From assembly GCA_010094045.1 (NCBI GenBank), contig ML986776.1, forward strand, positions 1 to 64,000: 64,000 nucleotides of DNA, read 5' to 3'. The position numbers were made by a program, and so were the translations under genes. The DNA comes from Lojkania enalia (taxonomy: Eukaryota > Ascomycota > Dothideomycetes > Pleosporales). Below, one piece after another: positions 1-64,000 of the stretch; the first letter of the stretch is position 1; each line of letters opens with the position of its first letter. Under the pieces are notes generated by a model. The model searched no databases and was not told the DNA's origin. It was given only the letters and a program-made list of their open reading frames with translations.

Positions 1-1748
1 CGGCCCAGACTCCTAGCTTTGGATGATGGGCCTCTCCGCCATGACCTGCTCTCATAGCAGACTGCCGCAACATAATAGCCATGCCGTTGCTGCTGATGCC
101 CGCGGCCCGGCCACATCCCATCCATATCTCTTGTTCTGCCGTCATCAGCTCGCCCGGATCGCCTGTCTGCTGCTCTCTGACCTAACCTACCTACCTACAT
201 GACTGACTTCTCGATCGCTCGCCGCCACACTGAGCTTCAGCATATTTCCTCCCTCCCGCCCTTCGTTCCGTCTCTTCGTTTGCATCTCTGATCCATCTAG
301 CCCTGGTCTCCATCGTTCCGCGCCGCTCACGGATTCTGATTCAGCGCTTTGGCCCCGGTCCTCCACATTCTCACTCCCTGCCGTCTGGAGTTTTAGGATC
401 CCTATCAACCTCAGAAACTTGGCCGCTCCCATCAAACGCTGTCATTGCCGGCCGCATACCGTGCTTTTCTTCTACTGCCAGACACATTCTGGAGCCGTCT
501 CGTTGCACAGCTCGCCCAGACGCCGCCACAGTCACTCTGAGCGGCACCCTCTAGTCACCATCCCGTGCAGCTCAGCTTACTGCTCGCGAGGTAGAGCGAC
601 CTGACCTGGGCTAACTGCGCCATCCTCGGCCGCCTAGCAGAGCCTCAACGCACGGGGATCTCAGCCTTCTGCGGAATCCTGCCAGTGTGCCTTTTTTAAT
701 TCCTGCCGCCTTGTCAGGCACTGCGCTACGTGGTGCCGCTCAACGGCAAGATTGACAGCCTCCCGGCGGCGTGCTCCATCTAGCACTGGGCTACCAGGTT
801 GACGGGATCGGTAATCACCCAGAGTCATCCGAACCCCCAAGAGCTCACTCCTCTCCCACTTCCTTGCATGTCCGCCAACTCGTCGTCATCCTCTCTGCCG
901 GCCAATCCCATCCCCGCCCGCCGCCCCGGGTGTGTCGCTGCCTCTCACTGCACCTGATATTAACACCCGCCCTTCTCCGCAGTCATAGCTCCAAGCTCCC
1001 GTAGTTCCAAAGTCCCATAGTCCCATCTCCCTTCCCGCAAGGCGTCGTTGCCCAGCCGTCCGCTTCCAGGCCCGAGCCCCGAGCACATGTCTCTTACTTC
1101 TTTGTCTGTTATGTAAGTCACTCTCTCTAGCTCATCGGCATGCAGCCATGCTATGCGACATCTCATTACATTGGAACTCACTTTCTCATATTAGCCCTTG
1201 GCATCTGCTCTGAATCACATTTGTTTACCGTCCAGAGCGTGCTTCGTCTTCCCGAAACCGTCGACAAGAGGCTGCACTAGCTTGCACAGCGATAGGCGAA
1301 GAGCAGGACTCACTGTGTAGGAGACATTCAAAGGCCATCTAATTCCCGGATGAATCGTCTTTTTGAGCACTTCAACCGCCTGTCTCTGGGTAGGCTTGCT
1401 TTTGTCAACTTTCCTGGCCACAGGGCCTGCCAAAACAGTCTTCAGCTACCTCCCAGTCATCCTTTGCACCTTTTCTTGTTGCAACAGTTGCAATTATCAA
1501 GACTTGTCTATTATTTCGTCGAAACTACAGTCCTCAGTCGTGTGAGGCCATTACATGTTGTTACAGGCCTTCGAATCCCTGCCCATTCTCGTAGCAGTGC
1601 GGGTATCACCTTTTCTGCTCATCTAGCAATTTCGAAACACCGTCAAGCTGGCCTGCGTCGTTGAGTATCCTGGCTATCAGGTCCGTCTACCCTCGTACGT
1701 TGTAAATTCTCAGGCGCCTTAGGGCGCACAGCCCTGCGGCAGCGGCTG

Positions 1749-1785
<37 letters not shown>

Positions 1786-1960
1786 CTGCAATTTGACCCC
1801 CAACCATAAAGTTGCCTATTTGCTAACTTTGCGCTGAGTACAGCCTGATAGCAGTACCACACCTTCCATCCCCGGCGACACCTTGGACTTCTCGCTGGCG
1901 CAGTACAGTCAAGACCTCGAAAGTGGTCTGGCCGTAGCCAGGATAGCCAAGTTGACGTCC
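1..1960 (+). promoter_or_regulatory. Promoter and probable long 5' leader of the medusa-like gene
   Basis: No conserved coding sequence was found in about 1.9 kb upstream of the medusa start. The stretch is rich in C and T on the plus strand, holds several very short ATG-initiated frames, and has a triplet repeat about 170 bp before the start codon. Long, uORF-bearing leaders are a known feature of conidiation regulators in Aspergillus, so a long transcribed leader is a reasonable inference. The transcription start cannot be seen from sequence. Confidence 0.5.
1747..1787 (+). repeat. Trinucleotide microsatellite (CTA then CTG)
   Basis: About five CTA-type triplets run directly into about seven CTG-type triplets. 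The tract lies roughly 170 bp upstream of the medusa ATG, in the presumed 5' leader. Length polymorphism between strains is likely. Confidence 0.85.
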
Positions 1961-4246
1961 ATGTCGGGCTACGCAAAGAACCAAGAACAATATGTGTATG
2001 GTAAGTGCAATGCGGCTCATATGACGGTTTTGGCACGGCAGATGCAATGATCCAGTCCGGTGGACTAGACTAGAGCACACGTGAACGCGCTTTGGAAGTT
2101 TGACTGACCACCCACTCCCAGACGCTGCAGCCACACGACCAAATCAGGTTCCGAGCTACGAGGGCTTCGCACAGCCTTCATTCGCCTCACAATACGCAAA
2201 TGCGCCCGCGCGGTTACCCCATGAACTCTCGAGCGCTGAAATGCCCTTCATTCCTAGTTCGACGTACGAGTCACGCGGCGCAAGCAGCTACCAGGCTGAT
2301 CCCTCATTTATCGATGCAAGGCCTCGTCATTCCGTCTCTCACCCAGCCTTAGGTACCGAAATAACCAATGCTGTTACACCACCTCAAGGCACTGCGGGAT
2401 CCCCCATCATCTTACATATCCGAGCCAAGTTCGATTTTTCGCAAGATACACCCACCTTTGTCTTAATGTTTGGAGCTAAACGGTGCGTTGCGGCGCTGCA
2501 GAAGATAGATCAGGTCGACGAATACTACAACTACACACTTACCACGGAGGTACCTACATTCGCTTCCACAAATTCATGGAATCCTACCATGATGCTTCAG
2601 CTCAGAATGGAGGACAAGTTTGGGGGAGTCATCCGTGAAGCGGAAGCCGGGAAATTCACTTTTACGGACATGTCGCCAAATCTGGCTTACTCGTCTTCAC
2701 CCGACGCCTCGAGAAAGCGCAAGTTCTCCACTTCAGAATTCAGCGAGAACCAAGACTTTCAGGAAAGTGTTCCAAAACGACAAAACACCATGCGTATACA
2801 AGCGAAACCCCGCTCCATTTCTGTACCGTATTCAACAAGCTCTGTATCGCCCATACCCGTCCAGCCCTCAACCCCAGCTCCTTACGGCTATGCGACTGGA
2901 TATGAGCTGGCGAAGCAGCAAACCTATGCGTCACAAATGTCAAAAGGCTTGTATGCTGTTCCGTCCGGGCTAAGTCTCCCCCAAACAGACATGAAGCCGC
3001 CGCCAATGTCGCCGAGCGTACCCTCCTATGGCCAGTACCCTTCTATTGCGCAAACCGGTCGTAGCCCTGCATCTGTGGCTTCAACTCCGGTCAGGCCTTC
3101 GGTAATGCCTTCGTCATCTACACTTGGAACTCCCGTTCTAGTTCGAACTACTACACTTCCGCAACCCACCGGAGGCCCAGCCTCAAATCAGCCCTTTAAC
3201 CCGTATTCAATCTACCAAACGAAGGCAGTTCTTAAGATAGAAGGCGATTTGGATAAGATGACTGAAGGCTGGACTCGGGAAGAATTCGAGGCCAAACGCC
3301 GGCTTGTACAGTTCGAACGATCGCAAACCGGAAGCACAATCATCACTTCATTCGCTCCCGTTACGCCTGAGGCACGTCCCGCTCGCAGCATCTGTGTCAG
3401 CTGCATCTTGTGGGAGGAGAAGGAGGAGTGCTTCATCACTAGCGTTGATACCATCTTCCTTCTGGAATCCCTGGTCAATGTTCGATTTACCGTTGAGGAG
3501 AAAAATCGCATTCGACGCAATTTAGAAGGGTTCCGTCCTCTAACGGTATCTAAAGCTAAATCGGACAGCGAGGAGTTTTTCAAGGTCATCATGGGCTTTC
3601 CTAACCCAAAGCCACGGAATATTGAGAAGGACGTGAAGGTATTCCCTTGGAAGATTCTTTCCAACGCACTTAAGAAGATCATTAGCAAATATGTAAGTCC
3701 TCAGATCAACTGCAGGAAATCCCATTAACGAAACTATAGACGGCGAGCTATTCCTCTACAGCCGGTGCCGGTTCGCTTCCAGCGACGAGCAATAGTAGCT
3801 ACATGACCGTCGGCATTTCACAGGCGGGAGATGAAAGCTACCGCAACACATCACCGCGATCAGTGTCCAGCTCCGCGGCTACAAATGCGTACACGCCGAG
3901 TATGACCTCGACGAGCTTATCTCCTAATCTGAAGACATCAGCAGGCCTAGAGGGATCAGCTGCGCAAGGCATATCGGCACCCCAGGGAACCCTGACCGGG
4001 CAAAGCATGACTCAGTGGGGAACTGCGGCCCATCACCAGATGCCGCAGTATTCAACAGGACTGCCTTCTGCAGGGCGTGCATCCTGGGACTATGGAGCGT
4101 ACCTCAGTGCCTCTGCAGCCGCAGGTGTGCCATCAGCCGCGCAATCGATGCAGATGCAGCGCTCGGACGTCACACCCGATATAAGCCAAATGCCGGGCAG
4201 CGACAACCCATACCAACAGTACGGACAACGGACTACGCGGGTCTGA
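1961..4246 (+). CDS. medA: Medusa-like developmental transcriptional regulator
   Basis: Proposed exons are 1961-2000, 2122-3692 and 3740-4246, giving 705 aa. The start at 1961 is chosen because exon 1 (13 codons plus one base) ends at a GTAAGT donor and joins in phase to a CCAG acceptor at 2121. The second intron (3693-3739, 47 bp) is also GTAAGT/ATAG and restores an open frame to the stop at 4244. Residues about 106-200 (beginning around ILHIRAKFDF) and about 380-537 (KIEGDLDKMTEGWTREEFEA through the KPRNIEKDVKVFPWKIL region) match the conserved blocks of fungal Medusa / REN1 / ACON-3 proteins (DUF7082 family, from memory). A basic RKRK stretch separates them, and the C-terminus is Ser/Gln/Ala-rich and low in complexity. 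Family members act in the nucleus and are needed for normal conidiophore and phialide development; the role here is inferred from homology. Confidence 0.88.
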
Positions 4247-5618
4247 AAGAGGAGAGGAGGACGCGTCCAAGTCACCGCGGTGGACGTAAGCGTCATTGCT
4301 CTATGTGATGGCGGTGGATGGTGGCCATCTGCACGTCCGTAGATCATCCGGAGTGATCATGCGGACGCACGCCCTAGCCTATACCGGACTAGCACGGTTT
4401 GCTGAACACCACCCGGATCCACTCCCTACACCACTTCGACGCCCTCCTGTCTACCTAGTCTTGTCATTCAATATTTCCTTCAATATTTCCTCCCTTGGTT
4501 CTAAGGGATTCCCCCATCTTCCTTCTATTCTAGCGGCATTTCCTCCATGGGCGCACGCGTGGGACTCTCACGGCAACATGGTAAAGGTTGGGTGTGCACA
4601 GCCTTACAGCATAATACCCCTAACAGGTGGAGTTCTAGAGTTTCAGGCATTTCCTTATCGAGTAACATATACAGGCTTATCACAGTATCGGCGCAAGGAC
4701 AAGTCAGGTGACACGATACTTACCCTGACCACGATCGCATATCAGGTGGGGTATCGGCATAGGGCATGACGATATAGCATCACTCTGGCGTTTTCCCCTA
4801 TTTGATTTCTCTTGTCGCATTCAACGACGTTTCCTACTCTTGTTGCTTCGGATTCCTATCCTCACTCGTTTTTAATGTACCACTGATGGAAATCCTTCAG
4901 TCTCATTTTTATTTTCCTCCACGGCTTTTTTTTTTAAATCATGTCCAATTTGTTGCATAATATAGGAGCCAAGGACTGCATATCTGGACTGGGATCTTTT
5001 TTTTTTTTTTTTGGCCGGTGTTGTCAAGGTCGGTAGGAACCACTACCATTATGAAGTAGGCGTTCTTTTGCGGCAGAAGTATTTGGCGTTGGGAGTTTTA
5101 ACTTCTTTTTTAATTGGTTTTTTTTTTTTTTTTTAGAAGATTCCCCCATTTTCACTATTTAGGAACATATCGCACTTAAGAGTGCCTATTTTTCTCATTC
5201 GCCCCAGTCTTCAACGTATAACAATGTGCATAGTATCGAATGATATGAGGCCATATTGACCTATCGTGTGACCGGGTTATCAGAAGAGAGACTATAAGGG
5301 CGCATAGGTAGGTAGGCTGGGCTGCGCCTTCGCGAGGCGAGGCGAGGGAAATGGATTTTCCTGAATTTACGCACGCCTCATTGTCGCATTGATAAGGCGT
5401 GTGAGTGCTTACATCGTTCCTGTCATCAACACACACACCCAGATGCCCTATCATCGTTCCCTTTGTCTCATCATACAGATGCCCGTTCTCACATTTTTGG
5501 GCAGCGTCGTGCTCGGGGTATGGGATATCGTGCATTCGCTTTTCGGAGAAGGGGAATCTGGATCGTGCGATGTATGCGAGAGGAAGATGAGGATCACGGC
5601 GCAATTTCAAAATGTATT

Positions 5619-5651
<33 letters not shown>

Positions 5652-8600
5652 TCCTTGGTGTAGGCGGGCGACCCCTACGCTTGTATCAGGCACACCGACA
5701 TCCTCCCACTCGAGGAAAATACCGTATACGTGTCCTTAACGGCCTCCCTCTCGCCCTGTACTCATTCCGTTCCGTCCCGTTCCGTTTCCGCAAGGAAAAA
5801 GGAAGAAAATAGTAAGTAAGTAGCATGGAGGGAAGCAACTGCTGTGCCACAGGGCCCTGTATGCGTTTTCATGCGGCGCGAGATGTTACAATGCTATTAG
5901 TTGGTGAGATGGAGTGGGGTGCCGGATGGGAGAGGATTTGTGGCGGGGCGGGGCGGGGCGGGCAGTTTCTTCCTATCTTTAGTGCGTTGCGGTGCGGTGC
6001 GGTGTGGTGTGGTGTGGTGTGGGTTTATGGCATCCCGGAGGATTTTGCGGACTGAAGTGTGCCTTGCGAGTGTATGCATGCCCATAAATACTTGTGTACG
6101 AACTGTAAACTGTGTAACGCTGTGGTCCATATGGAGCGATATGCAGCATATTGATAAGAGGGATTTTGTGTCCCGGTAAGCTTGCGTGGTTCCGTGTCGT
6201 TTTGAAGATTGGAGGGATTGGAGGAAGTGTGCGTCGAGCGAGTGTTTTGAAACGAAACGCTCGTGACGGGAATCCTGGATGACTGGATATGTGTGGATGT
6301 GCATGGATGGGACATTTGAAACGAGCTAGGGGGCCGCGGAGGTTTAGCCCGCGGGATCTGCCAGTGATGGGGGGTTTCGTTGCCAGTGCGTTTGGTCTAA
6401 GCGTCGGGGGTAGTGCTTAATGAAATCGGGTGCTCTAGAGGCTAGGCCAGAGTGTGTGATGGTGCCTGGCTGTTGTTTTCCCCCCGCTTTGGGTGGTTTC
6501 CGCGGGGATTGTGTGCGTAGAGTTGGTTGTATTAGGGGCGTGTGAGTGGAGAGTGGATTGTTAATTGTCATGAAAGATGGTGGATATATAGTTGGGATAC
6601 TCGAGAGCGAATAGTTGTGTGCAAGGATGCGCGGAGGGAGGTGGGAGGTCCAATGGTGGGAGCAGGTGTATTGCGGTATGTTGGCGCAGCTTGAACTGAC
6701 ATACGGCTACACTAGCTAGCTCTTGATTTGAGTGAGTCGTGCTAATTTGTCGGTTCTTGGGTGGGGCGAAGGGACGTGGGGGTTGGGAAATAGTCGGGGA
6801 TAAAATATTGTGTTTGTTGGATGGTGTGATTAGTGCGCAGTGAGAAGACCCGATTATGGGGTTGCTGAGTGCGTGCAGGGCCGTAGGCATACATGCTTAG
6901 TGATTAATGGGGCTATTTTGCGAAATTAGTTGAACGAAATAGATTGTTGATGACGGGGAACGTTTTGGAAGTAATGCTTACGAATTTGGGGTATTTCGGC
7001 CAGTGAAGCGAAATCGGGCTGCGGTTCGACCTTATGTAACTGAACTGCTCACCCTTTAAACTCAGAGCAAATATCCTTTTGGTACATACTGCGATGCCAT
7101 ATGTCGGTCTGGAAGCGTACATTGAACGCACCTTATTTTGTGTTGTTCTCAGTATCTACTTTTTTGCGTCAGTCCCGTTTGTTTCCGTATTCGAAAGGTC
7201 ATCCCAAGTTATCAGCAATACACATGAGTAATACTCCTTTGGTTAGTTTGATGGATATTTGTGAGGACTATCCACATCTCCGGGTAGGCCATAGTTGATA
7301 GCATGCTCTAATCGTCTGTTCATTAATAGATAAATGAGAATTCCTTAGCCCGGTGGTTGGATTCATCATGATTGAAGGTATTTCAGAAGAGGCTATACTT
7401 ATTAATACCAATTTGCGATGGTAGTTTGTCTTTGGCTTTCCGCAATTCATCCTGGCCATTTCCGTTTGTGTCATCTTTTCATTTTGTTTTGTTGTAAAGG
7501 TCTTCCCACTCGTTAACCTTCTTTGCATGTTGGAAAAGTGTCAACCCTTTTGGAAATATTATTCTCTTAGCTATTTCTGCGTATATCTAATTTCTTCCAC
7601 CGTGAATTATCATGGCAATTCCTCTTCATTCCTGAACATCCCTGAATTTCCACGTTCAATTAATGAATTTTAATATCTTGCAATCCTTTTACCTTTCACG
7701 CATATGTTCATTTCATCTCTTCTACAAGTCTGCTAATCAATGCAATCGACAACTATCAGGAGTTAGGACGCGTTCATTATGTCGATAGTTGTCGAACGAG
7801 GCCCCAAAGGGCTTAAACGCTGCACTGGCTGATCATCGGTAGTTTTCGTGTTAGAGGATGGGATCAGGCTTGCGGTTCGGTGCCATAAAATCTTCGCAGC
7901 CTTCTATGCATTAAAGCTAATTATTTTCTCATCAGGGCTGGTAGAGAAACGGAATTGGAGGCGGCCGAAAAGCAACTTCGAAAGCCGACGAACAGCATTA
8001 TACAATTAGGCATGGCTTACATCGCTTCAAAAGACTGGAATGTCGTCTCCGCCTCATTCAGGCCCAGAGATTTTTGTAAAAGTGAGAAAGTCCCCTACAG
8101 CGTAAGCCAAGCTCACTCGTACGAGTAAACAAGAGAAGTTGAGGATGGACCCTAAGCCAACCCTTTTTCGACATGGTGTCCGCGGCTGGATGTCTAGGGT
8201 CCGATCATGGACGAATGAAATGGACAGCGTTCCGGACCCCACGTCCTCGGTTCAAGGACTTCGTTACAGCTTCAATTTCTTCAATCTCCATTCGGACTTT
8301 CAGATGCTGTCGTTCCATTTTATGGATTTACTTGAACTTCGTATCTTAACCATTCTACAGAGAGTATAATCTAACATATGGAAAAAGTCGTTTCAAACAT
8401 GGCTAATTATTGAGGAGAGCTGTCATCCCGTTCGGAGGTACAATCTTCATCAAATTGCTTGACCCCTGGTAGTGCCGCTAAGGGCACTGGCGCAGATCGG
8501 CGCGTCAATGCTAGGTCGCCAGAAGGTATCATCATGCATCCATCCCTTTTCACGACTTTTCTGTCCGTCCGCCGCCCTCTTTGTCTGGCATTTGGTACCT

Positions 8601-8661
8601 ACTCGACATCCACTTTCCCTGTAGCCGAATATTAGCACGCTCGTTGGATGTGGTAAAGGGC
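4247..8661. other. Gene-free stretch with homopolymer and G-rich tracts
   Basis: Both strands were read and no conserved protein or RNA gene was recognised. The stretch holds long poly-T tracts (around 4998-5012, 5120-5134 and 5621-5646), a GGGGC/GGTGC pentanucleotide cluster around 5942-6021, and moderately AT-rich sequence after 6.9 kb. The first few hundred bases are probably the 3' UTR and downstream region of the medusa gene, and the last few hundred the promoter of the membrane-protein gene at 8662. Confidence 0.6.
5942..6021 (+). repeat. G-rich pentanucleotide repeats, potential G-quadruplex
   Basis: Three GGGGC units followed by GGG give four consecutive G-runs of at least three bases separated by single C bases at 5942-5962. 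A second array of GGTGC units grading into GGTGT follows at about 5988-6021. The first array fits the standard intramolecular G4 pattern on the plus strand. Confidence 0.7.
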
Positions 8662-10899
8662 ATGTCTGATAATATTTTTAAGGGATTTTGGATAAATTGG
8701 GGTGAGTTGTGTTTGATTATCTCAGCTTTGATCCATTTTACTAAGTTATTCGTCCATAGATGACGGACGCGTCAAAGGCAGCACGCTCACCGTCCCTACG
8801 TACCAGGGCTTGGTCCTAGTTTCATTTCTTACCTTATACGTACAGTTTTCAGGCTCATGCTTTTGGAGGGTGATTTGCTTCGTCTTACACCAAATCCGTT
8901 CGACAACTGAGGCTCGCGATGGAATGTTCCACCAGCAGCAAGTAATTCTGCGGAATGCAATTACCTCCCAAAATGCCTTTTGGAGTCTTACTATGTCAAC
9001 ACTTGCTTGGGTCGGGAAAGTAAAATCTCCGTTTCAAAGATCCCTTCCTTTGCTCCTCATCGCAACGTTACACGTTGGCTCTTTTACCGTCGCCGGTCTT
9101 TTTTCCTCTCAGATAACAGATACTCGCGCCGGGCTGGCCCTTGTGCGAAGCGAAAAGTGTGGCTTCCCTGTAGAGCTTCCCAAACCTGGAAGCGTTGAAT
9201 CGGCGGAGTTGACTGGCGAAGAACTCCTCACATTCAATACCGAAGTGCTCCTCGGACGACTGACACTCACGAAAAGCGCCTCATACGTTCGTACGTGCTA
9301 TAATGACGATGTCAATTCCGGAACGGCCACTTGCAATCTCTATGTCAAACCACATCTTGTGGGTTCCAATGCTACCGCCGACAATGATGCGCCTTGTCCT
9401 TTCGGCAATGACGCCTGTGTGACGCGGGCTGTTAGATATGACTCGGGACATATATATTCAAATAGAGATCTTGGAATCAACACGCCAGATTTCGATTCCT
9501 TATCAGTAAGGAGAGTTACCTCATGCGCCCCTATACTTGGTGAGGAGAAATACTCAACGGGATGGCGCCAGAACGTGTCCGAGGCATTCGTCGGCAAGAC
9601 AAATACGAGTGTGAAGTACTTCGAGTTTGGGAAGGGTGAAAATGGATGTGAGGCGACCAATGAGACCACCAATCTCACCACGTTCTGTGTTTCGGAATAC
9701 CAAAAGGAAAATGTTCAAAACGCGTACACAGTACGGTGAGTTGAGTTGATAGCAATTGGAGCCCTCTTTCACTCACGATGAATAGAACAAATAATTTCTA
9801 CTACAACAATAAAACGGCAAGCGATTTTGAGCCTATTCAAGATTTTGCCGTGCCCAATGCTGATGTCACGCTTGCCGCTATCTTGAATAAAGCCCTCTAT
9901 GCGGGCAACTCTACCGATCCTTTGTTCAAGGCTCTCAATCAGTCCGAAAAGAATCCGACATTCTACACGGCATCGAATGACCTCTCCTTTTTGGGCTGTA
10001 CGGAGCAATACCAGTTCTGCAATGGCGCCAGCGGTCGCTGCACCGACCTAACCGGACTATATGCCATTAAACATTCGATTGAGAATGGTGACCTTGCGTT
10101 GACCCCGAGACAGAACGCCGTCTATCAGATTCTCTGGAAGTCTGCATGGGCTAGTGCAATCCGATGGGCGTTCCAGGTTCTTGGTCCCAATCTATTGCTC
10201 GCACAAGACTGGGTATTTACAGTGAACTCGCAAACATCTTCAGCGTTACCTCCATACCAATGGGAACTGGAATCCTTCAACCTACACAACCTCTCTCTGG
10301 CCGTGTTTCAGCGTCGCGTCAATGAATACGCATCGCCCGAGATTTTCGAGATCCGGCCTGGTCTTAGCTCCCTCGATCAGATTATTAGACCTACTGATCC
10401 CGATATGCTCGCCCTATGTGACCAGCAGAAAGTCAAGAGTGTTGCCCATTATTCGATTAACGTGCTTGGCATGGCCATTATCCTTATCGTAGGCTCTCTC
10501 CTCATCCTCCTGGATTGGATCCTCATTCAACAAATCTTCTGGTTTCGGACTATCACCCACAAGAAACTCGCTAAAAAGACCTGTTGGCAGAACGATGGCA
10601 CTCTAATGCTCTATCAGCAGGCCCTCGAGTCTCGTGGAATTGGTCCATGGGATACCAAAAATTACATGTTCCCTACTCTGGCGAGTGAGAAGCGCAATCT
10701 GATGTTTTCGCCTCTTGGAGCACAGTTAGAAGTGTCGGTGCCTTTCCAACAAGATCAGTGGCAGTATGGGCATGGGCAAGATACTGCGTATAATGGGTAT
10801 AATGGGGGGAAGTACTCTCCACTTTCAAACCAGATTTCTAGGCCGAGCATCGAGATTCATGCTGTGCAAGGAGACGACAAGGCTACCCGAGAGCAATAG
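8662..10899 (+). CDS. Large fungal membrane protein of unknown function
   Basis: Proposed exons are 8662-8701, 8760-9735 and 9786-10899, giving 709 aa. The first exon (13 codons plus one base) ends at GTGAGT and joins in phase to a TAG acceptor at 8759, giving a smooth N-terminus (FKGFWINWDDGRVKGSTLTV). The second intron is GTGAGT to AATAG. Two hydrophobic regions lie near residues 30-50 and 85-115. They are followed by a long Cys-containing, N-glycosylation-rich segment, probably extracellular, then a strong membrane segment near 560-590 and a cytoplasmic tail of about 120 aa. The family is widespread in Pezizomycotina; I recognise its architecture (GSTLTVP, an FW-x-ICF-x-LHQ block, VTSCAP) but know no assigned function. 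The gene stands alone between long non-coding stretches. Confidence 0.8.
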
Positions 10900-13800
10900 G
10901 TGAATCGTATGGGAAAAGCGCAAGTAGATATCTATTTAAAATATATGTCACCCCTTTCATGCCATCAGAAGATATACCTACTGTACCCTTGCCGGCTAGA
11001 CCTTAAAGTTACGTGACATCACCTAACTCGGGTGTGCGGCCCGTTATGCCCTTCGTCTATTTGGGTATTAATGACGATTAAGTTCATCAGGATTTACTCT
11101 GCTATCAAGCTCGTAGTTCCAAGGCACCTGGAAGAGAAAATAGCGGATTTTACACCTGCTGTGTCTCTCAGAGAGGGCTCTGATATTTAAGCAAGTCCTC
11201 AGGTACTCGTGTTTCCCTCTTTTAGTCCGACGCAATACATTATGAAATCTCTCCTTGTTAAGCAGCAAATATTTGACGCAAAGATTGATGAAAATGCTCC
11301 TTGAATGTAAGACAAAGACCTTCGAAATTCTATAGTATCGTTATAGAAGAAATATTAATTCGACATAAGATCCTATATGACCCGAATACATAGACCTCGA
11401 GCGTGGGATTAGCCTGATATCATGTGATACCTGGAACAGATAGTATAAATAGCCTTGATACTCTATAGATATCAATCAATACGGTTCTCCTCCTCATCTA
11501 CCCTGATACTTTACATCATTTACTCGTGTTATTAGAAATACAGCTCTTTTCTAAACATGCAAGAGCTCCGTGCATATTCTTGGATCATTTTTTTGGATGT
11601 TGATACTTGTTTTTCAAACACGGCTTAGACTTCAAATGCAGAAGCTGGTGCTTGTTTTCCAAAACATGTTGTATACATCTAGCCTTTTAGATTTCGTGCT
11701 GGATCGTAGTGTTTCTTTTTCGAAGCATATGTTGTATACCAGTCGAATTTAAGGCTTCTAGTTGGAATTGCGGTGCTTCTTTCTCAAACATTACTCTTTG
11801 AGAGGTTTGTTTTTAGTTCAAGAGTCCAAGGGAACTTTTTAACATCACAGGGAAGGATTCAGGGTTTTATTTATCATGTCCCGTATTAGTATGCGTTTGT
11901 AGCATATCCTAATCCACCAATCATTTTAATGCTATGTTTAACAGCCGAGCTGCGTGCGCGTTTTAAGAGCACGAGTATACAGTGCAAATCTTGAGAATTT
12001 TAGATCCATGTTCGCTGCTCCGAATGCACGGGAAATGCCGAGATTTTTAAAAGCGGAAGCCTCCAATGCATACGGTTCATGACTTCGATATTTGAACCAC
12101 ATCATACATTTTCAAAATTTCTTTTAGTAAAGTATTATCTCCTATGAAATGGTTTCATATAATCAGCCAAGCGATCATGAGATAATTCAAGTTGTCTTTT
12201 TGGTCCTTTAGAAGGTTCGGTCTTTATTATGGTTGAACACCCCTTACTCTCTAAGTGCCATGGTAATGGTGCTGGGTTTATTTTAATTTCTGACAGGTAG
12301 ACTACATGCCGTTCTGGCGGAGTAGGAGATAAACACGCGTCAGTATACCCAAATCCTTGAAGATATATCCAAAATCGAAAATTGGAGGGCTATATTTTGG
12401 GGCCTCAAGTATCTTTAGTTTATATGATGTTCCCGCTGGTATTTTAAAGACCCGTATAATCGATAATTGTTGTGTAGCATGAGAATAATGGCTAGACTAT
12501 TTTAGAATTAGAAATCTTTCTTCGTGCAGTCTTTAGTCCATATTCATGAGAGTATGGGAGTTTATGTATGTTTACATAGCACCACCAAATTATTTTCGGG
12601 TGAACGAGTTCAAATGAAGATATCTATAATCTCTCTTAACTAATGTTAGTGCTTTCAATGGCTATCCGACGAATTTTAGTAATATATCGGATTACATGCT
12701 TCGATCACAATTCTTTTACTATGTTAATGAGACCCTCTCTACCGATCCCTTTTGACGCCATGATGTCAAATACGCTGAGATTTTTGATAGCAGTGTCCAT
12801 GTTGTGTGCCATATTTTTTTTTTTTTTTTTAGATGATCTCTAATTCATACGAGCTTCGGCGGGGTGATTCTGATTCCCTAGCATGCGAACTAGTAATTTT
12901 TAGAGCTTAGGACGCGACACTTAAGTTAGTATTTCGGTTAAGTATGACATGGCAAAGGGGGCGAGGGGGAGAATATGTTTATAACTCTCCGAGACCCACG
13001 TAGAACAGCTGGTTTTCTAAAAATGACCGGGCAAATACATCGACCATGATATCTGAACGATGCAACTTTTTGTTTTATATCAACCGAGTGTTGAAGATAT
13101 TAAGCTGGTAGCAAGCATCCGCTAGGACCTAGCCATTCTTAGTACCATGAAACACCGGTTGGTGTAGTTTAGTCCATGTGAACGTGGTGTTAGGGTTTTT
13201 GGTTTTTGGTTTTAGATATATTCCCAAAGCAAAGCCTGTCTTTTACATACTCCATACCCCAACTTCCAGAGACATCTACCAACTCTGCTCATACCCTAAA
13301 GCGTTATCCCAATTTTAAACCCCATAGGTTGGATTTGGGCATTCCTTTTATGCCGTGACTGGCATAACTAGACTGTCATAAATATTTTAAAATATAGTGT
13401 CAAGGTGTATCTTAAGGCAGTGCTTCATAACCACTTTCGCTAAGGCCTTTTAGACTTTTTGATCAAATGAAATATATTTTCGTGTTCTGCCCCAAATCAT
13501 CATGAGGCAATTTTCGTGCATGGACGCAGAAAGATTAAATATGAAAGGAGAGAAGGGAGAAGCCCGGTTAATCCACTAGTGCTTGGGAGAACAAGAGCCT
13601 GTTGAAAGGATTTTTTTTTTTTCAAAGTGCGCGCATAGTCGTCGGTTCTGTAATGTTTTAGTACATATTTCTAATCAAGAATTTAAATACTACTGAATGG
13701 CATGGACGAAGACGTGCTCGAATTTTGGTGCATTCAAAAGGGTCATGAGTGCGAAGAGAAGGAAGCAAAGATGAGGGACTTGTTTATATAAATATGACTG

Positions 13801-14023
13801 AGTGAGAACCTGTGTGATGATTAGAGGAAGTGAGGCTAAGTCACCATCATGTGCCGACGGTGACCATTGTATATATGTTGGATAAGTTCTACACACCATA
13901 CGTCGCTGGAAGCGTCGACGGCACACAACATAAGTAGACGATCGCTGAGGGGATATTTTCGTGTATATTTTGCGGCTAGTCACTAGCATTCGCTGGCGGA
14001 TATTGAGATCATCTCACTTCCAA
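10900..14023. other. AT-rich gene-free stretch
   Basis: No conserved protein, tRNA or transposase signature was recognised on either strand. Composition turns clearly AT-rich from about 11.3 to 13.7 kb, with poly-T tracts at about 12810-12830 and 13610-13622. A degenerate direct repeat with a CTTGTTTTTCAAA-like core recurs at about 11602, 11648, 11708 and 11772. The stretch resembles a RIP-affected or decayed AT isochore, but no parent element can be named. Confidence 0.5.
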
Positions 14024-14605
14024 TCATTTCTCCGCCAATTTCGTCAGTGCGTCCTCATCTACCCGCAACCCTACCCAGCCATCCATCTGCTTGGCCCCTA
14101 GGCTACCGTAGAATTCTAGACTCGGCGTATTCCACTTCAAGCAGCTCCACTCTAGCCTCCCGCCGCCCATAGCAACGACCTCCTTCGCCAGCGTCTTGAT
14201 CAACGCCTTCCCATAGCCCCTCTTCCGATACTCTGGCAAGACAAACAGATCTTCAAGATATATGCCAGGGACTGCCTTCCATGTACTGTAGTTATAGAAG
14301 TACAATGCCATGCCAGCGACTTTGCCATCGGGTGCGGTTAAGATATAGGTCTTTGCAAAGCCAGGGGTGAAGGAATACTCGGAGGAGGATCCACTGGGTA
14401 TGGCAAAGGAGAGGGTCTTGGCGAGTTTCTCCTCAGTTGCATGGCACGAAGACTTTTCCTTCTCGTAGTCTGCGAGTGCTTCAATCAGGCCGAGGATAGC
14501 AGGTACATCTGGTTTGTTAGCATGGATAGCAGTTAATGCGGGGTTCAAGGTCCTATGTATACCTTCGCGTGTAGCATGGCGAATGGTTGCGCCGTCGGAT
14601 GACAT
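14024..14605 (-). CDS. GNAT N-acetyltransferase, spermidine/thialysine acetyltransferase-like
   Basis: Proposed exons on the minus strand are 14605-14563 and 14508-14024, giving 175 aa. The contiguous frame is open for 193 aa, but residues 15-32 interrupt the conserved N-terminus. They correspond to a 54-bp segment with GTATAC donor, GCTAAC branch site and CCAG acceptor whose removal gives IRHATREDVPAILGLI. The core shows GIYLEDLFVLPEYRKRGYGKA, with the acetyl-CoA pyrophosphate loop (R-x-x-G-x-G) around residue 107, and then EWSCLKWNTPSLEFYGSLGA, typical of the diamine (SSAT-like) branch. The expected activity is transfer of acetyl from acetyl-CoA to a small amine; the substrate is not determinable. 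It lies 339 bp downstream of the LYR gene on the same strand. Confidence 0.88.
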   Translation of the reverse strand: MSSDGATIRHATREGIHRTLNPALTAIHANKPDVPAILGLIEALADYEKEKSSCHATEEKLAKTLSFAIPSGSSSEYSFTPGFAKTYILTAPDGKVAGMALYFYNYSTWKAVPGIYLEDLFVLPEYRKRGYGKALIKTLAKEVVAMGGGRLEWSCLKWNTPSLEFYGSLGAKQMDGWVGLRVDEDALTKLAEK

Positions 14606-14944
14606 GATAGAAAGCTTTAAGGAACGAAAGAGTGACAGGGGGAGAAGATGAATGCGACGTGAACGAGTCTTTTACACGTATGTCGCGCGCCCTTCGAGGC
14701 AGAAAATGTGATTAGTGCAGGTATTCGGCTGACTGCCGGAGGTTGCCACCGTGCTGATTGGTCGGTCAAGTTCGGTCCTTCGCCAAGCCTTGCTCCCATT
14801 TGACTGGCTGGGCGTGAACTTCCTATGGCTGTCTTTGACTTATAGTGAAATCAGATCTCTTGAACAAGCTATAAATATGTTGGAACTAATGTCTTGCGTA
14901 ATAAGTCAAGCCGGACAAGAATTGGCCAGGACGGACTATCTAGC
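14606..14944. other. Short intergenic stretch between GNAT and LYR genes
   Basis: No gene was seen. It should hold the GNAT promoter and the LYR-gene 3' end, since both genes are on the minus strand. Confidence 0.5.
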
Positions 14945-16111
14945 TTATTGGATGGACCGAGGAGGATCTTTGGGCTTTCGTCCTTTCGCGTCCACACCCG
15001 CGAAGAGGATATCGTTGACTGGTCCGCCATACACAATATGGCTGGCCTCACGATCCGAGCCCCAGCGGGCACTCCACTTGCCCTTTTGGTCGTGCCATTC
15101 GAGTTTGCAGCTCAAGCCAAGTATTTTCCCATACAATCGTCTCATGAGCCGTGGTGTGATGTTATGTGGTCGCTCCTTTCCCGTAGGCCTGTCTGCTTTG
15201 CTGGGTTTGGGTGTTGAGAGGCCTTCATGTACTACCGCGCTCCAGTAGTCGTGATTCTGGTGAGGCTCCGGATTCGGCTCAATTGCAGGAGTCCGCCGAC
15301 GGATTGGACCGGGCCATTTCTTTTCTCCGTATGCAAGAGCTTTGAGCTGATCCCACTCTTCGTTTGGTAGCGGAGGGAGCAGCCTCGTCATGGTCTCGGC
15401 ATACCATCGCCTGACAATATTACGCGCTCTTTTGATGGGCATCTGGCGTTCCCAGGCGTTTTTGCTTGGTGCTTGAATCTTGTCTCGTTTGATGAGGCCC
15501 ACCAGAGCAATGCCTTCCTGTGCTTGACTATGCACAACTGTCTTTAGTCTGCGATACCGGTTCGATATGCTGATGGAGATATGGGATTCCGAGACTTTGG
15601 TGGGAGCGTCGAAGATGGAGAGGAATCGTTTGTTGCTGTAATAAAGCTTCTGCAGCGGTCCTGGCTCAACCACAAGCCCGCCAGCTTGTTGACCACCAAT
15701 CGAGGGCAATTCGGGCTTGAGTAGGTCCCCGAGTAGAGCATATTTCCTCCTTCCTATGCGCCCGTATGTGAAGAGCATGACCTTGTGCAGACATGAAAGC
15801 TCGCCATTGTTCGCGCGTCTAAAGTAGTTTAGGCCTCTGTGGGCCTTCCGCTGCATCTCCCGCGTGCGCTCATTTATGATGGCAACCCTCCGTCTCTTAA
15901 AAGCTCTATGCCGGTACTTCTCCACGGCTTGCACACCTTTGGAAGCAGTTGCATTTTGTGATGGCTGATATGCCTTGAAGCGATTGATGATGTAGCGGCG
16001 AAAGTAGGAGCGGGCGCTGGAGTCCGGCAGATAGGTTGCCTCCCGAAGCAGGGCGCGAAGCAAATGAATTGATTTCAGTTGCGATGCAGAATACTGCACA
16101 GGCAATGGCAT
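14945..16111 (-). CDS. LYR-motif protein, Cup1-like, probably mitochondrial
   Basis: A single open frame of 388 aa starts at the ATG at 16111. The N-terminal 50 residues carry an LYR-type helix pattern (SIHLLRALLREATYLPDSSARSYFRRYIINRF), matching the fungal Cup1-like LYR N-terminal domain named after Schizosaccharomyces pombe Cup1. The remainder is basic, with few acidic residues in the first 130 aa, and ends in a conserved fungal block around DREASHIVYGGPVND. LYR proteins generally bind the acyl carrier protein and assist iron-sulfur cluster delivery or respiratory-complex assembly in mitochondria; the specific client here is unknown. It is transcribed divergently from the MBF gene, with 393 bp between start codons. 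Confidence 0.75.
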   Translation of the reverse strand: MPLPVQYSASQLKSIHLLRALLREATYLPDSSARSYFRRYIINRFKAYQPSQNATASKGVQAVEKYRHRAFKRRRVAIINERTREMQRKAHRGLNYFRRANNGELSCLHKVMLFTYGRIGRRKYALLGDLLKPELPSIGGQQAGGLVVEPGPLQKLYYSNKRFLSIFDAPTKVSESHISISISNRYRRLKTVVHSQAQEGIALVGLIKRDKIQAPSKNAWERQMPIKRARNIVRRWYAETMTRLLPPLPNEEWDQLKALAYGEKKWPGPIRRRTPAIEPNPEPHQNHDYWSAVVHEGLSTPKPSKADRPTGKERPHNITPRLMRRLYGKILGLSCKLEWHDQKGKWSARWGSDREASHIVYGGPVNDILFAGVDAKGRKPKDPPRSIQ

Positions 16112-16504
16112 GGAGAGGAGGAGTGCGCAGCCAAGGCGATGAGAGGGATGGAAATCTTGGACATGGCGAGGCTAATTTGATTGGTCACGCCCCGACGAGC
16201 GGCCCTTCGACGCGAACCAACACGCACGCGCTGGCCTCGACTCCGCTCCACGACGTGCCAATTCACCGCCGCAGCCTGCGCAACCTTCCCCCCACCGCTG
16301 CAACGCGCACCCAGCAGACAAGCGCTATTTCACGCGACAACGCAGCGCAGTACTGCTGCAGCTCTGCTCCATCTCCGCGGGAACTGCGGTGCTCCACATT
16401 CCCCGTCGGTCGTCACTCCTCGCGCCTCGGTCATGGTCTGCGCTGCTTGACCTGCCCCGTCTCCACCGCACCCGCGCTCATCGACACACCTGCTTGCTGA
16501 CATA
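16112..16504. promoter_or_regulatory. Bidirectional promoter between LYR gene and MBF gene
   Basis: This 393-bp GC-rich interval separates two divergent start codons. ACGCG cores, the centre of the MluI cell-cycle box bound by MBF, occur at 16210-16214, 16226-16230 and 16332-16336. Their number may simply reflect GC content, so autoregulation by the encoded factor is only a hypothesis. Confidence 0.5.
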
Positions 16505-19158
16505 ATGCAAGTCGCGCGCTCGTCGCTGGCATCTTCGTTCCCTTCTGGCTCTTCGTCGCAGCCTATTATGTACGGAAACTCCGGCCACGGCGTCATGGCC
16601 GCCCCCGGCTTCAACCGATCCTTCTCCGACCTCAATGGCTACCAGCAGCACGCCATGGAGAAGCCGCAAATCTATACCGTACGTTCAACGGCATAATAAG
16701 TCGAAAACCCCCTAACATGCTTCAGGCTGTCTACTCCGGTGTCTCGGTTTACGAAATGGAAGTGAACCGGGTCGCGGTCATGCGAAGACGATCCGACGGC
16801 TGGCTCAACGCTACCCAGATCCTCAAAGTCGCCGGGGTTGACAAAGGTAAGCGGACGAAAGTCTTAGAGAAGGAGATTTTGACCGGGGAGCACGAGAAGG
16901 TTCAGGGCGGCTATGGCAAATACCAAGGCACATGGATTAGTTACCGCCGAGGTCGGGAGTTCTGCCGACAGTATGGCGTGGAGGATATTCTCAGGCCTCT
17001 TCTAGATTACGATATCAGCGGGGATGGGCATGCTGCGCAAGGAATTGAGACGCCCACAAAGGAGCAAGCCATGGCAGCAAACAGAAAGCGCTTCTACACC
17101 CAAAGCATTGACGGCCGGAACGCAACACAGAACCTAGGAGGTACCTTTTTCTCCAACATCTCATCGACTGCTACGAGCGCCCTCGCAGCAATGAACAAGG
17201 TCGCAAGGCTAAATTCTCCAGCTCCTCGCCCCAATAGCTCCTCCCAAGGCCGTAGGTCCATGGGACGGCCATCACAGGGACCCATTGGAAGCCAAGATTC
17301 CTTCCGCGCAAGCAGTCAGCAAAGTATTCCCAGTCTTCCTTCTGAGCGCAGTTTTGGCGCGAATGGCCATCCTGATTCCGCCTATGGCACCGGCGCGGGA
17401 GATCATGATATTCAAGAACCACCCAGGAAGAGATTACGGCCCTCACAAGAAGAGTCTTTTTCTCAGCCAAATGGTGCTGAGCTATCTATGAGAGACTACG
17501 GTTCACCAACAGAGCCCAGCGAATCCTTCTATCAAACTGGCCATCAACTTTCGACTGTTGATGGTGAAGTGCCCACAGCTCTTCCTCCCCTTCCGCACCC
17601 AAGCGATAAACTTGGGGAAGAGAAGCAAGCCATGTTGACAGATCTCTTTGCCGATCAGTCACGAACAGACTTTACTAATCATCCTGCTATCCTTCACCTT
17701 TCTGGTACCGATCTGGATATGCCCATAGACAATAGCTCCAATACCGCATTGCACTGGGCAGCCACACTCGCCCGGGTATCCCTGATGCGTCTACTTGTTT
17801 CTAAAGGGGCTAATATGTTTCGGGGAAATGCTGCTGGACAAACACCACTGATGAGTGCAGTTTCCGTAAACAATAGTCTCGATCATAGCTGCTTCCCAGA
17901 AACACTGGAAATTCTGGCCCCACTAATCGAACTCCGCGATGCCCAAGGCAGAACAATCCTCCACCATATTGCAGTCACATGCGCCATCAAGGGCCGTGCA
18001 GCCTCCAGCAAATACTATCTAGAGGCCCTCCTCGAATATCTTGTTCGTAGCAATATCGGTAACATCCAATCCAATTCCTTCGAGGGCAACAGCAACTACC
18101 CAAAGCCTATTGGCTTGATGCGCTTCATGCAGGAAATGGTCAACGCCCGCGATAAAGCTGGAAACACTGCTCTGAACCTTGCCGCTAGAATAGGAAATCG
18201 AAATATTATCTCGCAGCTCATGGAAGTACAAGCCGACCCCTCAATACCCAACCACAAGGGCACGCGACCAATCGACTTTGGAGTTGGTAGTGATATTAAT
18301 GTCGAAGCCTCTGCACCGGTCAGTAGTCCAAGTAAGGTCAAGGCGCCATTGAGCAAGGTTGAGGAGATTAGTCGCGAGATTCAGCCTCGTAAGGTTTATG
18401 TTGCCATTCCAATTACTTTACTAACGGATTGTCTAGTCATGAGTGGTATTCTGCAGAGTGTTAGCATGCAATTTACGCAGGAAGCACGTATTAAGCAAGA
18501 CAAGATCGATCGCACGAACGAAACCATTGCGCAACTATCCGCTATGCAAAAGTCTGAACAAGAGCGTTTAGAAGCCCTTCGCGCGCGGGTCCGTGCTAGG
18601 CAAGATCGTGCCAAACGAATTGCGAATCTCAAGAGGTGGATCGAGGTAGAGCGGCACACCTTGACCGTCGCGGCAGGCGTAGATGTACGAGAGAAGCGAA
18701 GAATTGGTCACGGCGACGCCGAAGGCGCGGGCATTATCGTCCGCGCCGAGGAGCTCCCCACCGAACTCCGTGGTACAGGTGACCACCTAATTCGAAAAGC
18801 TTCAGATGGTCCCGCATACCTATCCACGCCTCTTCCATTCGAGAACCCATTGCTCGCCCAGCAGAACGCTGCGTTGCTGGCACAGCTACCGTCGATACAG
18901 ACGTTGAGGCATAGACTTGAGGCATATATAGTCAATAACCAGAGCTTGGCCGGCAGGAGCAGGAAGTTAAAGGAGAAGGATGGCCAGCTAGAGCAGATGT
19001 ACAGGAAGGTCGTTAGCCTTTGTACGAAAGTCGACGAGGATAAAATCGACAGTGTCCTGGAAGGGCTAGTGTTAGCCCTTGATAGCGATCCGCTCGACGG
19101 TGTCGAGGTCGGCCGTGTCCGAGAGTTCCTGAGGAAGGTTGAGGGTGTGGAGGGATAG
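16505..19158 (+). CDS. MBF complex DNA-binding subunit (APSES/KilA-N plus ankyrin)
   Basis: Proposed exons are 16505-16678, 16726-18388 and 18437-19158, giving 852 aa. The first intron is GTACGT to TTCAG with a CTAAC branch site. The second (48 bp, GTAAGG donor, TACTAAC branch, CTAG acceptor) is in frame and has no stop, so it can be missed. Residues about 60-155 form the APSES/KilA-N DNA-binding domain (YEMEVNRVAVMRRRSDGWLN, then KRTKVLEKEI and GKYQGTWI). Ankyrin repeats lie at about 390-580 (NTALHWAA, GQTPLMSAV, GNTALNLAA), then a coiled coil at about 625-690. This is the layout of Mbp1/Swi4 and fission-yeast Res1/Res2, which drive G1/S transcription from ACGCGT-type boxes together with a Swi6/Cdc10 partner. 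The exact paralogue (Mbp1 or Swi4 equivalent) is not resolved. Confidence 0.92.
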
Positions 19159-19810
19159 GAAGCTTCTGCACCTAATACTCTTGTGTGATGTACAGGTCGG
19201 AGTTGAATCATGCTTGGAGGTCTACTTGTTGGCGCATTTTCATCATAGTGATGAGCGGTTGAAGAGGACGAGTGGATGATCTGACATCATCGGCGAACTT
19301 CGGTTCGAGTATTTCTTACGATGCATGGGGACTAGATCACGATGGCCAATGACGGCTGATTGACGGAATATGAATTTCCTTGTGCATATTTATAGGCGTA
19401 TACTTTTCTAATGAAATGTCCTAATTGTGGAGTGGTTTTGGGTGTCTTGTGAGGATTGAGTAAGAGTGAACGCGCGAGGGACTATGTTATGGTTGGGTTC
19501 AGTATTGACGCCGTCTCTTTTTTGTTTTCGGGTTGTGGTGATTGGGATAGTTCAACCACGATTTCACCTGATTGGCTGGAAGGTGTTTAGACTCTGGAGA
19601 GGCCGCCCAGGCTGCCCCTCAGCTTGCCCTGTCGCCTGCTCACTTCAGAACTTACAGAGAGTTCTTTCAGACGCTCATAGTATTCATTGATGTGCCAATA
19701 TTGTTTTAATTTTCACGTAAGCCTGACCCTTGCAGCCTAGGCCTAGATTACGTGACCAGGAAGTTTGATACCTGGTTCCGATAAGCTTCAACTAGCTGAG
19801 GGTGTGGAAC
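19159..19810. other. Intergenic stretch between MBF gene and HSP70-HET locus
   Basis: No gene was recognised. It should contain the MBF 3' UTR and the promoter of the HSP70-like gene. Confidence 0.5.
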
Positions 19811-21571
19811 ATGCAGATGTCTGCAAGTAGCGAACGCCAGGAAAACAGGCTCATAATTAGTTTAGACTTCGGTACGACATACAGTGGGCAAGTCTTCGGT
19901 GATGACTACTATTTACGGATGCTAATAATTGTAGGATCGCTTACGCATTCACAGACATTGTCGATACTATTTCCGCCATAGGAGACTGGCCTGGAGCCCA
20001 AGGTAGGAAAGCATGGAAAGCACCAACAGCTATAAAGTATACTGGAAATAACTCGTTGAAATGGGGATTTGATGTCGAAAATGACCTAGAGCAAGTTATC
20101 CATGGATTCAAGTTGCTCCTTGATCCGGAGCAGACAAAGCCTATCTACGATCCTATGGGCGTTGGCTCTGTCAGCACGGAGTTGAAGCGCCTCGGCAAGT
20201 CGGCTGTTGATGTTTCATCTGATTACATGAGAGCAATATATGAACATTCCTTGAAAGAGATTGAGAGTAGAATTCCAAGAGAGTACTTTGCACAGTTAGA
20301 AAGAGAATATGTGCTTACTGTTCCGGCGGTTTGGTCAGATAAGACGAGGGATGCGACTCGTCGAGTAAGTTATACAGGCACTCATATATATGTACTTATT
20401 TGGGGGTAGGCTGCTCGAAATGCAGGGATAACTCCGGTGAAGATGATAAGCGAGCCAGAAGCAGCTGCGCTATTCACACTGAACCAGCTTAAGAACCTAG
20501 GTCTAGAGGTACTACCTTCACTAAGTATAGCTCCAATGTAATGCTGACTTTGTCCTATAGGATGGCGATGCGTTGACGATATGTGATGCTGGAGGGGGCA
20601 CAGTCGATCTTGTGTCCTACGAAATTAACCAACTCGAACCACTACAAATTAAAATGATTGCTCCTCCATCTGGCGAGTATTCTCTTACTATTTGAGGTAT
20701 TCTCTCAATCTGACTCTGAATAGGTGGCCTAGCAGGGTCGATACTTGTCAACAAGCGATTCGAGCAGTGGGTTAGAGACAAGGTTGGGGAAAACACCTTC
20801 TACAGTTTGAAAGGTACCAGCGCATATAAACGAGGAATGAGGTATTTTGATCAAGCCGTGAAGCCTGGATTTGGCTGTGGGGATGATGAGGAGGAACATT
20901 ATATCAACTTTCCAATGGCCCATATCGAGGATGACCCTGCTAACGGCATCAGGGCTAATACTCTTATCCTTACTAGGTATGTAGCTCTTCTATGGGCTTT
21001 GCGCAACTCTCAAAGGAATATAGTAGCGAGTTACATGACATATTTTTGCCTGTTGTCCAAGAAGTCGACCGGCTTGTCAAATACCAGATCGATTCTGTCC
21101 GGCTCGCACGCTTACAGAACCAACATCCTAAGGGGGCCACTGTCAAAGTAAGCTAGAATACTATATTTTTGATGAGATGTACTAACTATAGATTCGGCTA
21201 TATTTCTCGTTGGTGGCTTTGGATCTAGTGCCTTTTTGAGGAAATTCTTATCCTCCTCTCACCCAAATATTCAAGTGATCCAACCTGCTGAAGCGTGAGT
21301 TTTCTCCAAAATTTGTCTTCGCGCCATGACTAATCAAACTCTAACATAGGATTTCTGCCGTAATGAAGTATGGAGACTAATAGTCTACCGAATTCACATA
21401 CTAACTGAGTCCAGAGGTGCCGTGCTTAGCAAGCTTTCTGGAGTGGCGACGATCGTGTCTGACTGTAGAGATGATATTTCTAGAGGGAATCTAGAAAACC
21501 CGACAGGAAGCCCTTGGGGTCAATACGAAGCATCTAGTAGATACGGAGTTCTCAATTGGCGTGTTAAAAAG
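19811..21571 (+). CDS. HSP70/HSPA12-like ATPase domain, probable N-terminal half of a fusion with HET
   Basis: Reconstructed exons are 19811-19887, 19935-20364, 20410-20508, 20561-20672, 20724-20976, 21024-21147, 21192-21294, 21350-21367 and 21415-21571, about 458 codons. Actin-fold ATP-binding motifs appear in order: SLDFGTTYSGIAYAF (phosphate 1) near residue 19, YVLTVPAVWSDKTRDATRR, ISEPEAAAL, ICDAGGGTVDLVSYE (phosphate 2) and AIFLVGGFGSSAFL (adenosine). This is the divergent HSPA12-like family expanded in fungi. The first and fourth introns use GC rather than GT donors. At the sixth intron (21148-21191) the phases do not match: one base is missing relative to an expected AAAG/GTAAGC junction, so the allele may be frameshifted or the assembly may have lost a G. 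The protein ends just after the conserved SSRYG motif, without the usual C-terminal region, and the last exon splices in phase into the HET exon at 21618. Confidence 0.72.
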
Positions 21572-21617
21572 GTGAGATTCTGTGTCCTGTATAGTTTTAA
21601 TGCCTAATTCTACATAG

Positions 21618-23424
21618 GAAATTGATCAGATCAAAGCTCCGAGAAACACAGCTCCCCGGTTACTGAAAGCTACCACCCTTCAATTCGAAGAATTTATTGG
21701 AAAGAGGGTTCCTCCTTATGTAATCTTGTCGCATGCATGGGGACCCGATGAAATTTTGTTTGCAGATATCCAGATGGGTCAAGCAGGCAAAAAGGGGGCA
21801 TTCGGGAAGCTGAAGGGATTTTGTGACCAGGCTATTCGTGATGGTTATGAGTATGTCTGGATTGATACGTGCTGGTAAGAGCAAACTCCCAACTAGGATG
21901 ATGGACTGTATTAAACTGAACAGCATCGACAAGACGAGCAGTGCTGAGCTTTCTGAGTCTATCAACTGCATGTACCAGTGGTACAAAAGTGCGGATATTT
22001 GCTACGTATATTTGGCCGATGTTTCATGTCAGACCTTGGCAAACAACCAGAATGTCGACGCCAAAACCATCCGGAATTTTCAAGGTAGTCGATGGTTCAC
22101 AAGAGGATGGACACTTCAAGAATTGATTGCCCCTCCGATTGTGGAGTTTTATACTTTAGAATGGCTTGAAATCGGAACAAAATCTAGTCTCAAAGAGCTC
22201 CTTTCTACCATAACTGGCATTCACATTAGTGTGCTTGCCGGGGCCGCACCCTCTTCTCGTAACATAGCGGAAAGAATGTCTTGGGCAGCATCTCGGCAAA
22301 CTACAAAGATAGAGGACATGGCTTACTGCCTTCTGGGTCTCTTCGAAGTCAATATGTCTTTATTGTACGGAGAAGGCGAGAAAGCATTTACGAGACTACA
22401 AGAAGAGATTTTGAAGAAGTACGAAGACTACACTATCTTCGCATGGTTTATGAGGAGCGAGCAAATGGCTACAGGAAGACTGTTGGCGAGCTCTGTAGCC
22501 CAATTCGATTATAGAAAAAACATTCCTAGGGATAGTGAGAGCATATATTCTGACTACTCTGAACTAACCCATGACCCTGGATTCACCACGGAGTTTGCCG
22601 GCTCAACGTCACTCAATGAGATCGACCCCCCTATATTGACCAGTAGAGGTATACGTATAAGTCTGGCTCTTCTTGAGCAACAGGGTACCTATTCAGCTTA
22701 TTTAAATTGCCAAACAAGATACGGTGGAGGCGACATGCTATGCATTTACCTCCTACCGTTTGGACACGACCGTCACTCGTTCGGAAGGGTCTTCTCTGGA
22801 GCCACTTCTGGTGTTGGAGGCCTCCATGTGATTCCAGCATGGAAGCGTAATCAATTTCAAATGCGAACTATCTACGTCCGCGATCTAAGCCAGGGCATTC
22901 CGCCTTCAATGGGAAAAAACAGAATGGTTTGCTTCTCTGTCAAAGTGGAGTCCACCAGGACACACGATCCGTCCGTCATTGGAGCTTTCCCAATAATGTG
23001 CTTCCTGGGTTCAGAGCTATTGATTCCATTGAACCAAGATTCTCTCGCAGGCTTGCTGATACATACGAATCCCTCGAATTCTCTCTTAATTCTCTGCGGA
23101 GTCGGTGAGGGTCATCCTTGGTGTGATGTCGTCTCGGAATTTCGACTTCGACACAACGGTCGTATGATCTGCCAGGATGACTTTAGTCTTGGATACAACA
23201 TCATTACATCCGAAGATGCTCGCATCGACCTTGGAGAGATTTTGACTACTCCTTCGGTAGATACACTGAGCAAAATGGAGTTGCGGGTGGACCGGATGCA
23301 CAAAACTCTACCCTCTGCGCGTGGTTCTGTTTTTGTGTCAGTTAAAAAATCGGCAGTGACCCATGTGATAAATTCCCTAGGAGGTGAATTTTCCGGCTAC
23401 GTATTGCATATAATTTTTTCCTAG
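21618..23424 (+). CDS. HET (heterokaryon incompatibility) domain, probable C-terminal half of the HSP70 fusion
   Basis: Exons are 21618-21874 and 21924-23424, about 585 codons to the stop. HET motifs are clear: PRLLKATTLQFEEF and YVILSHAWG, then YEYVWIDTC spliced in phase to CIDKTSSAELSESINCMYQW, then SRWFTRGWTLQELIAPP and later SWAASRQTTKIEDMAYCLLG with LLYGEGEKAF. No in-frame ATG precedes the first HET motif. The exon instead begins at a TACATAG acceptor whose phase exactly continues the HSP70-like exon ending at 21571, through a 46-bp GTGAGA...CTAAT...TAG intron. HET domains (TIR-related) execute regulated cell death after non-self recognition in fungi. If this were a separate gene, it would have to start at a Met after the first two motifs, which argues for the fusion. 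Confidence 0.85.
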
Positions 23425-23479
23425 CTGCTTTCAAGAAAAGTGTTGACATTTCAATTCACAAGTATATAGTTATCTGGCA

Positions 23480-25283
<1,804 letters not shown>

Positions 25284-25966
25284 GCTGAAAGTCGAATTAT
25301 CCTGCTATGTATTCTGTCTTAAAATTTCAGCATTCGAAATGCCTGCCGTCGTAGCATGACTTGTCGTTTAAGAATAGGCGAGGAGGGAGAGCAGTATCCG
25401 AGACTAGGCTATTCCCTGGTTAGCAGACGTGCTGTTGATTCGTGGGGAAATTGTGGACCATTTCAACCACCTACTTTAACCCAACCACCGCACCTCTTTA
25501 CCCCACAAAGCAAGACGCCCGCTATCACGACCCGTGTTTCCGTCCCATCGCACAACAACTTTTTCAGAAGGCCTTTTTGGAAAAACTAAATCATGAGAAG
25601 AGATGAACTGCAAACTCGGTTAAATCGCGGGTTGAACTCGGGGCCGGTAGTGTGATAAACTTCACGAAGCTGATCGACCTTGATGTCTCGCTTATACCAC
25701 CGGGGTGTGTCGCTATAGCAGTAATTCGGTTGATCATTGCCCGAAGGTTAGCCCGATGTCTCGGAAGCTTGATGCGGAATTGGGCAAGGCGCGTGTGGAG
25801 AGCGGGCATGGAGACCTACATACGGGGAAATTGTTATTCGGCAGGAGTCATGGTTGTTGGCCGAATAAATGCAGGCTACGTGGGATACAATCAAGTATAA
25901 AAGCATAGGTGGGGCCGCTGTTGTGTTACCTAACACTCTGTATTGCATCGCAATCCTAGAGACAGG
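25284..25966. promoter_or_regulatory. Divergent promoter shared by GH51 and sugar transporter
   Basis: This 683-bp interval separates two divergent start codons. A CGGTTAAA at 25617-25624 fits the CGGDTAAW element that I recall being reported for the Aspergillus arabinanolytic regulator AraR. A GGCTAA core, the XlnR-type site, lies on the minus strand at 25748-25753. A TATAAAA box at 25896-25902 sits about 65 bp before the transporter ATG. All of these are motif matches only. Confidence 0.55.
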
Positions 25967-27734
25967 ATGGCTCTTCCACCAAAATGGTACCAGGTAAGAC
26001 AAGACGAAACAACCAGTGATATTCAACTCACGTATTGCATAGTTCCTCGTCAGTGTCTTCGCGTCGCTCGGATCGCTCCTTTATGGATATGATTTGGGCG
26101 TTATCGCGCAAGTCATTGCATCGCAATCTTTCGATTCATATTTTAACAGCCCTACCGATAATGAGACGTAAGGCTTTCATACCGGGCACAAATCGAGAGC
26201 TACATTAACAATAGGAATAGTGGAGCAGTCGTGTCTGTCTTCACCGGTGGTGCCTTTTTTGGCGCTTTCCTAGCAGGACCGGCTGGTGATAAGTTGGGCC
26301 GGAAATGGACGATTTTCATGGGTGCACTTATTTTCTGCCTCGGAGGGGCTTTGCAAACTGCGGCTCAGAATATGGCGTATCTATACTCAGGGCGAGCAAT
26401 TGCAGGTCTCGGGTAAGAATCGCCTTTGCAAGCGTTTGTCTACGTATCCTAACCCATGAAAGTGTTGGCGTGTTGGTGATGATCGTTCCATTGTACCAAG
26501 CTGAGTTGGCTCATCCGAGTATTCGCGGGCGAGTCACGGCACTCCAGCAATTTATGCTTGGTGTTGGTGCTCTCGCAGCAGCCTGGATTTCTTACGGTCA
26601 GTGATCTTCAGAAACCTTTTTAACCCGAAGCTAACCACTTGAAGGCACATATGTTGGCTTTAGTCCCGACGACAACAGGCAGTGGCGCGTCAGCCTCGTT
26701 ATTCAAATTGTCCCCGCTGCGATCCTTGCGGCGCTCATTCTCCTCTTTCCAGAATCACCACGATGGCTCATTGATCACGGAAAACCAGAAGAAGGGCTGC
26801 GAACGCTGGCACAACTTCACTCTCACGGGAACGAATCTGATCCCTGGGTTGTGGCCGAGTATAACCAAATCCAAGAAGCTATCACTTACGAGCACGAACA
26901 CGAGGCAAAATCCTATTCCGAGCTCTTTTCGGATAGGTCGTCCTTCCGTCGACTATTTCTAGCATGCTCAATTCAAGCATCTATTCAAATGACTGGCGTC
27001 AGTGCAATCCAATATTACTCCGTCACAATTTACGGAGAGATGGGAATTGAAGGAGATGACACGCTAAAATACCAAGCCATTTCATCAGTCATCGCGTTAA
27101 TCGCGCAATTTCTCTGTATTCTCTTCATCGATTACACTGGGCGCCGCTGGCCTCTTATCCTCGGTAATATTGGAAACATGATTACCTTTATTATTGCGAC
27201 TATTCTCTTGGCTAAGTTTCCCCCTGGAGCGAGTGGAAACACTAGTGCTTCTTGGGGCTTCATAGTCATTACATGGATCTATAATTTCTCATTTAGCGCA
27301 ACGTGTGGTCCGTTGTCATGGATCATTCCCGCGGAAATTTTTGATACCAAGACTAGGTCCATGGGTGTTGCAATTGCGACGATGGTCTCATTTGGCTTCA
27401 ACACGATGATCGGACAGGTTACGAAGCCCGCAATGACCAGCGTAGGATGGCGATACTACATCTTGTTTATCGTAAGTGTCTATCCGGAGACAGTCTCACT
27501 GCGCTTCACTCACTCAATTAGGTTTGCAACTTGACAAACGCAATCTTCTTCTGGGCTATACTCCCCGAAACCGCCAAGCGTCCTCTCGAAGAGATGAACT
27601 ATCTCTTTAAGCACGCACCTTTGTTCATTCCAAGCATGAAGCGTACTGATTACGCAACCCACGATCTTGAGCGTCGCGTTGAAGAAGTTGAAGCAAAGCA
27701 GAGTATGAATGATCATGTGGAAATCAAGATGTAA
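25967..27734 (+). CDS. MFS sugar transporter (sugar porter family)
   Basis: Exons are 25967-25993, 26043-26167, 26215-26412, 26463-26596, 26645-27471 and 27522-27734, giving 507 aa. The five introns are 47-50 bp with GT-AG ends and consistent phases. The start at 25967 gives MALPPKWYQ and leads directly into the first helix (SLLYGYDLGVIAQV). Sugar-porter signatures are visible: GDKLGRKW after helix 2, GLGVGVLVMIVPLYQAE, PESPRWLIDHGKPEEG before the central loop, GRRWPLILG after helix 8, and PETAKRPLEEM after helix 12. The substrate cannot be read from sequence. Its divergent pairing with a GH51 arabinofuranosidase makes arabinose, another pentose or arabino-oligosaccharides the best guess. Confidence 0.93.
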
Positions 27735-30700
27735 CGCAGTCTGCGAAGGTGTCGTGCACGCTTGTTTGATAGGTTAGCTTAATCTCTTCAAACTTCCAAT
27801 CTAGGCATTTTTCAAAATGTCGTTGATTGCCGCGATCCGGACCCCCAGCAAACAGGACGTGAGATCTCGGTACAATCGCGGGGCTAGAAAATGCTGTGTG
27901 ACGCAAGTGCATAAGTTCCATGGTGGGTAGGCAATTGGAATTCTATCGCTTGCAGTGTCACAATCATCATTCGTTCAATAAACGTGGCAAGAAGAGCTTC
28001 TGTAACCTTTAGGCCACTCCTATGCAATATTTTGGTGTAAATTTGGTCAACGTCTGTCCGATCTGCAACCTAAATGAGCTGCCCTGAGTAGGTACTCGAA
28101 GGGTCGTTGATTGTGATGTTTTGCTTATCTGCAGGACCAAGACGGGTTTTGCTGCAGAATGCAGCAGATGTCATTTCGGCACTTCAATGTTGCACAGGCT
28201 GATAAATGTCTTCGTAGCTAGTCGCAAGATTAGGTACCCTCCGCGGATTAGGAACAGTCAATATGCTTGTAAAAGCCATGTTACTAGAGCTTTCTTACTA
28301 TTCGATACCTGAAATCGGGTCGATCCTTCCTTCGTGATTCTATATCAAAGTTCATCCTAGGTAATGTAACTGTGGTGAGAGGCGAATCTTGTCTCAGGGA
28401 GGGAGATGAGGAGCTGAACTGGTTGATTGAAGATGGCCAGCGGGCCATATTTATGTACATGAAAAAGGGGTATATCAGCTGATATCCAGCGTGATATCCG
28501 GCGTAATATCGACCGTGATATCGTACGTCGATATCTAATACAGCTCGGCAGACGAGCTAAAAATCCCCATGACAGTAACTACGCCGTGTATTAAAATCAC
28601 TTCCATTTCCTCCCCTAATCATCGTAGCGCCGGACAATAGTGTTGTTGGCACGATCATGCATGCTCTAGACTGACCTTGGTCGTAAAAACTGACCCTAGA
28701 TTCTGCAGCTACACATTTGAGTCAGCAGAGATCTACCGAAACTATGTAGCTATCTGCAAATCATGGTACATTCTCTCAAGCTTGAGGAGAAGATTAGATT
28801 CGCGATGAGAAAGAGTCAGTTCTACACCATCTAAGGTACCATATGGTAGCTACTGCCGATGAGAAGCTAGAGAATGGCCTTGTAAAGTCGGAAACCCTAT
28901 GGAATTGATCTGATTTAGGTACCGTGATAAGGTAGATATGTCAAGGTGAAATATCGGACATTGCAGTACAACTATGTGTTCTTGGCATTTATCAATATAT
29001 TAAGGGTTAAAAGGGAGGATAAGTGTCACATGTTTCTACTATCCTATTATAGTTGGTCTGTTTTCAGGCCTATATAGTCTCACCATTGCCAGCTTCTAGC
29101 GAGGCAGGCCACTTACCCTCCTCAATACATCAATATTTGCCTCAGCAATTGATGCTCCCTGATACGCGACAATAAGATCACCATCCCACAGGCTTCAAAT
29201 AGAGAAATTCAACCTTAACATGGGAAATATTTGTTTAGAGGTAGAACAACGTAAACGGCACGTAGAAAAGCCCTAGAAATATTCTAGATGTTAGCACATG
29301 CGACTGTTGAAGGAGGGCAGCTTTGCGGAAGCAAAAGACGTTAGTCGAACGGAAAACTGCTAGATCCTAAGGGGGTTTATCTGGTTTGCAACCTTGCTAG
29401 CGTGTAAATCTTGCCTTGGTGTTGCAAAAATACAAATTTTATTTAGACCTGGCAGATCGGATGTAGGCATATGGAAGGCCTAGGTGCATGGGAAGAGCGT
29501 CTGGTACCTTTGTGTTGTGAAACGAATCTTTAAAAAGAGGTCGGACCCCGCTTATGAGTTAATTGGAGCCATTTCAGGCTTTCATATTGATGGGGGCGCA
29601 CCAGTGTGATAACAATGCGTGTCCAGGACTAGCCCTCTGAAGTCTGCGCTAATATAAGGTTCAAGCACCTCTGCATGAATAGTTAGAGTGCGGGGTAACC
29701 TAAGCTGGATTCGAGGCTCAAATGCCCTGCGGTAGAGAAGAACGACCTCAAATATTTAGAAATTGTGGTACGCTTGGCCGGACTACTGCATCCCGTGAGC
29801 TTATCCCTAGTCGGAGCTCCGGCCGATTGAATTGGGTGTTCCATATATAAGAGAATACAATAAAGCGCATGGTAACTCGCTTGCTACTCAATAGGGTCCT
29901 ATAGTACTGAGATGTGATAGTACTTTTTGGATTTTGCTTGAGTAGTACGCTATGTCAAGAACTGCAGTTGGAAATATGGTCGCTATTCACGTTGGTCCGA
30001 CAGAAACCTAATAGATCCTTCTATACAGACCGTTCCCAGAACACATTGCCAGTGTGTAATTGCATAGATTATTTTGGCATTGATTTATACGATGTGACCC
30101 GTCCTGACAATTTCCAAGAGTGACTAGGGGTCTAGGTACCACTAAGCACGTAGTGAGCGGTATTATATCATGTATTCAAGGTTAAAATTCAGAGAAAAAC
30201 TTTTCGTGCGTAGGAATACAACGCACAAATAACTAGGCACATTGCCGGCGATCGAGACTTTAGGCCATATCATGACAAAATTGGCGGCACCATCGTATGT
30301 CGTACAATAAAATATAGGTTATTAGAGTCTTCTCCTCCTAAGGTAAATGCAATAATTCGGCAATATCGTCAACTATGCCCTACACAAAGAAGAGATACCA
30401 AAATGATGTGATGTAGCTGCTCGAGTTAGCTAATCGTTGGCTGAGCCGCGCTAGACGATAAGTTGCTTAGCTCACGAAGGGCAATTGTCCACGGTTGAGA
30501 CTAGCGGCTTAACTCAATAAGAAGGTAGAACTACGCGGCCCAAAATAAGAGCGTAGGAGCCATGGAATGTTATTGGTAGTATTGCTCTGGTAGGTACTCT
30601 TTTCATTGCTAGAAAGTGGAATTAAAATCTTCAAAGGCCCTGAGTTGACCCATATGAAGCTTTATCATTTGTGTTTAGTATTTGGGCAAAGATATTGACC

Positions 30701-31851
30701 CCTTCCTGCAGCAACTTTCATATCCTGGAGCTTTAAAATGAACTGTTTCGGAGAATATCAGACCTTTGGGACGTGGTCATCAATTAATCCCAATGCAAGG
30801 TGAATCTCGCGCATTGTCTGGTCCAATCCTATAATAATTTCAGACCCTGTAGAAGCTCAATGTGGGGTACGAAATCCTATGCTGAGCCACCAATGTTTCA
30901 CGATAAGGCTTTTCTTGAGAGCGACTAGGACCAAGGTGGACCCGTTGAACGGATTGTGAGAATGTTGGTCGGGCCATGGGCCGCTCCGCCAAAGCGGTGT
31001 TTCACATTCCAATAGGAGCACCGAGATTTCTATATCTAGCATGTGAATCGAGAAAGGAACACTAGCATCATAGAGCTCCATGGAAAGGGTTTGAGATCCG
31101 ATAAATACTCGTAAGGGCGGGGGTTCTGCATAGTGTTAGGGAACATTAACCTCAGATTGGCTGGACTGCACGCTGCTCCTCAACCGTCCACGGGTCGTCG
31201 ATAGATCGCAGTTTCACCACCTCATTTGCGCATAGCTACCCGTCCACCCATGCTTTGGGTCGAGGTGCGCGCTTCCTAATATGACCCTATTTTATCGACA
31301 TAGCAACAAAACCCTGGACGCTTGAAGAGGGACCTTATCTGCAGCTACTTCGGTCATTTCCACCGAATGCGCCAACCCCACACGTTCAACCGGAATTGTA
31401 CTCCGGACAAGAAGATCACATATCTCCATATAAACTGAGCGAATTGCATTTTCTGAGAAGCTCATGCGCCAATTGATACCCCGGCTTGTGTTCTGAAAGC
31501 CATACTTCTGTCGCGTGGCCAGACGCCCAACGAGGCCAAGACTGCTGTCCCGCGGGCAGTTCGAGGTATGGACATTCTCCCGTTTCTCAACAGGCTATTT
31601 ATGAGGTACGGTGCTCTGGCTAGTGCGGGATATACTCCGTTGGTATAGATCCAATGCCTGCTTATTTCATAGCGATGACGAATGTGTGTACGATTCCCAT
31701 TTATCTCGCAGCCATTTGGTATGTATAAGAGAATCCTCACAGTTAAGATAGAGCCTATCATACACCCTTCAAATATGACTTTGTTTTCTTAGGAACAATC
31801 ATATATTTGACCAACCAATCATTGCGCACTCCCACCGCCCTTCTGCTGGGC
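27735..31851. other. AT-rich stretch without recognisable genes
   Basis: Both strands were read; only short frames without recognisable motifs occur. The first 300 bp probably hold the transporter 3' UTR. A small GATATC array is listed separately. TA-rich sequence with many stops in all frames from about 28.3 to 31.4 kb suggests decayed DNA. Two frames read as protein-like but could not be assigned to any family: minus strand 27921-27724 and minus strand 31081-30857. Confidence 0.5.
28471..28535. repeat. Phased GATATC array with adjacent hairpin
   Basis: GATATC or a one-base variant starts at about 28471 (TATATC), 28481, 28493, 28505 (AATATC), 28517 and 28530, that is, at a near-constant 12-bp spacing. 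A short inverted repeat (AGCTCG, five-base loop, CGAGCT) follows at about 28542-28558. This could be a decayed transposon end or a protein-binding array. Confidence 0.6.
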
Positions 31852-32835
31852 ATGGCAAACACCGGTCCTCCGCCGCGCACTTCTTTGGATCTCAACTTGC
31901 CTCTAGGTACCATGAGCAATTTCGATGAATTTGACGAGTGGAGCCAATCCGTGCATCCTAAGCAGAAGGGTCTAAATGTAATCACGAACAATCGTGTGCG
32001 CTTTTCAGAACGTTGCTCTCCATCTTCGGAGAATCGATTGACACTCACTCCCTTAATCGAACATCCAATACCTAGAGGTCACGACCAAGCTGGCCCCAAT
32101 GATATCTATGTAATTACGCAACCTGTCTTTAAATTCGGGCAACCAGGCGGAAGTGATCCGATGGCGAATTCCGGATGCGGCACACCGTTCCATGCAACGT
32201 CTTTCTCATACGCCCTTCCAACAGCTCCCGGTGGATCCAATCGAAGCGAAACGATACGACAAGACACGAATACAATCTCTCCACTTCAAACGCACTTCGA
32301 TAAGAACCTCTCGCTCTTCAGTTCTCATTCGAGCATCTACTCAGATAATGAGCCTCAGTCAGCATTCCCTTTCCCTGCACCCAACGCAAGTAGGCTCTCA
32401 TCTTCCCGCAAACGCAACATTGACAAATATGACGTCGACTCGGACTTAAAACCACCTTCCGATAGAATGCTATCTCCCAACCCGCGGAGAAGGAAGCCCT
32501 CACAGCTAGACCCAAACTCGGCGCGAGCTATCTACCTAGAAAAGAATCGGAAGGCCGCGAGCAAATGCAGGAGTAAACAAAAGAAACAACAGGAGCAACT
32601 AGTAGAGACGGCAAGGGTAGTCGAACGCCAAAACAAGATGTTGAAGGCTGAAGTCGAACTGCTTAGAGGGGACATGAGGGAATTGATGCAATTGGTAGGA
32701 CAACATAGCCATTGTCCTGATGCAAGGCTTCGGAACTACTTGCAACGTGAAGCAGACCGGCTTGGGGCTGGGATTCCAGGTAGCAGCCATGAATATAGTT
32801 CCCTAGGAAACGGTACCACGTTGCCAGAGAGATAG
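31852..32835 (+). CDS. bZIP transcription factor, ATF/CREB-like
   Basis: A single open frame starts at the ATG at 31852 (327 aa). Codons in the same frame upstream have no ATG, so an upstream exon cannot be excluded. The first 200 residues are polar and disordered. The basic region near residue 229 reads LEKNRKAASKCRSKQKKQQ, with the N-x-(A)-A-x-(S)-x-C-R spacing of bZIP factors. It is followed by a leucine zipper and a short C-terminal block (HSHCPDARLRNYLQREADRL), resembling the conserved Cys-containing tail of fungal Atf-type proteins. Family members commonly regulate stress or development genes. No target can be inferred, and the gene is isolated from its neighbours by kilobases of AT-rich DNA. 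Confidence 0.85.
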   Translation: MANTGPPPRTSLDLNLPLGTMSNFDEFDEWSQSVHPKQKGLNVITNNRVRFSERCSPSSENRLTLTPLIEHPIPRGHDQAGPNDIYVITQPVFKFGQPGGSDPMANSGCGTPFHATSFSYALPTAPGGSNRSETIRQDTNTISPLQTHFDKNLSLFSSHSSIYSDNEPQSAFPFPAPNASRLSSSRKRNIDKYDVDSDLKPPSDRMLSPNPRRRKPSQLDPNSARAIYLEKNRKAASKCRSKQKKQQEQLVETARVVERQNKMLKAEVELLRGDMRELMQLVGQHSHCPDARLRNYLQREADRLGAGIPGSSHEYSSLGNGTTLPER

Positions 32836-33130
32836 TAAGACTACTTTGGTTCACATTTTCTCATATTTTTTATCCGACGATCGCCTGCAAAAAATTCTCC
32901 GGGGTCTGGAATTCTGAGGCTAGAAGTTCACGAATGATGAACTCTTTACATATATTGTAATCGATAAGCGCTATTTGACAAAACGTCTATGTGAGTAATT
33001 TCTCTGCTAGAATACTTCAGAAAGATATTCATTATTCTGACAGATGTAAGCTACAGTTGAACCAACATTAATTCCGTCTAAGAATACCATTGTGCACGTT
33101 TGAGGCCCTCTGTGCCTATCAATTCCTGTC

Positions 33131-33870
33131 CTAGAGACGTTGTTCGATCAAGGCCATCATATCATCAATACCTGTTGGCTTGTTCACCCAATGCCTAATA
33201 TCATCGTAATACTTTATCTCGACATATCTGCCCAATACTGTAAGCCCTTCTTCCAAATCTTTCCCGCTACCAATTGGCACTACTTCGTCGTCCTCACAAT
33301 GTTCAAGCAACACCCGCGTAAGGAATGCTGTATTCGTCCTCGTTGCGCCACTACGCTCCTAAAGCCCAGGAAGAGTACGTATCTTTGTCGTAGAATTAGC
33401 GCTAAATCTACCTATCTACCTAACCTTATTGCAGAACAGAAGCTAAATAGACAGACTGATGAACTCAGCTAAACGCAAACTCACACAAAGGAGTTCCAGA
33501 ATCGCCATCGCGCGACCTTGGCTGATTCCTGCGAGCAAAATCCGGTCTATAGTTATACCATCGACTTCCGACCCGGTTCGCACAATGTCCATGACAGATT
33601 CGACGCTCTCTTTCAGGGCGTTCTTTTGCATATCCACTCGTTCACTCGGCCGTTGGACTGACGCTATGTCGAATTACTGGCACATCTCCTCCTGTTTCAT
33701 CTCCGCCCGTCTCATCACTAGATATGGAAATACCCGTTTTATCGACAGGAAAATAGAAGATAGTTATCCTTGCCGTCTTGGCATTCAAAGAATTCGAAGC
33801 AGAATTCGGTAGCATTGCCAGCTTGTCGATGGAGGAATATTATGGTGTGGGCGTGTGGTATATGTATTTC
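33131..33870 (-). pseudogene. Decayed serine hydrolase (acyl-protein thioesterase/carboxylesterase-like)
   Basis: Pieces of an APT1/phospholipase-carboxylesterase family member appear in order on the minus strand in different frames: HTIIFLH and GNATEFCFEFFE near 33850-33780, then FPYLVMRRAEMKQEEMCQ, a stop where the family has Trp of QWFD, then FDIASVQRPSERVDMQK. The nucleophile motif GISQG lies near 33540, and the C-terminal LEHCEDDEVVPIGSGKDLEEG with the His of the RHW block lies at 33313-33131. About 60-90 residues between the nucleophile segment and the C-terminal block are missing, and at least one frameshift occurs. The TAA in place of the expected TGG fits G-to-A mutation. No functional product is expected. 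Confidence 0.75.
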
Positions 33871-35793
33871 ATTGCGATGCCATGGCGGCCTTAGCTATTG
33901 TCTTAATAAATTGAGCTGGTAAAAAGGAAAGATACAACCTTCTATAAGCGTAAATCTGTAAACGGCGTCGGATATTTCTGATATTCCCGTGAACTTGATG
34001 CAAGCTACATAAGGAAAGAGCGATGTAATTTAGCAAATGTATCGTGGTTCTGTGGGGATAAGGGTAGTTGCAAACATGAAGGGCAACAATCTTTATACTT
34101 TCGTTGACTCATAGCTAGCCACTAGAACCTAAAAGCTCATCTACAATTTACGTAGTATTCTGGCTATTGAATTCTCAGTATCTGAAAAGAAGTCAACCAA
34201 ATAATATAAACTTTTACGACATGTCTTTTTGTTCCCAAATATTCACTGAAGAGGGTGTTCGTTTTAAGTGCCCAAGACAATAGTTTTGGAAAGGCCAATC
34301 AGTCAACTATACTGTCAGAAACCAACAAATATACAAGTAGAGATATATGATGCTAAAGGAATAATTAGGAAGATACTCTAAGCAAATTTCTATGCAGCAA
34401 AGCAGAACGACAGCGGATAGCGCTTCTCGGGTTCATGCCTATCATTTCCAAAACTTGGGTCATCATAAAATAGACTAATCATAGCATGGAGCATAGGATT
34501 AGTTGATGGGGAAACAATTGCTTGTCTCTAGGTTCAAGATAGAAGAAGGATAGTATCGTAGGGATATAATTCGAGCAACCTTAGAAAGATGATATACATC
34601 ATCATGAACATTCTTCAACACACTCCTAAAAGGTGGCGGTTGTCGCTTCTGGGGTAACTAACTGTTAATAAATGGAGCATAGAATTGCCAATTTTGCCTC
34701 AATGCATTAGAGTCTCCCTGAAGAGTCTAGCTATATCAAGCAAATAAAGTATATGTACTAATACTAATGTCCCTCCTTACGTAGCAAGAAGCCCACAGCG
34801 CCGAGAAATACGACGGATCCTTTAACTTAATTTCATTTAAAATCTGCGCATACATCGATATTTACTGAAATTGTATCCAAGTTGTACATTATGCCTCTTT
34901 CTAAACGCCTAGGAGACCTCCCACCGGTATATTACGTTTGTGACATCGCCTCTACGCCCAATTCATACGAAGCCTACTTTCATAGCGTAATACGATTATT
35001 TCACACCCACACCACTATTAACATCTTGCTACTCTCTATACGCATAAGACGATCTTATCTAAGCCTTAGAATCTTACTATAATTCTGGGGAATTATTATC
35101 AGCCTTATGCCTGCTATAGTGCACAAATTTATGCAAGGTTGCCACGCGAGTTAGCACCTCCAATCGAAGCGATCACCAATTCCAGTTAGTGCAACGACCC
35201 CACGCGTCTCACAGAATAATTACGGTGTAAATTAATTACGTCAATCAAGCAAGCCTAGCTACGGCTGACGATGGCTATACGAAGTCTTGGCGAGCGGGCC
35301 GATCTCATCCCTACAACCTTGCGACCTAACTCGACCTAGGCCATGCCTCCGGCTGACCAACCCAGCTCTCTGAGAACACCTGTAGAATTCCTACCTCACG
35401 TGTGTGTGCGTGTGAATTCTATTATGGTCATGCACCCTATGGGTATGGGCCGTTACAAAGCGCCAGCTATATACATTCTACTTCCTTACGCCTGCTCCAT
35501 TTCAGAAGCCAACTATGAGACCTGCTCGCCCAATGCCTAACTCCATGCTCAACAAAGGAAAGAAAAGGAAAGAAATATACTACCGTGTATAGGACAAGCT
35601 ATATAGCTAGTCAAGGCCTCGTATCCGTAGGGCATTTCCGGCGTCGTGCGCCTCTTAATCGGCAGCGCACTGGCCGAGGCGCGTTTATAGATAGCTTATC
35701 ATTCTACGCCTACGAGGTAGAAGAGGAGATTCTCAGCTGCCTCCGCTTATCTGCTTCCTCTTCGTCTCTACTTACTTCATCTTATACGTTTAG
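33871..35793. other. AT-rich stretch without recognisable genes
   Basis: No conserved protein, tRNA or transposon signature was seen on either strand. The sequence is strongly AT-rich from about 33.9 to 34.9 kb and becomes GC-richer towards the LINE remnant. It separates the decayed hydrolase from the LINE and NLR locus. Confidence 0.5.
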
Positions 35794-36256
35794 TTATAGC
35801 CGCCCTGTACTTTTTGTAAATTCGATCGTCGCCCTGACTACTTCTATATCCGGCTTCCAGTGCGTGCTGAATCGGTCCATCTATGCTCTACCCGCCACCC
35901 TCTTGTCTGCTTAAGTACCCTCCCAGCGCGTATGATAGCTCGCTAAACCGCTGTCCGTGCCTCTGTCGTAGCTTCGCTCTTTGCTGTCTCCACCGTCTAC
36001 ACGAGAAGAGGAAGTGTGCTATTGACTCTTTGTACCCACACTCGCATGCTGCCGTATCCACAGCCTTGATCTTGTAAAGATACTCGTTAAGGAACGTCTT
36101 ACCCGTCCGTAGCTGCGTGACGATAGCCGCCTCGCTGCTGTTTAGCTGTCGGTATATCTCTGCTGACTTGCCTAGGTGAATTCCCACCTCACAAGGGTAG
36201 GGCAGGCGCGGGCTGGCCGTCCTCCCTGCTAGTGGTGGCGGGCTTTGATACTGCAT
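35794..36256 (-). mobile_element. 3' end of a LINE (Tad-like) reverse transcriptase gene, truncated
   Basis: The minus strand encodes LRTGKTFLNEYLYKIKAVDT, then a zinc-knuckle-like ACECGYKESIAHFLFSC and a WRQQR tail. This is the C-terminus of fungal non-LTR retrotransposon ORF2 after the RNase H domain. After a frameshift it continues as WKPDIEVVRATIEFTKSTGRL to a stop near 35794. Only the last ~150 codons are present, as expected for 5'-truncated LINE insertion or decay. It lies 308 bp upstream of the NLR start. Confidence 0.7.
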
Positions 36257-36563
36257 TGCTACAAAACCGTTACGTATAATTTATACCGAAGATTTACTCC
36301 CAACAAAGAAGTAACTTGATTCGACTAGAGCGTATTGGTACAAGTCATTTGTGCCGATATCAGCCTTCTGTAGTTATCTGTCATTCCTCAAAAAGCGAGT
36401 TTGGTAACTCGCGTAGGCTCTGCCTTGCACTGCCACCCTGGTCGCTTGTCCGCGCCTTGTTACCCCACTCTGTTTCTGCCTTGTGCTGTTCAGCTGTCCC
36501 TCGAACTTCAAGGTAGCTCCGCAACTCCTTCAGTAAAACATGGGTCCTAGTAACATACTCTAA

Positions 36564-39500
36564 ATGGCCGAAGCTCTTGCCGCTATCAGCGTTGTCTCCA
36601 ACATCGTCCAGCTTGTTGATTTCAGTACTAGAGTTATACATCGCATTGAAGAGTTCTACTCCCTCGTAGGAGAAGTTCCGAAGTCTTTTCGTCACGTTAA
36701 AGCTGAGCTCCCTCTATTGAAAACTACGCTTCAGCAGATTAAAGAAGCTATCAAAGCGGACTCCGTGGCGGACGTAACTAGAAAAGCTCTTTTGCCCGTG
36801 ATAGCAGGATGTCGAGAGCAAATCGATCAGCTAGACGCTATTCTCGCGAAAACGTTACCCGAAATCAATGACAGCTGGCAGAGAAGGAGTAAGAAGGCGA
36901 TAGTAAGCCTACACCAGGATTCTAAGGTCGAAGGCATTACAAAGATCCTGCGAAACTATGTTGGGGTCTTAACGTTCTACTGCGCTGCTCTATCGTCGTC
37001 ATTACAGCCTCTTACAGGTAGGCATATTTTTAACGACTTATACGGACTCTAGACTAAGTATTCGTTTGTAGATGCCAAACTCTCTAAGATCCGCTGGTGG
37101 CTATCTGCGCCGGATCCCTCTGTAAACTACCGAAAAGCGTTTAAGCAACGACAGGCTGATACTGGGCTTTGGTTTCTTGAGAGCGAACAATACACTGGAT
37201 GGAAGATGGACGCTGTGCCTCTTTGGCTGTATGGAATCCCGGGGTGCGGCAAGACTGTACTAAGCTCTACTATTCTCCAAAATGTGCTCCAACACTGCCA
37301 GGATGATCCTGCGAAGGTAACTGCGTATTTCTTCTTCGACTTTAATGATGAGCAGAAGCAGGACCCGGAGATGATGCTGCGCTCGTTGCTGTGCCAGCTC
37401 TCACAGCAATCTATTAAGATCCCTGCGAGCCTCGACACCCTGTTCTCTTCTTGCGAAAACGGGCAGCGGCAACCGTCAGTTTATGCGCTTCTGGAGGCAG
37501 TGCGACAACTGATGCAGGAGTTTCCGCAGGTCTATGTTGTTCTCGATGCTCTAGATGAATGCGCTCGACGTGCAGAGGTAATGGACATACTTGAAACAAT
37601 GGCTCAATGGCAGCTTCAGAATTTACACCTTCTGGTAACGAGCAGAAGAGAACGGGATATCGAGAGCTCCTTAGAAGGGTTTGTAGACGAGCAGAACAGG
37701 ATCTGTCTTCAGAGCGGACAAGTTGACAAAGACATACAACGATACGTCCGACAAAGGCTTATTGACGACAAAAACCTACACAAATGGGAGAAAGACGCTG
37801 TTATTAAGCAAGAGATTGAGACTGCCTTAATGCAAGGAGCTCATGGGATGTATGAATCCTCTTTTGAATCCCAAGCTGTCTAACGCTAATAATCACCAAA
37901 GGTTTCGATGGGCCGTATGTCAGCTTGACACATTAGGAAAGTGTCGCAATAGAGCAATGCTCCGCAAAGCCCTCACTACATTGCCGCAAACATTGGATCA
38001 GACATACGACCGCATTCTCTCTACTATCGGCGAAGAGGATTCCAAGTATGCCATTCGCATTCTACAGTGGCTGACCTGCTCAGCCCGACCACTCTCAGTA
38101 AATGAAGTCGCCGAAGTCGTCGCCATTGACATAGAGCGCGACCCTGCGTTTAACCGCGATGAAATCCTGGAAGACCCTCTAGAAGTGTTGGATATCTGCT
38201 CTAGTCTTGTTACCATAACTGTAGACGATCGAAACAAGTGGGAAAGGTCAGTGACACGAGTTGTTTCATTAGCACACTACTCAGTTAAGGAGTACCTCCT
38301 CTCAGACAGAATCCAGAAAGGCCGAGCAGCACATTATAGCATGCAAGAAACTGTATGCCACAATGCTATAGCAAAGGGCTGCCTTGGATACCTTCTTCAG
38401 TTCCAACAGGCAGAGCTGTCCGCAGAAGGAGTTCTTGAGGACTTGACGCTCGCACGATACTCGGCTGAGTTCTGGATCAGCCACGCTAAGAAGATAGGTG
38501 GGAAAATAGAGGAGATGAGCCGAGATATAATAAATCTGCTCTCAACGGAAAACTTTGCGTATATTAACTGGATCCGGTTATATAACCTTGACAGACCTTG
38601 GGATGAGCCCGATTTTTCAAAGGTTCTAAAATGGGAACCGGCTCCATTATACTACGCAGCACTCTCAGGCCTAAGTGGGGTGATGAAGCTGCTGCTCGAT
38701 AAGGGCGACGACCCGAACGTACAGGGCGGACGGTACGGCAACGCACTCCAGGCGGCTTCATCTGCAGGCCACGGGCAGGCAGTGAAGCTTCTGCTTGACA
38801 AGGACGCCGATCTGAACGCACAGGGTGGATACTACGGCAACGCACTCCAGGCGGCTTCATATAGAAACCACAAGCAGGTAGTGAAGTTGCTGCTTGACAA
38901 GGGAGCCGACCCGAACGCACAGGGTGGAGAGTACGGCAACGCACTCCAGGCGGCTTCATCTGGAGGCCACGAGCAGGTAGTGAAGCTGCTACTTGACAAG
39001 GGCGCCGACCCAAACGCACAAGGTAGACACAATAGCAACGCACTCCAGGCGGCTTCATCTGGAGGCCACGAGCAGGTAGTGAAGCTTCTGCTCGACAAGG
39101 GCGCCGACCTGAACGCACAGGGTGGGTACTACGGCAACGCACTTTATGCGGCTTCATCTGGAGGCCACGAGCAAGTGGTGAAGCTTCTGCTCGACAAGGA
39201 CGCCGACCCGAACGCACAGGGTGGACACTATGGCAACGCACTCCAGGCGGCTTCATCCGAAGGCCACGAGCAGGTAGTGAAGCTTCTGCTTGACAAGGGT
39301 GTCGACCCGAATGCACAGGGTGGATACTACGGCAACGCACTTTATGCGGCTTCATCTGGAGGCCACAAACAGGTAGTGAAGCTTCTGCTCGACAAGGACG
39401 CCGACTCGAACGCACAGGGTGGATACTACGGCAATGCACTCCAGGCGGCTTCATCCGAAGGCCACGAGCAGGTAGTGAGGCTTCTGCTTGACAAGGGCGC

Positions 39501-40810
39501 CGACCCGAACGCACAGGGTGGAGAGTACGGCAATGCACTCCAGGCGGCTTCATCTGGAGGCCACGAGCAGGTAGTGAAGCTTCTGCTCGAAAAGGGCGCC
39601 GACCCAAACGCACNNNNNNNNNNNNNNNNNNNNNNNNNNNNNNNNNNNNNNNNNNNNNNNNNNNNNNNNNNNNNNNNNNNNNNNNNNNNNNNNNNNNNNN
39701 NNNNNNNNNNNNNNNNNNNNNNNNNNNNNNNNNNNNNNNNNNNNNNNNNNNNNNNNNNNNNNNNNNNNNNNNNNNNNNNNNNNNNNNNNNNNNNNNNNNN
39801 NNNNNNNNNNNNNNNNNNNNNNNNNNNNNNNNNNNNNNNNNNNNNNNNNNNNNNNNNNNNNNNNNNNNNNNNNNNNNNNNNNNNNNNNNNNNNNNNNNNN
39901 NNNNNNNNNNNNNNNNNNNNNNNNNNNNNNNNNNNNNNNNNNNNNNNNNNNNNNNNNNNNNNNNNNNNNNNNNNNNNNNNNNNNNNNNNNNNNNNNNNNN
40001 NNNNNNNNNNNNNNNNNNNNNNNNNNNNNNNNNNNNNNNNNNNNNNNNNNNNNNNNNNNNNNNNNNNNNNNNNNNNNNNNNNNNNNNNNNNNNNNNNNNN
40101 NNNNNNNNNNNNNNNNNNNNNNNNNNNNNNNNNNNNNNNNNNNNNNNNNNNNNNNNNNNNNNNNNNNNNNNNNNNNNNNNNNNNNNNNNNNNNNNNNNNN
40201 NNNNNNNNNNNNNNNNNNNNNNNNNNNNNNNNNNNNNNNNNNNNNNNNNNNNNNNNNNNNNNNNNNNNNNNNNNNNNNNNNNNAGGGCGCTGACCCGAAT
40301 GCACAAGATGGAGAGTACGGCAACGCACTCCAGGCGGCTTCATCTGGAGGTTACGAGCAGGTAGTGAAGCTTCTGCTCGACAAGGGCGTCGACCCGAACG
40401 CACAGGGCGGGTACTACGACAACGCACTCTATGCGGCTTCATCTGGAGGCCACGATCAGGTGGTGAAGCTCCTGCTCTATAAGGGCGCCGACCCGAATGC
40501 ACAGGGTAGATACAACGGCAATGCACTCCAGGCGGCTTCATCTGGAGGCCACGAGCAGGTAGTGAAGCTTCTGCTCGACAAGGGCGCTGACCCGAACGCA
40601 CAGGGTGGATACTATGGTAACGCACTTTATACGGCTTCATCTGGAGGCCACGAGCAGGTAGTGAGGCTTCTGCTCGACAAGGGCGCCGACCTGAACTCAC
40701 AGGGTGGAGAGTACGGCAACGCACTCTATGCGGCTTTAGAAGAAGGCCACGAGCAGGTGGTGAAGCTGCTACTCGACAAGGGTCCTAATATCAACGCGTG
40801 TGATGAATAG
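36564..40810 (+). CDS. NLR-type STAND protein: SesA-like N domain, NACHT, ankyrin repeats
   Basis: Exons are 36564-37017, 37072-37849 and 37902-40810, the last interrupted by an N-gap at 39614-40283. Phases match at both introns (GTAGGC/TTGTAG and GTATGA/AAAG). Residues 1-150 (MAEALAAISVVSNIVQLVDF, PLLKTTLQQIKEAIKAD) are the N-terminal domain that Pfam places on NACHT NTPases (SesA-like). The NACHT core has Walker A GIPGCGKT near residue 205 and Walker B YVVLDALDEC near 304, then LLVTSRRERDIE. The winged-helix region (WLTCSARPLSVNEVAEVVAID) and VSLAHYSVKEYLLS follow. From about residue 657 come 33-aa ankyrin repeats, nine full before the gap and five after it. Such proteins act in fungal non-self recognition and programmed cell death. 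All domains appear intact. Confidence 0.9.
38664..40800 (+). repeat. Near-identical 99-bp ankyrin-repeat array
   Basis: Each 99-bp unit encodes a 33-aa repeat of the form VKLLLDKGADPNAQGGxYGNALQAASSGGHEQV. Visible copies differ at only a few positions: after the QGG (Y, E, H, R plus Y, N or H), after NAL (Q or Y), the GAD triad (G/D, A/V, P/L/S) and the loop before H (SGG, SEG, YRN, SAG). High identity between units implies recent unit exchange or homogenisation, and explains why the assembly broke here. Confidence 0.92.
39614..40283. other. Assembly gap (N run) inside the ankyrin array
   Basis: A run of about 670 N interrupts the repeats. The coding frame before the gap (codon starts at 1 mod 3) and after it (2 mod 3) differ. 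The N count therefore cannot be the true length if the gene is intact, and the true repeat number is unknown. Confidence 0.98.
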
Positions 40811-41832
40811 CGTGGTGACACACTATAAGCAGCTGTAGAAGTGAGTGTCTAAAGTGGTAGGGATTGCTCAATAACTGCCTAGATTACTAATGGAATACCA
40901 GATTATATACAAGCCTTGGGAGCTGCTTATCGTCCTCAAATAGAGGAGGCTGTATTTAGAGCTAGTACATACGACTAATAGGAAGACTTGGTAAGCTTGC
41001 TTGCGCGGCAATAAGAAACATTATTAAAGTAGCGTATCATCTGGATTTCATCGCCACGGGCAGGGAGGACGGCCGACTCGCTCCTGCCCTACCATTATCA
41101 GGCAGCGGATTTTGGGGATGTTTTCAGAGAGTTGAGCTGGTGGATTAGAGGTATGGCCAAGGCTGATTGAAGTCGCGAGGCTTAAACGGGGCTGAGATCA
41201 GCCCGCTTGCCAAAACCTCGCAGTGCTACAAGCTGAACCACTATATGAATTATATACGGCGGGAATATTCTAATTGGTGATCATTTCTTTTAGAGGTACA
41301 AAACCATATAGCGACCTCGCGTGTTACAAATAGACACAAGGCTGAAAACAATATCGTGATATAGTAGTGAAGTTCTAGGCCTGGATAAGGCATTTTCATA
41401 AATTCTATAAGTAGCTAGAGCTTAATAGTCCTATATTAAAGGAATTTGGTTACTTTATAAATCGATACTATGTAAAATAGGCTTAAAGGCAATAATACGA
41501 ATATAATTTTTAGATAGATAGAGTTAAAGATAGTCAGGAGTATTTATAGTAGATTCAGAAGTCAAAGTACTCATATTTCTCGCTACGGTGGGTTTTTCTA
41601 CATGCAGAGATAGACGTTATAGCTAAAAGAAAATATTTCAATAAAAGTGAAGATGTACTTTTCTCTCTTTGAATCTCCCCAACAATACACACATACAAAC
41701 CATATAGCCTTCGCGCAACGACACTTTGACAATCTACTCACTAAAAATTCATAATTCACAACATCTCCCAACCAAACCCCTCTAGCAATAAACCAAATAT
41801 TAAACCAATTCAAAAACCCACACACCATCCCA
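40811..41832. other. Intergenic stretch with a possible second LINE fragment
   Basis: No intact gene was seen. At about 41050-41085 a 34-bp segment matches about 30 positions of the minus-strand LINE sequence at about 36205-36238 and can be read as AGRTAD-x-LLPY. The rest is AT-rich. Confidence 0.45.
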
Positions 41833-42720
41833 TCAAGGCTCCCCCACAACAAAAACCTCCCGATCAACCACATACGGACTGTCATACTCGCACCCCCTCG
41901 GCGTCTCCTTTTTCCCTCCACCCAACACATCCTGGCATCCACTCTCTAAATGAAACGGTGCCATGCCGTTCGAATCTAAACTCTTAGGCTCACTCGCACT
42001 CGAACTCTCCTTCGCGCTACTGGACCGCATCTTCCGCCCTGGCGATGCGGAAAGCACCACGCGGTTCATCGAGTACGCAAGCTCGGCCATCGGACCCGCA
42101 GGATCCTGCGCAACCCTCTTGTAGCCGGAGTAGGCGGGGCAGTGCAGCGAGCGGGTGCTCCAAGGGTAATTGCGTGTGTCTACTGTGCCGGCCAGGAAGG
42201 GGGCATCACGGAGGCGGGCGAGGGTTCCAAGGTCGATTTCCGGGGGTTGACTGTGGGCATGGTTTGGACGGGGAGTATCAGCTTCGGAGGAATGGGAAGT
42301 GAGGATATGCTGGGCGTCCGGCTTCATCCGTGAGGCCGCGGAGCTATCGTCTCTGGCTGTCGTCTCAGCGCTAGGTTGTGTATGTCGTGTACGCCCCATC
42401 TCAATATCGTGACTCCTCTTCTTCCTTGTCGACCCGCCGAGGAAGACATACACATGATAGGGCCACAAGAAGAGCAAGACGAGCAAGTTGTTCGTACTAA
42501 GGAAATACTCTTTCGGCTTCCTCTTCTCTAGGTACAAATTGCTGAAAATAGCTTTCCCGCATACGAAGAGGAAGAGGAAGATGAAGGCGCTGAGGGCCCC
42601 GAGGACGATGCTGATGTTTTGGCTGACGTCCGGGGGCATGTCGCTGGGGATTGCGCCCTTGCCGTTTTTGATGCCACCACTGCTTCCGGATCCGCCTTTG
42701 CGGGGAGTGAGTGTAAGCAT
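41833..42720 (-). CDS. Two-pass membrane protein with long polar tail, function unknown
   Basis: The frame runs from ATG at 42720 to a stop at 41833 (295 aa). The same frame extends upstream without another ATG, so a preceding exon is possible. Two hydrophobic segments lie at about residues 37-56 (ISIVLGALSAFIFLFLFVCG) and 76-95 (NNLLVLLFLWPYHVYVFLGG). They are followed by RKKR and a disordered tail of about 190 residues rich in Ser, Pro and Arg. I do not recognise the family. The short loop between the helices and the WPYH-Y-F motif recur in the broken gene at 43.4-44.0 kb, so the two look like tandem paralogues. Confidence 0.55.
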   Translation of the reverse strand: MLTLTPRKGGSGSSGGIKNGKGAIPSDMPPDVSQNISIVLGALSAFIFLFLFVCGKAIFSNLYLEKRKPKEYFLSTNNLLVLLFLWPYHVYVFLGGSTRKKRSHDIEMGRTRHTQPSAETTARDDSSAASRMKPDAQHILTSHSSEADTPRPNHAHSQPPEIDLGTLARLRDAPFLAGTVDTRNYPWSTRSLHCPAYSGYKRVAQDPAGPMAELAYSMNRVVLSASPGRKMRSSSAKESSSASEPKSLDSNGMAPFHLESGCQDVLGGGKKETPRGCEYDSPYVVDREVFVVGEP

Positions 42721-43402
42721 TTTGATTATGGGATGCACCTTATATGTGTGCACTCGCCCAAATGGGTATGTTTCATTAGTCTAGAGATTAAACTCAAAGA
42801 GGTCGCTGTGAAAATAAATACAAGGGCGGAAACAACGAAATACCTAACATTGTAATTGTATATCGTAGGATAAGAACCACGCTTTGTCAATCTTGTTCTT
42901 GAAAGTGGTTGTGTAGCCGAAATTCACAAGACGGTGATGTTATGTAGGCGAATGCACTCGACTTTGGAGCTTGGGGTTGAACATAATACTATCTTGAAAT
43001 TGATAATTCATGAAAATAGCGAATGGAAGATATACAAATACGATCATCGGACCATCATTTTATACTGCATATTCTGATCATATTGAAGACCTTTGATAAA
43101 GACACTCTGTTCATGGGACGGGGGGCAAACAGGGCAAAGAACCACAATGCCAAGGACCTTATGTACTTGCCCCATTCTTTGATAAGACGCTACGCTCTGG
43201 GATATCTACTAGGCGATTGCTATTCATAACCTCAAAGTCGCTTCAGCTCCCATGCCGGTGTACCATTAACCGAGAATGACCACTCCAACTTCCCATAACC
43301 GGAGGACTTTTCTGGGCGTTATGTTACTTCTGCATTGCCCCACTCTTCATCGCTCTCCTACTGAATCTTCTTCATGCTCTTACCTGTTGCTTTCACTCGC
43401 AA

Positions 43403-44080
43403 CTAGGCTCCAAATTTGTATAGGTGGTACGGCCACATGAACGCTAGGATTAGAGGATTGATAGCGGTGTAGATCAGCTTCTTAGCTAGGGTGCGTTTCA
43501 TGCATATTTAGAAACAAGGTAGCGTGAGAAAGAACACCAAGAGGAGAATGAGAGTGGTCGCTATAATGGCTGTCTTTTCGGCGGTGCGGTTGTCTGGGGA
43601 TGTACTCCGAAGCTCGATTTGCGAAGCGACGTGCTTGATAAGCATAGAATAGAGATATAGAGAGTCTGAGAGAGATATTTCCGGTATGATGGCGGATCTA
43701 GCATAGTAAATAGAGGAGATGCTATCGGCTCGGGATTTGTACTTGTTAAGCATCGTAGCAGAAGCATCTTGTTCAGGCATAATGATCTCGAAATATTGGC
43801 AATAGCCGGGGCTATTACTGGAGAACGCGTTCTGAACTCCGAATATAATCGACTGAAATGTTTTCCGACAAGCAATGCTCAAAACACGAATACTTGAAAG
43901 AAATCAGAATATCCCTTGCGTCCATTGGGCAGTCCTGCGACACAGAATCTCTATACAAGGATTAGCATGAATGAGAAAGACACTTCTAGTGCCATCAAAC
44001 TACTCACATTGTCCAGCAAGGAAAACAGATCGATATAGCCATATACTCTTGAAATCGGATTAATGCGTTTACACGAGCAT
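43403..44080 (-). pseudogene. Probable broken paralogue of the adjacent membrane protein
   Basis: Minus-strand exons can be traced ending at 44008 (reading YIDLFSLLDN), 43950-43894 (RFCVAGLPNGRKGYSDFFQ) and 43853-43508. GTGAGT/ATAG and GTATTC/TTTCAG introns keep the frame. The last exon carries NRTAEKTAIIATTLILLLVFFL and then a TAA; past it the same frame continues as LIYTAINPLILAFMWPYHLYKFGA to 43403. The helix, loop and helix with WPYH-x-Y matches the gene at 41.8-42.7 kb. No convincing start codon was found in frame. Either the product is truncated at 43508 or this is a recent pseudogene. Confidence 0.45.
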
Positions 44081-44150
44081 CCCCACGTATTCCATGCTGG
44101 CCTAAGAGGAGGCTAACCAGCAACTCAAACTCTCGTCGCCCCAACGCAGA

Positions 44151-44783
44151 TCAGCGTCGGAGGGGCCAGTTCGGTTCTATTGCAAATGAATCCCGCCCAG
44201 GGCCCCCCGCAGCTTCAGCCAGCGGCTCGAAATGAGTAAGCGGTCTTCTGTCGAGGCCCATGGCAAGCGCAGCATTTGTTCGGTTGTGCCTCGCCTCGGC
44301 ATTCTGTGCATAGTTTCCTTTCCGGAGCACCGACTTCGTGCAGGACGGTTTTCTTTGCGGAGGTACTAGAGGCACCGGAGAGCTCGCGGGTAAGTCTTGT
44401 AAAGGTATTACCGAGACTGTGGAGCTGGTAAAGCTGCTGGAACTACCTGTGCCTTCCGCACCGGATGAATCTGTTCTTCCGTGACGGTGCCGACGTGAAC
44501 AACAGCAGGTGCGGCCGTAGCAAGCAAGCAGCCAGACAACAGCGACGGTGGTGATGATGACGGGTATGACGCCCGCGCACAGGATAGCGACGACCTCCTT
44601 GGTGGAGAGCTTGAAGCCACCGTCGGCTGATTCGATGAAGCGCGGCATGATGCTAGCGCCGCTGTTCGCAGGCGCATCGGCAGCGGAAATAGACATGACG
44701 GCGACGAGATGCAGTTTACTCGGCCGGATCTGGAGAGGCAATGAAGTGGGCGTGGGGAATGGTCGAGCTATAGCGTGGGGCAT
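44151..44783 (-). CDS. Small single-pass membrane protein, function unknown
   Basis: An open frame of 210 aa starts at the ATG at 44783; a second ATG at codon 30 could also serve. A polar N-terminal part is followed by one membrane segment at about residues 65-90 (VVAILCAGVIPVIITTVAVVWLLACYG) and a Cys/Arg/His cluster (RTCCCSRRHRHGR). That cluster suggests palmitoylation and a cytoplasmic orientation. The tail is Ser/Pro-rich. Many fungi have proteins of this layout without known function. The gene is one of several single-pass membrane proteins on the minus strand of this part of the window. Confidence 0.6.
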   Translation of the reverse strand: MPHAIARPFPTPTSLPLQIRPSKLHLVAVMSISAADAPANSGASIMPRFIESADGGFKLSTKEVVAILCAGVIPVIITTVAVVWLLACYGRTCCCSRRHRHGRTDSSGAEGTGSSSSFTSSTVSVIPLQDLPASSPVPLVPPQRKPSCTKSVLRKGNYAQNAEARHNRTNAALAMGLDRRPLTHFEPLAEAAGGPGRDSFAIEPNWPLRR

Positions 44784-45096
44784 GGTAGGGACAAAGACGT
44801 TGTGAAGGGGGACAAAGAAAACTCAAGGAGTAGACCGAGTTGTGTGAAGGCGACGGCGGTGGGCACGATAGCTCGGCGTATTGTGCCGCCTAGGCAGGCA
44901 CGTGGGCGCTCTTTCGGTCAATGGCAGGAAATGGATACACGGGAGCAAGGAGGGGTGATGATGATGGCGGCGGTGGTGATGGTGGTGGTGGTGGTGGTGG
45001 TGGTGGTGGCAGTCACCGCAAAGATGACATGTTCAGCGGTGAAGGTGAATAAGACTTAGCTTAGGTAGCTTCCTGCCCGCTCAGGTTGGCCACACG

Positions 45097-46521
45097 CTAA
45101 AGAGACGTGCCTGCTCCAAACTCCTGCAGCACCGCCAGGGCGATGGGACTCCACTTCATCATGGTATTGTGGTCTGCATCCAAACATGTCAGCGCTCAAC
45201 GATCCATCTACATCGCTACAAGCAGCTCACCTCCATGCTTTGCGATGAGCTTACTGATGCTCCTCGCGCCAGAACGCCATACTTCCTGCCGCCCGGCCTC
45301 GCCCAAGTCTACCACGCGGACCTCGTCTATGTCCTCTTCATCCGTCAACGAGTCTTGTAGAGCAGCCTCAAGCGTTGATCTGAACAGCTCCTGGCTTTGG
45401 TCCCAGGGCATCGTTGTGTCGTCTTCCGCATGGACAATCATGACACGGAACTTTGAGCTCATTCGAGCCAATGTAGCTAGTCTTGCCTGCGTTCGCCAAC
45501 TGTCTCTTATCCTGCGACTGAACCACGCTTGCAGGGCCGGAAAGGCCTTGACAGGTGCAAGCAAGGGCAGAACGCCGGCGATCGAGTAAGCAGAAAATGC
45601 ATTTCCCGTGCTTGTGAATGCAGCGCACAGAATGAGGCCAGAAAATTCAACGGGGAGCTCGAGGTTGATGTAGTGGTGCGCGATGCCTGTCGCAACTGCC
45701 GTCCCCAGCGAATGGCCCAGCAAGAGGATCCGGTCTGAGGAGATTTTGGCAACATGAAGCGCCCATTCGACTACAGCTTCGGCGTCGCTCAAAAGACCTG
45801 TCTCGGATGGAGAGCCCGTGGATTTCCCGAAGCCGCGGTAGTCAAAGGAAATGACGAAAATCTTGTCAGACGCGCCGGCCGAGTACATACGATATTCCTC
45901 CGTGCGGCGGCCTTGAGCAACGGTGCCGGTGTTCTGAAATGTTGGCCACAATCCGATTTTATGAAACCAGGACTTACTCCGTGAACTAGAAGCAATTAGC
46001 CAAGCGTAGAAAGTTAGAGCAGGTATGTTTTACAGTAGATGATAAGTCGTGCTTCGGGATCATCTCGAAGAAGTTTGAAGGCCAGCTTTCCCTCGATGTC
46101 TTCATGCTGCCCCGACTTCTCATTCACAAAGCCTTCTAAGTTCTTTGAGTACACCCCCAAAGGCGCGATAAGCCAAGCAAATAACCTCTCGCCGTCTCTG
46201 GTGGGGATCCGGAAGGGAGCAACCTGGTTCTCTGCCGGCTGGTCAGCTGAGCGTCGCGGAACGCCGCGCAGATCGCATGTACTTAGGAACCCGGCTCGTT
46301 CGGGTTCTTCGAGCCATTTTCCAGGCCAGAGCGTCACCCAGTGCAGGTATAACATCCTAACTTGTGTGAGTCATGACGGCCTGTTGCTGCTGCTGCTGCC
46401 TGCCTGCCTAACGAGGGACTGACTGCTTTTGCACCCAAGGAATGCAGCACAAGAGGGTCAACGGGATCCAAATCCCGCTCACTGTTACAACAGGGATTGC
46501 AACGGAAGAATACCAGCTCAT
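45097..46521 (-). CDS. Alpha/beta hydrolase, ABHD12/Bem46-like
   Basis: Minus-strand exons are 46521-46424, 46356-46034, 45985-45978 (8 bp), 45933-45231 and 45173-45097, giving 402 aa. The 8-bp exon supplies the F-H-G of the oxyanion motif YFHGNTGTVAQG, and without it the frame is lost. The N-terminus has a membrane segment (VVTVSGIWIPLTLLCCIPWV). The catalytic triad is visible: Ser about 218 in GHSLGTA, Asp in VHAEDD, and His about 379 in KHGDHN, the last contributed by the short final exon. The family includes monoacylglycerol and lysophospholipid lipases of ER-type membranes and fungal Bem46, implicated in polarity. The substrate here is unknown. Confidence 0.88.
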
Positions 46522-46928
46522 GGCGTTGCAGCAAAGCGCTCCAGAGTAAATGGGTAGGGAAAGGATGAGGTTAGGGAACAGGATCCGTGAGATTGCGCTT
46601 TAGGGTCCGCGACTAGACGCGTATGGAGGGCCTGACTTGGCTAAAGCACTCCATCCACCCGCATCTGTCTTTCCACGCTTGAGCAAGACCTCCCTCTCAA
46701 ATCTTGCCCAATGTAGTGGTAGAATGCGAGATGTTAATCCATTGTCGGGTTGGCGTGCCTATGAGCCCGAAAGCTTACGAGAGAATCGTACGCGCTTTCT
46801 TACTGGACGCCGCAGCAGCCCCGCCAGCGTGCAGCATGCACGACCGGCCTGTATTTAAAGTCCTAATCATTCGCTTCAATAATTGTAAACACCAAACAAC
46901 GACTTCCGCATCCCAGTCACTAATCAAT
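46522..46928. promoter_or_regulatory. Divergent promoter between hydrolase and GFA-domain gene
   Basis: This 407-bp interval separates the two divergent start codons. No specific regulatory motif was recognised. Confidence 0.45.
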
Positions 46929-47546
46929 ATGTCTATTACCACCCCAGGAGATCTTCCTTCCAAGCCATCCGTCTACCACGGCTCCTGCCACTGCGGCACC
47001 ATCCGCTACTCCATTAAGCTCACCTTCCCCATCGTCAAATCCAACGACCGCCTTGCAAAGCTCGTCCGCGTCTACAAATGCAACTGCACCACCTGCCACA
47101 AAATGGCCATGTTCCACTGCCGCGTCGCGAATCCCGCCACTGACTTCATCCTCACCTCGCCCTCAGCCATTGAAGAAATGGGGGAGTACCGCACCGCTGA
47201 AAAGGTGATTGGGTGGTACTTCTGCAAGAATTGCGGTGTGAGGGTTTTTGGTGTCGGCGGGGGGTGGGTGCAGCGGGAAATTGATGGTGGAGAGTGGGGT
47301 GAGGCGGCGGATGAAGGGGTCAGGAAGACGGTCTGGGCTACGGAGGAAGGGCCGCTGATTAAGCGTGTGTTTGATGGGAAGGAGATCGAGATGCCGTTGC
47401 ATTATGTCAGTGTCAATGCAGTGACGTTGGAGGGCGTGGATTTGAGGGAGTGGCATGAGAAGGGGTGGATGTTTTATGTGGATCGGAGGTTCGATTCGAA
47501 GCCTGGATTTCGGTGGGAGGGGCCGTATGAGTGCGGGATGTATTAG
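46929..47546 (+). CDS. GFA/CENP-V (Mss4-like fold) domain protein
   Basis: The start at 46929 gives 205 aa; the frame is open further upstream but that part shows no conservation. Zinc-ligand motifs are in the family order: GSCHCGTIRY near residue 20, CNCTTCHK near 60 and FCKNCGVRVFG near 100. A C-terminal block with LHYVSVNAVTLEGVD follows. The glutathione-dependent formaldehyde-activating (GFA) family binds zinc and in some members aids spontaneous formation of S-hydroxymethylglutathione. Most fungal members are uncharacterised. It is divergent from the ABHD12-like gene. Confidence 0.85.
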   Translation: MSITTPGDLPSKPSVYHGSCHCGTIRYSIKLTFPIVKSNDRLAKLVRVYKCNCTTCHKMAMFHCRVANPATDFILTSPSAIEEMGEYRTAEKVIGWYFCKNCGVRVFGVGGGWVQREIDGGEWGEAADEGVRKTVWATEEGPLIKRVFDGKEIEMPLHYVSVNAVTLEGVDLREWHEKGWMFYVDRRFDSKPGFRWEGPYECGMY

Positions 47547-48147
47547 TAGTTGTGTGGGTGGCTGATTGGAGTAGAGTTTGCGGATCTGCAAGTCCTCGGC
47601 GGAGAGGTTTTATAGAAATGGAGTAGCTTAATTCGTATTTCTGACCCGTGTCTTCTGGAGAAGCTCAAATTACTACATTGTCCGATAGATGCAATTTGAC
47701 AACTATGAGTTAAACGCGGGACACATGTATCTATAGAAATTTTCTCACCATAGTGAAATTGTACTATTACCGATTCGTGTGCTTAATCCTATACTATACT
47801 ACCACTGAAGTTCTGATTTAGGCAGGAATATCGTCATAGCCTTACAAGATTAAAACCAGATTACTTACAAAGCGTCATGGCTGCGCCAAGAGTATTAGCG
47901 TTATGACGCCTACGCGTCTTGAATAGTGAGAATTATAAGGGTGATTACCGCACCGGATTTTTTCAAACAACATTACGTAGTAACTACCTCACGGCTCTCT
48001 TAGCAATATACAGTTTAGTAACAATCTCGCTCAATAAACACGCTCTGTATTAATGATTCTAAACGCTTCAAATATCTAAATTTTTGTTCCGTCGAATGAT
48101 TAAGCGCTCCGTCTGGTAGGCTATTGGAACTATATGTTATTTATAAT
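47547..48147. other. AT-rich intergenic stretch
   Basis: No gene was seen. It includes the GFA gene 3' end and leads into the solo LTR. Confidence 0.5.
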
Positions 48148-48318
48148 TGTAAGCAGGAGGGGGTAGAGACTGTATAGGGTGGTATAGATAGATGTATTGA
48201 TGGTGTACTATGGTGTTCCCTTGACCTCTCGGTCAAGGTACGGCGGGGGAATATATAGTACATGAGACTGCTTAGTCAAGGGCTGCACAGCTGACCAGGC
48301 ACGTGACCTGAACTTACA
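48148..48318 (+). mobile_element. Solo LTR (171 bp) with 5-bp target duplication
   Basis: The element begins TGTAAG and ends CTTACA, so it has TG...CA ends with a 6-bp terminal inverted repeat. It is flanked on both sides by the identical pentamer ATAAT. A diverged second copy lies inverted at 54006-54175. No internal retroelement genes are next to it, so this is most simply a solo LTR left by recombination. The strand is arbitrary. Confidence 0.8.
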
Positions 48319-49825
48319 ATAATTAAGTACGTTCATCTACTCTAATTAACATGTTATTGTTATTACCCCCGAAAATCTATGCTAGATTAGTATTCTTATA
48401 CTAATTAAGAGAGAAAGTATTTTCCATCAATAAATATCCACAAAGCTATCAGAGAGTAAACTGAAAAATGAAGAACACCCACAGAGTAGAAAATTTTGAT
48501 AATGACCGTTTCATTCAATATCTATCTTTATAGCAATTGGGGACATGAAGAAGGAAAGGGCGAAGCACTAATTACGAAAGGAAGAAGGAATTTTCAGAGC
48601 CATTCTTAATCGTACAAATAGAACCTGACCATATATTGTTACAAAAATGGAAAGAAAGAAAAGGGAATGGAACGGAAGGGAAAAGGCGGAACAGGGGAAG
48701 AGAACATATGGGATCTCAAAGATGTTCCTATTTGTGGGCGGTATTGAATGGCAAAAAATATGGTTTCTCCTTGACCTGTTTCGGGAAATCATCGTCTACC
48801 CACTCCAGGAAAGCCTGGTTCAATCAGCAATATTCCGTATTCATATCAAGATGATCGAATTTTCCTGCGCCCCGAAGACTTTCATAAATCGACATCACCT
48901 AGAATTCTATCGGGGCGCGCTGATATAGTTTTCAGGCTTCCGTGAGGCACCATGGAGTAATAGTGTTATGCAACTTCAAGACATTCTTTTCGAAGGTTCC
49001 TGCACTCAATTTCCCCACTCACTGACACCGACGTTCCGGCACCGTGCGTAGGAACCTGGAGAGTTATACATGATCCTTGCCCAGAAACGTTGCGGAGTTG
49101 GAGCCCCCCTAGGCAGGTGCAATCTGGAAGTGTGACAGAAGCGATGTCGAAGAGGCTACAGAGACAATAATTTTTGACCTAGAACCTAATGAATGATAAT
49201 TTATATTCAGCATCTACTGACACCAGCGCTCTAATTAAGAAGTGGGTTGTTAGATCTGAGATTACCAACTGAGAAGGAAATATAGAATTCTATTTTCCTT
49301 TTTATATTATACATTTTTGTTGGAGGGTGCCTCCATGGTGTTTGCCCTCGCACGTGATCGTATTAGTGCCTTGGCATGCCCACATATATATAGCTTCCTC
49401 CATAGCTTCAATATACCTCAAGCCCTCCGTCCAACAATTTTCAGGGTTAAAGACATTTGGGCATATTGTGGAATCAACAGGGCATGAACACCACGACCAA
49501 TTCCCGCTTCAGGAATTTTTACATCACAGTGCTGTATTATTATTAAGAATATAAAGGATCCCAAGTTGTGAACACTTTCTAATTGCTAGGTATTCATCTC
49601 TATTGTAAACAGTGGTCCTAGACCACTCTGAAGCGCTTATCCATGCTTGGTAACCTTAGGCGCGAACATGTTGGATACTGATAGAAGCTCGGACCTACCC
49701 CCCGCTTATCGCGGCATGAGCCCTTCCTTTCCGACCAGATCCTTCCCCTTGGCTGTCCATCAATAGCAGCAACCAGAATCCCATAATTAGAAGATTTTAT
49801 TTCTTAAACACAGGTTATCACTTCT
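48319..49825. other. Intergenic stretch without recognisable genes
   Basis: Only short frames without conserved motifs occur. The sequence is moderately AT-rich. Confidence 0.5.
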
Positions 49826-50992
49826 TCACCTCTTTCCCTTCCATATCTCTCTAGCTTTTGCCTTCCACCCCGCATCCTTTTCCTCCCTGGCACCCTCGAG
49901 ATCAATATCCTCAAACCGCTCCGCTGGCGATGTTTCGCTAAACCCACCCTTTCTCTTACTCCTTTCCCGAATCCTCTGTAGCAACCTCTCAGCATACTGC
50001 TGGGCGGCATCGCGGTCCGGGTTTTTAGGATTAGCAGCCGCAGCCGCAGCCATACGATAGGCTTCGGCATCCGGATCACCAGCTGGAATGACTTCCATGG
50101 GCTTGGGGCCCTCAGAGGACTCGGCGTGGCTGGAGTCACTATGTGGCCATTCGGATTGGTAGAGGTTTCGATATGCGTCTGGAGCACCATCGTAGGGCTC
50201 GATGATAGAGTGGAAGACCCCTTGCGTGTCCCTATACCCGGGTCTTCGCGGAGCCTGCTCGAAGCTGAAGCGGTTTAAGTGCCGTGGTGTAGGCTCCTCC
50301 GGAGCTTGGGGAGCAGGTAATGAAGCGCACGGTTCGTGCTGTGGTAGCGGAGGAGTTTCTGGGGATGAAATCGTGAAGAAACGATCATTTTCAACCCGTA
50401 AATCTCCCTTCTCTGGATCGGGAGACAGCGATTTTGTAGTGTTACGACTGAACATGTCTGGCCAGAAAGTTGCTCTATCCTTATTTCCCATACCCTCGGC
50501 TCTAGTCTCTTGATCCGCGATAGTAGTGGAGATCTGGCTTCGTCGCTTTTTAGCAACTTTGAAGGCATCGATGGTGATGTTGGGATAGGTGCCTTTTTCT
50601 AGTCCTCTGATCTTCTTGTCTTTGTCTATGCAGGACTTGCATCGGCCCCGGCAGCAGAGATAGATAGCGTAGATAATGGCTAGAAGGTAAAGAATTATGA
50701 TCAAGACGACTGCAGCAAGCGTTAATTTTGCTGTAACATCGTCTAGAAATTTACTAGCCGGCTCGGTAGTTGGGCTACTAGTCGGAAGCGGTGTTAGAGT
50801 TGAAATAGCAGAGATAGCTGTTTGAGAGCCGCTTCCAATCGGCTTGGAAGAAATGATAACAGTGGGACGTGAGGATGAGAGAGATGGGTGAACATCTGAG
50901 TGTATGGTCGATGAATCTCCGCCGGTCGGGGCAGGCACAGTAGTGAATTGAGTGAGTGTAATGATAACGACAGGTAGGCTGCTTGCAGCCAT
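49826..50992 (-). CDS. Single-pass membrane protein with Ser/Thr-rich ectodomain, function unknown
   Basis: The frame from ATG at 50992 gives 388 aa; no ATG lies further upstream in frame. The first 95 residues are Ser/Thr/Pro-rich and could be an O-glycosylated ectodomain. A single membrane segment lies at about residues 97-118 (LTLAAVVLIIILYLLAIIYA), followed directly by a Cys-rich juxtamembrane cluster (YLCCRGRCKSC). The cytoplasmic tail of about 260 residues ends with a helical, charged region (DAAQQYAERLLQRIRERSKR). This layout recalls fungal wall-sensor-like or mid2-like proteins, but no diagnostic motif is present. A lone gene in AT-rich surroundings. Confidence 0.65.
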   Translation of the reverse strand: MAASSLPVVIITLTQFTTVPAPTGGDSSTIHSDVHPSLSSSRPTVIISSKPIGSGSQTAISAISTLTPLPTSSPTTEPASKFLDDVTAKLTLAAVVLIIILYLLAIIYAIYLCCRGRCKSCIDKDKKIRGLEKGTYPNITIDAFKVAKKRRSQISTTIADQETRAEGMGNKDRATFWPDMFSRNTTKSLSPDPEKGDLRVENDRFFTISSPETPPLPQHEPCASLPAPQAPEEPTPRHLNRFSFEQAPRRPGYRDTQGVFHSIIEPYDGAPDAYRNLYQSEWPHSDSSHAESSEGPKPMEVIPAGDPDAEAYRMAAAAAANPKNPDRDAAQQYAERLLQRIRERSKRKGGFSETSPAERFEDIDLEGAREEKDAGWKAKAREIWKGKR

Positions 50993-51599
50993 TTTTTGTG
51001 GCTTGCTTCTCACTGTAGGTGCGTATGTTTTCAATATTGTGTATGCTGTCTACTCACGCCATACGAAATAGGGAGATTTATATCAGACAATGGGTTCCAG
51101 GTTTGCACATTGTGAATGTACCATGAACAATGTAGACAGTTGCGTACATTATGAGCTATCTAAGCTCCGGAGATGCATACTGAAGCACATTAGAATCCCT
51201 ATTATTTGGACGTATGGCATTGTGCAAGCTGATTTAACTCCAACGTCACACAATGCTATTGCATCCAGCTCTCGTCGAGAGGATAGGAGCTTTTGAGCAT
51301 TTTGGGTTGGTAGGATGATGGAGGCGTAAATTTAGGAGAAGGAACTCTGATTTTACCAAAAGGAAGATAGAATGTGGAAATAAACTTGACATTGGAATAT
51401 ACAGGATAGAAAGCAAAAGCTCGCTGTCAACGCCACTGCCATGCTATGCTTGCCAAATCTATGACAATTAATTGAAGACTTGAACGTGCCCGCATAGGCT
51501 CACTACAGCAAAATTTTACTGAATGTGAACATTCTTAGACCCAGTTCTCTTGGATAAATCTATCTGTACCACAAAAAGTGCGTTACTCTTGAGATCTAA
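50993..51599. other. Intergenic stretch
   Basis: No gene was seen between the two minus-strand membrane-protein genes. Confidence 0.45.
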
Positions 51600-52459
51600 T
51601 TAATGGATTGCTTGAGGTACATTTTTTACATCAACAACTTCCCCGTGTCCCGGTGTGCATAGAATCTCCGTGGCATCGGCGGTTGGTGCGCTACCCAAAT
51701 CACTGATATCGATGATTCTAGATTGGTGATTTCCGCGGCCTCGAGGGTTCGACAATCTAGAGTCCCAAGAGTTGGATGAGTTGGGTTTGCTTGTACAAAC
51801 CGCTGAATTAGGTCGAACGCACTTTTCTAGAGAATACAGTCGCGATGAAGGCGAACTTCGGGATTGTGGAGCAAGCTGTGCCTTAGAATACTGAAGAGTG
51901 TTGCTCAGCGTAGGAGACGAACAGACAGCCATCGTCGGTATTACGCTTTGGGGCCCGAAAAATTGCACGGGCATGCCCTCCCATAACAGCGGCTTTGGAC
52001 TCTGTATCTCGGCTGGAGTGGTAGGAGTGGAAGTAAGCACTATTGTGGAGGAGATATGTAGCGCTCGGTTTGCTGGGGAAGCCCTGGAAGCTAAGATCGC
52101 TTTGACTAGATCGACGGAAATTAGACATGCTATTCAAGGCTCGCTCGATATTAGCTAATCTTGCAACGTCCATCGGGCTGGTAACCAAATAGTAGGGATA
52201 TTACTCCTGTCGCTTCCGCTTAGTTCTTACCCGGGAGTTTGAGCGAGTAAGGTATAATTTCCTCAGACGAATACCATCTCTAACGTTGATAATACTGAAT
52301 ATTGGACTGACGATAAATGATTGCAAGAATCGTGAGGGTGGTGAAAAGAACGACTGCCAGTGCACTAAAAGAGATGGTGAAAATACCAACAGGTGCAATT
52401 GCAAAAGGTTTACCCAGCGGAGTAGCTTGACAGGCTACGATTGGAGTTAGGGATGGCAT
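51600..52459 (-). pseudogene. Frame-disrupted single-pass membrane protein gene
   Basis: From the ATG at 52459 the minus strand reads a short ectodomain (MPSLTPIVACQATPLG) and a membrane helix (GIFTISFSALAVVLFTTLTILAIIY), then a stop at 52280. Protein-like sequence continues in a second frame (RDGIRLRKLYLTRSNSR), across a plausible GTAAGA/CCAG intron into MDVARLANIERALNSMSNF, and then in a third frame (TPTTPAEIQSPKPLLWEGMP) to a stop at 51600. The two remaining frame changes would need introns of about 30 bp, shorter than any other in the window. Decay, or poorly resolved splicing, is therefore likelier. It resembles the membrane-protein gene at 49.8-51.0 kb in layout only. Confidence 0.4.
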
Positions 52460-53332
52460 GCCTACGACCAGCACAGCTTTATGAATTGAAATCAGCGTGT
52501 ACGATTAATATGATAAAGCTGACGTGGTCCAACCCGACGTGGTCCAGGCCGCTTTATAAGAAAGTGGAGGTAGAAATTGGATGCACGTGACTAGACAAAA
52601 ATTACAATCAAAGGAGAGTAGATTATTGTTTTCAAGAGGTTGTGACTACTACATGGCGAGCACGCGTGGAATTTCCTTTGTGCACTTTTCTTTGATGATA
52701 CAAAAAAGTGAGAGGAATTTGTCCCTGACGGAACAATTTGCGGAGGTTAGACAAGAACCAGTTGACTATCAATTCAGGTACATACACATTCAGATTTAGT
52801 GTCCGGCTTTTGCACAGCCGCCAGAGTTTCAATCATAGGTGGCCCCTGCACGCCTAAGCGTCCTTGCCCTAGCTTCTGTTGTATGATTTGTGTAACGAAG
52901 CCCTCTAATGCTCGATCGCAGGCTAAGGCAGAAGCTGTCGGAGCCTGAGGCTACAGTCTGCACTAGATCTCGCGATCCTTTGCACCATAGTGCGACGATT
53001 TGGTCTAGTCACACGTAACACGCGGGGTACGAAGTCACTCTAGAGGTGCAGGCTGGCCGATACTTTCTTTTTCATTTCTTCTTCCTTTTGCAAAGGGCAT
53101 ACAACTTCAATAACACGATACAGGACTTGCTATTACTGATCTAGAGTGAATTTTGCAGTAGACTAAGTGCCTTCATGCTATTGGGCCTCAAAATCATTTA
53201 AAAAAGAGCACTAATGGTTCGAAGACCTATTAGAAGGCGGCTTGGAGGAGCTACCACAAGCACGAATGCGCGGTATTCTCCGAAAATCTTGACATATATC
53301 TCCGAAGCTGAGCATTATATCGGCTACTGAGC
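52460..53332. other. Intergenic stretch
   Basis: No conserved gene was recognised on either strand. Confidence 0.45.
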
Positions 53333-53763
53333 ATGAACAAGCATGAGCTTCTTACAGGCCAGCGATGGGAAGCATTATACAGACCACAATCGCATCGGGT
53401 TGGACAACTATTTACCGGACATGCTCAAAATATCACTTTAGCGTCCGGATTTGCGATGTTTCGTACAACGGCTCTTCTTAGCTCTTCCGAGGTTCTGGCT
53501 CAATATTGCGTAGTACCTTGGTAGTGTCTTACTGAACTAATAGGAAGCTAACGTCACTGGCATCAGATGCTTACCAACTGCCTATCGATTTATCCAGCAA
53601 AGGGGGAACGCTTGGTATGGGCTTAGACGTGGTAGCATCACTTCTGAATCATTCCTATAATCCCGTCGCGTTTGTCTTCTTTGAAAGTAGATCTCTCCGC
53701 GTGCGTTCAGAACGGGGGTTATTTGCTGGCGATGGGGTCACACAATGCTATACGGATGTTGGT
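53333..53763 (+). pseudogene. SET-domain (SMYD-like) protein fragment
   Basis: The first piece reads LTGQRWEALYRPQSHR then HAQNITLASGFAMF and SSSEVLAQYCVV. Across a GTAGTA...CATCAG gap it continues as AYQLPIDLSSKGGTLGMGLD, LNHSYNPVAFVFFESRSLRV and GVTQCYTDVG. This is the central SET segment of fungal SMYD-like methyltransferases, whose signature is NHSCDPNA; here Cys is Tyr and Asp is Asn. The N-terminal part, the post-SET cysteines and everything after a GTATGT donor at 53763 are absent. The remaining piece cannot encode an active methyltransferase. Confidence 0.7.
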
Positions 53764-54005
53764 ATGTATAAAGTATCGGGGCAGATGAGGAGGAAAAACT
53801 GTGTTGATACATATCTATGGTGGATTAAGGCTATTTATACTATCTGTCCTAGTATCACATGATATCAGGGCTAGTCCTTAGTAGGGATTGTGCCATACAT
53901 ATAACCTTACAGTATGGATGCTTTAATTCAATGACCCATGCTGAGTGTTGAATATTTCTTCAATTGCCATTGTGAGTAGACATTCCAAACATCTACTTCT
54001 CTCAC

Positions 54006-54175
54006 TGTAAGCCGGGTCACGTGCCTGATTAGCTATGTAGCCCTTGAGTAAGCAGTGTCGTGCACTATATATTTCTCTACTATCTTAGACCGAGAGGTCA
54101 GGATAACCATCAAGACAACCATAAGCACAGCTATCAATACAACATCCATACAGTTTCCACCCACTTCTGCTTACA
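54006..54175 (-). mobile_element. Second solo LTR copy, inverted relative to 48148-48318
   Basis: It begins TGTAAG and ends CTTACA over 170 bp. Read in reverse complement, the copy at 48148 aligns along the whole length, sharing GTCACGTGCCTG, AGCCCTTGA, TAAGCAGT, ACTATATATT and GACCGAGAGGTCA in the same order. The flanks are CTCAC and TTCAC, a target duplication with one mismatch. Divergence between the two copies shows they are old. Confidence 0.75.
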
Positions 54176-54426
54176 TTCACTCATTGCTTCAAGGTAGGAG
54201 GTGTGAGAAAGAGGTACAGGAGCACGAAAAGTGCTTATTGAACAAGATCGGATGGACCTAACAATTGGAGCGAACTTAGCATAAACTTATAAAGCTTATG
54301 AATGTAGCTGTTCGCCCTTTCAACTCTAGCAACGGCTCTATGGACGTGGGAAAGATTGACGCCGATGCCCAAAACTTAGCAACGGAAGCCTTTCCAGGTG
54401 GAAACTAGCCAGAAGACTTAGCGGCA

Positions 54427-54843
54427 ATGCCTTCATTGTGCATCCAATTTGTAAGGATATTAAAGGCGCAAGATCGCGATATTGAGGCCTTGAAACACAG
54501 CATCAGCGTCTACATGTGTCTAGAAAGGCGCCGAGGGCGGCAATGGCTTCGGGAGCTATTTCAGCTACTTCAAATCTTTGCACGTGTAGTCGAACTATCC
54601 AAGTAGATCGCTACTCTCGAAGGCCATAGATTTCTCAGTGAAGATCAGCTGTGGAATAATCTGCACGGCTACCTCCACGAATTGGTCCTCGGCGCAACCA
54701 AGACCTTCGGACGCGACGCAACACACGCAGAAGCAATTCAAAACGGGTACAATGATCGCTTGAGGGCAGATGATGTGCCCGCGCCCGGAAATCGTGTACT
54801 AGCAAAACGATTTAAGAGGGCTCAGTCGAAATTGCTTCTCTAG
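54427..54843 (+). pseudogene. Unknown protein frame with one internal stop
   Basis: The frame from ATG at 54427 reads protein-like for 139 codons (for example ERRRGRQWLRELFQLLQIF and NNLHGYLHELVLGATKTFGR) with a single TAG after VVELSK. The codon pattern and amphipathic helices suggest a once-coding exon. I do not recognise the family. It may be a decayed gene or an exon of an uncharacterised one. Confidence 0.35.
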
Positions 54844-55116
54844 GCGGGAATATATAAAAACAAGAGCATTACTTTAACCTAAATGATCAAATACGGAATT
54901 TGTGTACAACTTGATGCCTCTCCTCTATCTAGCGCCTCTTCCAACCACTCCTCTTCCACCCCATGATAGCAACCATCACGCCTCTTGTGTCAAGTTCGAG
55001 TCCATCAAATATGCAAAGCATCAAAGCGTTCTATCAACCGGCCGATTATATCCGGCTTACGTGCATCTGCTTCGGCATCCGTTTGAGAAGCCAAATGCAG
55101 ATCAAGTCTACCAGGG

Positions 55117-55290
55117 CCGGTCGGCACAACACCTACCATAGGAGCCTCCGCCGTCTTGTGGATGAAAACAAGAGCTGGTCGACTCAACACCTTCCATAGG
55201 GCCTCCGTCATCTTGTGGATGTGAACTAGAGCTGGTCGACTCAACACCTTCCATAGGGCCTCCGTCATACTGTGGATGAGAGCTAGAACC
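55117..55290. repeat. 57-bp minisatellite, three copies
   Basis: Copies start at about 55117, 55174 and 55231 and share GGTCGACTCAACACCTTCC and TCCGTCATCTTGTGGATG cores. On the minus strand the unit encodes a 19-residue repeat (HPQDDGGPMEGVESTSSSS, phase arbitrary) within an open frame starting at 55467. That frame may be a small gene; its function is unknown. Confidence 0.75.
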
Positions 55291-55567
55291 CAGGGCCGAA
55301 ACCGATTGAGATAACATAGGACAGCCAGTTGATTGGTTTCCACCAGGCCCTCCCTTGCTCAGAAAGTCCCACTGGGCTTCCATTTCCATCGTGACCCGAA
55401 ACGGAATATCCGGATATTGGCCGTTAGGATGCTTATAAACAACCTCTACATGGAGCAACAAAGACATATTTTAGGATTTCTGCAAGCTCAAAGGATGCTT
55501 CAATCTTGTATCCCCCGGTGCAATCCTCCCTTGCCTTCCTAAGAACCAAGCGTCCGCAACAGTTGCT

Positions 55568-56063
55568 ACAGTCCTTCAACTAGCTGATATAGCAGTCTTC
55601 CAATTAGCCGATATAACAGTCCTCCAACTAGCCGATATAATAGTCCTCCAACTAGCCGATATAATAGTCCTCCAACTAGCCGATATAATAGTCCTCCAAC
55701 TAGCCGATATAATAGTCCTCTAACTAGCCGATATAGTCCTCCAACTGGCCGATATAATAGTCCTCCAACTAGCCGATGTAATAGTCCTCCAACTAACCGA
55801 TATAGTCCTCTAACTGGCCGATATAATAGTCCTCTAACTAGCCGATATAGCCGTTCTCCAACTAGCCGATATAACACTCCTCCAACTAGTCGATATAACA
55901 CTCCTCCAACTAGCCAATATAACACTCCTCCAACTAGCCGATATAACACTCCTCCAACTAGCCGATATAATACGCCTCCAACTAGCCGATATAACACTCC
56001 TCCAACTAGCCGATATAATACGCCTCCAACTAGCCGATATAACGCTCCTCCAACTAGCCGCGA
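55568..56063. repeat. 24-bp minisatellite, about 21 copies
   Basis: The unit is CTCCAACTAGCCGATATAAT plus four bases. A few copies are 21 bp, so indels are multiples of three. The minus strand is open throughout (eight-residue unit RLVGGVLY). The plus strand is also open in one frame (unit PPTSRYNS or PPTSRYNT), which after the array continues as SREFFNCSLF to a stop near 56110. Which strand, if either, is translated is not clear; the plus-strand Pro/Thr/Ser/Tyr repeat looks more like a real disordered protein segment. Confidence 0.85.
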
Positions 56064-56099
56064 GTTCTTCAACTGCTCCCTGTTTCAGCTCGCTCGACC

Positions 56100-57400
56100 G
56101 AGGGAAGGATAGCTTTACGATGATTTATGCTGTGAGGAAGAGATGCCAAGAAGACGCGTTGCGACGCGTCGCTCAAGTGGGGCCGCCGCCAAGACTATGA
56201 TCCCGGACACGGAATCACTCTCCCCTTCGTAAGCCCTTTCTAAGCCGCTATACGCGCTAACCGCATGCTCACAGCACTTCCATAATTCCTACTGAAGTCC
56301 TTTACGAGTATACAGTATCAGCTCGCCATCCTCATGCTGTCGGGCCTAGTAACAGCAAGGCCTCTTGCAAAAGGATGCGATAGCGAGCCTATTCTCTTAC
56401 CACCAAGACTTCTCCTTCAGCCCTTAAGAGCAAGGCGGCCCTAGCGATACACAGTTCGTAGGTACACCACCGCTTAATGCCTCACAGACACCTCGGGCCT
56501 CCTTCCACAGTTTGTCGGACCGAACGAGGGTTGCTGCCCACCCGTAGACACAACTAGAACTAGACAGGTTCCGATTCCGCGATCTCCATGAATGGGACGA
56601 GCACAATAGCCATGGGGAAGAAGTAACGACCATTTTTCACTATTCGATCGAGTGGAAGGTCGCCGTCAGCAAGGTAGTGTCTCCGGACACCGAGCAAGGC
56701 GTTGTTCTAGTTCCAATCGGATATTGGCATATGATTCTCAAGCCTAAGCTCGACAGGCTTCTGCAAGAAAAGTTTGGGCTCATAGGGAGATACAATGTGA
56801 CTACACCAATATCACTGTTTTGATAAAAACCCGTATACATCGTGAGCGCGCCAAGCACTTTGACAATCTAGACATCGACTGGCCCATTATCGCCAAAGAA
56901 CTACAGGAATGGAGCAAATAGTTCCGCTCTCAGAAGAAGTTCCGAGCAGGTCTCTGTTTCAATTACGGGGACTCGCATCATGCTTCCACTGGCCTGCCAC
57001 AATGAGGAAATTACCAAGATTCTTCGACTACGCAAAGAATGCTTTACGAGCGAGCTACGCAACTCGATGCAGATCAGAGTCGACCGAGAGCACTTCTATT
57101 TGGCGTGAAATCTATGCTTTGATGTGATGTCTAGGCCCACTATGCGACCTGGGATAATATTGTTGGTGATACCCCTTCAGCACGAAGCATTATAATTTTA
57201 GAACGCATCATCTTAAGGCAGTAATCGATTTCGTAGAGCAGGGCAACCCTCAGGGAGACTATGACGACGTTCCTAAGGAGATCCGTAAGCAGCTGATATT
57301 AGAAGAACGTTAGCGAGAGAAGCGGCAGGTTAAACCTAACATTACGACACCCACACTAAACTATCCGCACATTACTATTACTATTGTCCTACCTTAACCT
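56100..57400 (+). pseudogene. Degenerate member of a repetitive fungal protein family
   Basis: Fragments occur in order on the plus strand in shifting frames with stops: RRSSGAAAKTMIPDTESLSP before a good GTAAGC/CTAAC/CACAG intron, RERAKHFDNLDIDWPIIAKE then FRAGLCFNYG at about 56840-56970, and HYNFRTHHLKAVIDFVEQGN with YDDVPKEIRKQL at about 57190-57300. I recognise the THHL...DDVPE and DIDWP...LFRxGKKLR blocks from a family present in many copies in Pezizomycotina genomes, often near transposons, with no known function. The copy is broken beyond expression. Confidence 0.45.
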
Positions 57401-57837
57401 CACCAATCACCTTTAATGAGCTATAAGGCAATATTAGCACCCGTGGTGCGCCCTATGAGCAACACTTATCTTGAAATTCCAAGTTTGAGGGACCGAGCCG
57501 TAACATTTTACAGCGAGTGGCGGCAATCGTAAATCGATAACAAGATGCTGAAGGAAGACTTTCGTAGAGCAGGCGACGTTGCGTTACAAGATGGATTGGG
57601 CTTAGAGTAGATACATCAAGATTTAAGACTGCCTTTTTCACTGAGCACGGCGTTGAGAGAAGAGTTGCCTGACGGTTTATCAGCGGTATTGAAGGTTGGA
57701 CAAAGTGATACAAATTGTCTTGTGATAGCAATATAGTCACATAACTTAGACAGCTCTGTAGATATATATTTATTTTATAACGCACTCTTAAGCAAGCGTT
57801 AGAAATTACAAGTTTGATGAACCACGTCACTACAATA

Positions 57838-58741
57838 TCAGAAGTCCTCCACAACAATACCAGTATGACTGAAGTGACCTTTCACACTCTGCTCCCTTGC
57901 ACCTACAACATCGAGGCACCATTCAAGGAATGCATTAAACCTGTGTTGCGGATCACTCTCATATTCCTGCTAATTCGTCTTAATAAATCCCTTTAGTTCT
58001 GCGAAGAATTCTTCGATCGGATTAAGGTTTGGTATATATAGTGAAGGTACAATAGCTTAATGCCCGCATTAAAGCACATCTATTTAATATAATCTATATA
58101 AAAGGAGGCGTTGTCCATCACAAGGATAGTCTGCCGTTTAGGGAATAGTTCGTAGTGCTAAGGAGCTGCTCAACATAGTCTTCGTATATAGTAAGATTTG
58201 ATACCTATAAACCCGGCGAAACTTAGCCACTTAAGCTGGAGTGACACCGAGAAGAGGCTAGTCGGTTCACCTAAAGCCAGTCCGCTTGTCGCACTTAGAC
58301 TCATCCGCGAATATAAGATGGTATGACTTGAAATTAGAGCTATCACGCAAATAGAAACCCCGGAGATCCTAGTTCTGTCGTTGAACCGCTTGGCGAAAAA
58401 CCTTCTTTGTCTAGCGTACGGCTGTCAGAGCGCGACTGATTGTGGAAACACTCACAAGAATCCCGAACTCGTCCTGTAAGAAGACAACCATTTCATCTTG
58501 GTATAGTCCAGGCTTCTCTAGCAACCGACCTCGAAGGACTTCCAGCATCGAGGTCTTTATTCGTCGTCGCAGGCTAGGAGAACTATTCGATGGCGCTCTG
58601 GTCGCACCGAAGTGTCGAGCGAATTCTCCTTATAGCGCGGTCGCTGCAGCCCATAGCCGCAACGATATCAACGCCTTCCGCATTGCTGAGTACCATGTCT
58701 TGTATCATATCATGCTACGAGGCTACAAGTTTGGGTTCCAT
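57838..58741 (-). mobile_element. Mutated Tc1/mariner-type transposase (DDE)
   Basis: Reading the minus strand from MPWNPNL at 58741, transposase blocks follow in order: IVAAMGCSDRAIRRIRSTLR, MLEVLRGRLLEKPGLYQDEM, SVSTISRAL, DLRGFYLRDSSNFKSYHLIF, ADESKCDKRTGFR, LVMDNASFY, NPIEEFFAELKGFIKTN and FLEWCLDVVGARxQSVKGHF. The catalytic Asp residues of ADES and VMDN and the Glu region are still visible. At least five in-frame stops replace Trp or Gln, and there are frameshifts, so the element is dead. The stop pattern fits C-to-T (RIP) mutation. Terminal inverted repeats were not located. Confidence 0.82.
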
Positions 58742-59469
58742 GGCATATTCATGTTGACCTTCTCAAGTGTTCGAGACGGAGGAAGTTGAAGTTCGAGCTG
58801 CGAACGGGCGCCGTGGAAGGCCATCGACAGTCGCGGCTAATAATAGAAACGAATCCGTTTTGAAACGCGCCGGCGGCAGACGACGAATTGATCAATTGGT
58901 CCAACCGATTATAAGATAAAGAGGTCATATTTCGACGTCGACCGCGCCGTTGGGAAAAGTGTTCTGTTGGAACCAACATAACGGATGTTCAAGTGATAGG
59001 ATTAGGTAGAGCGCCTATTATAGCTAGCAACGTTAGTCATTCTTGTATCAGATACGGTTCCACAGAAAATCTCATTGTGGATCAATGCATGTTTTGATTC
59101 TGTGAGATTTGAAGCCATGTGTTCGATCAGGTTCTCCGCCTATTCGGTCACGTGATTACAGACAGGAAGCCGTCTCCGAAAAGGCAGGCATGACGCCGTC
59201 TCTATGATGGGGAGGAATCTGTATAGTCATCCACATGTGCTCTGGAAAGTCCTTTGGGATGTATTTGTCCCAGACGCTAAGGTGCTTCAGTAGGTTGAAT
59301 ACGCATAGGATGGCGCAGGGATTGGCTGCAGTGACCGCAAGGCTGCATGCTGTAAATATGGCGCCTACAGCTCGTCTGCCTTGGCACTCTACGGCAATAA
59401 ATTTACATTCTAATTCAACGCTTGTTCCAGTAAGTTCCTAGTCTATCTCATATTGAGTGCATACTTTGG
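58742..59469. other. Intergenic stretch in TE-rich region
   Basis: No gene was recognised. It may include transposon flank from the mariner-type element. Confidence 0.45.
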
Positions 59470-59856
59470 ATGGATCTGCTCAGTGTTACGACAAGCGTCA
59501 TCACAGCCTAGCAGCTCACGAACAATGTGGTTCAATACTTCAATAATGTCAAAGACGTGCTAAAGGAATGCTATCAATGCATCATCGAAGCCTCGAACCT
59601 CCTAGGGCTTCTGGTCAGCCTTCAATACCACGACGAACAAGCGCGGATTGGTCATCCCTAGTTTAAAGAGGTTCGGAAACTAAATAGCAAAGATGGGCCT
59701 CTGAACAAGTACAAGGAAGCCCTCGAATTACTGCGAACGAGAGTGAGAAATGGAGATGGCATACAGCAGATCAAGAGGCGGCTGTTGCGGAAGTTCGATA
59801 AAGATGAAGTCGCGAGCATTCTGAGAAGAATGAAGCGGCAGAAGAGTCTCTTGTGA
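59470..59856 (+). pseudogene. Decayed fungal STAND N-terminal domain fragment
   Basis: From ATG at 59470 the frame reads MDLLSVTTSVITA, stop, QLTNNVVQYFNNVKDVL, then LLGLLVSLQYHDEQA, a second stop before FKEVRKLNSKDGPLNKYKEAL, and KFDKDEVASILRRMKRQKSLL to a final stop at 59854. The pattern (helical start, KDGPLNxYKEALELL, KFxKxEVxxILxRMxRxKSL) is the N-terminal domain found on many fungal NACHT/ankyrin STAND proteins. No nucleotide-binding domain follows. The second stop sits where Trp is usual. Confidence 0.65.
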
Positions 59857-61116
59857 GCGTCGCGCTAGAGATGGATTACATATAGGTATTTTAAGACGGG
59901 AAGCAACCAGATGTTTAACTCATGTTAGAACCTATCCGACGCGACTGAAGACGACATGATTCCATTCGAGCTAGCCTTTGCACGTGAACGATGTTGCTAT
60001 CGAAGCGCGCATCGATACCCTTCATACTGAGACTTCTTTGGTGAAAGATGACACTTCATAATGTCAGAAGCGCGGCTCTACACCACTGCGCTACTGCAAC
60101 GAAAAGGTACGAATGATCAATATCGATGATCATGGGTGTAGAATAGTATATATACCCTTACATTTATCAGGCTTGTGGTTTACTTCAATGGGAAGAAGTA
60201 TCTGCCAAACAATATACGCTTATTAGAGAAATACTTGCGTGGTCGGGCGAGACACCTCAGTTGCCGTACTGGTGCAAGAAAGGAAGAGGAGGACCGAGGG
60301 GAACCCAGTTTAGGGTTTTTTTTTCTTTTTGGAAGGTACCTTTAGCATCGCTAGCTAGACTAGCATCACCAACCGCACCAACCAGGCCAGCGTCGTCAGA
60401 ATCTTTGGCAGGCCGAAGATATACACCGCGAGGAATTGTTACGTCTATGGCGCCCCCGACAGCCGGAACTTTGCCTAATCGCGGCGGTTCTTCTAAGTCG
60501 TCTGAGGCTCTCCGACAGAGGGGGGCTGTATGTTCGGTTGCGGGCTGTGTTGAATAATAGTCGTAGTAAATTTCCTATGAGATGCTACTCTCGACGCCCC
60601 TAGGACTGGATGTCTAAGGATGGCTATAGATGCTGAGATATGTGTGTAGTATCTGGAATCATATCCCGGTAGTCCTGCTATGGGCCGGTGGACAAACAAA
60701 ATGTGGTCTAGTGTGGTTAGTAGTGCGTTGGTAATATCGGTAGGTGTATGGTGAGTTAACTGTGCCATAGCTTCGTCCAATCAGAGACACTTATTAAACA
60801 ACCACATCAACCCTGCAACATGTTCGACTCCTTGACAATCATGTGTAGGCTAGGAACACGTTCCGTGCGATTACTATTTCGACATTTGATTATATACCAA
60901 AGCCCGCAGAGCGCATGATCGAATAGCCGGGGCGCGTGGTGCTGACCCGAGATGCCTCGGTATCCCGCTCGCCCCACAGACTGTTAAAGAGTGGCGGCTG
61001 CTCTCTGATCCTGCTCCAGACTCCGCACTTTTCTTCCTGCCCTTCACCTGCTTCTGCAATCATCCTTTTCCTAGGGTTTTCTTCGTGTCAATTGCTCGAT
61101 ACAGGCTGAGACCAAG
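59857..61116. other. Intergenic stretch before the thiolase gene
   Basis: Several medium frames exist (for example plus 60261-60557 and minus 60780-60493), but none shows a conserved motif. The last 200 bp should hold the thiolase promoter. Confidence 0.45.
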
Positions 61117-62466
61117 ATGACGGAACGACTGAAGTCCATTGTGTCGCACATGACCCCATCAAAGAGCGGAGTGTCAGCTATGTAAGCTATCTCTTTGCGT
61201 CGGATGGCTACCATCATTGGCCGACGAGCGTAAAGCAAAAATGCACTGCACATCCCGAGCTAACAGAGACCGATTAGCACGACGAAGAACCCTGACGACA
61301 TTGTCATCACGCTCGCCGTCCGCACGCCGCTCGCAAAGGCGCGCAAAGGGGGCTTCAAGGACACGCCGCTCGATGGCATCGTCGTCAAGCTACTGAAGCA
61401 GGTAATTGCGAAGTCGAAGCTCGACCCGGCGCTCGTCGAGGACATATGTTTGGGAAATGTCTCGGATGCGAAGGCAGCATACTTCTGCCGGGCAGCCATG
61501 CTCGGCGCCGGCTTTCCCAACACTACCGCCGGCTCGTCCGTAAACCGATTCTGCAGCTCCGGTCTGAAGGCTGTGCAAGATATTGCAAATCAAATCGCTA
61601 CGGGAGCCATCGAAATCGGCCTCGCGGTGGGCGCCGAGTCCATGACCGCTGGTGGAGACAGACTCGAGCGTCCCTTCTTCGGGGAGATCCTTGAGAACCA
61701 GGAAGCGTGCGATTGTATGCAGCCCATGGGCCAGACATCTGAGAACGTCGGCAAGGATTTCAACATCTCAAGGGAGGCGCAGGACAGATTTGCTTGCGAG
61801 AGCTTTAGGAGAGCCGAGGTCGCGCAGAAGGCCGGCTGGTTCGACGACGAGATCGTACCGATCCAGGTTAAAGTCAAGGACCCGAAGACAGGCGAGGAGA
61901 AGGATGTCACACTTACAAAAGATGAGGGTCCAAGATGGGGAACTACGTATGAAGGCCTGAGCAAGATCCGACCGGCATTTATGCCGCATGGTGACAGATC
62001 GACTGGTGGCAACTCCTCGCAAGTCACTGACGGCGCTGCTGCAGTGTTGCTCATGAAACGCTCGAAGGCTCAGGAGCTTGGCCAGCCTATCCTAGCCAAG
62101 TTCGTTGGTGCTACGGTCGCCGGTCTCGCTCCCCGAATTATGGGTATTGGCCCCTCAATCGCCATCCCCAAGCTGTTGACCAAGTTCAATATTTCGGTCG
62201 ATGAGATCGATCTAATTGAGATTAACGAAGCATTTGCATCCATGGCTGTCTATTGCCTCGAGACTCTAAAGATTGATCACTCCAAGTTGAACGTACGCGG
62301 TGGAGCCATTGCTCTTGGACACCCATTGGGGTGCACAGGTGCCAGACAGATTGTGACAGGTCTGAGCGAGTGCAGGAGGCAAAAGAAGAAGATCTTGCTC
62401 ACATCAATGTGTATTGGAACGGGAATGGGTATGGCTGGCTTGTTCGTAAATGAGCAAAACGTATAA
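61117..62466 (+). CDS. Peroxisomal 3-ketoacyl-CoA thiolase
   Basis: Exons are 61117-61181 and 61278-62466, giving 417 aa. The 96-bp intron (GTAAGC, CTAAC, TTAG) places the start at MTERLKSIVSHM, whose RL-x5-HM is a near-consensus PTS2 signal like that of yeast Pot1/Fox3. The catalytic residues are present: Cys114 in NRFCSSG, His370 in ALGHPLG and Cys400 in MCIGTGMG. The NEAFAS and GGNSSQVTDGAA blocks are typical of thiolases. The enzyme performs the last step of peroxisomal beta-oxidation, cleaving 3-ketoacyl-CoA with CoA to acetyl-CoA and a shortened acyl-CoA. Confidence 0.95.
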
Positions 62467-62625
62467 ATAGAGAATTGGCAACTGTATATGTTCTAATCAA
62501 CGAACCTTAACGATCGTACCTACTTAAGACTATGTCTTAAGCTGTAACGTCCGAGGCTGATACTAGGCATTTCGCCAAGATATATTTCCGGAAACGAACT
62601 AGGAAGGATTTGAGGAGCTGTTGCC

Positions 62626-62868
62626 TTAGACTGGGGGCCGTGTTTTTAAGAGATCCACAACCTCGGGGCGACGCAATTGCTCTTCAATACTCAGCTCTCT
62701 GAGCCCTTCTGTGACTAGTTCTGCATTCTTTGATTGAACGGAAGCATATACACGGAAAGGAGACGCTATCAGGTGCTTTCGTGTCTCTATTGTTATTCGT
62801 CCTTGACTGATCGCTACTGTGCCGCACGAAGTGGAGCATCCAGGGACACGACCTCGTAGCCACCCCAT
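62626..62868 (-). CDS. Small protein of unknown function
   Basis: An 80-codon frame starts at the ATG at 62868. Protein-like sequence continues upstream in the same frame (FRELVEKSRYENLMGWLRG) until a stop, so either the true start is this Met or an upstream exon exists. No domain was recognised. It is convergent with the thiolase gene, 159 bp away. Alternatively it could be the end of a larger spliced gene. Confidence 0.4.
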   Translation of the reverse strand: MGWLRGRVPGCSTSCGTVAISQGRITIETRKHLIASPFRVYASVQSKNAELVTEGLRELSIEEQLRRPEVVDLLKTRPPV

Positions 62869-63012
62869 CAGATTCTCGTACCTCGACTTTTCAACCAGCT
62901 CTCTAAAGTCACTTCACTCTATCTTCGCGGGTAACTCCTAACGGGAAATCATCAACATTCAAGGCGAAACTCAACTGAAAGGCCGCACGAGTGTGCAATC
63001 AAGGGGTTACAA

Positions 63013-63575
63013 ATGGGCCAATCACAGTCCGCACCCGCACCGCAGCGTGCTACGACGCCGGAACCGGATATCGATCCTGAGGAGCGGGCAAGGAGGCAGG
63101 AAGAGGTGAGGAATTTTCCCAAAAAAAAATATGTTTTTTTTTTTTTTAATTGAGTAATAAAACTTGACGAATTCCGAACACGCATTCCCCATAAATTTGA
63201 TTCTCCATCCTCTTCGTATTCACGTGGATTCTTCCAGCACGTGCACGAGAGTACTCGCATATCATTCTTCTTCTTCTTCTTCTTCTTTTTTTTTTTGTTC
63301 ACCCCGTCGTGCAATCCTCTCTCCCGTTGCGGTTCTAGCATCAAATTCGTTGCCTAGCGCCCATGTTCACATACGAATAGGACCGCGCCCGCCGCGCCGC
63401 AGCCGTCGAGCAGCGACTTGCAGCCATGCAGAAGCGCAGCGGCGCAAAGGCGTCATCAACCCCGGCAAATGGAAACGGCGAAAAGAAGAAGCTGAGTGCG
63501 CTCGAGGAGATGAGTAGAGAGAATCGGGGATGGCGGGATGCGGATGCGGCGGCGGATATGAGAGCTTATAATTAG
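63013..63575 (+). CDS. Small, probably N-myristoylated protein; SVIP-like candidate
   Basis: Two exons (63013-63105 and 63381-63575) join in phase at GTGAGG/GAATAG to give 95 aa. The N-terminus MGQSQSAP is a good N-myristoylation context (Gly2, Ser6). A highly charged helix follows (ERARRQEEDRARRAAAVEQR). Its R-x5-A-V-x2-R spacing is one substitution from the VCP/p97-interacting motif R-x5-A-A-x2-R of the small VCP-interacting protein SVIP, also a small myristoylated protein. The C-terminus ends ADMRAYN. The identification is tentative. The 275-bp intron contains A and T homopolymers and a CTT microsatellite. Confidence 0.6.
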
Positions 63576-63763
63576 GCATTCGACGGGCGAGGGGGGAATC
63601 GAAAGGGCGCGAGGGTTTTGGGCTGTTTGAGGGCTGTGCATGCGCGGTTTACTTTTGTCTCTCGTTTCTGTTTTCTGGCTTCTGGGTTTCTTGGATCGGA
63701 GATGTAGTACGCAATACGCGTTCCATTATCTAGTATATCGGGTCGCAGTCCTGTATCTGACGC

Positions 63764-64000
63764 CTAACATTCTACCCGCACCCACTGTCCCCATTCCACC
63801 TTCACACTGCCAACAAGTCCATACCCTTCATACGGCAACTCGCGATATCCAGATTGCCGCTCGGCTGCCACGGCCCCGGCCACCCACGTCCTATCTGCCT
63901 CCGCCTTAATCCTATTGAATAGCGTCGTCGTCACGTCGATCTTCAGCGCATATGTCCGCCCGCTTTCCAAATCCCCGAGCTCTAGGATAGGGCTTGCGGG
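63764..64000 (-). CDS. C-terminus of a probable glycoside hydrolase, cut by the window edge
   Basis: The minus-strand frame is open from the window end to a stop at 63764 (78 codons). It reads LESGRTYALKIDVTTTLFNR and later ELPYEGYGLVGSVKVEWG. The combination of a TTLFNR block with a terminal YGL-x-G-x-V strand pair resembles the C-terminal beta-sandwich of fungal GH2/GH106-like enzymes, but the family assignment is from memory and weak. The rest lies outside the window. Confidence 0.45.
   Translation of the reverse strand, partial: PASPILELGDLESGRTYALKIDVTTTLFNRIKAEADRTWVAGAVAAERQSGYRELPYEGYGLVGSVKVEWGQWVRVEC

What the first reader, a model, noticed from the sequence alone, without database searches (positions are those of the whole stretch)
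19811..23424. HSP70 (HSPA12-like) ATPase domain spliced in frame to a HET cell-death domain
The HSP70-like exon ending at 21571 and the HET exon starting at 21618 are separated by a normal 46-bp intron, and the phase is exact. The HET part has no in-frame ATG before its first two conserved motifs, and the HSP70 part lacks its usual C-terminal region. One chimeric protein of about 1040 aa is therefore the simplest reading. HET domains usually sit on NACHT/WD or stand alone; I know of no described HSP70-HET protein. A chaperone-type ATP switch controlling a HET effector would be a new receptor or effector design.
Basis: partly seen in the sequence, partly recalled or inferred. Interest (0 to 1): 0.88.

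Follow-up and report, generated by a model that had tools for sequence, protein, structure and literature searches.

The report
Hsp70–HET fusion gene with broken frame
In the fungus Lojkania enalia the end of a chaperone-like ATPase gene is joined, in frame at the joint, to a HET-type cell-death gene that lacks its own start codon, but an upstream splice site appears to be lost, so this copy is predicted to make little or none of the joined protein.

Summary
The junction is real: Hsp70 exon 9 (to 21571) and the HET-bearing exon 10 (from 21618) flank a good 46-nt intron in matching phase. That intron is most likely an old Hsp70 intron: 3 of 6 readable Hsp70 paralogs in the same genome have one at the corresponding place. 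So the HET sequence replaced the end of an Hsp70 gene, probably inside exon 10. The HET half looks like a whole HET–lectin-fold protein, as in BH of Podospora, with Pro where 87 of 98 relatives have the start Met. None of the relatives listed in three protein searches combines Hsp70 and HET. At intron 6 the strong GT donor and nearest AG shift the frame, with a stop after residue 380. Of 82 possible GT–AG introns one keeps the frame, and it deletes the VGGFG motif. The one frame-keeping GC–AG choice that spares exon 6 and GGFGSS has a chance-level donor. Public annotation splits the locus into two incomplete proteins. Most likely this is a real chimeric gene, so far seen in one genome, recently disabled or hardly expressed. 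A working Hsp70–HET receptor is possible but unproven.

The parts
19811..19887 (+). Hsp70 exon 1 (start ATG 19811, or 19817 as in the public record P0240); contains DFGTTYSG
19888..19934 (+). intron 1, GC-AG donor GCAAGT
   Evidence: a decayed paralog has a GT intron at about the same place (read by eye)
19935..20364 (+). Hsp70 exon 2
20410..20508 (+). Hsp70 exon 3
20561..20672 (+). Hsp70 exon 4; contains CDAGGGTVDL
20673..20723 (+). intron 4, GC-AG donor GCGAGT
20724..20976 (+). Hsp70 exon 5
21024..21147 (+). Hsp70 exon 6 (to 21151 only if the weak GC donor were used)
21148..21191 (+). intron 6: strong GT donor; the nearest AG leaves 5 extra nt before the codon that follows this point in relatives, so the frame breaks
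21192..21294 (+). Hsp70 exon 7; AIFLVGGFGSS motif, out of frame under normal splicing
21350..21367 (+). Hsp70 exon 8; ATG 21363 is the start used by public protein P0001
21415..21571 (+). Hsp70 exon 9: last NBD helix (GAVLSKL) and the first part of the C-terminal beta domain
21572..21617 (+). intron 9, most likely an old Hsp70 intron (phase 0), which joins the two halves
21618..21653 (+). first 12 codons of exon 10 (EIDQIKAPRNTA), at the place where Hsp70 exon 10 starts; fusion joint probably here
   Evidence: residue similarity of these codons is too weak to prove origin
21654..21874 (+). start of the HET sequence (PRLLKATT...; Pro where relatives have the start Met)
21875..21923 (+). intron 10, inside the HET domain
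21924..23424 (+). rest of the HET domain, middle region and C-terminal lectin-fold domain; stop TAG at 23422-23424

Best explanation
This locus is a gene fusion in the DNA, in which the end of an Hsp70 gene has been replaced, probably inside its own exon 10, by a HET–lectin-type gene lacking its start codon, and the copy is likely disabled because normal splicing of intron 6 is predicted to shift the frame. Shown: both halves, the intact junction intron, an intron at the corresponding place in 3 of 6 readable Hsp70 paralogs, the missing HET start, and the lack of a single GT-AG intron at intron 6 that keeps both the frame and the VGGFG motif. Inferred: transcription starts at the Hsp70 promoter; intron 9, inherited from Hsp70, splices the ATPase exons onto the HET exon; when the frame was open this made an NBD–HET–lectin protein; loss of the intron-6 acceptor at its ancestral place then stopped it, leaving a truncated ATPase of about 380 residues. 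If made, the protein would likely have used the ATPase as a conformational or oligomer switch on a HET effector that already carries a recognition-type lectin domain.
For: Spliced model and junction phase. Paralogs with an intron right after the motif that ends exon 9: L010 (MQWHIAK | GAQVSEAQ, GT-AG, phase 0), L013 (MQWFLKR | GDNILEAQ, GT-AG, phase 0) and the decayed L018 (MAWLIKK | GGDLER). HET relatives: 87 of 98 begin with Met directly before an RLL-like triplet, 72 of 98 exactly MRLL; here PRLL. All 10 aligned Hsp70 relatives run [VI][KR] directly into AIFLVGG or MIFLVGG, so the 5 nt left after the nearest AG are out of place. Stop after residue 380; 1 of 82 GT-AG and 15 of 76 GC-AG introns keep the frame. 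GT donor 7.71 bits against -3.36 for the GC alternative (matrix from PMC5677156, passages). The GC alternative would make a 40-nt intron; the nine other introns are 45-55 nt and 2022 Fusarium introns are 42-529 nt. Public annotation also fails here: P0240 lacks AIFLVGGFGSS and ends at AEA, P0001 starts at ATG 21363. HET keeps 106 of 113 conserved columns; after the NBD the Hsp70 part keeps 2 of 6.
Against: The ATPase part is otherwise open and keeps 101 of 112 conserved NBD columns, so constraint held until recently or still holds. Introns 1 and 4 already depend on GC donors, so unusual splicing of intron 6 cannot be ruled out. Three of the six readable paralogs (L012, L015, L021) have no intron at the place of intron 9. 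No RNA data were available. A base error in the assembly near intron 6 cannot be excluded.
Confidence: 0.6

Rival explanations
1. A working chimera: intron 6 is removed with the GC donor at 21152 (or another unusual site), giving a 1044-aa Hsp70 NBD–HET–lectin protein in which the ATPase cycle gates the HET effector.
For: Whole frame open under this choice; NBD motifs DFGTTYSG, CDAGGGTVDL and VGGFGSS present; 101 of 112 NBD columns kept; junction intron sound; introns 1 and 4 of the gene also use GC donors.
Against: Donor at chance level (-3.36 bits, rank 11 of 18 local GT/GC sites), competing with a 7.71-bit GT donor 4 nt upstream; 40-nt intron; inserts VNS in a spot where 10 of 10 relatives have no insert; no relative with the architecture in the lists. 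Three GC-AG introns in one gene would be unusual, as GC-AG makes up 1.009% of fungal introns (PMC7072748, Table 1).
Confidence: 0.2
2. Two genes, as publicly annotated: an Hsp70-like fragment upstream, and a functional HET–lectin protein of 639 aa starting at ATG 21363 with a 54-residue Hsp70 leftover.
For: Public proteins P0240 (383 aa) and P0001 (639 aa); HET half well conserved (106 of 113 columns); the leftover is predicted disordered (pLDDT under 50), so it might do little harm.
Against: The start lies inside Hsp70 exon 8 (no promoter was looked for); P0240 lacks both AIFLVGGFGSS and the IAYAFT stretch that follows TTYSG in relatives, so these look like automatic models forced round the frame break.
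Confidence: 0.15
3. Sequence or assembly error at intron 6 in an otherwise intact fusion gene.
For: Only one frame break was found in a 3.6-kb gene with 11 exons.
Against: The break sits at a splice acceptor, a common kind of natural lesion; no other sign of poor sequence was seen in the gene (read quality could not be checked).
Confidence: 0.05

Closest known systems
Podospora anserina BH (het-B; HET–HAD–lectin fold; PMC10890737, passages)
   Different: HET is not N-terminal: its start Met is gone and an Hsp70 ATPase precedes it. No PII-like partner gene was searched for.
Fungal HSPA12-like Hsp70 proteins (P0121-P0130, 582-608 aa)
   Same: 52% (P0121) and 54% (P0123) identity over 100% and 90% of the 459-aa Hsp70 part; same ATPase motifs; intron 9 shared with some genome paralogs.
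   Different: C-terminal beta domain cut inside (at about residue 476 of P0121; its model has the domain at 425-587); frame broken at intron 6. 'HSPA12-like' rests on the names of some hits (Heat shock 70 kDa protein 12B); HSPA12 itself was not compared.
HET–NACHT–WD40 (HNWD) receptors HET-E/D/R (PMC12881547, PMC10197012, passages)
   Same: A nucleotide-binding module and a HET effector on one chain, if the chimera is made.
   Different: Actin-like Hsp70 ATPase instead of a STAND NTPase; HET behind the ATPase, not N-terminal; no NACHT or WD match in the Pfam scan.
Prokaryotic GTPase-centred conflict systems with Hsp70, some with an Hsp70 lacking its peptide-binding domain (PMC7159879, passages)
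   Same: Idea of an Hsp70 ATPase without peptide-binding domain in a conflict system.
   Different: Separate genes in bacteria; the term 'HET domain' does not occur in that paper's main text; analogy only.

Membership tests
HET domain (PF06985) | profile match over curated cut-off | tested here: met
   51.8 bits in the full model, 53.2 in P0001, cut-off 22.5
HET domain (PF06985) | own start codon directly before the RLL-like triplet, as in 87 of 98 relatives | tested here: not met
   Pro in place of Met; next Met upstream is residue 406, in Hsp70 exon 8
Hsp70 (PF00012) | profile match over curated cut-off | tested here: met
   31 bits, cut-off 20.6
Hsp70 (PF00012) | complete substrate-binding-like C-terminal domain | tested here: not met
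   sequence leaves the family after the position of P0121 residue 476; no convincing C-terminal match in 21401-24700
Intact protein-coding gene | one open frame with GT-AG (or strong GC-AG) introns | tested here: not met
   intron 6: 1 of 82 GT-AG introns keeps the frame and deletes VGGFG; best GC choice has a chance-level donor
BH-type HET–HAD–lectin | C-terminal FB-lectin fold | tested here: met
BH-type HET–HAD–lectin | HAD middle domain | not tested
   region present by length; no HAD profile was compared
BH-type HET–HAD–lectin | adjacent PII-like Bp gene | not tested
   neighbouring open frames read by eye only
Fungal NLR (NACHT/NB-ARC) | STAND nucleotide-binding domain on the same chain | tested here: not met
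   no NACHT/NB-ARC match at E <= 0.001 in the Pfam scan of the 1044-aa model
TIR-like NADase | TIR fold in HET | tested here: inconclusive

The most novel reading that the evidence does not exclude
A fungal cell-death receptor in which an HSPA12-like actin-fold ATPase replaces the NACHT ATPase: the Hsp70 NBD gates a HET (TIR-like) effector that keeps its own lectin-fold recognition domain, expressed through unusual GC-AG splicing that could itself limit a toxic product.
Probability: 0.18. Interest if true: 0.8.

Novelty: new variant of a known kind. Interest (0 to 1): 0.42.

Why it matters
HET effectors are known on NACHT receptors, with ankyrin or lectin parts, or alone. A chaperone-type ATPase in front of one would be a new receptor layout and would link proteostasis ATPases to fungal cell death. 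Even as a disabled copy it shows how such architectures can arise: an effector joins behind a native intron, so one event gives a spliced, in-frame junction. It also shows why a sound junction is not enough: the frame must be checked through every upstream intron.

Tried and rejected
Looked for a separate HET start: no Met between residue 406 and residue 512; the ATG in intron 9 meets a stop at the end of that intron (read by eye). Looked for leftover Hsp70 C-terminus behind HET (HET inserted in Hsp70): nothing under E 0.14; the two best pieces are at the joint, the best one beyond the HET stop is 16 residues at E 0.19. Looked for HET next to other Hsp70 copies of the genome: no match in 15 loci, several of which overlap and all of which have short flanks. 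Looked for a close HET paralog as donor: apart from the two pieces of the locus itself, none of the 78 matches is over 54% identity, and the best long one is 47%. Two canonical introns in place of intron 6: the best of 367 solutions removes the VGGFG motif and needs a 32-nt intron. Skipping exons 6 and 7 together would keep the phase (2 to 2) but remove part of the NBD; not scored. P0231 (1072 aa, no precomputed domains) has no HET. Intron 9 in paralogs: 3 with, 3 without; L017/L028 and L023 could not be decided, and the motif was not found in L025-L027. Papers: 'HET domain', 'Hsp70-like', 'NLR' and 'fungi' together gave 0 papers. Four papers searched inside (PMC10197012, PMC12881547, PMC1325252, PMC10890737; term counts over the main text, and passages) have no 'hsp70'. 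One search found 2 papers with all four terms, one paper, and a long list; seen as listings only, apart from PMC10890737. 'Lojkania enalia' gave 0 papers. These searches cover only the held open-access library.

Full report
Source. The HET part matches public protein P0001 of Lojkania enalia (Pleosporales) at 100% on a 92319-bp contig, the length of contig C199 that holds the window. The held genome has 58.1 Mb in 400 contigs; 150 of 270 HET candidates were scored and all 150 matched.

Gene model. Eleven exons run from 19811 to 23424. Introns 1 and 4 begin with GC (GCAAGT, GCGAGT); the rest begin with GT, if intron 6 is read with its strong donor. In fungal annotations GT-AG makes up 98.7% and GC-AG 1.009% of introns (PMC7072748, passages and Table 1), so two GC donors in one gene are unusual but not impossible. 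Exons 1-9 match fungal HSPA12-like Hsp70 proteins (P0121 52%, P0123 54%). Exons 10-11 match HET proteins.

The junction. Exon 9 ends LNWRVKK, which aligns to MTWYIHK of the relatives. In the same genome three Hsp70 paralogs have an intron right after this motif: L010 and L013 (GT-AG, phase 0) and the decayed L018. Three others (L012, L015, L021) read on without one, and L017/L028 and L023 could not be decided. So intron 9 most likely belongs to the Hsp70 gene, and the HET sequence joined downstream of it, probably inside exon 10. The 12 codons between the acceptor and PRLL lie where Hsp70 exon 10 begins, but their residue similarity is too weak to assign. The HET start Met is Pro here; 87 of 98 relatives begin with Met directly before an RLL-like triplet, 72 of them with exactly MRLL (98 of the 105 proteins P0016-P0120 were used, the others dropped by length). 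A plain two-gene reading with a HET start at the usual place therefore fails.

The break. All 10 aligned relatives run straight from [VI][KR] into (A/M)IFLVGG, and the decayed paralog has an intron at about that codon (read by eye). Here the strong donor at 21148 (7.71 bits, top 0.6% of 7398 GT/GC sites in the window) and the nearest AG at 21191 leave 5 nt before that codon, and the frame stops after residue 380. There is no AG directly in front of the expected codon. Of 82 GT-AG introns of 30-200 nt in exons 6-7, 1 keeps the frame (199 nt, deletes VGGFG). Of 76 GC-AG introns 15 do, and only 21152-21191 spares both exon 6 and GGFGSS. That donor scores -3.36 bits; 44% of all GT/GC sites do as well or better. 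Its intron would be 40 nt; the nine other introns are 45-55 nt and 2022 Fusarium introns are 42-529 nt. The donor matrix is from Fusarium, another class, so it is a proxy. The public annotation shows the same difficulty: P0240 (383 aa) leaves out AIFLVGGFGSS and IAYAFT and ends as if it read on into intron 7, and P0001 starts at ATG 21363.

Constraint. In the NBD 101 of 112 conserved columns are kept, and 5 of 111 relatives are as low or lower; after the NBD 2 of 6, and 0 of 111 are as low (111 of the 119 proteins P0121-P0239 were used, the others dropped by length). The HET half keeps 106 of 113, and 11 of 98 relatives are as low or lower. So the ATPase is slightly eroded, the cut beta domain more so, and HET is within the usual range. 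This fits a recent fusion that was disabled late, or one still in use.

Spread. In the best 120 of 7754 HET-side matches none carries PF00012 or PF27033. In the best 120 of 877 matches to the full model, the 119 other than P0001 list no PF06985. In the best 120 of 1700 Hsp70-side matches none lists PF06985. Three proteins without precomputed domains (P0231, P0267, P0274) were scanned and have no HET. The searches need shared 5-residue words and list only the top rows, so distant fusions could be missed.

Verdict. The fusion is real in the DNA, most likely anchored on a native Hsp70 intron, and not seen elsewhere in these searches. Production of the full chimera is doubtful. I give 0.6 to a disabled or barely expressed fusion gene, 0.2 to a working chimera, 0.15 to a separately started HET–lectin protein, and 0.05 to a sequence error. 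Names of neighbouring genes and of Hsp70 motifs and subdomains are recalled, not from a call.

Noticed in passing
window 37053-40810 (+): A NACHT-like P-loop ATPase frame followed by many near-identical ankyrin-type repeats interrupted by a run of N: a NACHT-ANK type receptor gene about 14 kb downstream, assembled with a gap (names recalled from the sequence).
   Followed up: no
L018 (G000:C4:363377-366937): A decayed copy of the same Hsp70 subfamily with several stops, 67-69% identical over its first two pieces to Lophiostoma P0123; it still shows old intron positions.
   Followed up: partly
G000, several contigs: Many HET matches carry stop codons, often TAG and TAA, some more than ten in one stretch: many HET pseudogenes, perhaps from repeat-induced mutation.
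   Followed up: no
P0179, P0182 (Chaetomium, 1579-1645 aa): Hsp70 (PF00012) with DUF3433 (PF11915) on one predicted protein: another possible Hsp70 fusion, or merged gene models.
   Followed up: partly
P0002, P0003, P0005, P0007, P0011: Several relatives appear to carry two or more HET domains in tandem on one chain, some with the inner copy starting RLL without Met (read by eye).
   Followed up: no
P0114: A HET protein listed under a Bathyarchaeota genome at 57% identity; probably fungal contamination of that assembly.
   Followed up: no
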